Source of the DNA: Megaustenia siamemsis
Lineage: Eukaryota > Mollusca > Gastropoda > Stylommatophora > Ariophantidae
DNA: 64,000 nucleotides
Direction: 5' to 3'
Assembly (NCBI GenBank): GCA_032433765.1
Contig: JAVIAB010000073.1
Span: 58,185,565 to 58,249,564, forward strand
Position numbers and translations under genes: made by a program. The notes beneath the pieces were generated by a model. It did no database searches. It was not told the DNA's origin and saw nothing but the letters and a program-made list of their open reading frames with translations. Below, piece by piece: positions 1 through 64,000 of the stretch (within the stretch, counting starts at the first letter, position 1; each line of letters starts with the position of its first letter).

Positions 1-261
1 TTTTTTCTTTACATGGTTTGAGTGAAGGGACCTGATGACATTTTCTTGCGAAACTAAGCCCCAAAAATTCATTGCTTAATGAGGCCATACAAAAAAATAA
101 TAAATAATTGGACATTTCCTAAGTGTAGTCACCATGAAGTTTGTAAATTGATGTTAAAAATGACCGACTCACATTCAAATAAGACGAGCAATAACTTATA
201 CACATAACTCTCATCGCGTGTGAATATATTCCAGTGAAGCTGGCGGTAGTATCAAACCGTC

Positions 262-262
<1 letters not shown>
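1..262. other. Unassigned AT-rich sequence
   Basis: No coding, RNA or repeat structure recognised before the AT microsatellite. Confidence 0.4.

Positions 263-340
<78 letters not shown>
263..340. repeat. (AT)n microsatellite
   Basis: Uninterrupted TA dinucleotides. The tract ends exactly where a SINE-A head begins, so the SINE may have landed in or beside it. Confidence 0.97.
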
Positions 341-342
<2 letters not shown>

Positions 343-606
343 AGCCGCGATAGCGCAGTGGTTTACACTACAACTGGACTACAAAGGACAAGGGATAGGG
401 TTCGATCCCAACCGACGGCGCTTCCAGGTTCACCCAGCCTTAAATAGATACCGGATTTTTTTCTGGGAAAGTAAAGCGGCGCGGGCGTAATACCGACCAC
501 ATTACCCCAAAAATCATGTGCTGAAGGTCTGTAAAATTTATAGTCACTAACACGATATTCCCTATACGCCGCCACTTGGCGTGACTGGGGTACTTTACTT
601 TTTTTA
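341..606 (+). mobile_element. SINE-A copy, tRNA-derived
   Basis: This is a full-length member of the commonest SINE here. The head resembles a tRNA gene: an A-box-like segment (ATAGCGCAGTGG) and a B box (GGTTCGATCCC). The tRNA-unrelated body contains the marker GCGTAATACCGACCACATTACC and ends in CACTTGGCGTGACTGGGGTACTTTACTT. SINEs of this kind are transcribed by RNA polymerase III and mobilised by a partner LINE. Other copies are near 1.1, 4.8, 39.2, 43.0, 44.8, 45.0, 55.4 and 59.8 kb. Confidence 0.88.
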
Positions 607-816
607 CTACTAGCGCATTCTATTCATACTTAAAATGCGTAATTTACGGAAGTGGTTTCAATTTGTGATACCACACACAATATGTGAAATAATTTAGCTA
701 AGGTCAATATCTCAGGTGAACAAATCAGCGAGTTTCAGAGCATGCAAATATTCCATTTTTAAACAAAAACTTTTTAAATGTAAAGATAAAGCTTCTTCTA
801 ATGGATATATAATAGT

Positions 817-2001
817 CCTCTTCTACTTCTTCTTTCTTTCCTTATCTGCCTTTCAGCGTCGTGGGGAGATATATTTTGCGGTCTCTTCTGTTCGACTCTG
901 CTGCTGTTATGTTTCCTAGTGCTTCTAATATTCCATCCATCCATCTTTTTCGTGGTCGACCCTAGCGTCTGGTTGTTCTCACAACGTTTGTTGAAGGCTC
1001 GTTGTGTTGTGTTTTGATCTTTCTGCCTTGTCACGTGGCCAAACCATTTTATCTGTTTCCTTATATATTCTATAAAGTAAGTAAATGAAAGTACCCCCGT
1101 CACGCCAAGTGGCGTATAGGGAATATGGTGTTAGTGACCATACATTTTACAGACCTTCGGCACATGATTTTTGGGGTAATGTTGTCGGTATTACGCTCGT
1201 GCCGCTTCACTTTCCCAGAAAAAAATCCGGTACCCATTAAAGGCTGGGTGAACCCGGAGTGAACCCGTCGGTTGGGATCGAACCCTACCCCTTGTCCTTT
1301 GTAGTCCAGTTCACTAACCACTGAGCTATCGCGGCTCCCTTTATATATTCTATGGGGTGGGGGGAGGGGGGGGGCTATTCCTAGCTTTTTTCTCAGTTCT
1401 TCATTTCTGATCCTATCTCTCAGACCGTTTCCTGTCATTCGTCTAACAGGTCTGGCATTGGTAGCACAACGTTGGGATGAAGATTGTTTTGTATAGTGCT
1501 CTTTTTTCCTTCAGAGTTATTTCCTTGTTGGACAATAGTGGTGATAACTGTCCAATGATTTGACAAGCTTTGTTGTATCTTGATTCTATCTCTGCTGTTT
1601 GAGAATTGTCGTAGGTCACTAAACTTCCTAGGTATTTGAATTCCTCTACTTGTTTTACTTGCTTTCCTTCTATAGTTATGTTGATGTTCTGCTTATTTTT
1701 GGCGACATTCATGACTTCTGTTTTGTTGATATTGATTTTCATGTTGTGTTTTGTGTCTGAGATGTTGAGTTTGTTTAAGTGTTCTTGTAGGTCTTCTATT
1801 GTTTCATGTATTAGTGCCTGATCGTCTGCAAATAAAAGCTCGTTGATATCCTCTGTCTCTTATGGGTTGGCTAGCTTGCATATATAGTCCATGTATGTAA
1901 TAAACAGTAGGGAGGATAGTATGCACCCCTGTCTTACACCTGATCTAACTTCGAAGTGGTCTGTGTAGCCTGCTACTGTTCTGACCCTGCAGCTGCTGTT
2001 G
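817..2001 (-). mobile_element. LINE-A, 5'-truncated, with nested SINE-A
   Basis: This is a 5'-truncated non-LTR retrotransposon. On the minus strand it encodes part of the reverse transcriptase: a palm segment (VRSGVRQGCILS), the catalytic FADD at about 1821-1832, the KTEVMNVAK and EEFKYLGSLVT motifs, then the basic C-terminal tail (FGHVTRQ). It has an in-frame stop after LANP and frameshifts, so it is dead. A perfect 16-bp target duplication (ATGGATATATAATAGT) lies at 801-816 and 2002-2017. The 3' end is purine-rich (AAG-type). A SINE-A interrupts it at 1074-1340. The clade is probably RTE-like, but I could not confirm that. Confidence 0.9.
1074..1340 (-). mobile_element. SINE-A nested in LINE-A
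   Basis: A near full-length SINE-A lies in reverse orientation: head at the right (GAGCTATCGCGGCTCC) and TTTAC-rich tail at the left. It is flanked by 13-bp target duplications (TTATATATTCTAT) at 1061-1073 and 1341-1353. The uninterrupted site is visible in the LINE-A copy near 9610, so the SINE landed after the LINE. Confidence 0.93.
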
Positions 2002-2017
2002 ATGGATATATAATAGT

Positions 2018-2179
2018 AATCAGTGAATATAAATTTCATGAGAAGGTACACATGAGCAAATTCACTAAAGCAACAGTGACAAGCAGCCGTGCCTGATGAG
2101 CCTACCTATGCATGCCATTTAGAATTCCATCATTACAAATTATTAGTGATTACCACGGCTTGTATAAAACAACTAATAT
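2018..2179. other. Unassigned unique sequence
   Basis: Flank of the LINE-A insertion. Nothing recognised. Confidence 0.4.
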
Positions 2180-2526
2180 ACAAGTCTTGCGACCAATTAT
2201 ACAATAAATAACACACAAGTCTTGTGAACAATTGTACAATAAATAACGTACAAGTCTTGCGAACAATTGTACAACAAATAACATACAAGTCTTGTGAGCA
2301 ATTATACAACAAATGACATACAAGTCTTGCGAACAATTCTACAACAAGTAACATACAAGTCTTGTGAGCGAGCAATTATACAACAAATGACATACACGCT
2401 TTGTGAGCAATTATACAACAAATGACATACAAGTCTTGTGAGCAATTATACAACAAATGACATACAAGACTTGTGAACAATTATGCAACAAATGACATAC
2501 AAGTCTTGTGTTCAATTATACAACAA
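2180..2526. repeat. 35-bp minisatellite
   Basis: About ten copies of a 35-bp unit containing ACAAGTCTTGTGAACAATTA and TACAACAAATGACAT. Units differ mainly at TGCGA/TGTGA and AACAAT/AGCAAT. Confidence 0.95.
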
Positions 2527-2944
2527 CCCTATTTTTGATAAACACAAATCAAGTAACGGAGGCTATTGCAGGACAGCAATGACCAGCTGCGAGTAATTTA
2601 GACTGCCTGATGTAGGCGACCACCACGACAGAACTGTTTACAATCCCGCTTCTAACTCACCCCATTCCGTGATTGTAATCTACCAACACCTATTCTTTTC
2701 TTACACAAATTTCCTCTCTGCCAGATCTTTTACTTTCTGTCATCTTGAAGTAATCTAAACTCCCACAACCCCCAACCTTGGCGTGACAGAGACAGAGGCG
2801 AAGTGCCAGGTACTCATCGCTGTTGGCTTGCGCCATGATCGGTGAACTAAAACTAAACAGATCCTTCTTTCCCTCTTCCCAGTGATTTCGTAACAGATGA
2901 ACCAACTGGCTAGATGAACAGAGAAGCAACCCGGGGCTCATATA
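2527..2944. other. Unassigned sequence
   Basis: An 83-codon minus-strand ORF (2690-2941) is present but resembles nothing I know, and no splice context supports it. Confidence 0.35.
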
Positions 2945-3192
2945 AGGGAATCAATTCAGAGGAAGAGGTATGCTTATAGCACTCGGAAAAAATGGCAAAT
3001 AATCAACAATAGAAAAAACAAACAAAGAACAATATATGGTCCGAAGCAGAATTGAACCTTTTTTTCTGTTGTTTATTATTTGTCTTTTTTTTCCGAGCAC
3101 TGTAAACATACCTCTTCCTCTGAATTGATTCGCTGATTATCGCCTCGGATGTTTCCCTCTATAATAATATTCATTTATTATTATTTGTCTCC
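2945..3192. mobile_element. Inverted pair of SINE-B 3' bodies
   Basis: Two SINE-B fragments sit head to head. The left arm (2950-3021, minus) and right arm (3060-3131, plus) are reverse complements over about 72 bp, ending in the perfectly matched AATCAATTCAGAGGAAGAGG and its complement. The right arm continues into the SINE-B 3' segment (GCCTCGG..TTTCCCT, ending ATTATTTGTCTCC) also seen at 3935-3992. The spacer holds a remnant of the tRNA-like head. Confidence 0.8.
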
Positions 3193-3780
3193 GCTCATAT
3201 AAAGGCCTTGTCGAAGTCGGATGTTTGGGCCGAAAGGTGCAACTATCGCAGTTTTACTGCAAAGCAGCAATGCAACGCATTTACGCCGGCTTAACGTCCT
3301 TTTAAGGACGGATGACGAAATAGGATAACGTGTGTCGGCATCGGTTACAAGAACTACCCAGGAGCACGAATAGCCCTTGGTCATAGGGTGAACGCAAGCA
3401 AGCATACCCTTCACCTCAAAAGGATTTTTTAAAAAAGGAAAGAAAAAAAATCACTATGACCCGCTTCTCTCAGCGGTGGTGACCAGCGCTCACCCTGTAG
3501 GCGTTGACCTTCTACTGTACAACCCAATTAGTTTGCTTGGAGGACACTTAATAGCCGTATGTGAAACCAGATACACGTAGCCTTCAGTGTTATTCTTATT
3601 CTTCTATTTAATTGCCCATTTCTTACTGTAAAACTGGGTGTTTCTGGTAACATTTTAGTATTTTTTTTTCCTCACAAAAACAGAAGAGATTTGTCACACA
3701 AGACAAACGTGATAATATTTTAGCGGATGGATAAGTATTAAACAATGATCCTTAGTATTTGGCCAATGTGAATGACATAG
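3193..3780. other. Unassigned; small inverted repeat
   Basis: Contains a 7-bp-arm hairpin (CGTCCTT..AAGGACG) near 3295-3310 and an unrecognised 77-codon minus-strand ORF (3181-3414) with no homology I can name. It may be part of another old SINE. Confidence 0.3.
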
Positions 3781-3784
3781 TAAC

Positions 3785-3992
3785 CAAGCGTTCGGCTTCT
3801 CGTGGCAAGGCGCAGTGCCAAGGAGTACGGGTTCGATCCTGCTTCGGACCATATATTGTTCTTTGTTTTTTCTGTTGTTGTTTATTTGTCATTTTTTCCG
3901 AGTGCTAACACATACCTTTTCCTTCTATTATTCCCTATTATTGCCTCGGAAGTTTCCCTATGTAATAATATTTATTAATTATTATTTGTCTC
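3785..3992 (+). mobile_element. SINE-B copy
   Basis: The tRNA-like head (AAGCGTTCGGCTTCTCGTGG; B box GGGTTCGATCC at about 3828-3838) is followed by the body TATTGTTCTTTGTTTTTTCT and the marker TTTTTCCGAGTGCTAACACA. The 3' part matches 3056-3192. A second copy in the same orientation lies 0.4 kb downstream. Confidence 0.85.
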
Positions 3993-4202
3993 CAGTATAT
4001 AACCACTGGAAACTACTATTCGTGCAGTTTCGTCCAATAAATGTTTGTCTGCAACACAAGTATTCAGCCCTACTGGGAGATACTTGCCTTAATAGGAAAG
4101 TACAGAAATTCAATTTATTTCCTATCTGTGATCGTAACCCTATGATATAGTCATGGGAACCCTTCGTGTAAGACACTGCTCACAATAGCTAATTTTTTTA
4201 AT
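3993..4202. other. Unassigned spacer between SINE-B copies
   Basis: A 64-codon minus-strand ORF is open here but unrecognised. Confidence 0.35.
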
Positions 4203-4385
4203 TAGCTGAGTGGCTGTGTACCAAGCGTTCGGCTTCTCGTGGCAAGGCGCAGTGCCACGGAGTACGGGTTCGATCCTGGTTCGGACCATATATTGTTCTT
4301 TGTTTTTTCTGTTGTTGTTTATTTGTCATTTTTTCCGAGTGCTAACACATACCTTTTCCTTCTATTATTCCGCATGATAACTAAC
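4203..4385 (+). mobile_element. SINE-B copy with intact head
   Basis: The A-box region (TAGCTGAGTGGCTGTGTACC) and B box (GGGTTCGATCC) are both present, making this the best evidence that SINE-B is tRNA-derived. The body is nearly identical to the 3785 copy up to TTCCTTCTATTATTCC. Confidence 0.87.
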
Positions 4386-4539
4386 AACGACACCTCAAGG
4401 GGAATAGTCTTGGGGAATGAAGAGAGTGAATGGTGGAGGGAGGCGGATTAAGATAAAAAAGATGGTCGAAGTTTAGTTAGTTTAGTTGAAAGATCATCTT
4501 CACTGTACAAAGTACAACTACATATTTCTGAGATCACCT

Positions 4540-4640
4540 ACTCAGTACGTTCCCTAGTATAAGCACGCTCGCCCCTCCAGTTACAGCATTGAAGTTGATT
4601 TCAGATAAGGTGCACGAGCTCCGTAGCACCGATGAATAAA
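4540..4640 (-). mobile_element. SINE-2 remnants
   Basis: CTACTCAGTACGTTCCCTAG..CGCCCCTCC parallels the reverse-oriented head of the SINE-2 at 5440-5500. GTGCACGAGCTCCGTAGCAC (4611-4630) parallels the SINE-2 3' end. Both are short and diverged. Confidence 0.5.
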
Positions 4641-4764
4641 GAAAAATGAAAAAAAAATTGATGAAAGTAAAGGTTTAAGGCGTCGAATATTCATTCCAAT
4701 GAACGGCTGTTGCAAAATGCAATGTAATCCTAAATAGAGTTCACAATTATTGGAATATCATTAG

Positions 4765-5026
4765 AGTAAAAGTAAAAGTAAAGTACCCCCGTCACGCCAA
4801 GTGGCGTATAGGGAAATATGGTGTTAGTGACCCTATATTTTACAGACCTTCAGCACATGATTTTTGGGGTAGTGTGGTCGGTATTATGCCCGTGCCGCTT
4901 TACTTTACCAGAAAAAAATCCGGAACCCATTAAAGGCTGGGTGAACCGGAAGCCGTCGGTTGGGATCGAACCCTACCACTTGTCCTTTGTAGTCCAGTTC
5001 ACTAACCACTGAACTATCGCGGCTCC
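4765..5026 (-). mobile_element. SINE-A copy
   Basis: Near full-length reverse-oriented SINE-A: tail AGTAAAAGTAAAAGTAAAG at the left, head AACTATCGCGGCTCC at the right. It abuts the 3' end of a SINE-2 directly. I found no clear target duplication. Confidence 0.9.
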
Positions 5027-5500
5027 CACGAACTCCGTAGCACGGCCTACAATTCACAGTGTGGCTAGGTTTATGTTGACAACTTTGTGGCTAGGTTTAT
5101 GTTGACAACTTTGTGGCTAGCTTTATGTTGACAACTTTGTGGCTAGGTTTATGTTGACAACTTTGTGACTAGGTTTATGTTGACAACTTTGTGGCTAGGT
5201 TTATGTTGACAACTTGTGGCTAGGTTTATGTTGACAACTTTGTGGCTAGGTTTATGTTGACAACTTTCTCTAAGCAGCGGCCATATTTATGACCTACTCT
5301 TTTCGATTTTAACTGCCAATGGATCTTTAACGTGAGCGAGTGCACACGGGACCTTCTGTTTATTAACGTTATTCGGGAGGGCTAGACATCGGATCTCACT
5401 ACCCAAGAGATCAGGTGAGGGTAGCGTCATAAAGAAACCACTCAGTACCTTCCTGCCCTAAAACCAACGTCGCACCTCTAGACTACTCTGCTCCCATATA
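5027..5500 (-). mobile_element. SINE-2 with internal 26-bp array
   Basis: Reverse-oriented copy of a second tRNA-derived SINE. Read on the minus strand it has a head like that at 17335 (AGTAGTCTAGAGGTGCGACG), the body ACGCTACCCTCACCTGATCT, CTTGGGTAGTGAGATCC, AAAGATCCATTGGCAG, CCATAAATATGGCCG and the 3' end GTGCTACGGAGTTCGTG. The segment corresponding to one GTGTGGGTAGATGTTTTCTG stretch of the 18-kb copy has expanded here into the array at 5061-5268. Confidence 0.85.
5061..5268. repeat. 26-bp minisatellite inside SINE-2
   Basis: Eight units of GTGGCTAGGTTTATGTTGAC + AACTTT, nearly identical. Both ends run into SINE-2 sequence. The paralogous SINE-2 near 18.1 kb carries a single diverged version of the unit. 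Confidence 0.96.
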
Positions 5501-5879
5501 ATTATATGCAGACTGGCCAAAAGTCTGGAAATGATCAGTGTACATCCCCATTCTACAGAAAGGAAATCTGAAGCTGTGTTTAATCTACAGAACTATTGTC
5601 CTAATAAACCATGCTAGCATAATACCCTTGCAGGTCATAATTAAGAGGGTAACAAGGAAGTAAGTACAAGAGTTTCATATAGTTCGAGCATGTTCCAGAC
5701 ATAGGAGAGGCCCCCGAGGCCACATCTTAAACATAACAAATATCTTTGATAATTGTAGGAAATACACCATAGAAGTGAGTGTGTTAAAAAAACACCGTGA
5801 ATAGACAGAAAACTAAAATAATGTTCTTTGACAAAACAAAAAGCCAACCCAAAATCATCAACAGAGGAAAACCTGAAAT
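5501..5879. other. Unassigned sequence
   Basis: No recognised element. A 68-codon minus-strand ORF (5641-5847) has no family resemblance. Confidence 0.35.
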
Positions 5880-6485
5880 TGTAACAAACTATGAATATTG
5901 GGATCTGTAGTAAATAACAATGGAGACTGTCAGAAAGAGATCAAAAGAAAATGAGCAATAGGGATACAAATTAAATGCTTAGGAGAGCATGTGGAACAAA
6001 GCCTGCCAAGCAGTAACATTAAATTTACTGTGGACATGTATAGGGTGTTTATAAAGTCTCACTACACTTGGTATCTAGGTCAATTGAAAAAAATGTTTAT
6101 GACGTCATCACAATATGTGCTCAATGGTAAGTTCACTTGTTGCGACAGTTTTCTTAATGACTTGTCTGGACTTTTAAGGATTCTGTCTTGGATATCTAAA
6201 CATATTCCATCATTCACAGCAGGCCTACCAGATCGTGGAGCATCTTCCACATTTCAGTAGCAATAAACTTATTCAACAAATTTCATTGACAGTGGGAGCA
6301 CATATTGTGATGACGTCATAAACATTTTTTTTTCAAATTGACCTAGATACCAAGTGTAGTGAGACTTTATAAACACCCTGTATCTTCCCCATATCAACAT
6401 GTGGTTATGAATCATGGGCAATCTCGAGAACAGCAAGGAAGAAAATCGATTCATTCGGAATAAAATTGCTACAGAAAAAAATCTT
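5880..6485 (+). mobile_element. LINE remnant split by a MITE
   Basis: Left part, 5880-6038, reads like the LINE thumb region (NNGDCQKEIKRKM..LRRACGTK). Right part, 6383-6485, continues with CGYESWAISRTARKKIDSFG, the YGCESW block typical of these reverse transcriptases. The order and strand agree, so this is one LINE copy interrupted by the element at 6041-6380. Too decayed to place in a family. Confidence 0.6.
6041..6380 (-). mobile_element. Mariner-like MITE with long TIRs
   Basis: A 340-bp element begins TAGGGTGTTTATAAAGTCTC and ends with its near-perfect inverted repeat. The inverted repeats are about 82 bp, each including ATGACGTCATCACAATATGT. TA target duplications lie at 6039-6040 and 6381-6382, as expected for Tc1/mariner-type elements. 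The interior (minus, about 6257-6128) encodes a transposase N-terminal helix-turn-helix fragment (VEDAPRSGRPAV, ILKSPDKSLRKLSQQVNL). The catalytic domain is missing, so it would have depended on a full-length relative. Confidence 0.88.
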
Positions 6486-6486
6486 T

Positions 6487-7225
6487 CATCATCATCATGT
6501 GCCATACCGGTTGGCGCAGGTGATCATGTCCCTCCACAATCTTCTATCTACAGTGCATCGTATCAGTTCTGTTGTTGACTGTTTTCCATGCCATGACACC
6601 AAGCTATCCAGTATTTTCTATCTTTGTCGCCCGCGAGCTCTCTTTCCTTTTATTTTGTCAGTTGTAACCAAGTATTCCAACTGTCCTCTTCTCATGATGT
6701 ACCCGAAAAATGTTGATTGCTTCTTTCTGATGTTTTTTACGAGCTCCCTTTTTGTGTTGGCCTCTTTGAGAACTTTCTCATTGGTCTTTTTAGCTGTCCA
6801 GGGAACTTTTAACACTCTTCTGAGAAATCCCATCTCTGTGGCCTCTAATCGTCTTTTCATTTGTTTGTCTACTGTCCATGATTCGCTTCCATAGGTCAGA
6901 ATTGGTTCTATATAGCACCGATGGACTTTCTTTCTCATTTTTATTGACATAGATTTGTTGTATAAGATATTTTTCATTTTCTGAAATGCTATTTTGGATT
7001 GAGTTATTCTGCTTTTTATTTCTGTGGTGCATCTCCCATCTGATGTTATTAATGTGCCCAAGTATTTGAAATGTTGCACTTTTTTCAGATTTGTCTCATT
7101 TATTTTTATGCTGCATGATGATGATTGTTTCTTCGATATAACCATTACTTCTGTTTTCTTACTATTCAGACTGAGACCTTTCTTGTTGCTTTCAAAAAAA
7201 TCTTTAAGATACCTAAATAATGAAA
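6487..7225 (-). mobile_element. LINE-B, 5'-truncated
   Basis: The minus strand encodes the end of a LINE reverse transcriptase: KKGLSLNSKKTEVMVISKK, QHFKYLGTLITSDGRCTTEI, CYIEPILTYGSESWTVDKQM, RRVLKVPWTAKKTNEKVL and FFGYIMRR, then a basic tail. A 209-codon frame is nearly intact. The 3' end is at the left and carries a short GAT-type tail (ATCATCATCATG). Related copies lie near 11.5, 15.6, 40.1, 44.0, 50.6, 57.4 and 63.1 kb. Confidence 0.9.
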
Positions 7226-7254
7226 AAAATGCAACGAAGACACACATTATTTAA

Positions 7255-7515
7255 ACATTGAAAAGAACTGACTTATAAATACCAATTTACAGAGAACATT
7301 ATAATACTATGGTCACATCAAAAGACAAATAATGGTAGACATGGTTCCTGGGGAACATATCAGGGGCAGACCAAGAAGAAGGTGGTTTCAAAACATCAAG
7401 GAGACCATGAGCAGGACAACAGATGAAGTGGAAGATTAGGTTGGAGACGGAGATTCTTTTAGACGGGCTGAGGTGAATGTAATGTTCTGTGAAGGTCATG
7501 CGACCTGATAACGAT
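7255..7515 (+). mobile_element. LINE-E 3' end remnant
   Basis: The plus strand reads YYGHIKRQIMVDMVPGEHI and RGRPRRRWFQNIKETMSRTT, the basic C-terminal block of a LINE ORF2, followed by a short GATGATG. Convergent with the LINE-B on its left. Confidence 0.75.
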
Positions 7516-7534
7516 GATGCAGATATATTTATGT

Positions 7535-7536
<2 letters not shown>

Positions 7537-7562
<26 letters not shown>
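7537..7562. repeat. (AC)n microsatellite
   Basis: Thirteen AC dinucleotides. Confidence 0.95.
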
Positions 7563-7565
<3 letters not shown>

Positions 7566-7689
7566 TAGCTTAGTTTATTTACTTTCAGTGAATTCGTTTT
7601 AAAATAATATTCATTTAGATTTTGCTACCCGATATAGTTACACTTTATAACGATCACACACACAAGTCATGTTGTGCTAAAAATTAGAC

Positions 7690-7865
7690 GTCATTATTTC
7701 CTCCAAGCAAAGTATTATTCTATAGACTCCAGTGTCATTATTTCCTCCAAGCAAAGTATTATTCTATAGACTCCAGTGTCATTATTTCCTCCAAGCAAAG
7801 TATTATTCTATAGACTCCAGTGTCATTATTTCCTTCAAGCAAAGTATTATTCTATAGACTCCAGT
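7690..7865. repeat. 44-bp tandem repeat, four copies
   Basis: Four copies of GTCATTATTTCCTCCAAGCA..CTATAGACTCCA with almost no divergence (one C/T change in the last). The register is exactly 44 bp. Confidence 0.97.
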
Positions 7866-8043
7866 AGAGTGTTAATTTTAGTGTCTTCTTTGTCTATTGT
7901 TTATTATCAACTTTGCTTTATCATTTTAAAAAAGATGTTAACGTTTAGTTTGGAACATCAGGCAATTTTTCATTGACTATTTCACCTTTCAGTGTCGAAA
8001 TCGGAATGCCTATAGACCAGTATAAACGGTGATCAATTCATTC

Positions 8044-8502
8044 TTCTACTTCTTTTCTTCCTCATCTGCCTTTCAGCGTCGAGGGGAGATATAATTTGCG
8101 GTCTTTTGCTCTTCTGTTCGCCTCTGCTGCTGTTATGGTTGCTAGTGCTTCTAATATTACATCGATCCATCTTTTTCGTGGTCGACCTTTGGTCTGGTGT
8201 TCTCATAACTTTTGCTGAAGGCTCGTTGTGTTGTGTTTTGATCTTTCTGTCTTGTCACATGGCCAAGCCAAGATTTTTAACTGTTGTTCCTTATATATTC
8301 TATGGCTGGGGCTATTCCTAGCTTTTTTCTCAATTCTTCATTTCTTATCTTATCTCTCAGACTGTTTCCTGTCATTCGTCTAACACATTTCATCTCTGTA
8401 GAGGTTGTTTTTCTTATTATTCTTGCATGTAGGATCCAGGTCTGACATTCGCAGCACAATGTTGGGATGAAGATTGCATCAATGAGGTCAATGATTGTAT
8501 CA
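8044..8502 (-). mobile_element. LINE-A, 5'-truncated
   Basis: The minus strand encodes IFIPTLCCECQTWILHAR, MTGNSLRDKIRNEELRKK and the 3' region, as in the 9.4-kb copy. Flanks GATCAATTCATT (8031-8042) and GGTCAATTCATT (8505-8516) look like a target duplication with one change. About 25 bp at the 5' end do not match LINE-A and may be filler. Confidence 0.85.
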
Positions 8503-8516
8503 GTGGTCAATTCATT

Positions 8517-9360
8517 GATGTAATAATTTGCACATTTCTGTCCCCTTTGAACACAATTCTTTCAATCTCCTTGCTGTACTTTTATCAACGGCTCTCCTAC
8601 AATAGTAACAAATATGTAAAGAAAACGTGCTGGTACATCTGGAGTGACAATTAGGTTAATTATAACATCGGTGATTTAAAATGTGTATCTTGATTTTTTT
8701 GGGTTGGTGTTGTTATGATTCATTGCAAAACTCATCAAATTAATTGAAAAATGTTTTGTTTTTATTTAACATTTACTTTTAAGAGTGAGCACAGCCAATT
8801 ACTCTAATATGTCTATATAGTTAGCGCCCTCACAGCGCTATAAACATCTTCTTGAGAAAAATAATGTCATATTTTAATGATCATTTTCTAATGGACAGAA
8901 TTATTTTTAAAAAGTAATATTAAACATTTTATCATTTATTTTATTATTTTGAAAATATTCCCTTTTTGAGAATAACATTCTCATCTATATGACCATTTGG
9001 GCTTTTATTTCCGGCTGGAGACAGACAGATGGTGGTCGACAACAGTAACGATCCAACGCTGTTTTGTTGAGCAACATTTCTCATGGCTGATCGTGCCGTT
9101 GTTGAAGTTGCAGGTTCGTGTGCAGAACAAGGCAATTTTATGCCGAATAATCGCGCCTCTTTTCACGCGACTGTAATTTTCTAACTTTGACTTTATTTCG
9201 TTTGTCAATGTTACCATGCAGTTTTACAAACTCTCCATGTGTTACGATCATCTGCAATTTTTCCCAGTGTATGTCACTAATGGAGAATCCACTCAGGGAT
9301 GTCAGTGACTGAGTATTTCAATTTTGGTCTGCCCACCGGCCGCTTCCCATCTAAAAGCGT
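8517..9360. other. Unassigned unique sequence
   Basis: No recognised element. Short overlapping minus-strand ORFs (8944-9217) have no visible homology. Confidence 0.35.
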
Positions 9361-10050
9361 CTGCTTCTTCTTCTTTCCTTCCTCATTAGCCTTTCAGCGT
9401 CGAGGGGAGATATAATTTGCGGTCTTTTGCTCTTCTGTTCGCCTCTGCTGCTGTTATGTTTCCTAGTGCTTCTAATATTCCATCGACCCATCTTTTTCGT
9501 GGTCGACCCTTGGGTCTGGTGTTCTCACAACGTTTGTTGAAGGCTCGTTGTGTTGTGTTTTGTTCTCTCTGCCTTGTCACATGGCCAAACCGTTTTATCT
9601 GTTGTTTCCTTATATATTCTATGGCGGGGGCTATTCCTAGCTTTTTTCTCAGTTCTTCATTTCTGATCTTATCTCTCAGACTGTTTCCTGTCATTCGTCT
9701 AACACATTTAATCTCTGTAGAGGTTATTTTTCTTATTGTTCTTGCATCTAAGGTCCTGGTCTGGCATTGGTAGCACAACGTTGGGATGAAGATTGTATTG
9801 TATAGTGCTCGTTTTGTGTCCAGAGTTATTTCCTTGTTGGACAATAGTGGTGATAACTGTCCGATGATTTGACAAGCTTTGTTACATCTTGATTCTATCT
9901 CTGCCGTTTGAGAATTATCGTTTGTCATTAGACTTCCTAGGTATTTGAATTCCTCTACCTGTTTTAGTTGTCTACTTTCTATAGTTATGTTGATGTTCTG
10001 TTTATTTTGGCGACGTTAATGACTTCTGTTTTGTTGATGTTGATTTTCAT
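9361..10050 (-). mobile_element. LINE-A, best-preserved C-terminal ORF
   Basis: A 180-codon minus-strand frame (9386-9928) covers the end of the reverse transcriptase: QIIGQLSPLLSNKEITL, IFIPTLCYQCQTRTLDAR, RRMTGNSLRDKIRNEELRKK, KRFGHVTRQREQNTTQRAFN, RPKGRPRKRWVDGILEAL, ending at a TGA after STLKG. Upstream of the frame, KTEVIN-like sequence continues to 10050 after a frameshift. The 3' tail is AAG-type at the left edge. It is the reference for naming the other LINE-A pieces. Confidence 0.9.
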
Positions 10051-10071
10051 GTAAACAATCGACGAGCCTGC

Positions 10072-10130
10072 ACGGCCTGTAGTCCTTAACAGTCCAGTTC
10101 ACAAACCACTGCTCGAAGGCAGTCCCAGTT
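10072..10130 (-). mobile_element. Possible SINE-A head remnant
   Basis: GTAGTCCTTAACAGTCCAGT followed by TCACAAACCACTG resembles the reverse-oriented SINE-A head. The rest of the SINE is absent. Confidence 0.45.
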
Positions 10131-10717
10131 GCAGAGATATAATGAACATTATTCCTGTTCCTTCTCTCTTGTTGAATTCCCACCACTTCCTTTGTCTCCT
10201 ACTGTGTCCTGTAAAATGATCTTTATCAAGGCCAATCGATCGTTTAACATGTCCCTAGCACTTTACATTTCTTTCTTTCACTCTTGACAGTGAGTCTTTA
10301 ATTAGCCCTAAGGAACATTGCATTTTGTTTCGCCTTTTTCAGCATTGGCTATAATGGTCAATGAATGCGCAAGAGCTTTCTATATCTTCTCACTTCCAAG
10401 CCAGTATTATTATTTCAAGACCGACAATTAGTGTCCATGTTTGGCAGATATCTAAAATACACATTAAATAAACTAATCGTCATTTTATTTTACTGAAGTA
10501 GAAAACTTGTTAAAGATTGTTTTCGGTCGTATAAATGTAATGCTGCTCACGGTGGAACTGAACTTTACTGCTGTTATAAACATTCAACGCTGATACAAAA
10601 ATAGATTTTATTTTATTTGTTAAAAGTACCACATCTATCCCATTTCTGAAGTCTCCTTCTCCTTCGAATTTCAACTTTCTTGCTCAGAATTTTACACAGT
10701 AAGATGAGCTAGCCTCT
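10131..10717. other. Unassigned AT-rich sequence
   Basis: No ORF or repeat recognised. Confidence 0.4.
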
Positions 10718-11092
10718 AGGAATTTAGACTTAAAGAGTTTCCCCTAGGAATTTAGCGAAGACGGATTTTTTCTATGAATTTAGACATGACGAGTTGCCTT
10801 TATGAATATTGTCCAGACGAGTTGCCTTTATGAATTTAGACACGACGAGTTGCCTTTATGAAATTAGACACCAGTTGCCTTTAAGAATTTAAACACGACG
10901 AGCTGCCTTTATGAAATTAGACACGGCGAGTTGCCTTTATTAAATTTGACACGACGAGTTGCCAGTATGAATTTAGTGAATACTAATTGCTTTTATGGAT
11001 TTAGCCACATCAAGTTGCATCTACGAATTTTGTCAAGACGAGTTGCCTCTATGAATTAATCAAGAAGAGTTGCCTCTATGAATGTAATCATT
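10718..11092. repeat. Degenerate 28-30-bp minisatellite
   Basis: Roughly a dozen diverged copies of a unit containing ACGACGAGTTGCCTTTATGA and ATTTAGAC. Divergence is much higher than in the 12-kb array, so it is older. Confidence 0.85.
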
Positions 11093-11254
11093 TGCAGGAG
11101 GTGGTCATGATAAGTACCCACTGTTTGTCTCCAAATTATCTCCCTTGGTGTCAGAATTCAATTCTTAAACCTCTACACAGTTCACATATTTTGATGGACA
11201 TGTTCTGGAGTGTGTAGACTGGCAAGGCGTATAACCTGTGGGGATGTAGTCGTG

Positions 11255-11515
11255 TGCATATTGTGTAGATGGGCGTTCAGTAGTGCAGAGATCTTTCTCT
11301 TGTGGAAAAAAATGTCGAATATGTATACACGACTGACATTTTTGGGACATGAAAAGACACATTATCCTTATGAAAGTCACACTGGAGGGGAAAATACAAG
11401 GTAGACCAAGACATTAGGTGGACTGAGAACATCAAAAGATAGACAGGTGAGCCTGTGATAAAATATACCATCAAAGCAAGAGACAGAGTAAAATGGCGCT
11501 CCATGGTAGTTCATG
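11255..11515 (+). mobile_element. LINE-E 3' end
   Basis: FLGHEKTHYPYESHTGG, then GRPRH-type sequence and the terminal IKARDRVKWRSMVVHDY block seen also at 17.0 and 43.8 kb. Broken by stops. Confidence 0.65.
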
Positions 11516-11930
11516 ATTATACAAAACATAGACAATAGGACAACAGACAAGATATCAATGGAGACTGTAGAAATATGGCTTTACAGAAGAATATTGAGAA
11601 TACCATAGACAGCTAAGAATAGAAACAAAAACGTTCTGAAAGAGGCTAAAGCAAAGAGAAAGCTAACTTCCAGTATTAGGAAGAAACAATCATTATTATA
11701 TTTTTATCATGTAATGAGAAGGGAACAGCTGGAGTATATTGTGACAACTGAGAAAGTTGAAGGAAAAAGAGATAGAGGGAAGCAAAGAGAAAATATAAAA
11801 GGCAGCTTAAGAGAATGGCTTGACAGAAGGTAAATAACTGTCGAGATCGAAAGTCGTGGAGAGACATGATCACCTACGCTAGGGGGTATGTTATTACACG
11901 ATGATGACGACGATGATGATGGTAGCCAAC
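11516..11930 (+). mobile_element. LINE-B 3' end with GAT tail
   Basis: The plus strand carries degraded LINE-B sequence (NVLKEAKAKRKLTSSIRKK, FYHVMRREQLEYIVTTEK, EGKRDRGKQRENIKGSLREW) and ends in GATGATGACGACGATGATGA, the family's 3' tail. Confidence 0.8.
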
Positions 11931-12169
11931 CATTGATTGAGATAGCACCAAATACATGAATATCTATTTCCGTCCTAGCTCGGTTCAAAGAAAAAAAAAA
12001 CCCTTAAACTTACGAACAACCCAACCTGCTTAAACATATTTGGAAACCGGTCGACAAACAACGGTCTACTACACTGATGACATCAACACGAAAAAATTAC
12101 AAATTGTGTGAGACGTACTCGACTACCACATCGACTTGAGTCGAGTAATGAGGGGAAGGTACATTCAAC
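11931..12169. other. Unassigned sequence
   Basis: Short flank between the LINE tail and the 30-bp array. Confidence 0.4.
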
Positions 12170-12752
12170 AATTGTAGTATAGGACTTTACACATCTTACA
12201 TTTGTAGTGTAGGACTGCCCACATCGAACATTTGTAGTGTAGGACTACACACACTGAACATTTGTAGTGTAGGACTGTACACATCGAACATTTGTAGTGT
12301 AGGACTTAACTCATCGAACATTTGTAGTGTAGGACTGCACTCATCGAACATTTGTAGTGTAGGACTGCACTCATCGAACATTTGTAGTGTAGGACTGCAC
12401 TCATCGAACATTTGTAGTGTAGGACTGCACTCATCGAACATTTGTAGTGTAGGACTGCACACATTGAACATTTGTAGTGTAGGACTGCACACATTGAACA
12501 TTTGTAGTGTAGGACTGCACTCATCGAACATTTGTAGTGTAGAACTGCACTCATCGAACATTTGTAGTGTAGGACTGCACACATTGAACATTTGTAGTGT
12601 AGAACTGCACTCATCGAACATTTGTAGTGTAGGACTGCACACATTGAACATTTGTAGTGTAGGACTGCACTCATCGAACATTTGTAGTGTAGGACTGCAC
12701 TCATCGAACATTTGTAGTGTAGAACTGCACTCATCGAACATTTGTAGTGTAG
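12170..12752. repeat. 30-bp minisatellite, about 19 copies
   Basis: Strict 30-bp register of AGGACTGCACTCATCGAACA + TTTGTAGTGT. Variants CTCATCGAA/ACATTGAA and AGGACT/AGAACT are interspersed. Because 30 is divisible by 3, long stop-free frames exist on both strands. These are by-products of the periodicity, not genes. Confidence 0.97.
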
Positions 12753-13629
12753 GAGTAAACTTGAACAGTTTCTATTTCTTTCCATGTAAATTCATCAACT
12801 TCTTATTCATCATGTTATTATTATTTTGTACGTTATATTCTGTTGCCTGAGCGATAGCTTTTAGTTTTTCTCTAGTTTATAAAATAACAGTTTATTGAAC
12901 ACAATTAACTCATTCTTTTCAACTGGAAAATCTTGTTATAGGAAACTCGTTGAGCTTTGATGTAGTTACATTTGTATTATCATTTCAACAACCATAACAT
13001 GAGAATGTAAGCTTGCGGCAATTGTAATTTTTAATTACTTGTAAAATTTGTACCATGTCTGGATTGTTAACGTCCAACAAAAGTTTATCAACCGGAGCGT
13101 GTTCCGTAATAGTAGCCATGTTTTTTTTTCCAATCCAACATTTCAGTAATACCCATGTGGGTTTGGGCAATTATCGTCACTCCCTAGTAATTTTAAAGAA
13201 TCGCACAAAGAGCATTCACAGCTTGCTAAACGAGTTAATGTTAAAACGAGGTATCCCAGACCGAAAGGTACAGATTACACGGCAAATGTCAGCACGAGTG
13301 TGCAAGATGTTTTAATAAAAGAATACAGAAGAGATCGACATAATTGTATGCTGTAGACGATTCTCGTTATACCTGCTTGCTTACCCTCACCTCAAGTAGT
13401 GTCCCCTTACACCAGAAGAATCATTAAGTTAGATACAGTAATTGAAATGTTCAACTACAATGCTAAACCAGTCATATTACAAGGCCGTAAGACGTGATGA
13501 GTAACAGCAATAAGCGTATCGAAGATGCAAACTTCCAAAAATTAATGCTCGTGCAGAATAAAACGAAGGAAACAGTATGACAAAATCACAAAATTAGTGC
13601 CAGTGGAAAGAAGCAGCCAAATATCAAAG
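12753..13629. other. Unassigned sequence
   Basis: No recognised element. An 86-codon plus-strand ORF (13055-13315) and a 61-codon minus-strand ORF are unrecognised. Confidence 0.35.
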
Positions 13630-13885
13630 AAAACAGAAACGTTGACTTTGGATAGGACACACACTGACAGGCTACTTTTTGGAATCTCCATGGGAATAAA
13701 GAGATAAATAAGAATCCCAAAATATACTTGGAGAAGACAGGTGGAAACAGAGATGAAGAGGAAGGAGAAGACATGCAATGATATTAGGAGAAGAAAAAGG
13801 ATAGGTCGGATAGTGTTTGTTGTAGATCTATGCTCCACAGAAAGTCGAACGGGAGAGGATGACGACATCAGAAGGAAGAAGGCGC
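13630..13885 (+). mobile_element. LINE-D 3' end remnant
   Basis: The pieces WIGHTLTG, WRRQVETEMKRKEKTCNDIR and FVVDLCSTES match in order the C-terminus of the LINE-D at 46.8-47.5 kb (RRWCWIGHTLRKPTE, SWRRQIKAEMKMMWKTWNDL, VKDLCSTGS). Frames are broken. Confidence 0.78.
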
Positions 13886-13934
13886 AGCGAGGGAGTGGCT
13901 GTTGACGAAAATAGTCTGGCGTTATTCCCAGAAT

Positions 13935-14481
13935 AGGCGAGTGTTTTTTTTCTAACCGCCACTGCTTCTGTGTTCTATCAGTCTCTGAAAACGACACTGC
14001 TTTTGTGTTCTATCCGTCTCTAAAAACGACACTGCTTCTGTGTTCTATCAGTCTCTGAAAACGACACTGCTTTTGTGTTCTATCCGTCTCTAAAAACGAC
14101 ACTGCTTCTGTGTTCTATCAGTCTCTGAAAACGACACTGCTTTTGTGTTCTATCCGTCTCTAAAAACGATACTGCTTCTGTGTTCTATCAGTCTCTGAAA
14201 ACGACACTGCTTTTGTGTTCTATCCGTCTCTGAAAACGACACTGCTTCTGTGTTCTATCCATCTCTGAAAATGACACTACTTCTGTGTTCTATCCATCTC
14301 TGAAAACGACACTACTTCTGTGTTCTATCCATCTCTGAAAACGACACTACTTCTGTGTTCTATCCATCTCTGAAAACGACACTACTTATGTGTTCTATCC
14401 ATCTCTGAAAATGACACTACTTCTGTGTTCTATCCATCTCTGAAAACGACACTACTTCTGTGTTCTATCAGTCTCTGAAAA
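13935..14481. repeat. 35-bp minisatellite with alternating units
   Basis: About 15 units of TCTCTGAAAACGACACTGCT + TCTGTGTTCTATC. The left half alternates two types (CAGTCTCTGAAA..CTTTTG and CCGTCTCTAAAA..CTTCTG), giving a 70-bp superunit. The right half is a more uniform CCATCTCTGAAA..CTACTTCTG type. The 13-bp direct repeat TTATTCCCAGAAT flanks the block at 13922-13934 and 14482-14494. Confidence 0.95.
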
Positions 14482-14494
14482 TTATTCCCAGAAT

Positions 14495-14760
14495 TGTGCT
14501 TTTTTATCCTGGAAAGTGTAACGACCTGGCGTGATACTGACCACATTACCTATAACATGTATGTACTATATGGCTCTTTTCGTCTTGTCAGACGGTCTAG
14601 TGGAGGCTATTGTGTATTTTTAATAAAGTTTTGTTTTTGTCGAGCAGCTTCTCTCGTGGCTAAAAACATTGTTTACTTAAACATGTCTGTGTTGGGTATT
14701 AAAAAGTGTGGACTTTGACACCATATTCCCCATACGCCCCACAGCTTGGAGGGTGCCCTC
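14495..14760 (+). mobile_element. Degenerate SINE-A
   Basis: The SINE-A order is kept: TTTTTTATCCTGGAAAGTG, GGCGTGATACTGACCACATT, later CACCATATTCCCCATACGCC. The middle is replaced by unrelated sequence. Head not found. Confidence 0.6.
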
Positions 14761-14979
14761 ACATATGTCATTACTTTTCACCAGGATATATTTTGAAATA
14801 AAAAAAGCATTAACATTTCTACTATCAGTGAAAAGATGATTTAAATCACCATTCTAAAAACTGTCTCAGGGATCTTCGTTCGTTATACTTCGTGGTTCGT
14901 GTATTGTGCTAAGATATTTCTGAGCAATTAGGGGAGAGATAGAATTTTTATTGTGTACCCCTACACTACGTTAATGATA

Positions 14980-14982
<3 letters not shown>
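14761..14982. other. Unassigned sequence
   Basis: Nothing recognised. Confidence 0.4.

Positions 14983-15040
<58 letters not shown>
14983..15040. repeat. (AT)n microsatellite
   Basis: Pure TA repeat abutting the repeat at 15041. Confidence 0.97.
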
Positions 15041-15042
<2 letters not shown>

Positions 15043-15365
15043 TCCATCAAGACTCAATCAGAGTAGGATTCCAGACTCTCACATGAAGACAGCTGTCTGT
15101 ATACGAGAATTGATCGACCCCATAGACAGAACATCATAATTAGAGTCTGTTAGATCCACCCTGATTGAGTACCTGTTAAAACGTTGCACTGTGTTCTGCG
15201 CCAGTGGCCCAGTGCATCCGATTTCAGCCAGCATTTTATTCAGGTTTGCTTTCTCTAGCCTTTGATTGTCCCCAATCTTCCTGCAAGGCAGCAGATGATC
15301 TTTTCTGTAGGGGGATTCTACCCTTAGATGGTCGGCCCTCCCAGGTTTACGAGCACCATCTGCCC
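15041..15365 (-). mobile_element. Unknown dispersed repeat, copy 1
   Basis: Closely similar to 16236-16470, sharing GACTCAATCAGAGTA, CAGACAGAACATCA, GCACTGTGTTCTGCGCCAGT and GCCAGCATTTTATTC. The minus strand is open and reads NLNKMLAEIGCTGPLAQNTV. In both copies the same end touches a microsatellite (AT here, TC there), which suggests a retroelement whose 3' end carries a simple-repeat tail. No family recognised. This copy extends further than the other at its right end. Confidence 0.75.
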
Positions 15366-15375
15366 GAGTCACTAG

Positions 15376-15556
15376 AGGTGACTAACACAGACATGTACAC
15401 ACAAAGATATGAGATATGACTAAACACAAACAAACGAAGATATGAGACATGACTAACATAGACAGACACACATTAAGATATGTGATGTGACTAGCATGGA
15501 CATACACACAAATATACGAGACATGACTAACATAGACATGCACACACAAAGGTACG
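15376..15556. repeat. Degenerate short tandem repeat
   Basis: Four or five diverged units of GACATGACTAACATAGACA..ACACACAAAGATATGA. Confidence 0.75.
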
Positions 15557-15574
15557 ACAGTGATTTTTTTGTCT

Positions 15575-15925
15575 GTTGTCCTATTGTCCATGATTCACAT
15601 CTATATGTTAAGACTGGCTCTACATAACATTTAATAACTCTTTTTCTTGTTTCTATTGTCAAAAATAAATTGCTTAGTATCTTCCTAATTTCTTTTTGGA
15701 AAGCTGCTTTTGCCTGAGCCATTCTGCATCTCACTTCTTTTGTACATCTTCCGTCTGAGGTTAACAAGGTTCCCAAATATTTAAATTCATTTACCTGTTT
15801 TAATATTGTTCCACTTGTCTTTATTTTGCACTGAGGTGATGTCTTTTTCTTTGTTGTTACCATTACTTCTGTCTTTTTACTAATACGGCTGAGTCCTTTA
15901 TTTTTGCTTTCTTTCACTATAATGT
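15575..15925 (-). mobile_element. LINE-B reverse transcriptase fragment
   Basis: The minus strand carries ESKNKGLSRISKKTEVMVTT, VNEFKYLGTLLTSDGRCTKE, AQAKAAFQKEIRKILSN and CYVEPVLTYRCESWT. It is fused in frame on its N-terminal side to a LINE-E tail (15926-16130), an arrangement that cannot be original. Confidence 0.88.
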
Positions 15926-16130
15926 CCAACACATATCCCATCGAAAAGGATCTATCTCTAAGCCAGATCTCACACATTTCATCTGTTGTCATGTTCAAGA
16001 TTTCTTTGATGTCTTGAAGCCACCTTCTTCTTGGTCTGCCCTGTCTCGTCTTCCTGGAACTTTGTCTTCCATTATTATTCTTTCCAGTCCACTTTGTCTT
16101 TGGCGTGGCCATAGTATTTTAATTGCCCTG
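15926..16130 (-). mobile_element. LINE-E C-terminal fragment
   Basis: QLKYYGHAKDKVDWK in one frame and QGRPRRRWLQDIKEILNMTT in another: the GRPRRRW block that normally ends a LINE ORF. Here it precedes reverse transcriptase sequence of a different copy. Confidence 0.8.
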
Positions 16131-16197
16131 TAAGATGTTGTTTGTAAGTCATCTCTTTTCAGTGTTTAGGTCACTAGGTTTTCATTGCTGTTTTTCA

Positions 16198-16200
<3 letters not shown>

Positions 16201-16235
<35 letters not shown>
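16201..16235. repeat. (TC)n microsatellite
   Basis: Pure TC repeat joined to the unknown dispersed repeat copy 2. Confidence 0.97.
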
Positions 16236-16237
<2 letters not shown>

Positions 16238-16470
16238 GTTCAGGACTCAATCAGAGTAAGGATTCCAGACTCTCATATGAAGTCAGCTGTCAGGCTAAGT
16301 GTGTTGATCGCCCCCACAGACAGAACATCACAATTAGAGTCTGTCAGATCCACTCTGACTGAACACCCGTAAATACGTTGCACTGTGTTCTGCGCCAGTG
16401 GCCCAGTGCATCCGATTTCAGCCAGCATTTTATTCGGGTTTGCTTTCCCTAGCCTTTGATTGTCCACCTT
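16236..16470 (-). mobile_element. Unknown dispersed repeat, copy 2
   Basis: Paralogue of 15041-15365 with the same order of shared blocks. The minus strand reads RLGKANPNKMLAEIGCTGPL. A run of about 100 codons is open here (16273-16584, extending past the repeat), but reading frames differ between copies, so coding is unproven. Confidence 0.75.
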
Positions 16471-16984
16471 ATATATAAGAATACAAGAATAGAAGGGAGT
16501 TAATCCCGGAAGTAGAACGCGATTGGTGCGTTTTACTGTCGATATTTGCGCTTTGGCAGTTAATAACACATTTGTTGAAAACATCCATTTTTTTTTTTTT
16601 TTAAAGATGAGGGAATTTGAAAGTAAGGGTTAACAAAATATAATTCTTGTGTCTCGAGCGTCACAAAAAATCTCGGTTAACTTTCGAGAAAAAATTATTT
16701 TGTTGACGTTATTTTTGAGCTCCAGTCACGCATTAAAAGACAAGTGGGTAGACAGCAATTACTGGAGGCGACGTCGACAAAATCGTTCCAGTTTTTATAT
16801 ATAAAACCACGGTCAGTATTTATCTTAAGACTGCCATTAGTGTACCAGAAAAATTCTAACAGTGACTTTTAGTATATTAATATTTACTATGTCTTTTTTT
16901 TGATAAATATTATGTTTACAGCACAACACGTGCATTTTTAGTTCTGTGTATTTCGTGTTTAAATACAAAGTGAAAGAGGCAAAG
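16471..16984. other. Unassigned sequence
   Basis: Nothing recognised apart from a short poly-T run near 16590. Confidence 0.4.
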
Positions 16985-17135
16985 CCATAACAACACTAAC
17001 AAGGACGAGTAGCATCAAAGATGGATAAGTCAGCCTATGGCAACCTGCATCATCGAAGCAAGAGACCGCGGAATGGCGCTCCATGGTAGCCAAACTTCCA
17101 TGCGGAGACGTCACTCATTGATAATGATGATGAAG
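16985..17135 (+). mobile_element. LINE-E 3' terminus
   Basis: The terminal motif CIIEARDRGMALHGSQTSMR precedes GATAATGATGATG. Same ending as at 11.45 and 43.75 kb. Confidence 0.7.
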
Positions 17136-17334
17136 TCGTGTTTGTCTATCGCCATGAGTTTCCACCGATAATAAATACTTCTTTATTTGTTTTTATTTTA
17201 TAGCAGGGGACCATCTTGTCGAGTGCTCCAATCATATCATAGCAACGGGACTGGCCATGCAGGGTCATTTCAGAAACCAGTTAATTATTACGAAGTGTCC
17301 ATTAATGTTCCCATCTCTTTCCTGACATGTTCGG

Positions 17335-18150
17335 GTTCGGTGGTCTAGAGGTACAACATCGGCGTCAGGACAGGAAGGACTCGGGTTCAAACCCTACCAG
17401 AAGCGGTGATGATTTAAAAAAAAATTATTCCCCGATTACTTTCTGACCATCTTCTTCTTTCTTCTTTTCCCTTTTCACTGATACCTAAAAGGTGTCGTGG
17501 TTTATAGCATTTGTCGTTCTTGTGCTGCTCGAACTGTCTGAATCAGTGATTTTCCTTTGTTGTTACATGTCTCTGTCACTGATGGTGATTGGTAAGGATT
17601 CATTCTGACCAGGTGGCCAAACCATTTAAGTTGTTGTTGTTCTATATATTCTTGGCAGGGTTTTGTTCCTACTATTTTTCTTATGGTTTCATTTGGTATT
17701 CTATCTCTTCTTGTGTTGTTTGTTACTTTTCTCAAGCAACGCATCTCACATGTATTTATCTTTCTTAAATGTGATTTAGAAAGGGTCCATGTTTGACTTT
17801 CATCGCACAAAGTTGGTATGAAGATGTTATTTATCATTTGTTGTTTAGCTGGCATAGAAATGTTTGGATGTCTTAGCAATGGTGAAAGCTGGCATGTGAC
17901 AGCATTTCTGACCTTACCCTCACCTGATCTCTTGGGTAATGAGACCCAATGGCCTTCTTGGATAACGGCAATAAACATCCATCCCCCCTCCCCCTTGTGC
18001 ACTTACGAACGTAAAGATCCATTGGCAGTTAAAATTTAAAAGAGTCAGCCATAAATATGGCCGTTTCCCCGAGCAAAATTGTCAGAAAACATCTACCCAC
18101 ACCGTGGATCCCAGGCCGTGCTACGGAGTTCGTGCACGAGGGCCAGGATT
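17335..18150 (+). mobile_element. SINE-2 split by a LINE
   Basis: Head: tRNA-like A box (TTCGGTGGTCTAGAGG) and B box (GGGTTCAAACCC) at 17335-17400, then a body running to 17448. It resumes at 17914 and continues through CACCTGATCTCTTGGGTAAT, AAAGATCCATTGGCAG, CCATAAATATGGCC and GTGCTACGGAGTTCGTGCAC. The insert is the LINE at 17449-17904. The segment at about 18068-18098 is the single-copy equivalent of the 26-bp array at 5.06 kb. Confidence 0.85.
17449..17904 (-). mobile_element. LINE-A' inserted in SINE-2
   Basis: A subfamily of LINE-A. The minus strand carries QLSPLLRHPNISMPAKQQM, IFIPTLCDESQTWTLSKSHL, RIPNETIRKIVGTKPCQEYI and KWFGHLVRMNPYQSPS. The 3' end is a GAA-rich tail at the left. 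A 9-bp direct repeat (TTTCTGACC) at 17440-17448 and 17905-17913 is the likely target duplication. Confidence 0.85.
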
Positions 18151-19544
18151 CTCCTCGGATTTTGTCGAGATTCTCGAGGAGGATATCGGAGCACCTATAG
18201 GTTCGTCTAGTGTGCAGTGGTGGTGATTCTAACAACAAAGAAACAAACAAGAAACTATCAACACAGCCACGAAGTCTGCAGGCTAGAGATTGTGCTTGAA
18301 GTGATTTCCAAAACTTGTTACGTTGTCCATGATGATATTCATTTTCATTATACGAACACAATTTAAGTCAGGACATCATGTACTTCATGCTTGTCAAACG
18401 TCGATGGCTCTTCTGCGCGCATAGCTTAACCACGGGACCTATGTCCTGTCTTTCGTCTCCGATTGGACTAAACATTCAATGTCATCTAACATTGGGTAAA
18501 GACTTAATATAAAACCACGATATGAAATTCAGACTTAACTACTGTTAGACGCGCTAAGAGTTACCAAATCCGCAACTCTACATGAAGTTACATGTTCTCA
18601 ACTCGATGGCGTTGAAGCACTAATCTTAAATATCGAGAGGAGTATGTGCGAAAAGTGCTGTCAGTCTACTACATTCCTCTCATGCTTAAAATTAATATAT
18701 TATGGGAGAGGTTCCAGCTTGTGCTGCTAAGCAAAAAAAAATGTGATTTGTTTTACTGAATTGTCTTGGTCTTTTATTTTTTACATTAATGCATACGAGA
18801 TGAAGAACACCACAGTTGAACTCATTGCTCATTTTCTGAGACAAACTGTACAATTTAATGTGAACTTCGTCTAACCATTGTTTCATATATTATTTATTGA
18901 TGAATCAAAAAAATGTTATCATTTTAAAATAAAGAAATCTGCAAGATAAATATCAATGAGAAGCAGCCGTGTATTAAGGATTTGTAACGTTTCTGTGCAG
19001 GTATCAGAAAAATAAAAATAATCCAACAATATTTTGAATATGGTCATCAAAATAAAACGTAAATCACAGAGTGATTAAAACTATGTAATGTGGAGTTTCA
19101 CTAACAACAGTAGCGCCGCTAACTGAACTTTTATCACTGACAGATCAACAAACAAATGTCAGGACGTATTCTTGTTATCTGTGAGCAGGTCGTTGTGAAC
19201 AGTCGCCGGGAACGAGGTGAACATAATGTATTATAACAACCTTACATGAGAGAACAGAACACACATGCACACACAAACTTGATGATTCGGCCTTACACAG
19301 GTCTTTTCAGAAACAAAAAAAAAACACAGGACACACAGAAAACGAGAAATGTTCTAAGAAACATCGTAAAAAAGTAAAGAAAAATACGATATACAGAAAA
19401 AAAAATATAATAGGACTTGTCTGCAAGTGGAATCCCAGTCTTCCCTCAACAAGTTGGTGACGTAGAATTAGCACGAAATAAAAAAGAAACAGGGTAGGAG
19501 TTATGCTTGTCTCGTTCGTTACTCAGGGAACAAAGGCTGAGAAG
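18151..19544. other. Unassigned sequence, 1.4 kb
   Basis: The longest stretch in the first 25 kb without a recognised element. AT-rich, only short ORFs, no convincing exon. Confidence 0.4.
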
Positions 19545-21052
19545 GGGCTAGAGAAACTTGTGTCTTATATAAAAGGGCTTTGAGAAAGTTGTGTTTTAAA
19601 TAAAATGGGTTAGAGAAAGTTGTGTCTTAAATAAAAGGGTCTAGAGAAAGTTGTGTCTTAAATAAAAGGGGCTAGAGAAAGTTGTCTTAAAAAAGAGGGG
19701 CTAGAGAAAGTTGAGTCTTAAATAAGAGGGGCCAGAGAAAGTTCAGTCTTAAATAAGAGGGGCTAGAGAAAGTTGAGTCTTAAATAAAAGGGGCTAGAGA
19801 AAGTTGTCTTAAATAAGAGGGGCTAGAGAAAGTTGAGTCTTAAATAAGAGGGGCCAGAGAAAGTTGAGTCTTAAATAAGAGGGGCTAGAGAAAGTTGTGT
19901 CTTAAATAAAAGGGGCTAGAGAAAGTTGTCTTAAATAAGAGGGGCTAGAGAAAGTTGAGTCTAAAATAAGAGGGGCTAGAGAAAGTTGAGTCTTAAATAA
20001 AAGAGGCTAGAGAAAGTTGAGTCTTAAATAAGAGGGGCCAGAGAAAGTTGAGCCTTAAATAAAGAGGCTAGAAAAAGTTGAGTCTTAATTAAGAGGGGCC
20101 AGAGAAAGTTGAGTCTTAAATAAAAGGGGCTTGAGGAAGTTGAGTCTTAAAAAAAAGGAACTAGAAAAAGTTAAGTCTTAAATAAAAGGGGCTAGAGAAA
20201 GTTTAGTCTTAAATAAAATGGACAAGATAAAGTTGAGTCTTAAATAAAATGGACAAGATAAAGTTGAGTCTTAAATAAAATGGACAAGATAAAGTTGAGT
20301 CTTAAATAAAATGGACAAGAGAAAGTTGAGTCTTAAATAAGAGGAGCTAGAGAAAGTTGTGTATTGAATAAAAAGGGCTAGAGAAAGTTGAGTCTTAAAT
20401 AAAAGGGACAAGAGAAAGTTGAGTCTTAAATAAAAGGAGCTAGAGAAAGTTGTGTCTTGAATAAAAGGGGCTAGAGAAAGTTGAGTCTTAAATAAAAGGG
20501 ACAAGAGAAAGTTGAGTCTTAATTAAAGGGGGCTAGAAAAAGTGGAGTCTTAAATAAAAGGGGCTAGAGAAAGTTGTGTCTAAAAAATGGGGCTATAGAA
20601 AGTTGAGTCTTAAAAAAAGGAGCTAGAGAAAGTTGAGTCTTAATTAAAAGGAGCTAGAGAAAGTTGAGTCTTAAATAAAAGGTGCTAGAGAAAATTGAGT
20701 CTTAAATAAACGATGCTAGAGAAAGTTGAGACTTAAATAAAAGGGGCTAGAGAAAGTCGAGTCTTAAATAAAAGAGGCTTGAGAAAGTTGTGTGTTAAAT
20801 AAAAGGGGCTAGAGAAAGTTGAGTCTTTAAAAAAAGGAGCTAGAGAAAGTTGTGCCTTTAATAAAATGGGTAGGGAAAGTTGTGTCTTAAATAAAAGGAG
20901 CTAGAGAAAGTCGAGTCTTAACTAAATAAAAGTGCCTAGCGAAATTTGAGTCTTAAATAAGAATGGCTACAGAAAGTTGTTTTGAATAAAAGGAGCTAGA
21001 GAAAATTGTGTCTTAAATAAGAGGGGCTAGAGAAATTTGAGTCTTAAATAAA
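19545..21052. repeat. 31-bp minisatellite, about 1.5 kb
   Basis: Close to 48 units of GAGAAAGTTGAGTCTTAAAT + AAAAGGGGCTA with frequent 1-3-bp indels. Subtypes TTGAGTC, TTGTGTC and TTGTC and A/G alternation in AAAAGG/AAGAGG occur in local runs. A uniform subarray of GGACAAGATAAAG units lies at 20220-20320. Confidence 0.96.
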
Positions 21053-21257
21053 AGGGAAACAGTCTGAGAGATAAGATCAGAAATGAAGAACCGAGAAAAA
21101 AGCTAGGAATAGCCCCAGCCATAGAATATATAAGGAAACAACAGATAAAATGGTTCGGCCACGTGACAAGGCAGAAAGAACAAAACACAACACAACGAGC
21201 CTTCAACAAACGTTGTGAGAACAACAGACCCAAGGGTCGACCACGAAAAAGATGGAA
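21053..21257 (+). mobile_element. LINE-A 3' half
   Basis: SLRDKIRNEEPRKKLGIAPA, KWFGHVTRQKEQNTTQRAFN and PKGRPRKRW. It starts abruptly at the end of the 31-bp array, and the adjoining 5' half is inverted. Confidence 0.88.
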
Positions 21258-21266
21258 ACACTCCCA

Positions 21267-21365
21267 GAGTGTTTTCTGTCATTCGTCGAACAGATTTCAT
21301 CTCAGTAGAGGTTATTTTTCTTATAGTTCGTGCATCTAGGGTGCAGGTCTGGCATTGGTAACAAA
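21267..21365 (-). mobile_element. LINE-A upstream segment, inverted
   Basis: The minus strand matches the part of LINE-A that normally precedes the fragment on its left (TLDARTIRKITSTEMKSVRR), ending just where the other begins (ACACTCTGG against ACAGTCTGA). Confidence 0.85.
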
Positions 21366-21589
21366 GGTATCGTTATTTTAGACAAAAACGTAAATAGACA
21401 TGCAGTCATCTCTGCTCCTGTAAATTAAGAATTGTTTAGTTTGCCCGGAGTGCAGTATAACGCTTCTTCGTTAGAATCAATTGGACAAACAGACAGGCAA
21501 ACAAAAGATAAGAAAGCCAAAAAATGAAATACGTTTTGTTTTACGTAATGCTGAAGAAGGATACAGAACTCCGTTAAAATAAAGATTTT
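21366..21589. other. Unassigned sequence
   Basis: Nothing recognised. Confidence 0.4.
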
Positions 21590-21835
21590 TTCATCTTCAT
21601 TCCTTCTTTATTTGCATTTCAACGTCGAGGTGAGATATAATGTGTGATCTTTTGCTCCTCTCTTTGCTTCTTCTGCTGTTATGTTTTCTAGTGTTTCTAA
21701 TATTCCATAAATTCATATTTTCGTGGTTGATCCTATTGTAACGTTTATTAAATGCTTGTTGTTTTAAGTCTTTTTGTTTTATCACGTGGCCAAAGAATCG
21801 TATTGGTTGTTTCTGTATATGTCTAGGCGGGAATT
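21590..21835 (-). mobile_element. LINE-A 3' end, diverged
   Basis: The LINE-A 3' region is recognisable at nucleotide level (TTTCAACGTCGAGGTGAGATATAA with the CACGTGGCCAAAG block) but carries many changes. The 62-codon frame still shows FNKR and AEMQIKKE-like pieces. Confidence 0.8.
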
Positions 21836-22799
21836 ATGAGAAGGAAGAATAGATCACAAATATTAGCCTCTTTATTGATACATTGAAACTGTTAGTAGGT
21901 CGTTCTCCATTAGCGATATGTAGCGACATTTATTCCTCCCAGACTTGTTGAAGCCTTAAACATCACTAAACTGTAGCTGTCATATAAAAAAACAACAAGA
22001 GCTGTTTATTCTCTGACAAGTGTACGTTATCTGAACTGTCAATTAGAACAGCAGCAAACTTAATGTTCCTAAAAATCCATAGAATGTTTTGCTTCCTGTT
22101 GTGTGTGTGTGTGACGTTACTGACTGTTATTGAACAACTGGCTTGCAAGCTCAGCAATACAAATCCTTGAATGTCAGTAACACTGTCACTATTGGAAGCC
22201 ATGTAGCTGCATCTTCAACGAGATAAATGTAATGGTGTGATACTGACGATTGCTGCTAACATTTTAAAGCGTTGAAACACGCGCTTTTGCTCTTTTCTTG
22301 ATGAAAGATATGTTGTGTTTGCCGACATTTATTTATTGTTTTAATCTGACATTTAAAAACAATATTTTTCCCAATATTAATCTACATTTTTAGTCTACAT
22401 CATGGACGAAAGGAAGAGGTGGGAGGGAGAGTAGGAAGGGCGTGGGTCAGGATAATTCAAGGTCACACTTGAGTCATGGCGTTGTGTCAGAGCTTGAGAA
22501 ATACACTCATGACGCGCCAGAAATTAACACCGCGCCCATTACGGGGGGGGGGGGGGGAAGCAAACTATAAGCTCAAACCCCACTGGCCACCATGATGGAC
22601 ACGATAAAGGCAAGATGAATCCTATAGTAATTGCCGTTTGGTAATAAAGTGTTAATGACTTTGTTGTACTTCATGACGTGAAGGTTGAACATGGTAGCAG
22701 TAGTAGAATTATCACATTTTAATTAAAAGAAAATTCTTAAAAAGGTTTTCATTAAGTTCATCCCAAAGATTCCGACCTTGCCAAGAACATGTTTATTGG
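21836..22799. other. Unassigned sequence with a G15 run
   Basis: No element recognised. A run of 15 G lies at 22543-22557. A 78-codon minus-strand ORF (21966-22202) is unrecognised. Confidence 0.4.
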
Positions 22800-22890
22800 A
22801 AATGGTACCCGTCACGCTATTGGTGTACTGAGAAATGTGGAAGTCTGTACCTTATCATGACTATCGACACGTTTGTGGGAGACGTAGTAA
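22800..22890 (-). mobile_element. Possible degraded SINE-A 3' end
   Basis: GGTACCCGTCACGCTATTGG then TGTACTGAGAAATGTGG parallels the reverse-oriented SINE-A end. Weak. Confidence 0.35.
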
Positions 22891-23754
22891 CAACTACACA
22901 ACCATCTATAGTATATGCCTGCTCGTTCTTCGGAACTTTGATCGGTGTCGTCACTTTTGTGGGGTTACTATTTAACCGGCTGTTCGTGGTTGTAGTGCAC
23001 ACAGCATGAATTTGTAAAATGTTTATCGAGAACTGATGTAAAAAAGTAAAATAATGTAGGGACTACTTAAAGTAAAGTAGGAGCTAATGAAAGCAAAGTA
23101 AATGGAACACTTACCTGCCAGGCTTGGTTGACAGAAAACAGAAACATTAGCAGTGTTGTTGCCCTCACGAAAATGTTCGCTTATGGCATAGAAATCAGTT
23201 TCAAACCATACACAGATCTAATTATTAGCGCGTCTTACGTTTGTCTCAGTATGAAAAAGAGACTATGATCGTATATGGCACAACCAAAAGTGTCATCAGT
23301 CTTTAAATTTAAGCTTTGCTTTCAATTAAAAACCATGGCTACCAAAGGCTTCATTTGCATGATGGCACATACTTAATGCTTAACTTAATGACTCAAAATA
23401 ACACATCCGTAATCACAGCGATGGCCCACCGGAGGATAAGAAATAGTATGTTAAAGCTGTTCATCGTTCGATGTAGAAATGTTGCAAATTGTCTTTTATT
23501 AGCACTAGATTGTGTTGACTTCATTAGTGTCTTTCTTTTTTCTATGGTTAAAAAAAAACATTGCACAAAATATCAATGATCAGAGAAACAACTTTCACCT
23601 TGAGACACAACCATTGCCACAGACACCAGACACTTTACACGCATAATGTTGCTGGATACCAATAAAGATGATATGCTTCAACAACTTTGTTCATGATGCG
23701 CAAAAGATAGAGATTTCTCTTCTAACTTGGTCGACACAAATCTTTGAGAAGTTA
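22891..23754. other. Unassigned sequence
   Basis: Contains an unrecognised 87-codon plus-strand ORF (23316-23579) without exon signals I trust. Confidence 0.35.
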
Positions 23755-24195
23755 TTTCTTCTTTCCTTCCTCGTTTACCTGTCAGCATTGAAGGGAGATA
23801 TAATTTACGGTCTTTTGCTTTTCTGTTGGCCTCTCCTACTGGTATGTTTACTCTCTTGTTTCTAATATTCAACAAGCAATCTTTTTCGTGGTCGGCCTTT
23901 TAGTCTGGTGTTCTGGCAACTTTTATTAAAAGCTTCATATGTTGTCTGTTGTTTTTTTTTCTGTCTCACCGTGTGACCAAGCCATTGTATTTGTGTGTGT
24001 GTGTGTGTTTATTCTATGGTGAAAATTCTTTCTAGAATTGTTCTTAGTTCTTCATTTCTGATCTTATCTTTCAAGCCGTTTCCCGTCTTTGTCTAACGCA
24101 TTTCATTTCGGTAGTAGTAATTTTTGGTGTTGTTAGTTGCCCAATGATTGGACAAGCTTTGTTGCATCTTGAAACTATTTCTGCTGGTTGAATGA
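23755..24195 (-). mobile_element. LINE-A, diverged
   Basis: Nucleotide order matches LINE-A (GATATAATTTACGGTCTTTT, TCTTTTTCGTGGTCG, TTCATTTCTGATCTTATCTT). One internal TG run (23992-24008) replaces part of the sequence. Frames are lost apart from EANRKAKDRKLYLPSML. Confidence 0.85.
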
Positions 24196-24424
24196 CTGTA
24201 CAAATGTAATTACCAACAAACGTACCGGTTTAAAAGAATAACTGAGACCACAATGTTCAATCAGTTGAGCGCAATCCTAATGTAATAATAACTACCAAAT
24301 ACTTTAAAGTATGGAATAATGCTTTTCAGGCTGTACAATCAACTCTTTGGCTGACTTTTTAAGAAATACATCCAGCAATTCTTCTTGGGTCCCGTCAGAA
24401 ACTAGTAGATTACAATCAGCAGGA
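24196..24424. other. Unassigned sequence
   Basis: Nothing recognised. Confidence 0.4.
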
Positions 24425-24610
24425 TCCATTAGAAATCAGCGAATCATTTCAGGGGAAGAGCTATGTTGACAGCACTCGGAACAAAATCACAAATAATCAA
24501 CAAGAAAAAAAAAGAACAATAGATGACCCGAAGCAGCATCGAACCCGTACTTCTCATCACAGCGTCTTATCGCGAGAAACCAAACACTAGAGCACACGGC
24601 CAACGCAGCT
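24425..24610 (-). mobile_element. SINE-B copy, inverted partner
   Basis: Read on the minus strand: head GTTTGGTTTCTCGCGATAAG, B-box-like GGGTTCGATGC, body TCTATTGTTCTTTTTTTTTC and GTTCCGAGTGCTGTCAACAT. Faces the copy at 24635. Confidence 0.8.
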
Positions 24611-24634
24611 ATCTTCCATTACCTATTGTCAATG

Positions 24635-24805
24635 ATAGCTATTTAGATAGCTGAGTTAACCTTGTGCTCTAGCGTTTGGTTCCTTGTGGTAAGGCTCTAT
24701 GTCGAGGACAACGTGTTCGATCCTGCTTTGGGCTATCTATTGTTCTTTGTATTTTTCTGTTGTTGATTGCTTGTTATTTTTGTCTGAGTGTTGTAAACAT
24801 AGTCT
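24635..24805 (+). mobile_element. SINE-B copy
   Basis: TAGCTGAGTTAACCTTGTGC (A-box region), CGTGTTCGATCCTGC (B box), body TTGTTCTTTGTATTTTTCTG, TCTGAGTGTTGTAAACATAG. With the 24425 copy it forms an inverted pair about 25 bp apart. Confidence 0.82.
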
Positions 24806-24812
24806 CTGTCAC

Positions 24813-24940
24813 TGCATCTATCCATCTTCTTCTGAGTCTTCCTCTTGGTCTTTTTCCATGCATTCTCGAGAAGAACGCCCTTGATGGTGATTGGTAAGGA
24901 TTCATTCTGACCAGGTGGCCAAACCATTTAAATTTTTGTT
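24813..24940 (-). mobile_element. LINE-A' fragment
   Basis: The minus strand reads KWFGHLVRMNPYQSPSRAFF and GKRPRGRLRRRWIDAVTE, matching the 51.4-kb copy. Confidence 0.85.
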
Positions 24941-25457
24941 GCACAAACTATACGAATAAATCACCAAAAAATCCATTTGAAATAGCACAAGAACGCTTGA
25001 ATTTCTTTTCTACGGGCATTGAAATTCACTTATAACTTAAATTTGACTCCCATCGAAAATTGTGTCGTGTTGCCAGCACAGTCACACACCGGAAGTCATA
25101 ATAAGTTTAATTTAGTATTATTTGTCTCCTTTACAAATCACACTTTTATTCATTAACTTTAATCAAATCAACTATGGCATTGTAATCACAGCATGCATTA
25201 AGTTTACCAGTTAAAATCACTCACTGAAACAGTCCCCATAGATTCCCAAAGGCAGTTTTTTTCAGATTCATATATCTGCTGAAAGGATACAAGATAGTTA
25301 GAGCCTGATAACTGACGGTGATCATTGAATCTAGTTTCCAGGTTATCAATCTGGAGCTTCACCTTCTAGAATTATAAAAGTGACATTTGTTGTAGCAAAT
25401 ACTTGACTGGCTTTATCATGACTTCCATTGAATATAATAACAGTTGAAAATGTTTCT
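24941..25457. other. Unassigned sequence
   Basis: Unique flank of the large minisatellite. Nothing recognised. Confidence 0.4.
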
Positions 25458-28400
25458 ATAGCCTGCTACACCTGGCAAGTTGTCCCATCTTTTCTCTACT
25501 CAGCTTGCCTGCTATACTTGACAAAGTTGTTCCATCTTTTCTCTAGTCAGGTTCTCTGCTACACCTGACAAGTTGTCCCATCTTTTCTCTAGTCAGATTC
25601 CCTGCTACACCTGGCAAGTTGCTCCATCTTTTCTCTAGTCAGCTTCCCTGCTACACCTGACAAGTTGTCCCATCTTTTCTCTACTCAGCTTCCCTGCTAC
25701 ACTTGACAAAGTTTTTCCATCTTTTCTCTAGTCAGGTTCTCTGCTACATCTTGCAAGTTGTCCCATCTTTTCTCTAGTCAGGTTCTCTGCTACACCTGGC
25801 AAGTTGTCCCATCTTTTCTCTAGTCAGGTTCTCTGCTACACCTGATAAAGTTGTCCCATTTTTTCTCTAGTCAGGTTCTCTGCTACACCTGGCAAGTTGT
25901 CCCATCTTTTCTCTAGTCAGCTTCCCTGTTACACCTGACAAGTTGTCCCATCTTTTCTCTAGTCAGCTTCCCTGCTACACCTGACAAGTTGTCCCATCTT
26001 TTCTCTACTCAGCTTCCCTGCTACACATGACAAAGTTGTCCCATCGTTTCTCTAGTCAGGTTCTCTGCTACACCTGGCAAGTTGTCCCATCTTTTCTCTA
26101 GTCAGCTTCCCTGCTACACGTGACAAGTTGTCCCATCTTTTCTCTAGTCAGGTTCTCTGCTACATCCGACAAGTTGTCCCATATTTTCTCTAGTCAGCTT
26201 CCCTGCTACACCTGACAAGTTGTCCCATCTTTTCTCTAGTCAGGTTCTCTGCTACATCTGACAAGTTGTCCCATCTTTTCTCTAGTCAGATTCCCTGCTA
26301 CACCTGACAAGTTGTCCCATCTTTTCTCTACTCAGCTTCCCTGCTACACTTGACAAAGTTGTTCCATCTTTTCTCTAGTCAGGTTCTCTGCTACACCTTG
26401 CAAGTTGTCCCATCTTTTCTCTAGTCAGGTTCTCTGCTACACCTGGCAAGTTGTCCCATCTTTTCTCTAGTCAGGTTCTCTGCTACACCTGATAAAGTTG
26501 TCCCATTTTTTCTCTAGTCAGGTTCTCTGCTACACCTGGCAAGTTGTCCCATCTTTTCTCTAGTCAGCTTCCCTGTTACACCTGACAAGTTGTCCCATCT
26601 TTTCTCTAGTCAGCTTCCCTGCTACACCTGACAAGTTGTCCCATCTTTTCTCTACTCAGCTTCCCTGCTACACATGACAAAGTTGTCCCATCGTTTCTCT
26701 AGTCAGGTTCTCTGCTACACCTGGCAAGTTGTCCCATCTTTTCTCTAGTCAGGTTCTCTGCTACACCTGACAAGTTGTCCCATCTTTTCTCTAGTCAGGT
26801 TCTCTGCTACATCTGACAAGTTGTCCCATCTTTTCTCTAGTCAGCTTCCCTGCTACACGTGACAAGTTGTCCCATCTTTTCTCTAGTCAGGTTCTCTGCT
26901 ACATCTGACAAGTTGTCCCATATTTTCTCTAGTCAGCTTCCCTGCTACACGTGACAAGTTGTCCCATCTTTTCTCTAGTCAGGTTCTCTGCTACATCTGA
27001 CAAGTTGTCCCATCTTTTCTCTATTCAGCTTCCCTGCTACACCTGACAAGTTGTCCCATCTTTTCTCTACTCAGCTCCCCTGCTACATCTGGGAAGTTGT
27101 CCCATCTTTTCTCTAGCCAGCTTCCCTGCTACACCTGACAAAGTTGTCCCATCTTTTCTCTACTCAGGTTCCCTGCTACACCTGACAAGTTCTCTCATCT
27201 TTTCTCTACTCAGCTTCCCTGCTACACCTGACAAGTTCTCTCAACCTTTCTCTACTCAGCTTCCCTGCTACACCTGACAAAGTTGTCTCATCTTTTCTCT
27301 ACTCAGCCCCCCTGCTACATCCGGGAAGTTGTCCCATCTTTTCTCTAGCCAGCTTCCCAGCTACACCTGACATAGTTGTCCCATCTTTTCTCTACTCAGC
27401 TTCCCTACTACACCTGACAAAGTTGTCCCATCTTTTCTCTACTCAGCTTCCCTGCTACACCTGACAAAGTTGTCCCATCTTTTCTCTACTCAGCTTCCCT
27501 GCTACACTTGACAAAGTTGTCCCATCTTTTCTCTACTCAGCTTCCCTGCTACACCTGATAATGTGTCCCATCTTTTCTCTAGTCAGCTTCCCTGCTACAC
27601 CTGACAAAGTTCTCTCATCTTTTCTCTACTCAGCTCCCCTGCTACATCTGGGAAGTTGTCCCATCTTTTCTCTAGCCAGCTTCCCTGCTACACCTGACAA
27701 AGTTGTCCCATCTTTTCTCTACTCAGCTTCCCTGCTACACCTGACAAGTTCTCTCATCTTTTCTCTACTCAGCTTCCCTGCTACACCTGACAAGTTCTCT
27801 CATCTTTTCTCTACTCAGCTTCCCTGCTACACCTGACAAGTTCTCTCAACCTTTCTCTACTCAGCTTCCCTGCTACACCTGACAAAGTTGTCTCATCTTT
27901 TCTCTACTCAGCTCCCCTGCTACATCTGGGAAGTTGTCCCATCTTTTCTCTAGCCAGCTTCTCTGCTACACCTGACAAAGTTGTCCCATCTTTTCTCTAC
28001 TCAGCTTCCCTGCTACACCTGACAAAGTTGTCCCATCTTTTCTCTACTCAGCTTCCCTGCTACACCTGACAAAGTTGTCCCATCTTTTCTCTACTCAGCT
28101 TCCCTGCTACACTTGACAAAGTTGTCCCATCTTTTCTGTACTCAGCTTCCCTGCTACACCTAATAATGTGTCCCATCTTTTCTCTAGTCAGCTTCCCTGC
28201 TACACCTGGCATGTTGCTCCATCTTTTCTCTAGTCAGGTTCTCTGCTACACCTGACAAGTTGTCCCATCTTTTCTCTAGTCAGGTTCTCTGCTACATCTG
28301 ACAAGTTGTCCCATCTTTTCTCTAGTCAGCTTCCCTGCTACACGTGACAAGTTGTCCCATCTTTTCTCTAGTCAGGTTCTCTGCTACATCTGACAAGTTG

Positions 28401-30950
28401 TCCCATATTTTCTCTAGTCAGCTTCCCTGCTACACGTGACAAGTTGTCCCATCTTTTCTCTAGTCAGGTTCTCTGCTACATCTGACAAGTTGTCCCATCT
28501 TTTCTCTATTCAGCTTCCCTGCTACACCTGACAAGTTGTCCCATCTTTTCTCTACTCAGCTCCCCTGCTACATCTGGGAAGTTGTCCCATCTTTTCTCTA
28601 GCCAGCTTCCCTGCTACACCTGACAAAGTTGTCCCATCTTTTCTCTACTCAGGTTCCCTGCTACACCTGACAAGTTCTCTCATCTTTTCTCTACTCAGCT
28701 TCCCTGCTACACCTGACAAGTTCTCTCAACCTTTCTCTACTCAGCTTCCCTGCTACACCTGACAAAGTTGTCTCATCTTTTCTCTACTCAGCTCCCCTGC
28801 TACATCCGGGAAGTTGTCCCATCTTTTCTCTAGCCAGCTTCCCTGCTACACCTGACATAGTTGTCCCATCTTTTCTCTACTCAGCTTCCCTACTACACCT
28901 GACAAAGTTGTCCCATCTTTTCTCTACTCAGCTTCCCTGCTACACCTGACAAAGTTGTCCCATCTTTTCTCTACTCAGCTTCCCTGCTACACTTGACAAA
29001 GTTGTCCCATCTTTTCTCTACTCAGCTTCCCTGCTACACCTGATAATGTGTCCCATCTTTTCTCTAGTCAGCTTCCTGCTACACCTGACAAAGTTCTCTC
29101 ATCTTTTCTCTACTCAGCTCCCCTGCTACATCTGGGAAGTTGTCCCATCTTTTCTCTAGCCAGCTTCCCTGCTACACCTGACAAAGTTGTCCCATCTTTT
29201 CTCTACTCAGCTTCCCTGCTACACCTGACAAGTTCTCTCATCTTTTCTCTAGCCAGCTTCCCTGCTACACCTGACAAGTTCTCTCATCTTTTCTCTACTC
29301 AGCTTCCCTGCTACACCTGACAAGTTCTCTCAACCTTTCTCTACTCAGCTTCCCTGCTACACCTGACAAAGTTGTCTCATCTTTTCTCTACTCAGCTCCC
29401 TGCTACATCTGGGAAGTTGTCCCATCTTTTCTCTAGCCAGCTTCTCTGCTACACCTGACAAAGTTGTCCCATCTTTTCTCTACTCAGCTTCCCTGCTACA
29501 CCTGACAAAGTTGTCCCATCTTTTCTCTACTCAGCTTCCCTGCTACACCTGACAAAGTTGTCCCATCTTTTCTCTACTCAGCTTCCCTGCTACACTTGAC
29601 AAAGTTGTCCCATCTTTTCTGTACTCAGCTTCCCTGCTACACCTAATAATGTGTCCCATCTTTTCTCTAGTCAGCTTCCCTGCTACACCTGGCATGTTGC
29701 TCCATCTTTTCTCTAGTCAGCTTCCCTGCTACACCTGACAAGTTGTCCCATCTTTTCTCTACTCAGCTTCCCTGCTACACTTGACAAAGTTGTTCCATCT
29801 TTTCTCTAGTCAGGTTCTCTGCTACACCTTGCAAGTTGTCCCATCTTTTCTCTAGTCAGGTTCTCTGCTACACCTGGCAAGTTGTCCCATCTTTTCTCTA
29901 GTCAGGTTCTCTGCTTCACCTGATAAAGTTGTCCATTTTTTCTCTAGTCAGGTTCTCTGCTACACCTGGCAAGTTGTCCCATCTTTTCTCTAGTCAGCTT
30001 CCCTGTTACACCTGACAAGTTGTCCCATCTTTTCTCTAGTCAGCTTCCCTGCTACACCTGACAAGTTGTCCCATCTTTTCTCTACTCAGCTTCCCTGCTA
30101 CACCTGACAAAGTTGTCCCATCGTTTCTCTAGTCAGGTTCTCTGCTACACCTGGCAAGTTGTCCCATCTTTTCTCTAGTCAGGTTCTCTGCTACACCTGG
30201 CAAGTTGTCCCATCTTTTCTCTAGTCAGCTTCCCTGCTACACCTGACAAGTTGTCCCATCTTTTCTCTAGTCAGGTTCTCTGCTACATCTGACAAGTTGT
30301 CCCATCTTTTCTCTAGTCAGCTTCACTGCTACACTTGACAAGTTGTCCCATCTTTTCTCTAGTCAGGTTCTCTGCTACATCTGACAAGTTGTCCCATATT
30401 TTCTCTAGTCAGGTTCTCTGCTACACCTGACAAGTTGTCCCATCTTTTCTCTAGTCAGGTTCTCTGCTACATCTGACAAGTTGTCCCATCTTTTCTCTAT
30501 TCAGCTTCCCTGCTACACCTGACAAGTTGTCCCATCTTTTCTCTAGTCAGGTTCTCTGCTACATCTGACAAGTTGTCCCATCTTTTCTCTAGTCAGCTTC
30601 CTGCTACACCTTACAAAGTTGTCCCATCTTTTCTCTACTCAGCTCCCCTGCGACATCTGGGACGTTGTCCCATCTTTTCTCTAGCCAGCTTCCCTGCTAC
30701 ACCTGGCAAGTTGTCCCATCTTTTCTTTAGTCAGGTTCTCTGCTACACCTGGCAAGTTGCCCCATCTTTTCTCTAGTCATGTTCTCTGCTACACCTGGCA
30801 AGTTGTCCCATCTTTTCTCTAGTCAGGTTCTCTGCTACACCTGGCAAGTTGTCCCATCTTTTCTCTAGTCAGGTTCTCTGCTACACTTGATAAAGTTGTC
30901 CCATCTTTTCTCTAGTCAGGTTCTCTGCTACATCTGGGAAGTTGTCCCAT
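25458..30950. repeat. 45-46-bp minisatellite, 5.5 kb, with HORs
   Basis: Roughly 120 units of CTGCTACACCTGACAAGTTG + TCCCATCTTTTCTCTAGTCAGGTTC. Common variants are CTAGTCAGGTTCT, CTAGTCAGCTTCC and CTACTCAGCTTCC, GACAAGTTG versus GACAAAGTTG, and GGGAAGTTG. Blocks repeat at long range: about 26730-28205 and 28205-29690 are near copies offset by about 1485 bp, and 25681-type sequence recurs at 26328 (offset 647) and 29759. Stop-free frames of about 90 codons inside it are periodicity artefacts. Confidence 0.97.
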
Positions 30951-31339
30951 CATTTCATCATAACATGATAGTACTTTAGTTGTTGATCATTTACTGAACG
31001 TATCGGGTTTGCAAATTGTTTACGTTAACTGAAACTAACCATTCCGATGTTAACATTTACAATCTGCAGTAATCTTGCTAAAGTTTCAATTAAATTTACT
31101 GTGCCGCTGTTGCCAACAAGGCATAGAGTATCACAGTTTATTTTCATTGACATTTAACAAAGCCAGTGCAACATTAAGTCTTGTGGTTCAAAATTGGTGT
31201 TAATATGACCGGACTGTTGCTCTCAAAGGAATAAAGATGTTTTAGACATTAGAAGCTGGCAAATGCACTTTGCTCAGGAAAGCTGTCATCAGATCATGAT
31301 GGCATTAACTAGATTGTGTTCAATAGTGATCCTCTAATG
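30951..31339. other. Sequence between minisatellite and transposase relic
   Basis: No clear element. It may be the distal part of the minus-strand transposase relic. Confidence 0.35.
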
Positions 31340-31790
31340 GAAGAAAACAAATGAATGTTTTTTTCTTTCACTTTCTGGTTCGTTCATTTTCTCCTTACAC
31401 ATGTAGGAAGAAGATGAACACTATCATCTGGTGTATACATTGTTCTTGTGCTACTGAGATTGTCAAAGCCGTTTGCCTGTTAGGAGTTTATTTAAGACTT
31501 ATGATTTACCACACTAGTGTCTGCAATTACTACAAGCATTGTGAACCCGCAGCTCTGGACAATATTTATAACTTCAAATTGTGGAGATCACTGGGAGTCA
31601 TTCTGCTGTTCACAGCAGCCTATGTTACCACCAGCTAGTTTAAAAAAAAAACTGATGAGATTAAAAAAGCTTGTGCTGTGGTAGCAACTTCAATGGGAGT
31701 GATAGTTTATCTCATTATTTCACCACTACAACAGGCTACAGTTGACTTTATGTGGAATTCATCCACATGTGTGGCAACCACTCCATCTAG
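31340..31790 (-). pseudogene. P-element/THAP9-like transposase relic
   Basis: The minus strand, in several frames, reads like the catalytic part of a P-element/THAP9-type transposase. VDEFHIKSTVACCSGEI (about 31728-31775) resembles the DEM.I...LVYD..SG motif. FEVINIVQSCGFTMLVVIAD (about 31510-31580), followed by TSVVNHKS, resembles the GF.VVAIVSD...NRK motif. PDDSVHLLPTCVRRK (about 31390-31430) resembles the D.VHLLKCIRNNW motif. Many stops and frameshifts make it inactive. Recognition is by motif order from memory of the family, so an alternative origin is possible. Confidence 0.5.
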
Positions 31791-32070
31791 GTCTGAGAGT
31801 TTGCTATGCTCATGTAGCAAATAAGATTTAGAATCATTATCAAAACCTCAAGAATATGCTGAAACTAAATTTCATAACTCACTGGGGTGAGGCAGACCAA
31901 GGAAACTTTTCCTGATAAACCTGTAACAGTATGGCGCTGTACAGCATGAACACAAAGCAGACAGTGCATAAACTCTGTGACTTTCTCTGTTGTCAACAGT
32001 ATTGGCCCAATTGCAGCTGCCCTGCAGCAAAGATTAGTTTCTTCTCTTTTACATTGTTTTTTGTGTCATT
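31791..32070. other. Flank of LINE-C insertion
   Basis: Possibly also part of the transposase relic. A 60-codon plus-strand ORF is unrecognised. Confidence 0.35.
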
Positions 32071-32083
32071 ATATGGTACATCA

Positions 32084-33056
<973 letters not shown>

Positions 33057-33072
33057 TGGTACATCAAATAGC

Positions 33073-33270
33073 TCACTGTAGGTTAGTGTACGCTTTATCT
33101 ACAAGGTCCTGTACACTTTTATAGTGCTGATTGTTAGAAGGGCTAGATTCCTTGTAATAAATAAGTCCATTTTCCAGCAGTAACCACCTTCCAAATTTTC
33201 GGTTTTCTACAATCAACTTCAGATGTTTAACATCAATTTTTTCATCACCAACAAACACCACATCACACAT
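33073..33270 (-). other. Unrecognised 65-codon ORF
   Basis: Encodes MCDVVFVGDEKIDVKHLKLI followed by VENRKFGRWLLLENGLIYYK and a charged end. Composition is protein-like (LLLENGLIYYKE), but I cannot name a family. It lies upstream of the transposase relic on the same strand, so it may be a decayed part of that element. Its N-terminal side runs into the 15-bp array. Confidence 0.35.
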
Positions 33271-33726
33271 ATGTCTACACTGATTGTGTCTACACTGATT
33301 GTGTCTAAACTGATTATGTCTACACTGATTGTGTCTACACTGATTATGTATACACTGATTATGTCTACACTGCTTGTGTCTAAACTGATTATGTCTACAC
33401 TGATTGTGTCTAAACTGATTATGTCTACACTGATTGTATCTACACTGATTGTGTCTACACTGATTATGTCTACACTGATTACGTCTACACTGAATGTGTC
33501 TACACTGATTACGTCTACACTGATTGTGTCTACACTGATTATGTCTACACTGATTATGTCTACACTGATTGTATCTACACTGATTGTGTCTACACTGATT
33601 ATGTCTACACTGATTATGTCTACACTGATTGTATCTACACTTATTGTGTCTAAACTGATTACGTCTACACTGATTGTGTCTACACTTATTGTGTCTAAAC
33701 TGATTACGTCTACACTGATTGTATCA
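33271..33726. repeat. 15-bp minisatellite, about 30 copies
   Basis: GTCTACACTGATTGT/GTCTACACTGATTAT units in strict 15-bp register with C-to-A and T-to-C variants. Divisibility by 3 keeps frames open on both strands (TLIVS and TISVD repeats). I consider these non-coding. Confidence 0.97.
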
Positions 33727-34134
33727 AACATTCATAAGTGATAAGTTTCCCATCAATCAGACAATACTTCCAAGGTATCTCCAACTTCCAGCTTCAGACA
33801 TTCAAAATCTTTTATAATTTTACCAACTGCCACTAATTTCATTCTTGCTATTTTTCTCATGATTTTAAAAAAATATAATTTTTTGGTTCCTCTGTTTATT
33901 TTACGTAATTTTATCACTTGAAATGAAAGGCCCAAAAAGGTATCCAGACATGCAGGAAAATAGCTGGTCTATATTATTGGATTAACAAATGGGTGACCTC
34001 TGAGTAAGGCAGGCACAGTCTCTGCCATATCTGTGAAAGTATCACTAATCTGCCCTCAGGAAATGCTGTTACACTTACTACTGCGTAAGATGCATACGAT
34101 TAGTCTTTATTGACGACGTGTACATCGCGTATAG
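33727..34134. other. Unassigned sequence
   Basis: A 60-codon minus-strand ORF (33753-33935, containing MKLVAVGKIIKDFECLKLEV) looks protein-like but is unrecognised. Confidence 0.35.
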
Positions 34135-34206
34135 ATGATTTTATCTGATTTTATCTGATTTTATCTGATTTTATCTGATTTTATCTGATTTTATCTGATT
34201 TTATCT
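34135..34206. repeat. 10-bp tandem repeat, seven copies
   Basis: TTATCTGATT repeated without change. Confidence 0.97.
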
Positions 34207-34659
34207 ATAAATCTATCTTCGAAGTTCGGCATGTTTAGGAAATCGAAACACACTAACGTAATCACCACCAGTGCTGAAGTAAATTTGCAGCCAGGAACAC
34301 AATACACTTGGGGCATTATTTTATGAGGAAAAAAACAAAACAGTAAAGTTTGCCGACATCATCAGCGTGATCGAACTTTAAACACTCCAGAATCCAGATG
34401 TGTATCCGGGTCACATCCCCCCCCCCCCCTTTTCCCATAAAAAAAGGAAACATACATTGACTCTACAGTCACAGCATCGTATCCCAGATAAAGACTCGCA
34501 TTAAGATCTAGTTCAACAAGGGTTATAGATATTTTCTCACAGAAGCTTAAACAGTCATAAACAAATCGTGCTAACCTGGCAGATGACAAATACAAATAAG
34601 GGGAACGCTCAAATTTGAACACTATCTGGCACACAGTGATCAGAAAGACTTAATAGACC
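34207..34659. other. Unassigned sequence
   Basis: Nothing recognised except a C run at about 34418-34428. Confidence 0.35.
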
Positions 34660-35125
34660 TGATGATCACCAGAACAGCCATTTGGAAACTGTTGGGGAGA
34701 TCAGCACAGAGTTGGTGAACTGTCTATGAGGGTGGATGATATCAGAGCAGCTTTACGTGGCGTGAAAAACAGTGCACCAAGTCCAAACTATGTTCGGTCC
34801 GATGATATTAAGGATTTGTCTGATAAGCTGGAGAAATTGGCAGACATACACAATGGCAGTACCGAGAGTTCAGTAAATACGGAAGATTTGTTGCGCAGCT
34901 ACTTGATAGCCCTGTCGGAGCCTGGGAATGATCGCACACCGAGGGACATTCTGTGAAGGAGATCTGAGCACTCTTGAACGTAAAGCTAAAGTACGAGAAT
35001 TAAACCAGCGTCTTAGCACGCGAGTTTTCACATATATGCATGTGCTCGGCCGCCTATCCAGAAGTGTACGGAGACTTCTGGATAGTGTCGCTTCAAGCAA
35101 CGAAAATTCAGGATGCGAGGCGGCA
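34660..35125 (+). pseudogene. Possible host-coding relic or exon pair
   Basis: Frame 1 (about 34660-34953) reads SPEQPFGNCWGDQHRVGELS, MRVDDIRAALRGVKNSAPSP, DDIKDLSDKLEKLADIHNGS and VNTEDLLRSYLIALSEPGND, then hits a stop. A +1 frame takes over (from about 34928): CEGDLSTLERKAKVRELNQR, VFTYMHVLGRLSRSVRRLLD, SVASSNENSG. The helical, charged style and the SDDIKDLSDKLEKLADI / TEDLLRSYLIAL pattern faintly resemble the helical part of adhesion-GPCR GAIN domains. That resemblance is a guess. A frameshift relic of a host gene or of a retrocopy fits. No start or splice site is certain. Confidence 0.4.
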
Positions 35126-35129
35126 TTCG

Positions 35130-35315
35130 TCGCCTTCCCAAGGTGCTACCTTAGTACTAATTTGTACCAGTGGCTGGGTCGACCTCGAGGACATTTTTTT
35201 TCCAACCACCAGTACAATTCACACTGCTTCCAGCGGGAATCGAACACAGGTGGTTCGAACGTCGGTAATCCAGTCGAGTGGGTTTCCCTCTCACAGGTTA
35301 CCGAGGCCTCCCAAA
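35130..35315 (-). mobile_element. Possible tRNA-derived SINE
   Basis: The minus strand has a good B box (GTGTTCGATTCC) preceded by AGGCCTCGGTAACCTGTGAG, an imperfect A box, then a T-poor body (CTCGAGGTCGACCCAGCC). Different from SINE-A, B and 2. Confidence 0.4.
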
Positions 35316-35489
35316 TCGATGTACAATGAGGATTATCCGGCGACTAAACTCAAACCATATCTAACTAGGCAAGTGTATCTGTCAATCTTCGTCAAAACCC
35401 AGCTATTCATCTCCAGAGAAAAATGAAGCCACTAGAAGCTTCTACTGAACCAGAATCTGAGCTCTCATTCAACAAACAAATTGTTCTTT

Positions 35490-36236
35490 GCACCATCTAT
35501 GTTATGTGTTATCTTTGTACCATCTATGTTATGTGTTATCTTTGTACCATCTATGTTATGTGTTATCTTTGTACCATCTATGTTATGTGTTATCTTTGTG
35601 CCATCTATGTTATGTGTTATCTTTGTACCATCTATGTTATGTGTTATCTTTGTACCATCTATGTTATGTGTTATCTTTGTAGCATCTATGTTATGTGTTA
35701 TCTTTGTAGCATCTATGTTATGTGTTATCTTTGCACCATCTATGTTATGTGTTATCTTTGTACCATCTATGTTATGTGTTATCTTTGTAGCATCTATGTT
35801 ATGTGTTATCTTTGTAGCATCTATGTTATGTGTTATCTTTGCACCATCTATGTTATGTGTTATCTTTGTACCATCTATGTTATGTGTTATCTTTGTAGCA
35901 TCTATGTTATGTGTTATCTTTGTAGCATCTATGTTATGTGTTATCTTAGTAGCATCTATGTTATGTGTCATCTTTGTAGCATCTATGTTATGTGTCATCT
36001 TTGTAGCATCTATGTTATGTGTTATCTTTGTAGAATCTATGTTATGTGTTATCTTTGTACCATCTATATTATGTGTCATCTTTGTACCATCTATGTTATG
36101 TGTCATCTTTGTACCATCTATGTTATGTGTTATCTTTGTAGCATCTATGTTATGTGTCATCTTTGTACCATCTATATTATGTGTTATCTTTGTACCATCT
36201 ATGTTATGTGTTATCTTTGTACCATCTATGTTATAA
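35490..36236. repeat. 27-bp minisatellite, about 28 copies
   Basis: CATCTATGTTATGTGTTATC + TTTGTAC/AG in an exact 27-bp register. Variants are TTTGTAC/TTTGTAG/TTTGCAC and GTGTTA/GTGTCA. Frames stay open on both strands over 230-290 codons, which is a periodicity effect. Confidence 0.97.
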
Positions 36237-36379
36237 AACTTTTAGAAATAAAAGTAAATCGAAAACTTTATATTGGCGTATAAATCCCCCTGTTATTCAG
36301 GTCTCCTTTCAAAGAAGCAAGTTTATTATACACCTGCAATTATGGTATACAAAATACAGTTACATAGAAATATATGCTT
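36237..36379. other. Flank of 27-bp array
   Basis: Nothing recognised. Confidence 0.4.
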
Positions 36380-36890
36380 ACATTTTTTTTTAGTTTATCC
36401 TTCATGTTTTTACAAAATACTTTTGGCCATTCTATTATTTTGTTTATATACAATTCGAATTTTCCATCACTCGGTGTGAATGGTCCAATATATATTCTTG
36501 AACTTTCTCCAGGTTCTTTCCATCTACCTTATATTGGCGTTTAGGTTCTGTGTATTGTCTCTTTATTATCATAGGTTTAATTTACTTCATATTTAAATAA
36601 TCCATATTCTGTAATTTAATTTTTTAAACTGACTGTTGTAGTTCTTCTGGACTTTTTGTAAGAAATGCAATGTCACCTACATCGCGTGAGCTATTAATAA
36701 TAAATGCATTGATATTTAAACCAGGCATTCCTATAATACAACGACCTGCTCAGTGTTGAGACAGAGGAATCATGGGGATAGAATGCATCTCTGTTTGACT
36801 CCTCACTTTATAGCAAAAGATGCAGAGATCTCTCTATTAATCTTATCACTGATGTATGTTCCTAGTATAGATTACATGTCTTCATATGTG
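36380..36890 (-). mobile_element. LINE-G reverse transcriptase relic
   Basis: The minus strand, with stops and frameshifts, carries in order INREISASFAIK, GVKQRCILSP (palm), INSSRDVGDIAFLTKSPEEL (the catalytic YADD region, altered to DVGD) and EKVQEYIYIGPFTPSDGKF (the YLGS..TSDG motif). The order is that of an endonuclease-RT LINE; the catalytic aspartates are damaged. Confidence 0.72.
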
Positions 36891-37362
36891 CGTTATCAAG
36901 ATATATTTATAAAAAAGTTGCTGGTCACAATTTTCGAACAAATAAGTCTTGAAAAAAAAATTAAAGCAACTGGATTCTTACATCAGAACATCTGTTCTAT
37001 AGACAAAAGCAGTATCCACTCCATCACTGAAAGTGCCCGTAGAGTTTGAGAATCCATACTGTAAGAAATTAAGCGTTGAATGTAATAATCCATGAATTTA
37101 ATGGGAGCTAATCGAAATGTCCAACAAGCAGTCAGAGAAAAGAAGGCAGGATATTATTTGTTGTGGGTTCATTTGTTTGTTATTATTTCCAACAGTGTGA
37201 GCAATTACAGTTTATTGCTCACCGCATTGCACTGCTTTCCAGTCTACAGTTTGTCTAAGCTTTATACAATCTTGTGTCGAGACTGGCTGACATAATCAAC
37301 AATAGACGACTGGCCAATTTCTGAGGACGGTCGAGTAGTCTATTGATGCTTACAATCTGTTA
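36891..37362. other. Unassigned sequence
   Basis: Perhaps the upstream end of LINE-G, but no motif is recognisable. A 67-codon plus-strand ORF (37092-37295) is unrecognised. Confidence 0.35.
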
Positions 37363-37388
37363 ATGTGTGTGTGTGTGTGTGTGTGTGG
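37363..37388. repeat. (GT)n microsatellite
   Basis: Short GT tract. Confidence 0.9.
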
Positions 37389-37661
37389 TGTGTATCTCAG
37401 TTTGTTTCTGTATTATCTAATTTTTCATCTACAAATCTTCATCTACGATAAGTACAGAAAATGTGCTTGTACATCATTAGTGTCAACCAAACTGATTATA
37501 TCAATTATGAATTTTCCTCAGAGATTTATTTATACAAAAAATTACTGCAACCAACTAAATATACATGGTGACATTTAAAAATGTTCCTTTTCCTCCCTTT
37601 TTCTGTTAGGTGACCTGTCTATGCAAAGACATGTCACAAACCCTTAAATCACCCGCTCAGC
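37389..37661. other. Unassigned sequence
   Basis: Nothing recognised. Confidence 0.4.
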
Positions 37662-38207
37662 GCATCTATCTATCTATTGACCTTTCGAGCCGTAACCGGC
37701 CCATAGGGCGTAGACCAAGATACACCTTCTCCTATATGAATTTTTGTTCTAGCAGTTTTCTTTAAAGATATTTTATTAAATCTCGCCATCTGTCTCTGTT
37801 CTGTGCAAGCAGTTCTATCTCATTGAGGGAGCCGATTCCTGCTGCTCTTGCCTCTCTCATCAATGTTCTTCTCAGTGTCTCCCTGGGTCTTCCTCTTTTT
37901 CTTTTACCTGTTGTTTCCCATATGAGGGCTTGCTTTGCTATTCGATTATTATCTCTTCTCATCACATGTCCAACGTATGACCATCGTCTTTTCTTTATTA
38001 CTGAAGATATTAGTGGTTGATTGGCGATTTCTCTAATTTCCTCGTTTGTTTTGAATTCGTTCCATTCTATACCAAGTATTTTCCTTAGACATTTATTTTC
38101 GAATGCGTTCAACTTTGTTTCTATATCTCTTGTTGTTTTCCAGCTTTCACACGCATACGTAAGGGTTGATAGTACATTTGATTTGAATAGCCTAAGTTGT
38201 ATCAGGT
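37662..38207 (-). mobile_element. LINE-C, 5'-truncated
   Basis: The 116-codon frame 37762-38112 is intact and nearly identical to the 32.1-kb copy (IANQPLISSVIKKRRWSYVG, RDRWRDLIKYL). Sequence upstream of the frame reads LRLFKSNVLSTLTYACESWK. The 3' tail here is only about four GATA units (37662-37678). Confidence 0.92.
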
Positions 38208-38904
38208 CTACGTTTCATAACAACATCGTTTTTACGATAGCGGCTTGTTAAACCTCTGATCAACGGTTCAATACCAAGCCGGAGAAAAATAATTCCTCCA
38301 TTTTGGAAACAACCGGAAGCTCAGCGCATGCACATAGTTATTTGATTATCATTTTGATTTAAATATTTAGTTGGCGGTGACCAAACAACGGCACGTATGT
38401 TGTGTAGTAGAATATGTGAGAGAGACATCTGCTTTTGTAACTGGAGTGGAATCATAATCACGTAACCAAGCGCGCTTGCTTGGGCCCATGGTGTGTGCTT
38501 GTTCAATTCTCAACTGTGGCCAATTTGTCTTCGGATCGTCACGCCCTCAGGTTTCATTCAATATTTCTGAATTCACTGGCGACGATTGGTTGTCTTTATC
38601 AAACATCATAAAAAGAACATTAAACGAGAACATGTGTGGTGTGTTCCTGTTTACAGAATGATGCAATGCTATCTCTTTTTGGCCCGGTACATGCGACTTT
38701 AGCATGACTCTTATGGGGGTCGGGTTATCTTTCCCTTTTGATTGCCACTCCCTTGATCAGTCTTGCAAGCCTAGCTCGAGAAGGTGCAGTGGGATGTCGG
38801 ACAATTATCATTGACAGACGCTGACGTCATCAGCGAGCTAGGAATCTAGGATCACTTTCAGTCCAGATATCGCTGAGCGTCTTGTAGTCAAACAGTTCCT
38901 GAAA
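38208..38904. other. Unassigned; short tRNA-like stretch
   Basis: A B-box-like GGTTCAATACC near 38267 with TAGCGGCTTGTTAAACC just upstream could be another old SINE head. Otherwise nothing recognised. The 61-codon ORFs are unsupported. Confidence 0.3.
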
Positions 38905-39035
38905 ATGGGTACCAAATATTTTCTCTTGGTTGACAGCTTGGTATGACGCTGACCACATCATCGATCTATGTGCCTATAGAACATAAGCACTAACACCAAA
39001 TCTCCCATGTGCCACAAGGTGTGTCTGGTCCCATT
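38905..39035 (+). mobile_element. Degenerate SINE-A body
   Basis: The SINE-A order GGGTACCAAATATTTTCTC, TGGTATGACGCTGACCACAT, CACTAACACCAAATCTCCCA is retained without a head. Confidence 0.55.
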
Positions 39036-39194
39036 TACATTGTGTGTGTGTTTAACCTGACGTAATTGTGTGACACATTTTGTAAATGACGACCATAGAT
39101 CGACTTTCTCTGAGTAAGGGGACAAGTAACTGTTGCAGGTTACATTTGGAGGTTGCCTTCTCTTATAATCTATTACACTAACCCACTCTCTTGT

Positions 39195-39416
39195 GTACTA
39201 CAAAGGGCAATAGGTAGGGTTCGATCCCAATCGACGGCTTCCGGGTTCACACAGTCTTAAATGGGTATCGGGTTTTTTCTGGGGAAGTAAAGTGGCACGG
39301 GCGTAATACCGACCACATTACCCCAAAAATCATGTGCCGAAGATCTGTAAAATGTATGGTCACTAACACCATATTCCCTATACGCCACTTGACGTGACGG
39401 GGGTCTTTACTTACTT
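39195..39416 (+). mobile_element. SINE-A copy, head-truncated
   Basis: Begins at TACTACAAAGGGCAATAGG, B box GGTTCGATCCC, body complete to GACGTGACGGGGGTCTTTAC. A 10-bp direct repeat (ACTCTCTTGT) at 39185-39194 and 39417-39426 is the likely target duplication. The 22-bp array starts in the downstream duplicate. Confidence 0.9.
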
Positions 39417-39420
39417 ACTC

Positions 39421-39664
39421 TCTTGTTTACTTGACGTCATTCTATTGTTTACTCGACGTCATTCTATTGTTTACTTGACGTCATTCTATTGTTTACTTGA
39501 CGTCATTCTATTGTTTGCTTGACGTCATTTTATTGTTTACTTGACGTCATTCTATTGTTTATTTAACGCCATTCTATTGCTTGCTTGACGTCATTCTATT
39601 GTTTACTTGACGTCATTCTATTGTTTACTTGACGTCATTCTATTGTTTACTTGACGTCATTCTG
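39421..39664. repeat. 22-bp minisatellite carrying CRE palindromes
   Basis: Eleven units of TTGTTTACTTGACGTCATTC + TA. Nine keep the palindrome TGACGTCA, the consensus cAMP-response element. One unit has TTAACGCCAT and one TCGACGTCA. Confidence 0.96.
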
Positions 39665-39934
39665 CAAAACAATCGAAAATACACTAGGCTCTAGTACATT
39701 GGGTACTTCAAACGATGCGATCACAATTGAGCCTTTAGCCTGAGCTTGTACATGTAGTTTTGTACTCGTTGTTCACAGATAGACACAAACAAGGGCAAGG
39801 AAACTGCCCATTCTTTGTTGGTTACTCTGTTAACTTATGATCATTTCTGAGCATTGACAGTTAACATAAGATGTAATATTACTATATATTTAAGGCACTT
39901 TTTTAGCGACATAAATCATGGTATATACGACTGA
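39665..39934. other. Unassigned sequence
   Basis: Nothing recognised. Confidence 0.4.
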
Positions 39935-40025
39935 TTTTTAAATTTACCCAAACATAAATGGGTACCGGGTTTTTCATGACAAGATAGAGTGATATCAACC
40001 ATTTCACACACAAATGTGCCGTTGG
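39935..40025 (+). mobile_element. Degenerate SINE-A piece
   Basis: TTTACCCAAACATAAATGGG, TACCGGGTTTTTCATGACAA, GATATCAACCATTTCACAC, AATGTGCCG follow SINE-A body order. Confidence 0.5.
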
Positions 40026-40039
40026 TTATTGAAAAAAGA

Positions 40040-40345
40040 CCAATGATGATATTCTCAGATGCCAATACCAACATGAATCTTATTTTAAAAAAAGCATCAG
40101 ACAGAAACAGTCGACATTTTTCCAGCACATAATGGAAGAGTAAAGATGGAATTTTCGGTTACAACTGGCAAAGTACAGGGAAAGAGACGTCGCAGAGGGC
40201 AAAGATAGAAAATATTAGATAGTCTGGTGTCGCGACACGGTAAACAGTCAACAACATAATTTATACGAGATACCGAGGATCGGGATTTATGAAGGAAGAT
40301 TATTGTCTACACTATCCGATATGGCAATTGATGATGATGACTGTA
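40040..40345 (+). mobile_element. LINE-B 3' end with GAT tail
   Basis: KKHQTETVDIFPAHNGR-like frame, then VTTGKVQGKRRRRGQR and the terminal sequence to ATTGATGATGATGAC. Homologous in order to 63.3-63.56 kb. Confidence 0.8.
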
Positions 40346-40384
40346 ACAGAAAATTTTGGCACTAACACTACATGAGGTGGTTAG

Positions 40385-40995
40385 GTCATAGCTAAAGCAT
40401 CAATGTCTGCCTTGAAAAGTTGTGGAAATCAAAACTCATCAGCACAAACACAAAACTTAGACTATTCATATCAAATGTACTATCAACCCTTAAGTATGCG
40501 TGTGAAAGCTGGAAAACAACAAGAGACATAGAAACAAAATTGAACGCATTCAAAAATAAATGTCTAAGGAAAATACTTGGTATAGCGTGGAATGAATTCA
40601 AAACAAACAAGGAAATTAGAGAAATCGCCAATCAGCCACTAATATCTTCAGTAATAAAGAAAAGACGATGGTCATATGTTGGACATGTGATGAGAAGAGA
40701 TAATAACCGAATAGCAAAGCAAGCCCTCATGTGGGAAACAACATGTAAGAGAAAAAGAGGAAGACCCAGAGAGACACTGAGAATAACATTGATGAGAGAG
40801 GCAAGAGCAGCAGGAATCGGCTCCCTCAATGAGATAGAGCTGCTTGCACAAAACAGAGACAAATGGCGAGATTTGATAAAATATCTTTAAAAGAATTGAA
40901 AACTGCTAGAACAAAAATTCAGATAAGAGAAGGAGTATCTTGGTCTACGCTCTATGGGCCGGCTACGGCTTGAAAGGCCAATGGATAGATAGAAC
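40385..40995 (+). mobile_element. LINE-C, longest coding remnant
   Basis: Frame 40420-40890 (156 codons) is uninterrupted: WKSKLISTNTKLRLFISNVL, LKYACESWKTTRDIETKLNA, KRRWSYVGHVMRRDNNRIAK, GRPRETLRITLMREARAAGI, ending WRDLIKYL. The 3' UTR ends GGCTTGAAAGGCCAATGGAT with only two or three GATA units. Target duplications not found. Confidence 0.93.
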
Positions 40996-41437
40996 CCCAC
41001 ATTTCTCACACGCCCTAAAGTGTGGAGGTGAACCCCCTTACTATTTGTATAAAAGTTGTCCTCCCATCAGTCAGCCACCAATGACAGTCTTGGGCATTAA
41101 GATTTCATGAAAAAAAGGCAACCGGCTCATCAGAAATGGAAATGGACGAAAAATACCATCAGCCTCATGGAGCACTCTTGATGACTTTCCACAATTTCTT
41201 GCCAACCTTCACGACTAAGAACTGTTCTCTGAGATGTGGCAAAATCACGTCCATGTTCTGAAGTTCATTTTCACAACTTTCTCTGTCGGCCTTCTCCTCT
41301 TCTACCTGATACTTTGGCCGTAAAATGGTTTTAGCAATTTTTGTAAAATGTCTGCACCTTAGAAATCTTCATTTTGTTACCGCAGAAAATAAGCATTTAA
41401 TTGGTAAAGTTGGAAATCATTAAACATAACATTGACA
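40996..41437. other. Unassigned sequence
   Basis: Nothing recognised. Confidence 0.4.
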
Positions 41438-41763
41438 TAGTTAGTTAGCTAGTTAGTTAGTTAGTTAGCTAGTTAGTTCGTTAGTTAGCTAGTTAATTAA
41501 TTAGTTACTTAGTTAGTTAATTAGTTAGTTAATTAGTTAGCTCGCTAGTGGCTAGTTAGTTACTTAGTTAACTAGCTAATTAGTTAGCTAGTTAGTTAGT
41601 TAGTTAGTTAAGTAGTTAGTTACTTAGTTAGCTAGCTAGTTAGTTAATTAGTTTGTTAATTAATTAGCTCGCTAGTTGGCTAGTTAGTTACTTAGTTAAC
41701 TAGCTAGTTAGTTAGCTAGTTAGTTAGTTAAGTAGTTAGTTAGTTAGTTACATAGTTAGTTAG
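41438..41763. repeat. Degenerate (TTAG)n tract
   Basis: Interrupted TTAG/CTAG/ATTAG tetranucleotides with a partly repeated longer block (GCTCGCTAGTTGGCTAGTTA near 41540 and 41665). Not a telomeric hexamer. Confidence 0.93.
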
Positions 41764-42469
41764 TCGTCAGATTATCCTTACCGCACATCGAACAAGAAGA
41801 GTTGTTCATAAGCACTCAGATCTCCTCCTCCACAAAACCCCACAGTGCGAAACAATAAACTGGTTCACAAGTCCTTGTCTGTTCTTCCCGTAGCCGTTAT
41901 AATCTCACACTTCTTTGTCAGCGTACGGTTAGGATATACGATTGCCCATCATTATGACGTAGCACGTGCAACATTGTCAGAAATGGATGCACTAATAACG
42001 CTTTATTCACTCTAATAAACGCAACAAATGCACGAATACCGTAGCGCCGGCGCAAAGTCCTTAAAGTAGTACCTTATGTTAACTTGGCACAGCCATCTAT
42101 ATAAAGGTGCTGAAAGTAATCGGCATCAAAGAAATTCAATATTATATATATTAGAGGTTATTAAACAGTTCTCGATGTCAGGACGTTATACACACAACGA
42201 TTTCACCACGGATGAAGGTCTTATTCACACTCCCTGATGCACGATAAAGGCCACTGTCGCGCGCACGAAATTTATAGTACAGGCGCAAAACCGGAGAGTG
42301 GAACATCCAGTTTACTCTAACTCAGCGATCTACATTTGAGAACTGAAATTAATCAACTTCCAAACGCAAATCCTGCACCGTTCGATAAAAACAAACTCTG
42401 TTCCACTATAACACGTACATAACGTATCCTCACCAATAATAAAATGATTACATGCACTTGGAATATAAG
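41764..42469. other. Unassigned sequence
   Basis: No element or exon recognised. Confidence 0.4.
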
Positions 42470-42690
42470 GAGCCTGAATGCCATTGGAGAACTGAAAGGA
42501 TCATATTATGTAACAACACATCAAATGGTTTGGACATGTAATACGATCACCACCAGACATCATCCCGCAGAGAACAATATCAGCAAGAAGCAACAAAAAA
42601 AGGCAGACTTAGAAGATCAATAAAATGAGCAGACATCACGATGAGAGCATTGAATGAGGCACATTTTTGAGCATTTAACCGAACATTCTC
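42470..42690 (+). mobile_element. LINE tail remnant (E-like)
   Basis: QHIKWFGHVIRSPPDIIPQR, then basic residues and ADITMRALNEAHF, the arrangement of a LINE C-terminal tail. Stops are present. Confidence 0.6.
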
Positions 42691-42933
42691 ATTTTCCTGG
42701 ATACTAAAACTCAACAGAGGTTGAGGAAAGGAAAGTAAATGTGTAGTATATTATTATTGTTATAGAAGTATTAAAGCAAAATGTGTCTGGAGTCTTTGTA
42801 CACAAGTGTTACATACTCGCACACACACGCATCCACACACTCACAAGTACCAGCATGCACACATGAACATAAATACTGGCATGTGCAAAAACACTCACCT
42901 GCTCACAAACGTGTACGAACACACGTACACACT

Positions 42934-42934
<1 letters not shown>

Positions 42935-42986
<52 letters not shown>
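42935..42986. repeat. (AC)n microsatellite
   Basis: About 26 dinucleotides, preceded by a degenerate CA-rich zone from 42815. Confidence 0.96.
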
Positions 42987-42989
<3 letters not shown>

Positions 42990-43035
42990 AGAGCTCACAG
43001 GAAAACACAAGTCAGTAGAAAGAATTCACTCTAAT

Positions 43036-43303
43036 AAAAACACACAAAAAAAGTAAAGAGCCCCCGCCACTCCAAGTGGCGTTTAGGGAATATGGTGTTA
43101 GTGACCATACATTTTACAGACCTTCGGCACATGATTTTTGGGGTAATGTGGTCGGTATTACGCCTGTGCCGCTTTACTTTCCCAGAAAAAAAAATCCGGC
43201 ACCCATTAAAGGCTGGGTGAACCCGGAAGCCGTCGATTGAGATCGAACCCTACCTCTTGTCCTTTGTAGTCCAGTTCACTAACCACTGAGCTATCGCGGC
43301 TTT
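43036..43303 (-). mobile_element. SINE-A copy with target duplications
   Basis: Reverse-oriented, nearly complete. A perfect 13-bp duplication (AATTCACTCTAAT) lies at 43023-43035 and 43304-43316. The tail reads AAAACACACAAAAAAAGTAAAG. Confidence 0.94.
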
Positions 43304-43316
43304 AATTCACTCTAAT

Positions 43317-43674
43317 GCTCTCCTAGAATTTGCTGTAAAACTATCACTAAGCTTTTTTTTCAAAATTAACTTTAAAATTGTTTCAGGTTTCTTAAAGAAG
43401 TGATTAAAATAATATTGTTAATTAAGATAGAGACGGCATGACACATCAGGGTCAAAGTGACCGTTGAACGAGACGAGTGTGGTCAGCTCATGTATTACCA
43501 ACGGTAGTCAGTGTGTCCGCATCCTTAACAAGTATGAGGCAATCCAAAAATAATATCTTTGACAAATGTATGTCCATAAGTCTGGAGGAACATGGAGTTG
43601 GTGTCTATGTCTGTCCATGAACATGATATTAATTTGCTGAATATTAACACTGAAACCTGTAGTTCGGATAACTC
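43317..43674. other. Unassigned sequence
   Basis: Nothing recognised. Confidence 0.4.
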
Positions 43675-43686
43675 CCATCATCATCC

Positions 43687-43744
<58 letters not shown>
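43675..43744. repeat. (CAT)n microsatellite
   Basis: About 22 CAT units. On the minus strand it forms the 3' tail of the LINE-E next to it. The poly-His and poly-Met frames are artefacts. Confidence 0.97.
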
Positions 43745-43928
43745 GTGTCTTCTCCACATCGAGGAGTGGCTACCATGGTCATGGAGGGTCATTTTACAGT
43801 CTCTTGCCTTGATTACCAATGCTATCATATGATCTCCTGTCTATCTCTTGATATTATCAGCCCACTTCTCACCTTTGTATAACTCCGCTTCCTTTACCTT
43901 GTATTTTTCCCTTCAAGATGATCATCAT
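43675..43928 (-). mobile_element. LINE-E 3' end with (ATG)n tail
   Basis: The minus strand has LEGKIQGKGSG, then HMIALVIKARDCKMTLHDHG and SHSSMWRRH, running directly into (ATG)n. Same terminal block as at 11.45 and 17.05 kb. Confidence 0.8.
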
Positions 43929-44155
43929 TATCAAGTGCCATGCCAGCTGGCAAGATGATCATGTCTCTCCACTACTTTCGATCTCAACAGTTATTTTTCT
44001 TTTCTGCTGTTGACCTTCTGCAAAGCCATTATCCTGAGCTGTCTGGTATCTATTCTTTTTGCGTCCCTCCCTCTCTTCGTCCCTCAATTTTCCCAGTTAA
44101 ATATGTTCCAGCCGTACCCTTCCCATTACATAGCCAAAAACATATGATTCAAGAT
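43929..44155 (-). mobile_element. LINE-B 3' end
   Basis: Minus strand: VMGRVRLEHI, then the LINE-B 3' sequence to TGGCATGGCACTTGATAATG with a GAT-type tail. Lies tandem to the LINE-E tail. Confidence 0.75.
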
Positions 44156-44291
44156 GATAACAATAACAAAACATAAACAAAATAACTCTTCTAAATAAAC
44201 TTGTGTCTTTTTGTCATATTGTTCAACATTTGTTGCAAATAGCATTTTATTAACATAAGATGATTCTGACATCTGACCTACCGTACCTAAC

Positions 44292-44695
44292 CTTTGACTT
44301 AACCCTTGTGTAGCGCCATCTGTGGGTGCAGAGTTTCTAGGCAAAAGGTCAGTGTTTTCATGGTACGATTCTGAATGTTTCCTTATTTTGGTCTGTTTAT
44401 CAGAATAGAACATCGGGACTAAGTTGACGCCGCCCTTTATGTTTCTTATGGGAGGAAGGGGAGTGTATCCCGAGTCACGTCCTCTGATGCCAGCAGTGAC
44501 CAGTGAGTCGTCTAATGCTCTTTGTTTAGATTCATACATGCCGTAGAGAGTGGGCATTTTGCTGATCTCATGTAGTGGTTTTATCAAGCTGTGGAATTGG
44601 TAGTTCATCAAATTTCTTAACTTTGTGTCATCTCCCGTTGTTCCTGTTCTTGTCTGTTCTTGATTATTCGTTCCCGAACACCACTGGCCAATTGC
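44292..44695 (-). CDS. Probable host exon, function unknown
   Basis: On the minus strand a good acceptor (TTTATTTATATCTCATAACAG) precedes an open frame beginning AIGQWCSGTNNQEQTRTG. It continues through LRNLMNYQFHSLIKPLHEIS, KMPTLYGMYESKQRALDDSL, TAGIRGRDSGYTPLPPIRNI and NVLVPMFYSDKQ-like sequence to LLPRNSAPTDGATQG. Candidate donors (CAAAG|GTTAGG, CAAGG|GTTAAG) lie at 44292-44304, although the frame stays open to 44126. The residue mix is protein-like and not repeat-derived, unlike nearly everything else here. No family recognised. The exon edges are predictions. Confidence 0.5.
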
Positions 44696-44777
44696 CTGTT
44701 ATGAGATATAAATAAAGTGGTGTTAGATTATTCGCTGGAAAACAGTTTAAACGTTTAGCTAAACATAAAGTAAGCAA

Positions 44778-45012
44778 ATAGCCCATTCACACCAAGTGGC
44801 GTATAAGTATAAGGAATATGAATTGTGTGTCCATTATTTTTATAGACCTTCGGCACATGCTTTTTGGGGTAATGTGGTTGGTATTACGCCCATGCCGCTT
44901 TACTTTTCCATAAAATTCGGTACCCATTTAAGGCTGGGTGAACCCGAAAGTCGTCGATCAGGATCGAACCCAACATTTTGTCCTTTGTGGTCCAGTTCAC
45001 TAACCACTGAGC
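44778..45012 (-). mobile_element. SINE-A copy, doublet member 1
   Basis: Reverse-oriented; head ends at GAGCTAT, lacking CGCGGCTCC. Followed by TTAGATAATAATAAAAAAG. Confidence 0.88.
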
Positions 45013-45028
45013 TATTTAGATAATAATA

Positions 45029-45270
45029 AAAAAGTAAAGTATCCCCGTCACGCCAAGTGGCATATAGGGAATATGGTGTTAGTGACCATCAACTTTACAG
45101 ACCTTCGGCACATGATTTTTGGGGTAATGTGGTCGGTATTACGCCCGTGCCGCTTTACTTTCCCTGAAAAAAATCCGGTACTTATTAAAGACTGGGTGAA
45201 TCGGAAGCCGTCGGTTGGGATCGAAACCTACCTCTTGTCTTTTGTGGTCCAGTTCACTAACCACTGAGCT
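45029..45270 (-). mobile_element. SINE-A copy, doublet member 2
   Basis: Same orientation, same truncated head (GAGCTAT) followed by TTAGATAATTATG. The shared junction suggests a tandem duplication or a second insertion at the same target. Confidence 0.9.
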
Positions 45271-45639
45271 ATTTAGATAATTATGCATTGTCTAAAATAT
45301 AGATTGACTCACTCGTTACCGAGCCCGGAATTTCTGTAATGACTTTGCCACTAAACACTCATTTCAGTTCCTCAACACATTCTCTAGCTATTCTGTGTGA
45401 ACTCACATGCACTGAACACACACATACACAAACACACAAATACACACATTTTTTGCCCTCACACAAAGAATGTACTTCCGTTCAAATGTTGCAATATCTT
45501 CAATAGTGTTAGAATTATTGCGGAAATGTCGGTTTCGGTAGCAAGTGAGACACCCTGTATTGCTCGCAAGATATATTTTTTTCCATAAACTTAGCATAGC
45601 ATGTTAAAATAACTTTCTCCTTAAAATTAAAAGTGTAAT
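45271..45639. other. Unassigned sequence
   Basis: CA-rich stretch near 45415-45450. Otherwise nothing recognised. Confidence 0.4.
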
Positions 45640-45935
45640 GTGATCAGTATCTTGGAGTCAGTATCATGTGGTCTGTATCACGTGGTCAGTATCATGTGGT
45701 CAGGATCATGTGGTAAGTAAAACGTGGTCAGTATCACGCCAAGCCGTCATACATTTCCCAAAAAAGTATGTTCAGTATCATTTTCAGACGCTGTGTAACG
45801 TCCAAACCCGTGTCAGTTCTCTCTCTCGGCCCCCACCAAAAAAAAATAAATATTCCCATATTTGGCAGTGAACTCGAATCCACCTGGTTTGTAGACGAGC
45901 AGATCAACCACTGCGCTACTACTTCAATTTGTTTC
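45640..45935 (-). mobile_element. Degenerate SINE-A-like element
   Basis: On the minus strand: head AGTAGCGCAGTGGTTGATCT with B-box-like GGATTCGAGTTCAC, a body with GGCTTGGCGTGATACTGACC, then the 13-14-bp array. More diverged than other SINE-A copies. Confidence 0.6.
45648..45738. repeat. 13-14-bp tandem repeat from SINE-A motif
   Basis: Six units of GTGGTCAGTATCAT, diverged. The unit equals the SINE-A internal motif (GTGGTCAGTATCACGCC on this strand) and abuts it. Confidence 0.8.
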
Positions 45936-46029
45936 CTTTTCCTTTTCTTTTTTTTAATCGTTCCTTTTATTAAACTTATTCTCTGATCTTTTCATCAACT
46001 CAGTAGCGAAAGTGTTTGCGTTTCTCGTT

Positions 46030-46350
46030 ATTTCAGCTCTCCCTGTAGACGATCTGCCGCCATAACCACCCTGCACCTCTAACTGATGCAGCAATCTCTC
46101 ACGGGTACTTTACAAACATCTTTATGCCTTAGATTTAGTTTGCCGGTTGATCTCTTAGCCATGCCTAAGTTTCCTGTAAAGTGTCTGCCCAAGCTATCTT
46201 TAGATTTCAAATGCCGGCGGACAGAAAATAAAACCGGAAAACCCTCCAACCAGCGTGACGTTATCAACGACAGGAGCTATAGACGGCTGGCGTCACTCTG
46301 TCCACAACTCGCCCATTCTCGCAAAACTAAAAACGACTGGCTAGTTTGAG
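46030..46350 (+). other. Unrecognised 87-codon ORF
   Basis: MQQSLTGTLQTSLCLRFSLP..VKCLPKLSLDFKCRRTENKT (46086-46349) is more GC-rich than its surroundings and has a possible acceptor (CTCGTTATTTCAG) just upstream at about 46024-46036. No family recognised and a minus-strand frame is also open, so coding is uncertain. Confidence 0.3.
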
Positions 46351-46752
46351 ATTTTCCGGGAATTTCCAGTCAGTCTGTAGGTCATTACAAACCAATAGAT
46401 GTCTATGGTCTGCCTAGGGAGGCGATTAATGCTTATCCTTCTAACATGCCCAGCAAAATTTGACTCCCCCTTCGTACCACTACGTGAAGCTTAGGGCAAG
46501 CAGGATCATTATTCTATTCTAATACTTAACGTCATTTCTGACTTCAATATTTTGCAAAGATATGTTTATAAACCCTATAAATGGAAAAAAAAATGGCTTA
46601 TAAACAAGATCTTACAGAGAAAATTAAACATTACGGCCACGTTGAAACACACAATGGGATGTAAATAACTGCAGGAATTATGTCTAACGTGAATCAGAGT
46701 TGCTGAATCAGAGATGACTATTTCACTTGGATGCAGTTGTCCAGACAGAAAT
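46351..46752. other. Unassigned sequence
   Basis: May include a decayed LINE tail (KIKHYGHVETHNGM near 46615-46665), not secure. Confidence 0.35.
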
Positions 46753-46765
46753 AGCAACTAAACGT

Positions 46766-47512
46766 CTTCTTCTTCTTCTACCTTTCAGCTCCCTGTGGAG
46801 CATAGGTCCTTAACAAACACTTTCCAAGTCGTTCTGTTTCTTGCCATTCTTTTAAGATCATTCCATGTCTTCCACATCATCTTCATCTCTGCTTTTATCT
46901 GTCTTCTCCAAGAGTTCTTTGGTCTTCCTCTTTGTCTTTTCCCCCTGGGGATTAAAAAAATGGCCTGTTGTGTAATACTCTCAGTTGGCTTCCGCAGTGT
47001 GTGTCCTATCCAGCACCATCGTCTTCTCTGTATCTCTTTATCCACTGGTATTTGACTGGTACATTTCCATAATTCTATGTTAGTGATTTTTGTCCTGCCA
47101 TTTCCATCCTTTTATTCTGCGTAAGCATCCATTAATGAAAGTCTGAATCTTCATGATTGTCAATTTTGTCCTCCATGTTTCACAGCCATATGATAGGACT
47201 GACTTAACATTGGAGTTGAACATTTTTATTTTTGTATTTAACCTAATTTTTTTGGACTTCCATATGTTTTCCGGTGCAACAAAAGCTCCTCTTCCTTTTG
47301 ATATCCTTATTTTGGTATCATTCTCTGTTCTTCCCTCTATAGTTATATTACTGCCCAGATATATGTAAGATTGTACGTCTAGTAGAGGTATTTCTCCTAA
47401 TTTTATTTGGTTACTGTCAACTGCATTAATTCTCGTAATGTTGTTCTTATCTCTATTAATTTTCAGTCCTAGCTGTTGTGATCTTTTATCAAGTATACTC
47501 ATTTTATCTTGC
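46766..47512 (-). mobile_element. LINE-D, 5'-truncated, perfect TSD
   Basis: Minus strand: LKINRDKNNITRINAVDSNQ, DVQSYIYLGSNITIEGRTEN, KIRLNTKIKMFNSNVKSVLS, YGCETWRTKLTIMKIQTFIN, then after a frameshift RRRWCWIGHTLRKPTESITQ, KRQRGRPKNSWRRQIKAEMK and VKDLCSTGS. Target duplication AGCAACTAAACGT at 46753-46765 and 47513-47525, 13 of 13. The 3' tail is (GAA)n at the left edge. Homologous to LINE-C and to the relic at 13.6 kb. Confidence 0.95.
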
Positions 47513-47525
47513 AGCAACTAAACGT

Positions 47526-48596
47526 TGCCAAATGAAAATAAAATTGTAAAAGGCAAGGTAAACCCTGTCCAAAACATCGGCCGTAACGACGTTAGATGTT
47601 TCATGTAAAAAAAAAATTGACATAAACCAGGAAACAATGCAGCCAACAACAACGGAGCACACCACAAATGAAAAACCTGTTGGAAGACAACGATGAAGAC
47701 GAAAAATAAAAATAAAGAAGTTTTCTTACACTTTCAAAAATAACAACAGAAAAAGAAAACTTAATAATTAACGATATCAGGATACGAAGATGCCTAACTA
47801 TTGGGGGAAAAAAAGCATGAAGACGAAAAAAACATTAAATTTATGAAACTCGCATTATGCCATCAGAATAATACATAAATAAAAAAGAATTGTTGCCCTT
47901 CATGTATCGACACTTACAACATTCCACACCCAAATCTCATATTTTCTGCCTTATTTACATTTTTCTTTCTAACAATCTCAGAAAAAAATTATAATTTAAT
48001 GAATATTTTCTACAGAGCCAGAGAAAGATAAAAATTAAAGACTCTTGTGAATATGGGCATCAAGCCGAAAAAAATATAAAAACACGAAGTAACATATCGG
48101 AAGCTTTCATCACAGATCTCTCGGAAAACGGGGTTGCCTGAAGAAATGTTTGAATTCTGCTGATGTTTTCAATTTGAAGAAGATGTCTTCAGAGGCACTT
48201 TATCATCCGCCCTTAAAAGAACTTAGAATGAACATTGGTATATACAGTAATGTCATTTATAGCTACTTACGGTATCTGAGATTCCGGCCTACTTCTGTAT
48301 GAAAGTTTTGAGTGCTTGGGATCCTTTTCACTTTGAACACAACACGTTTTCCCAAACTGGGTAGTTTATTTCCAGGTTCACCATGTGGAGTATAAATCTT
48401 GGTCAGTTATAGTTCACTGACGAGAGACGCATCTAATAAATGGCGGGGGAATGAAGCGGTTAATACATTTCTCAACAAGGAATAAAAATGTTACCGCTAG
48501 TAAAGGAAAACTCATCCAGCTACAGATTACTTATCCATTGCCTTTCTCAAAACTGCGTATTTATTTGATATTTCGATATAGATCAAAATGACGTCA
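47526..48596. other. Unassigned sequence, 1.1 kb
   Basis: AT-rich. Some LINE-like purine-rich stretches but no readable motif. Confidence 0.35.
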
Positions 48597-48742
48597 TACT
48601 AAAACTGTATATTTCGATAGATCTAAATGATGCTACACTAACACTGCACATTTCGACAGATCTAAATAATAAGCTACTAACACTGCACATTTCGACAGAT
48701 CTAAATAATAATCTACTAACACTGCACATTTCGACAGATCTA
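48597..48742. repeat. 39-bp tandem repeat, 3-4 copies
   Basis: CACATTTCGACAGATCTAAA + TAATAATCTACTAACACTG; the first copy is diverged. Confidence 0.9.
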
Positions 48743-49149
48743 AGTGGAATAACTTCAGAACGATATAAACAGATGTGTACAGCACCGGGAATCTATGACG
48801 TTCTCCCATTTTAATAAATTAGCTAGGAGTATGCCAGATTGGAATCTGGGGATAAATGTACACAAAGACATCAAGTTGTATCCATACACAATGATCGACA
48901 CCAGGATAGCAAAAAACATGTCTACTTGCTCTTTTTCATTCTGAAATAATATTTGAATATTATCTATGCTATCCTTTTATTTATCCTTCAGACACGGAGA
49001 ATATTTAATTCTGTGGGAAGATGGAGCAATATATTGAACTGCAACAACGCTTTCATGACATCCGCCCATATAGATCAAACAAATGTCAGTTACAACATGC
49101 GCTTTTTTGTTCGGGCCGCAAGCAACTATCGTTTTTCAAATGCTATATC
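48743..49149. other. Unassigned sequence
   Basis: Nothing recognised. An 85-codon plus-strand ORF overlaps the RNase H relic. Confidence 0.35.
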
Positions 49150-49920
49150 CTTTATTGAGTTATTGAGTTATTTGCGGGTCATCATCATTGCACTCCGAAC
49201 ATGTCCATAAGTGCCCAGATACCCTCATCAGTAAGTCTCGCATTGTCCAGCGACTGACGACTCCAGTTCTGTGTTGCTTGATATGTCTTCTTACACGCCC
49301 ACTAAGTTTCTTGTTTCTGGCTGTGCCCATCTTAACCCCCATCTCTTTCATCATCTAGTAGTGACGTGGACTCATGGTTGTCGAAGTCATGTGCCCTTCC
49401 CACTTCTCAGAGGGCGTTGATGACGTCCGCCCGACCCATTGGTTGACCAATTCAACGACAGCGCAGCAAGCCAACCTGTCCGCTTTTACATTTCCACGTA
49501 CTCCCGCTTGCCCAGGGATGTAAACATAAGGTGATCCTACTTATTTTTTATTTCTACAATGACTCTAGCCAATGCCTGCGTACAGAACCCGCCTCTACTT
49601 TTTTTTTCTAGTCATGCTCATCGAATCACTTACTATGCAGGCGCGGGTGTAGTCTTGTGACTCTAACCAGATTAATGCCTTATCACTGCCATACCTTCAT
49701 CGTTATGCTACTGGTATTCGTAACGTAAGCACCACTGTCTTCCTTGACTATTCTGCCTGCCGAGCATGCTATACGTGTCGATGCATTCCTGTGGCGTAGT
49801 ATTACGGATCCGTCTGTATAGATAACTGCATCTTTCACATCGGTAAAGATATCCTTTATTTCGATGTATCAATAGTTTACTTGTTACTATGAATTGTCTC
49901 ATTCACTTGCCGCGTGGATT
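49150..49920 (-). pseudogene. LINE RNase H domain relic
   Basis: Minus strand, in shifted frames: AVIYTDGSV (first catalytic Asp), SSITMKVWQ where a Glu would be expected (E to K), ALIWLESQDYTRACIVSDSM (DS motif), YIPGQAGVRGNVKADRLA (the IPGH.GV.GNEKAD motif with H to Q), then a basic region and a C-terminal HLWTCSEC zinc-finger-like end. This is the RNase H carried by some non-LTR elements (I/Ingi-type). At least two frameshifts and altered catalytic residues make it inactive. It ends with GATGATGA near 49175. Confidence 0.85.
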
Positions 49921-49945
49921 GACTGTGTAAACTATTCGATAACTA

Positions 49946-50175
49946 ATGACTGTAACGTTTACGTTCATGTTATGACTGTAATGTTTACGTTCATGTTTTG
50001 ACTGTAATGTTTACGTTTAAGTTATGACTGTAATGTTTAAGTTCATGCTATGATTGTAATGTTTACGTTTATGTTTTGACTGTAATGTTTACGTTTATGT
50101 TATGACTGTAATGTTTAAGTTCATGTTATGACTGTAATGTTTAAGTTCATGTTATGACTGTAATGTTTAAGCTTA
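49946..50175. repeat. 26-bp minisatellite, about 9 copies
   Basis: ATGACTGTAATGTTTACGTT + CATGTT. Variants are TTTACG/TTTAAG and TTCATG/TTTATG. Confidence 0.96.
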
Positions 50176-50579
50176 TGTTAAGAGATGTGTTCATATTTTC
50201 GTTCATCAATGCATTCAGTCAATTATTACAATTCTGAAGCAGAAACATGAGATATGTTCATATTTTCGTTCATCAATGCATTCAGATCTCTAAGGTGTGC
50301 CAGTTATGTCAGCTTTAAAAACAGATTCAATGAAGCGCAGATTCGTCTTGGCAAGTAACATAAAATATGACCGACTGCGGCAAAAATTGTGGTTATGGAT
50401 AAATTAAATAACAATAGCAATAAGAACTGGAAATAAATAGATGTTGCAACAAATATAACAAAGTGTTAGGTGTTATTCTATGTTATCACTATATTTATTT
50501 AATCTGTATAGTCAAATTATTCTACAATTCATAAAAGAGGTGTTTTTAATATCAGTCGATAGTATTAATATAAACAATA
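50176..50579. other. Unassigned; one short direct repeat
   Basis: TTCATATTTTCGTTCATCAA + TGCATTCAG occurs twice, near 50190 and 50256. Otherwise nothing recognised. Confidence 0.5.
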
Positions 50580-50750
50580 GGTGTGCTATTGGATAGCCTT
50601 AATGGCTAAGAGTGAAGATGAGTTACAAAAAGTGACTGACATTAAAGTGATGGAAAGTAAAAATAAAAGTCTAAGTTTCAACAAGAAAAAGATAGAAGCA
50701 ATGGTTATTAGAAAGAACAAGACCTTCAAAAATGGTTTAATTAAAGTAAT
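50580..50750 (+). mobile_element. LINE-B fragment
   Basis: MAKSEDELQKVTDIKVMESK then NKSLSFNKKKIEAMVIRKNK, the segment just after the YADD motif. Truncated on both sides. Confidence 0.8.
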
Positions 50751-50819
50751 GTGTCAGTATTTTATTTTTGCGTTCGCCAGCTTTTACTTTTGGCTATGTC
50801 CCTAAAGACTAGGAATTGA

Positions 50820-51085
50820 ATTTTGCATGGTCATCCGTTTATTCTCGGAAGCCGTGTTTACAGGGGTTCCTTGCCGCACAGGCAGATAACTCCGTCTTCG
50901 GAGATACTCATAATTTTTCCGTCCATGAATAATTGACGTTTCAAGCCGGGTCTCGCTGCTGAGACGAGGGATGGTTACCGTAGAGAGAAATCACAAATAA
51001 ATATCCAGAATGGTGTAGCCGGGTTTTGAACTCACAACCACTCTGTCTCGAGACCGGCGTCTTGCATCGAGACCAACATGTCCCA
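50820..51085 (-). mobile_element. SINE-2-like element
   Basis: The minus strand head TTGGTCTCGATGCAAGACGC, B box GTGAGTTCAAAACCC, then CGGTAACCATCCCTCGTCTC, AGCAGCGAGACCC and the end GTAAACACGGCTTCCGAG. It shares the SINE-2 plan (head, TTACC..CCTGATCTCTTGGGT..GAGACC-type block, GGATC..end) but is diverged, so it may be a separate subfamily. Confidence 0.65.
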
Positions 51086-51134
51086 CATGTGACAGCATGA
51101 AAACAATCCAATGAAATGTAATACTTTTAAAGAT

Positions 51135-51640
51135 GATCACCATTGTGAAGACATCCAACATTTCTATGGCAGCTAAACACCAAATGATAAATAGCATTTT
51201 CATACCAATTTGTGCTATGAAAGTCAAACATGGACTCTTTATAAATCACATTTAAGAAAGGTCAATACATGTGAGATGCGATGCTTGAGAAACGTAACAA
51301 ACAACACAATAAGGGATAGAATACCAAATGAAACCATAAGAAAAATGGTAGGAACAAAACCCTGCCAAGAATATATAGAACAACAACAACTTAAATGGTT
51401 TGACCACCTGGTCAGAATGAATCCTTACCAATCACCATCAAGGGCGTTCTTCTCGAGAATGCATGGAAAAAGACCAAAAGGAAGACCCAGAAGAAGATGG
51501 GTAGATCTGCAGTGACAGAGACATGTAACAACAAAGGAAAATCACTGATTCAGACAATTCGAGCAGTGCAGAACGACAAATAATATAACCACGACACCTT
51601 TCGGTACCAGCGAGAAATTGAAAAGAAAGAAAGAAAGATG
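51135..51640 (+). mobile_element. LINE-A' copy
   Basis: KTSNISMAAKHQMINSIFIP, after a frameshift WTLYKSHLRKVNTCEMRCLR, NVTNNTIRDRIPNETIRKMV, QQLKWFDHLVRMNPYQSPSR, RPKGRPRRRWVDLQ. The 3' UTR matches 17.45-17.55 kb and ends in AAGAAAGAAAG. Confidence 0.9.
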
Positions 51641-52227
51641 GTCTACGTCAGATGGTAAAAGTACAGTCAAGGTGACGAACAGAAAAGCTGAAAGAAATAC
51701 TGTGCTACAAATAATGAGCAAGATATCGCTAAATCCATGATCGATAATGGAAGTTATAGAATCTGCTCGTCACTGATACTTTGAGCAGATCTTAACATTT
51801 GGAGGTGAATCCTGCACATTCGCAGAAGAGACAATTCTTTCAAGGCCACAGAAATATGATTTCCGCAGAAAAATATTGTGAACACTGTGGACAACAAAGA
51901 AAGCAACAGTGGTGTACTAAAAGAAGTTAATGCAAAATGAAAGTTTTTTAAAATCAATATTATGAAAGAATCATGACTGTTTTTTTTTAGTCAACAATTG
52001 AGAGAAAAACAGCAGTAATGTGTTTATGGAACTGAAAAAAAAAATGAACTGAAGGAAGAAGAGCTAAAGAAAAAAAGGGAGAAAATCAGTTTGTGAGACC
52101 AGTCTGGTAAGAAATCAATCACATAATGGTGAACAAGTGTAGAGATAGAAAGTTGTAGAGAGACATAGTCATCTAGGCCAACGTACACAGAACTTAGTGA
52201 TAGCGATAATGACATAATATAAATGTC
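51641..52227. other. Unassigned; possible LINE-B debris
   Basis: Includes weak LINE-B-like purine-rich text near 52090-52190 (GAACAAGTGTAGAGATAGAA). Not secure. Confidence 0.35.
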
Positions 52228-52970
52228 TATGGTTGCTCTTCTTTCCTTTCTGATTTGCCTTGCAGAGAAAAGATATATTGAGGTCTTTTGGTCTTTTTTT
52301 GGCTGCTCCTGTTACATTTCTTATTGTTCATAATATTCCATCAATCCATATTATTTTCATGGTCAGCCCTTGGTTTGGTGTTCTCTAAAAGTTTATTATA
52401 GACTCGTGTTGTATTTTTCTCTTTCTACCTTATCACGTGGCCAAACCATTATATCTGTGTTTTTATGTATTCAGTACCAGGTTGTTCTCAGACCCTCATT
52501 TCTGATCTTATCTCTCAGGCTGTTTCCTGCAATGCATCTTACACATTTCGGTAGTAGGTTATTTTTTTATTTTTCTTGAGTCTAGCGTTCTTGTATCATG
52601 ACATTGGTATAACAACGTTAGAATGAAGATTGTACTGTAAAGTGTCCGTTTTGACTTTAGTGTCATTTCCATGTTGGATACTTTTGGTGACATTGGTCCC
52701 ATGATTTGACAAGCACTTTTGCAACTTTAGTATAACTCTGCTGCTTGTCATTTGGTTTTCCAATAAAATTCATAACTATTTATATTGCTCCAAATGTTTT
52801 AATTGTCTGCCTTCTATCGTTATGTTGAGGTTCTGTTTTTCGTTTGCGATATGCCTGGCTTTTTTTTTGTCGGTGTTGATTTTCATGTTGTATCTGGTGC
52901 TTGTGCTGTCAACACTATTGAATTGTTGTTGTAGGCCTTCTATATCCTCTTGTAGTTTAAGCATGTGAGT
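52228..52970 (-). mobile_element. LINE-A, diverged
   Basis: LINE-A order is kept from the AAG tail (GGTTGCTCTTCTTTCC) to ITIEGRQLKHLEQYK and INTDKKKARHIANEKQN at its 5' side. Heavily mutated. Confidence 0.82.
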
Positions 52971-53865
52971 CTCAAAAGAATAACTATGAAAACTATTCTC
53001 TCACCTTTAATTTCATACTTGACTTAAAGAGTCCAAAATAATCTAATATAGTGTGTTAGTTTTACTAGATAACTCCCAGCAAATTAATTATTTAGAAGAT
53101 AGGCAAATTTAATTATAAAAAAGCACATATAAATTAATATAAACACTAAAAATAGTTCACATAAATGTATATGTTTATTTATGTCATTTTTGACTGATTA
53201 TAACTCAGATGCTAAATAATCACACATACAATCTAATAGTAATATGGTCCTTTATGTCTTCTGTAAAGTCACCAAAGACGCCAGAGGGTGATCTCAAAGA
53301 CCATACAAAAATCAAATCTCGCGTAGCAGGCGTGGGCTGAATGAAGGCGGTGGCAGGTCTGGCTACTCTGCCGTACAAGTTAAACTGTGCCGCGCGAACG
53401 TCTTTAAGATAGAACTTAGCTCGACCACTCTCATTACATCTGTTGACTCAGTTTATTACGTTCTGCCTGAAAACAATTGTTTTAGTTCAACATCTGCTCT
53501 CTCTCCAATTATTGCCTAAAGGCTTGTCTTTCCTCATAAATTATCCGCTATTTGATTGTTTGAATCGACCGTGTTTTCTCTTGCCTGAGCTTGACTTCCA
53601 TGTGGATTTATAACTGCGTCAACTTGCTCTGGAGTGATTTGTATCGTGAATAAGGGTAAATGGAATTAATGTGAATGTTTATTATCATTTTCTAATGAAA
53701 CGTGTAGAATCTACATTAATTATGTTCTTTTTCATTCTACTTAATATTCGTCTTTTTCATCTTCTGCTTCTTTTTTATCTTCATAGGTAAACACTGTTAG
53801 AATTAAGTTTTCTACTTTATTCTTATTTAACACACACTATTATAGGTCAATTTTCGTCTGTATGT
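52971..53865. other. Unassigned sequence
   Basis: No element recognised. Confidence 0.4.
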
Positions 53866-53914
53866 CTTTCTCTTTCTTTCTTTCTTTCTTTCTTTCTTTA
53901 TTTCTTTCTTTCTC
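53866..53914. repeat. (TTTC)n microsatellite
   Basis: About 12 units with one TTTA. It may be the 3' tail of the LINE-like remnant on its right. Confidence 0.94.
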
Positions 53915-53944
53915 TTACCTTGTGATGCAGCAGTTTTTGGTATG

Positions 53945-54140
53945 AAAACTTTGTAATATCCTTGAGGCTAGCTGCAAATTTCATCCACCCCACACGGTCC
54001 GTGGCTATCCTACGCCAGAGTGTTTCATATCTGCCTCATACTTTACATCTGGTACCACTGTTCTCCATCCAACTATCAATGGCTATCACTCTTTCACCTT
54101 TTACTGTAAGACATGTGAGAGGTCAGCTGTGTTTTTTTTT
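53945..54140 (-). mobile_element. Possible LINE 3' end
   Basis: Minus strand: MAIDSWMENSGTRC, GRYETLWRRIATDRVGWMKF then AASLKDITKF, which resembles the A.DR..WR..V ending of several LINE ORFs. Broken frame. Confidence 0.4.
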
Positions 54141-54226
54141 TCCTTTGTGGTTTCCATGTTGAATGAATCACGTAATTAGTCTGAAGCTACTGAAGTCACC
54201 TTCAAAGTTGCCCCAAAATAGTATTA

Positions 54227-54600
54227 GTGATAGTTCAAACCTCACTCATTTCGTCTTATACAGAACTCTTCTGTAGCAAATGCTTAGTAGTTGTTTTACA
54301 CATGTCACAATCGCATTCAAAAAGAGTTTTAACTGCTGAGAAAATAGCCAAATCTGGATATTTAGCTTGTATTTTTTTCTTAGATTGTAGTATTGTCATT
54401 GTTATTGTTATTGTTATGGAAGGCCCCGGTATCACTGCAAACGAATTAAATTCCATAATTGCTCAACCGCCCGTGCCAGTGGAATCATCCGAATTAATAT
54501 TTCATCTCCCAAACAAAGAAAGGTAGCTGTAGACCCCATCATAGCAGCCTTAGCACACGCCAAAAGACATAAGGCGAAACCGCACAGAAAGAGAACACAG
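54227..54600 (+). other. Unrecognised 99-codon ORF
   Basis: MEGPGITANELNSIIAQPPV then PVESSELIFHLPNKER ends in a stop at 54526. A +1 frame continues with KVAVDPIIAALAHAKRHKAK and PHRKRTQP. The residue mix looks like a decayed protein, but I know no match. Confidence 0.3.
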
Positions 54601-55135
54601 CCAACTGTTCCCTGTCATATGATATCATCCTTCATCGTAAACAATCGGAATATCGAAACATGATCAAAACGGATGAAACACACAGCTCACGGTGTGCACA
54701 GCGCACCCAGTAGCTCCTGCAACAAGCAGAACTTGGAATATGAGGAAACTGCAATAAGGAACACTTTTCAGACATAGCTTCAATGGTTCCTGCCGCATAT
54801 GTACCATAGATTGTAGTAATGATTAGGTAATTAGGCTGACGTATTTGCTGGTGACAAACCTAAATGTTCATTTATACTCACAGGCTCTTGAAACTGTTCT
54901 ATTTTCATCAGTGCACTGCTGTCTTTTTAAACTTACATGGTGTTTACAATATAATCCTAATATTTTTTTTTGGATATAAAGATGCCCCTAGACCGAGGGT
55001 AGTGATATCAGAATAATCAGTGTTTATCGGAACACTATCATACCACTCATAGAACGAGACAATTGTGATATACCAGGTCACATAACCTCTAATGTGCTTA
55101 CTTGTGACTTGTCAGCGACCATAACATAATAATAC
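54601..55135. other. Unassigned sequence
   Basis: Nothing recognised. Confidence 0.4.
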
Positions 55136-55200
55136 AGTGTTCGTAAAGTCCACTACACTTTGAATATGTGTTCGATATACAAAATGTAGTGAGAGAACAC
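55136..55200. mobile_element. Mini-hairpin related to the 6-kb MITE
   Basis: AGTGTTCGTAAAGTCCACTA..TTTG and its imperfect inverse CAAAATGTAGTGAGAGAACACCT flank about 15 bp. The arm resembles the MITE end (GGGTGTTTATAAAGTCTCAC..ACACTTGG). Confidence 0.5.
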
Positions 55201-55373
55201 CTTATATAAACTACTGCAGTTCTAGATTTCAGTTATTTATAGCATATGTATCTCACGACTGAAAAAAAAAACGTTTAATGAACGTGTTCTAGATCATTCC
55301 GTCTGAAGAATCGACAAATAATACCGAAAAGGAATGAAACAGTCAACTTTACCGTAATGGTCACTGATACTAT

Positions 55374-55639
55374 TTTTTTTTTATTTTTTTTTTTTAGTAC
55401 CCCGTCACGCCAAGTGGCGTATAGAGAAATATGGTGTTAGTGATCCTATATTTACAGACCTTCAGCACATGATTTTGGGGTAATGTGGTCAGTATTACGC
55501 CCGTGCTGCTTTACTTTCCCAGAAAAAAATCTGGTACCCATTTAAGGCTGGGTGAACCCGGAAGCCGTCGATTGGGATCGAACCCTACCCCTTGTCCTTT
55601 GTAGTCCAGTTCACTAACCACTGAGCTATCGCGGCTCTC
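55374..55639 (-). mobile_element. SINE-A copy with target duplications
   Basis: Reverse-oriented, near complete, T-rich left tail. A 12-bp duplication (CACTGATACTAT) lies at 55362-55373 and 55640-55651. Confidence 0.94.
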
Positions 55640-55651
55640 CACTGATACTAT

Positions 55652-56134
55652 ATTCCCTATAATCCCTGGGCGGAACTTTTACCTTGTATAGAATACAGCC
55701 TACTGAAGAAACCATGGTAGAGCTCTCAACTACTGGCCTTGTGATCGGGGTTAACTTCATTTTCGAGATTACTTTTTTTCTAACATGACACCTGGGCGGG
55801 GTTTGTGTGTGCATCATGTTCCGGGGGTGGAAGGGGGGGGGTGAGGGGAAAGGTCGCCAATTCTCAGAAAACTGATAGCACAGATTTGAAGCAATCTGAT
55901 ATGTGACCATTTTTATTTCTGGCTTTATTTATTTTGTAAGTCCCACTGACTGTGGTTTGTTGAAGATATGTAAGCTGGCAAAAATCACATATGCTTAATA
56001 TGTTAACACTTTATGAAAAAAAATGACAGGACTACAAAATAACGTATCGACCTGTACAGTTTTGGAATAAAGTCATGGGATAAAGGTTGGGGCAACAAAA
56101 TGACACAATCAGTTCACTCTTTCTGTAGCAAGGA
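55652..56134. other. Unassigned sequence
   Basis: G-rich run at about 55820-55850. A 94-codon minus-strand ORF (55626-55910) partly overlaps the SINE and is unsupported. Confidence 0.35.
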
Positions 56135-56370
56135 GAAATGAAAGTTGTACCAAAGAAAACTGACACTTGTACCAAAGAAAACTGACAGTTGTACAAAGAA
56201 AAATGACAGTTGTACCAAAGAAAAGTGACAGTTGTACCAAAGAAAAATGATAGTTGTACCAAAGAAAAATGACAGTTGTACCAAAGAAAAGTGACAGTTG
56301 TACCAAAGAAAACTGACACTTGTACCAAAGAAAAGTGAGAGTTGTACCAAAGAAAAATGACAGTTGTACC
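56135..56370. repeat. 22-bp minisatellite, 10-11 copies
   Basis: AGTTGTACCAAAGAAAAATG + AC with AACTGAC, AAGTGAC and AAATGAC variants. Confidence 0.96.
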
Positions 56371-57419
56371 TCAGAAAATGACTGACTGAGAAATTAAAGT
56401 AGGAGTGTCTTATAAAAATTAACAGACTTTGATTCATTTGAAAAAAGACGGCATGTATTATACATCAAATAAAAGAAGATTTAAGTGACAGTTCATCTGT
56501 CATTTTAAAAAAAAATGCATTACAATAACATATTAATTCTAAAAAAGGAAAGAAAGAAGGTTTATAGAAAAAAAAAAATCCCGAGACAGTCTGCAGTTAT
56601 ATGACTTCACAGTAATGTATATATTGTGACAAATCAGCTTAGAGTTGGCAGTCACCTTTGTACACAAGGTACGTGCGAAAACACACTTTTGAAATTGTTA
56701 TTATCAATACTTTTGTTTAAATTTATCTTTGAAGGGTTCAAAAGTCATGAATTACATTAAATCACATCATGACTAATGATCACATAATAAGTGATCATTA
56801 ACCGGAAACGCAGCCTGTTGCAGATATGCAGTATAATTGTATATGTATTAGAATTCTGGAATTCGCTCATAATGGTTTATTTATGTACAGTTATGATTCT
56901 CTAGTTGGTTTTAGAGTCTGCAAATCGTTAAAAGGAATATCTTTTCTGCTGTAGCCAGTGTTTCGAATACAAGATGTAGGACTAGTACCAATCTTCACGT
57001 GCATGGTCATTCCTTTACCATGCTCTTATCAGCTCTGAATGCTGTGTCTCTAGTGTTTTCACGATTACCGGCATTACTTACATGTGTCTCTCTCAGTTTT
57101 ACACTTTATGCAATATCAGCAAGTATGGGGTAATGTTGAAATATTTAGAGCTTTCCTCCTAATGTATTTAACACAATACAAATAAAATAAATGATATAGT
57201 CAAAGAAGCATTGTAAAAAAATAAGAAACGAACATAATGACTGGAAGGAAAAGAACTAAAAAGAGCATGACAATTAGAGTCAGCACGTTTAAAAGGTTGC
57301 AACCTTAATAAAAGATGTGAACCGAAATATCTGGACGGAGTTCAGGCCAAGACTAAGCTGAGGTTATAAGATAATCACCAGAGAAGAGAAACAGTGAAAT
57401 AGCAAGAGAAAGAAAAGTA
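56371..57419. other. Unassigned sequence, 1 kb
   Basis: No element or exon recognised. Confidence 0.4.
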
Positions 57420-57895
57420 AATAACCAGACCCATCATCTTTATGTGCCATACAAGCTGGCGTGGGCGATCATGTCCATCCACAATTCTTTATCTACAATG
57501 CATCATATCGATTCTATTATTTACTGTTTTCCGTGCCATGTCATCAAGCTATCCAGTAACTTCTCCCATTGTCCACGATCTCTCTTTCCCTGTATTTTGC
57601 CAGTTGTAACCAAGTATTTCAACTTTCCCCTTCTCATGATGTGCTCAAAAAATGTTGACTGTTTATTTCCGATATTTCACAGGAGTTCCATTTTTATGTT
57701 GGCCTGTTTGAGAATGTCTTCGTTTGATATTTTTAGCTGTGCAGTGAACTTTCAACATTCTTCTGAGATATCCCATCTCTGTGGCCCCTAATCGTCTTTT
57801 CATCTGTTTGTAAGTTGTCCATGATTCACTTCCATAGGATATAATTGGCTCTAAACAGCACCAATCAACTTTCTTTCTCACGTCCATTAACGTAG
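57420..57895 (-). mobile_element. LINE-B, 5'-truncated
   Basis: Minus strand: MDVRKKVDWCCLEPIISYGS, ESWTTYKQMKRRLGATEMGY, LRRMLKVHCTAKN, and the 3' region to CATCTTTATGTGCCATAC. Frameshifted. Confidence 0.88.
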
Positions 57896-58324
57896 ACTAG
57901 ACTACATAAAATAAATAAATCAAAATGACAAAGAAGGACAGCCACTATCAAACAACAACAAAATGCAAAACAGATAAAAATAACATTTCACATGATCTAT
58001 TGAACATAAAATCTACTCTCAGTAATGCAGAAAAATTCACACAAAAATGCATATACAATGAGCCTAACATCATATTAATAGAAATCAAAGAAGTAATAAA
58101 ATACTCACCAAGAAATAAAGCACCAGTAATAGATAAAATACCAGTGGAAATAATAGCAGTCGCAAGAGAAACAGGAGTTATATTGCAGCACACAATTACT
58201 CGTATTCAGCGTGGTATGTCAACAATAGAAGGCTCCAGAAAACAAGAAGCAGGCAATCACTCTTCCAATACGAAAAAGGAAAAGCAGTAAAGGAGATGCA
58301 ACCTTTAGAGATTATCACGCTACT

Positions 58325-59464
58325 CTGAGAACAGTTATAGAGAGGAGACTGAGAACTATTATAGAGAGAAGACTGAGAACAGTTATTAGAGAAGACTGAG
58401 AACTATTATAGAGAGAATACTGAGAACTATTATAGAGAGAAGACTGAGAACAATTATAGAGAGAAGACTGAGAACTATTATAGAGAGAATACTGAGAACT
58501 ATTATAGAGAGAAGACTGAGAACAATTATAGAGAGAAGACTGAGAACTATTATAGAGAGAAGACTGAGAACAATTATAGAGAGAATACTGAGAACTATTA
58601 TAGAGAGAAGACTGAGAACAATTATAGAGAGAAGACTGAGAACAGTTATTAGAGAAGACTGAGAACTATTATAAAGAGAAAACTGAGAACAATTATAGAG
58701 AGAAGACTGAGAACAATTATAGAGAGAAGACTGAGAACAGTTATTAGAGAAGACTGAGAACTATTATAGAGAGAAAACTGAGAACTATTATAGAGAGAAG
58801 ACTGAGAACTATTATAGAGAGAAGACTGAGAACAATTATAGAGAGAAGACTGAGAACTATTATAGAGAGAAAACTGAGAACTATTATAGAGAGAAGACTG
58901 AGAACTATTATAGAGAGACGACTGAGAACAATTATAGAGAGAAGACTGAGAACAGTTATTAGAGAAGACTGAGAACTATTATAGAGAGAAAACTGAGAAC
59001 TATTATAGAGAGAAGACTGAGAACTATTATAGAGAGAAGACTGAGAACAATTATAGAGAGAAGACTGAGAACAATTATAGAGAGAAGACTGAGAACAGTT
59101 ATAGAGAGAAAACTGAGAACAATTATAGAGAGAAGACTGAGAACAATTATAGAGAGAAGACTGAAAACTATTATAGAGAGAAGACTGAGAACAGTTATTA
59201 GAGAAGACTGAGAACAATTATAGAGAGAAGACTGAGAACTATTATAGAGAGAAGACTGAGAACAATTATAGAGAGAAGACTGAGAACTATTATAGAGAGA
59301 AGACTGAGAACTATTATAGAGAGAAGACTGAGAACAATTATAGAGAGAAGACTGAGAACTATTATAGAGAGAAGACTGAGAACTATTATAGAGAGAAGAC
59401 TGAGAACTATCATAGAGAGAAAACTGAGAAAAATTATAGAGAGAAGACTGAGAACACTTATAGA
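58325..59464. repeat. 24-bp minisatellite inside LINE-A RT region
   Basis: About 47 units of GAGAGAAGACTGAGAACTAT + TATA (ACTATT/ACAATT/ACAGTT variants). In the LINE frame each unit reads ERRLRTII. Units missing two bases (GTTATTAGAGAAGAC) recur and shift frame. Both edges pass into LINE coding sequence. Confidence 0.95.
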
Positions 59465-59821
59465 GCCCCAGATCGGAATGGGCTTCCGCAAAATAAATAA
59501 TATTCTGACGCACTGTTCACTCTGAAATAACTAGCAGAAAAGCAAACAGTTCCTAATGAATATTTATACGCAGCTTTCAATGACAAAGAAACAGCATTCA
59601 ACCAAGTAATTAAAGTACAATTACTTAAAGAAATTAGTTCGAGAGTACACTATATTGGAGTAAACCAAGATGTGACCAACCTATGTAAAATGTCTCTACT
59701 TCAACAGCAGCTGCACAATCAGAACAGCAGCAGACAACACAGATCATTTTAAAGTTAGAGCAGGAATACAGGAGTGGGTACCCTGTTGTTTATGACTCAC
59801 CTTGATTACGTATGTGGGAAA

Positions 59822-60076
59822 CGTGATAGCTCAGAGGTCGGTTAACTGGACTACAAAGGAGTCGAGTTCGATTATGATCGACTGTTTCCGAGTTCTACCA
59901 AAGTTAAATAGGTCCCGGATTTTTTTCTGGGAAAACAAAGCTGCACGGGCGTGATATCAACCACGTTACCCCAAAAATCATGTGCTGAAGATCTGTAAAA
60001 ATTATGATCACTACCGTATATTCCCTATACGACACTTGACGTGACGGGGCTCTTTACCTATTTTTTTTTTACTTTT
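59822..60076 (+). mobile_element. SINE-A nested in LINE-A
   Basis: GTGATAGCTCAGAGGTCGGT head, diverged B box, body GGCGTGATATCAACCACGTT, end CACTTGACGTGACGGGGCTC. Imperfect duplicates TTGATTACGTATGT (59802-59815) and TTGACTGCTTATGT (60077-60090) both encode the LINE motif L-D-Y/C, so they are an aged target duplication. Confidence 0.85.
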
Positions 60077-60164
60077 TTGACTGCTTATGTAAGTTAGCCA
60101 ACCCAACAGAAATACGAGAGATTAACGAGCTTCTATTCGCGGTCGATTAGACTCTAATACGTGG

Positions 60165-61000
60165 ACAAATAGACGAGAACACCGTCTTCGTCGTATCTGC
60201 AAGGATGGCCAGGATTTCCGCGAACAGGATCGCCTTATGTTAGGCTTCTTTAGCCGCTGGCTTTATCCAAATTCTGCCTTCAAACGAGTTCTTCTTATCT
60301 CTCGTCCTGAGGCACTCACTCCTTCCAACTGCCCCCCCCCCCTCTTCCTGAGAGAACAATACACACCATCACCTATCATCCTCACAACTTAGCTGCTGTG
60401 AGAATATTCAACCGTTACCGTTCCATTCTCTAATCTGATCCCACCACTCGTCTACTTTTCCATAATCCCCTTATGGTCGCCTTCAAACGCGACAAGAATT
60501 TGAGAGGTATTCCGGTCAGATGCCGTCTCGCTCGCTCCAAACATAAGTATTTTGGTCTGGTCCTCTGTGGACGTAACTGTGTTACCTGTATTTATGTGCT
60601 CCGTACCGACTCTGTCTTATTCTCTAACGGATGGCTTGACATCAAGGATGGTTTCACACGTGTGTCCTGTAATATCATTAAGCGACCATATACCAGCGAT
60701 GTCACATGACTTATATTTGGCCAGTCTGGGAGACCTTTAGCGGCAAGATTTTGTGAATACCTTCGGGATTAAGAATACTGGCCCTCCAGTGGCGCCCCAT
60801 TTCAATTCCTCAGACCACTAGGGCATAAACAACATCCGTATCATTGGTATTGTCCATTGCCACATCGGCGACCACAGCCGGTTCGCCTTGGAAAATCGTC
60901 TGATAGTCCAATTGGGTTTGCTGACTTCACGAGGCATAAATGTATAACACTCATACACATAGTTTCCCTGTAGCTAACCCTTTCCTATAGCATATTCTAC
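60165..61000 (+). pseudogene. Penelope-like element relic (GIY-YIG end)
   Basis: Plus strand: DRLMLGFFSRWLYPNSAFKR; TYHPHNLAAVRIFNRYRSI; PLMVAFKRDKNLRGIPVRCR; the CVTC pair of a zinc-binding site; then IFGQSGRPLAARFCEYLRD, which matches the Y.GET.R.L..RF.EH endonuclease motif in altered form; then IGIVHCHIGDHSRFALENRL and IVQLGLLTSRGINV, matching the final E..LI..LGTL.P.GIN block. This order is characteristic of Penelope-like retroelements, whose GIY-YIG endonuclease is C-terminal. Several frameshifts; inactive. Confidence 0.72.
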
Positions 61001-61790
61001 CCTTTTGCTCATGTATTAACACATCAGTATATGAACATGCTGTGCTATTCACAGCTCTCTACTAGACCACACTGCGATTCATAGACTGTTCTCTATATCT
61101 CTTGTGTCTGGGCTACTTATTTGTGTTCAAAACAATACCCATTCCACCTGCACTACACGGCACCTTACCTTTCACATGTTCTTAGTGAACCCCACTCTGA
61201 AACATCTCACTACTTCATCCTTTCTGGTACCCTGTATTCTTCTGTTCTATTCTTTGTGCTTTGTGTTTGCACACGGAACCTAGATAAGGACACTTCTGGG
61301 TATGTATGCTGTATGCGCACTTTTTCAGATGCTTGTGTACGTATATGTACAGGTGTAGCCGTATATATACATATATGTGCATGTATGTGTAAATATGGGG
61401 ATATGTATATGTATATAAATATATGTTTGTGCTGAGGCAATCTATACAATATCCCCCCCCCCATATTTTTAGAACCCTTCCACCTGAGTTTCGGCCCTTC
61501 CAATAGCTGGTCAACTACACCGGGTCACCTGCGCGGACTCGTTTATTTTCCTTCTGGCCACAGAGCTATACGCAGGGTAAACATTTTTATTATTATTTCT
61601 CATTACGGTTGGAAATTATTTTATTTGCAGATATTTCGTTATTAGTTACTTATGTAATGTTAATTTTATTTACTTACCTTGTGTGTGTATTTTTTGTTCC
61701 TGCTGAAGGCCTATTGAGCCGAAACGTTGTTCAATTGTGTCGTCTATTAATTACGTAAAGCTTTAACCAGGAGAGGAATAAAAAATAAAT
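61001..61790 (+). mobile_element. Probable 3' UTR of the Penelope-like relic
   Basis: Non-coding. Near 61704-61728 it carries TGCTGAAGGCCTATTGAGCC + GAAACG, a motif I associate with the ends of such elements. A short TA/GTAT-rich zone (61340-61430) and a C run (61452-61461) lie inside. Confidence 0.45.
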
Positions 61791-61894
61791 GTCTCTCGAT
61801 TTTCGCAGAATTTCTCTCTGAGCCAGTTCAGTATGCGAGTTTGTCATCTGAACAGGTTAATGTCAGGCCTGGGTATTTACTACTTCGGCTGTAG

Positions 61895-61975
61895 AGATTC
61901 AGTGGCGGAGTGGTTAGCGTAATAATTAATCTTTTCATGGGTCCAGGTTGCAATCCGGATTTGATGATTCTTTTT
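61895..61975 (+). mobile_element. tRNA-like SINE head, fourth type
   Basis: GATTCAGTGGCGGAGTGGTT (A-box region) and GGTCCAGGTTGCAATCC (B box) about 40 bp apart resemble a tRNA-Ser/Leu-type head. The body after it is not shared with the other SINEs. Confidence 0.5.
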
Positions 61976-63054
61976 TATCATCGTGTCTTCGAGATTCATG
62001 AAGTCTCTAAAATCTTGTACTATAGCTCGTTCTCAAATTTTTGCCATTGCAATTAAAAAAATTTTCCAACAATTACTTATCCTAGAAAATTTTTTTTTGT
62101 ATGGGGATCCTATTTCTGTCCCAAAGGATAATATTTTAGTCACAAATGTTATGTAGACTACACCGAATTATCAAAACAGTAATTTTTATGTTATTCTTAT
62201 AAATTTATTAATTATTGGTGTATAAACAACTTTAATGTTGCGGTATATTTATTCCATTTCACTAACCAGAGGCGTGTATGCAATTGTTCATCAGTACTTG
62301 ATGAATACGTCAATGTCCCAGTTCTACCTAAGTACAGTTTTCAATTTCTTTAGCGTCAATGATTCTTTGCCGTTCAAAAACTTATAAATCTTTCGTTTAA
62401 TCACTCTTTTGTCAAAGTTATCCAATGTGTATTTCCGTGTTAGCCTTCTTTCGGTTTCTGTAGAAACATTACAATTTTCAGTTAGCCATCTCAGTAATGT
62501 CTGGTCACAAATACCGACAGTATGTTTTGTTCTTTGCTACGGGTACCAAAATACAGTGAAACAGCCTTTCACGTTTAGCCTCAAAAGTAACAATATTTAT
62601 ATAATTCCAATATGATGTTCTTGGAAGTAACAATTCTAAGTTTTAGCGCTATTCTATTGAAACCACATATTTTGTGTTATGAAACGCCCCTGAATATTGC
62701 ATAATTCTAATAAATAAATAATACTAATTCAAAAAACGAGACTGTAAATTTTCAGCACATTTGGAAATTCATGTTTATTATGTGCAAATTCGTTCACGAC
62801 TTTCTTAAAAGAATCGTGAAATGCGTTATTTTGGACGTTCAGATGAAAGCTACCACACTATGTCCTATAAAACCCATAAATAATAACCAAGCAAGGATTA
62901 AGATATATTTCTATATCTTTAAGAAGCAAAAATCTTCCCTATTTACATGAAAGGAGAGAAAAAAGTTGTGACACAAAAGTTGACTGTGATACAAATATGT
63001 ATTTTCAACAATTTCAATTCATTAATACTAAGATATACATTTTAAAATGTCAAA
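61976..63054. other. Unassigned sequence, 1.1 kb
   Basis: AT-rich. No element or exon recognised. Confidence 0.4.
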
Positions 63055-63565
63055 ATAGCATTTCAGAAAACTGAAAACGCCTTATGCAATACATCTATTT
63101 CAATATAAGTAGGAAGGAGAGTTCTTCAGTACTATATAGAGCCAATTCTGACAAATGGAAGCGAATCATTGACAGTAAACAAACAAATGAAAAAACAATT
63201 GGAGGCCTAAGAGATGGAATTTCTCAGAAGAATGTCGGAAGCTTCCTGGGGACAGCTAAAAAGACCAACGAGGAAATTACCAAAGAGGCCAACACTGAAA
63301 GGGACGTCATAAGAAACATTAGAAAGAAACAATCAACATTTTTCTGGCACATCATGGGAAGAGGAAAGTTGGAATACTTGGTTACAACTGGCAAAATACA
63401 GGGAAAGAGAGATCGCGGACGACAAAAAGAGAAATTACCAGATAGCTTGGTATCATGGCAGAGAAAACAGTCAACAGAACTTACACGATGCACGGTGGAT
63501 AGAAGATTGTGGAAGGACATGATTGCCTTCGCCAACCGGTATGGCACATGATGACGATGACACAT
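63055..63565 (+). mobile_element. LINE-B, 5'-truncated, GAT tail
   Basis: YYIEPILTNGSESLTVNKQM at nucleotide level, then in another frame SSVLYRANSDKWKRIIDSKQ, DVIRNIRKKQSTFFWHIMGR, GKLEYLVTTGKIQGKRDRGR, to CACATGATGACGATGACAC. The plus frame 63084-63551 is open over 155 codons but alternates with the true frame. Confidence 0.88.
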
Positions 63566-64000
63566 TTTAAACTACGACAAAGCTTTGTGAACACAATATA
63601 GAGTATTTGTTTAGGATGCAAGAGCGGCCTGTCGTTGTGCCGACAGCAGCATCCAAGAATGTCCACCACATCAACTATTACACATGCTTTAAAGATAAAG
63701 TCTGCATTTCATAAGTGCTCATTGTGAATTAGAATTAGAAGTTACTTTTCCCCAAGTGCCACGTCAGTCTGGCAGTATCGACACCTCTAATTAATCTTCT
63801 TGCTCACTAATATAGCCCAATTAGTGTACAGCCATGTGCCGGTGGAACTTTTTCTTTCTTCGGTGCTGACATAAATATGGCATCTCTCCAAGCCAGTGGT
63901 AACACTTCCCTTTTTCAACGGCATTTGAGGAAAGTCAGAAGCTTAACTTTTATTTTAAACTAAATCTCGAATATTATCACTCCATGTAAAGTATTAACTC
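63566..64000. other. Unassigned sequence
   Basis: Nothing recognised up to the window end. Confidence 0.4.

Follow-up and report, generated by a model that had tools for sequence, protein, structure and literature searches.

Introduction

Minisatellites born inside SINEs are already known. According to statements in PMC6947457, which cites Jurka and Gentles (2006) and Bois (1998), they have arisen from human Alu and mouse B1 elements. For the human genome, figures given in PMC3389668 attribute at least 23% of minisatellites and satellites to transposable elements (TEs), place two hotspot regions in AluS, and count 300 of 7,276 TE-derived arrays as flanked by direct repeats of 5–20 bp; known mechanisms account there for only 6% of the TE-derived arrays. 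The Haber-Louis model of minisatellite origin is stated in PMC6947457 and is also met in PMC3389668. In the limpet Patella caerulea, the satellite PcH-sat is related to a Nin-SINE, as reported in PMC11121367.

Here we describe an array of 26-bp units inside a copy of a SINE, designated SINE-2, in a 64,000-nucleotide stretch of DNA of Megaustenia siamemsis (the window), together with arrays found in other copies of the same family across the genome. As in the Alu and B1 cases outlined in PMC6947457, the unit comes from inside a SINE and has expanded in tandem. Unlike those cases, the SINE and the animal are others, and many homologous copies are at hand, with array sizes starting from two units at one site. 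The arrays for which PMC3389668 gives no known mechanism have mostly two units, whereas the proto-repeat of SINE-2 goes with arrays of up to about 50 units. The likeness to PcH-sat, as it is portrayed in PMC11121367, is that of tandem DNA related to a SINE; however, PcH-sat is a pericentromeric satellite with 179-bp units that makes up about 10% of the limpet genome, whereas the SINE-2 arrays are short and lie inside SINE copies. With respect to the Haber-Louis model as those two papers put it, short direct repeats flank the 14-bp unit of SINE-2, whereas the 26-bp array is without them. Taken alone, the 26-bp array is ordinary, and the useful part of the material is the replicated 14-bp series.

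The 26-bp array and the two SINE-2 copies of the window

The features of both window copies are listed in Table 1. TRF run on the window reported the array with a period of 26, 8.0 copies and 96% matches, in agreement with the original prediction of an eight-unit array, whose coordinates (5061–5268) denote the same array shifted by one base. Seven units have 26 bp and one has 25 bp. With its head-to-tail tandem arrangement and a unit between 10 and 100 bp, the array is a minisatellite. Differences among the units amount to two substitutions and one deletion, none of them shared by a second unit, so no unit was copied after gaining its change. The array lies within SINE-2 copy 1, an element on the minus strand.

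Table 1. Features of the two SINE-2 copies in the window and of the insertions nested in them
Feature	Position	Strand	Evidence or remark
SINE-2 copy 1, 3' remainder past nested SINE-1	4458–4629	-	Family profile match, model 379–523, E 1.9e-5
Target-site duplication of SINE-1 insertion, copy 2, one mismatch to CACGAACTCCGTAGCAC	4613–4629	+	
Nested insertion: SINE-1 (~4758–5026) and ~130 bp 3' extension	4630–5026	-	SINE-1 matches, alignment, 17-bp target duplication
Target-site duplication of SINE-1 insertion, copy 1, CACGAACTCCGTAGCAC	5027–5043	+	0/300 shuffles as good
SINE-2 copy 1, body directly 3' of array	5027–5059	-	BLAST, alignment, family profile
Minisatellite, 8 tandem units of 26 bp (one 25)	5060–5267	.	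TRF; + strand unit TGTGGCTAGGTTTATGTTGACAACTT
SINE-2 copy 1, 5' part: tRNA-like head and body up to array	5268–5514	-	Family profile match 5514–5238, E 2e-85; alignment
SINE-2 copy 2, head part	17309–17448	+	Family profile match; A box 17341, B box 17385 by box scan
Target-site duplication TTTCTGACC, copy 1	17440–17448	+	4/300 shuffles as good
LINE 3' fragment inside SINE-2 copy 2	17449–17904	-	Same family at 51137–51643; reading frame
Target-site duplication TTTCTGACC, copy 2	17905–17913	+	Alignment, shuffle test
SINE-2 copy 2, body and 3' part	17905–18261	+	Family profile match, E 4e-105
Single unexpanded counterpart of 26-bp unit	18076–18101	+	Alignment
Unexpanded 14-bp seed site CCCACACCGTG GAT CCCAGGCCGTG	18096–18120	+	Site forming arrays at other loci

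The interval originally given was 5027–5500. The array does lie in SINE-2, but the copy is longer, with its head reaching to about 5514 and a 3' remainder at 4629–4458. In the alignment with copy 2 it is without the B-box stretch (a 47-column gap). SINE-1, which is nested in copy 1, is a tRNA-headed family of its own, of which the window contains nine well-preserved copies; a SINE-1 nested nearby was also seen in the alignment of L045, one of the 39 SINE-2 copies fetched from the genome (see below). About 130 bp (4630–4757) separate the SINE-1 tail from the 3' target duplication and are perhaps a read-through 3' transduction.

Copy 2 had been described as lying at 17.3–18.15 kb, with the segment present once and matching SINE sequence on both sides. 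Both points held, but the copy is not continuous, being split by a LINE fragment; this LINE, the nested SINE-1 and the repeated birth of arrays in the SINE-2 family had been overlooked. When joined, the flanks of the LINE fragment read GATTACTTTCTGACCTTACCC, against GGTTTCTTTATGACGCTACCC in the 5-kb copy. Collinearity with that copy is thereby restored, so the joined state represents the empty site of the LINE insertion. Judged by eye from its frame, the fragment resembles the terminal part of a LINE reverse transcriptase; Pfam returned no family for this frame at E 0.001. The 5'-truncation points of this fragment and its relative at 51137–51643 lie within about 20 bp of each other, and the two could be a short internally deleted LINE derivative. 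A reading of the 17.9–18.13 kb block as something other than a SINE, on the grounds that Pol III boxes are missing there, was dropped, as the head lies beyond the LINE insertion.

SINE-2 is a tRNA-headed SINE with about 1000 or more recognisable copies. In copy 2 a scan with the box consensus placed the internal Pol III boxes, A and B, at the 5' end. Short copies are many and dispersed: the unexpanded 33-base site gave 533 + 552 = 1085 matches at up to three mismatches, the 18-kb copy of the window included. The element is about 450 bp long in the alignment of the fetched copies. No target duplications around SINE-2 were found in a scan with the 3' end set at 18134, which is too early by the later profile. 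Searches of the window with Rfam and ARAGORN gave no matches. Among viral contigs, SINE-2 strings matched only as three isolated 19-mers without wider homology, the other strings giving none, and the same string search in genome contigs gave none. In open-access full text, searched by words and short sequence strings, no paper on SINE-2 was found; the strings led to unrelated papers only.

The 26-bp expansion is derived

BLAST paired 5027–5087 with 18134–18074 (80%) and 5241–5433 with 18101–17905 (73%, E 1e-30). Both terminal units of the array thus align to one single unit (~18074–18101) of the 18-kb copy. The predicted single segment in that copy is thus one collinear unit by both BLAST and alignment. 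Identity between the 5-kb and 18-kb copies was 19/26 in the unit and 210/280 in the SINE-2 core (25% different).

The genome search covered 2.59 Gb in 155 contigs. It yielded 5446 first-look candidates, of which the best 40 were scored; one was the window itself, and the 39 other best-scoring copies were fetched and aligned with both window copies. A single unit of 22–28 bases occupied the array site in 40 of 40 other SINE-2 copies (the 39 best-scoring copies and the 18-kb copy), a set in which interrupted copies are under-represented because it was ranked by contiguous score. L028 and L030 appear to be a single segmental duplicate, with neighbouring places, identical site sequence and a common second SINE-2 match in their flanks, so about 38 of the 39 fetched copies are independent. 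A 39-base junction of the array, searched through the 2.59 Gb at up to three mismatches, matched at this locus only (five forward matches, each within the array, against 0 for the reversed control); the query was the array's own sequence, and 26-bp arrays in diverged SINE-2 copies could have escaped it. Since the other 40 copies have one unit and the junction occurs at one locus, the 26-bp expansion is derived. These results support the original prediction that tandem amplification took place from inside a transposon. The count of units across SINE-2 copies that it had called for, made here on the 39 best-scoring copies and the 18-kb copy, gave one unit in each, and an array in most SINE-2 copies, the outcome that it had set against itself, was not seen among these 40.

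Compared with the family consensus over 339 columns, the 5-kb copy has diverged by 20%, while its array units show 2 substitutions in 207 bases (~1%). Since no variant is shared between units, these values suggest that the expansion is much younger than the SINE-2 insertion, rather than that the units have been homogenised since.

Two further ideas were abandoned. Foldback of the array strand as a cause of the 26-bp expansion was unconvincing (z -1.8 and -1.2), and kinship with a second 26-bp array at 49946–50180 relied on a weak match (60%, E 5e-4), the flanks of that array being without a match in the window.

Recurrent arrays at a 14-bp site

The consensus of SINE-2 contains an imperfect direct repeat, CCCACACCGTG / CCCAGGCCGTG, identical at 9 of 11 positions with a spacing of 14; the longest exact, unbroken part of this seed is 5 bp. 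Genome-wide, the 14-bp tandem junction gave 72 + 89 = 161 matches at up to three mismatches, and the reversed control 0. The 100 matches listed among these 161 fall into at least 28 loci (grouped by hand). We read 25 array loci, namely L069 and 24 of the 28 listed loci. Copy numbers at the lower end were 2.3, 2.4, 2.4, 2.8, 3.3, 4.9, 5.4, 6.0, 6.2, 6.9, 7.4 and 7.4, and at the upper end 10.5, 13.1, 13.3, 13.4, 17.8, 22.9, 23.3, 26.9, 30.9, at least 39.4, 40.6, 41.4 and at least 49.5. Flanking SINE-2 sequence of at least 40 bp was present on both sides in 20 loci and on one side only in five (L083, L085, L092, L095 and L097), of which L085 and L092 run into the end of the fetched sequence. L076 and L077 count as one locus, being a segmental duplicate (flanks 99.8%), and 24 of the 25 loci remain. 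Unit variants differ between loci (GGTCTGG, GGACTGG, GCATGG, GATA, GATG), with GGTCTGG recurring.

A 14-bp control segment of SINE-2 without flanking repeats gave 0 junction matches (one control). A second seed, GATTCTC at a spacing of 22, picked from the consensus before the search, gave 40 + 31 = 71 matches. Because just 3 bases separate this pattern from the unexpanded consensus, single matches are mostly unexpanded copies; runs at multiples of 22 bp (C137:39335717–39335904, 8 matches; C107:63021263–63021362, 3; C123:16115573–16116178, 12) nevertheless show that at least three loci are arrays. These observations fit an association between seeds and arrays, which occurred at both of the two seed sites and were absent at the one 14-bp seedless control. 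A seed score equal to that of the hotspot was reached by 17% of 60 random places at a spacing of 14±2. The longer exact seed (7 bp, GATTCTC) had fewer arrays than the imperfect 14-bp seed, so seed length alone is a poor predictor of rate. The segments amplified in L063, L083 and L094 had no strong seed in the SINE-2 consensus.

Under the Haber-Louis model, direct repeats (5 bp or more) are expected at the spacing of the unit, and the 14-bp arrays have them. For the 26-bp array, no direct repeat of at least 3 bp was found at a spacing of 26 in either window copy, and when spacings of 24–28 were allowed on the consensus the best was only a 4-bp match. The 26-bp array is thus without a flanking repeat, and its first duplication had another cause.

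Other arrays within and beside SINE-2

We read ±4 kb around 20 of the 39 copies, which together with the window makes 228 kb. These flanks happened to contain 15 further SINE-2 elements (grouped by hand). Most are short fragments, three extend over more than about 240 positions of the model, and L072 and L074 are a duplicate pair. Two of the 15, L069 and L063, contain internal arrays of SINE-2 sequence, drawn from other segments than that of the window. In L069 a 16-bp unit drawn from the imperfect direct repeat of SINE-2 occupies 456–1090; L063 has an array of 22-bp units at 1434–1879 and one of 26-bp units at 1905–2348. L083 has a 31-bp array at SINE-2 model ~197–227, from the segment that is repeated as 26-bp units in L063, and L094 has a 46-bp array at model ~453–503.

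From 85 arrays with usable flanks that were screened, seven had flanks that matched elsewhere as a collinear pair. Of these, four were kept: the window array (7 pairings), L063 1905–2348, L069 456–1090, and L063 3242–3439, which belongs to another repeat family. Three were dropped by eye, L060 1576–3139 and L069 5827–5924 whose partners lie in nearby low-complexity sequence of a similar kind, and L064 3498–3826, a GA run inside a local duplication.

A preference of arrays for SINE ends was considered and was not supported. In the 228 kb, 4 of 150 ends had an array within 20 bp against about 2.7 expected, and at 30 bp there were 12 against 3.8 (0/500); this excess is largely made of arrays inside split SINE-2 (7 of 13 ends at 45 bp), and the other 6 of 13 equal the expectation of 6.0. 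Junctions of an array with a SINE end within ±400 bp were found at many of the last-listed 19 copies, more than at the first 20. At L033, L034, L035, L037, L039, L047 and L050, one-sided minisatellites start near SINE-2 ends, with a unit mostly unmatched in the other flank.

Several other places in the window deserve mention. At 39176–39663 a SINE-1 has ACTCTCTTGT target duplications, and a 22-bp, 11-copy array starts in the 3' duplication, as if grown from the junction. At 45638–45798 a 14-bp array, ATGTGGTCAGTATC, adjoins a weak SINE-1 match (E 3e-4); its unit appears SINE-1-like by eye, and the array is possibly SINE-born. The stretches 14984–15191 and 16201–16384 are paralogous (85% identical), with (TA)28 and (TC)17, respectively, at the corresponding edge.

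Discussion

We observed one unit at the array site elsewhere and near-identical units here, and from this we infer how the 26-bp array grew. SINE-2 copy 1 would have inserted and aged before 26 bp within its 3' half were duplicated in tandem; the duplicate would then have grown in place to eight units via slippage or unequal exchange, and the 18-kb copy and the other copies examined would retain the ancestral single unit. At the 14-bp site, mispairing between the short flanking repeats (CCCACACCGTG/CCCAGGCCGTG), as in the Haber-Louis model, is the likeliest origin of the recurrent arrays of 2 to about 50 units. Our main reading, with a probability of roughly 0.85, is that the 26-bp array grew in place in an aged SINE-2 and that like events recurred in the family, the 14-bp site being the most productive of those tested, by mispairing.

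If only two copies are compared, an array ancestral to SINE-2 that contracted to one unit in the 18-kb copy looks the same as an expansion at 5 kb. We rejected this history, which we regard as scarcely credible given the single unit in all 40 other copies, a junction found here only at up to three mismatches, and units far more alike than the SINE-2 copies themselves. Nor is the 26-bp array at all likely to be an assembly artefact: assemblies can mis-size short arrays, and here one assembly stands behind the array size, but the private variants in the units and the clean collinear flanks argue for a real array. A more serious alternative is that SINE-2 plays no special part and that old DNA in general gains arrays at such a rate. 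The sequence read is strikingly rich in arrays, with 33 covering 22% of the window (23 of them with a period of at least 10) and 91 with a period of at least 10 covering 23% of the 228 kb. For the 26-bp array taken alone this explanation is reasonable; for the family as a whole we find it somewhat less probable than a role of SINE-2, because arrays recur at one exact 14-bp segment against 0 at the control segment of SINE-2.

For the 14-bp series, the other account to be weighed is that a single SINE-2 subfamily, already bearing an array, was spread by retrotransposition and that the arrays changed in length later. A tree was built from 311 columns outside the array, with 18 of 24 array copies (at least 180 columns filled; 6 dropped) and 40 rows without the 14-bp array (38 of the fetched copies plus the two of the window); 4 of its 55 inner branches were well supported. 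A single clade of the array copies was not rejected by the AU test (p 0.157), and the array label was mildly clustered, requiring 12 changes against a shuffled mean of 15.6 (9 of 500 shuffles as low). The unit CACGGTCTGGGATC, moreover, recurs at several loci. On the other side, the other unit variants differ between loci, the array copies are further apart than the single-unit copies (mean distance 0.274 vs 0.202), and the nearest relative was a copy without the 14-bp array in 17 of 18 cases and another array copy in 1 of 18 (null mean 5.4), both comparisons being weakened by the choice of the single-unit set by score. We consider spread of one subfamily unlikely and favour mostly independent births of the 14-bp arrays, although a retrotransposed two-unit copy may have played a part.

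We lean towards regarding SINE-2 as a replicated natural experiment on the birth of minisatellites. About 1000 recognisable copies carry the proto-repeat of 14 bp, which a few percent or more of the detectable ones would have turned, mostly independently, into arrays; these range from first duplications (2.3–2.8 units) through intermediate sizes to about 50 units, and the one seedless control segment has none. The first duplication of minisatellites is still largely unexplained. A recurrent initiation site, seedless controls in the same copies and graded array sizes, as found in SINE-2, would let the role of flanking repeats, the rate of growth and homogenisation be measured. If this reading of the family is true, the rates of initiation and growth of minisatellites would be readable from one genome.
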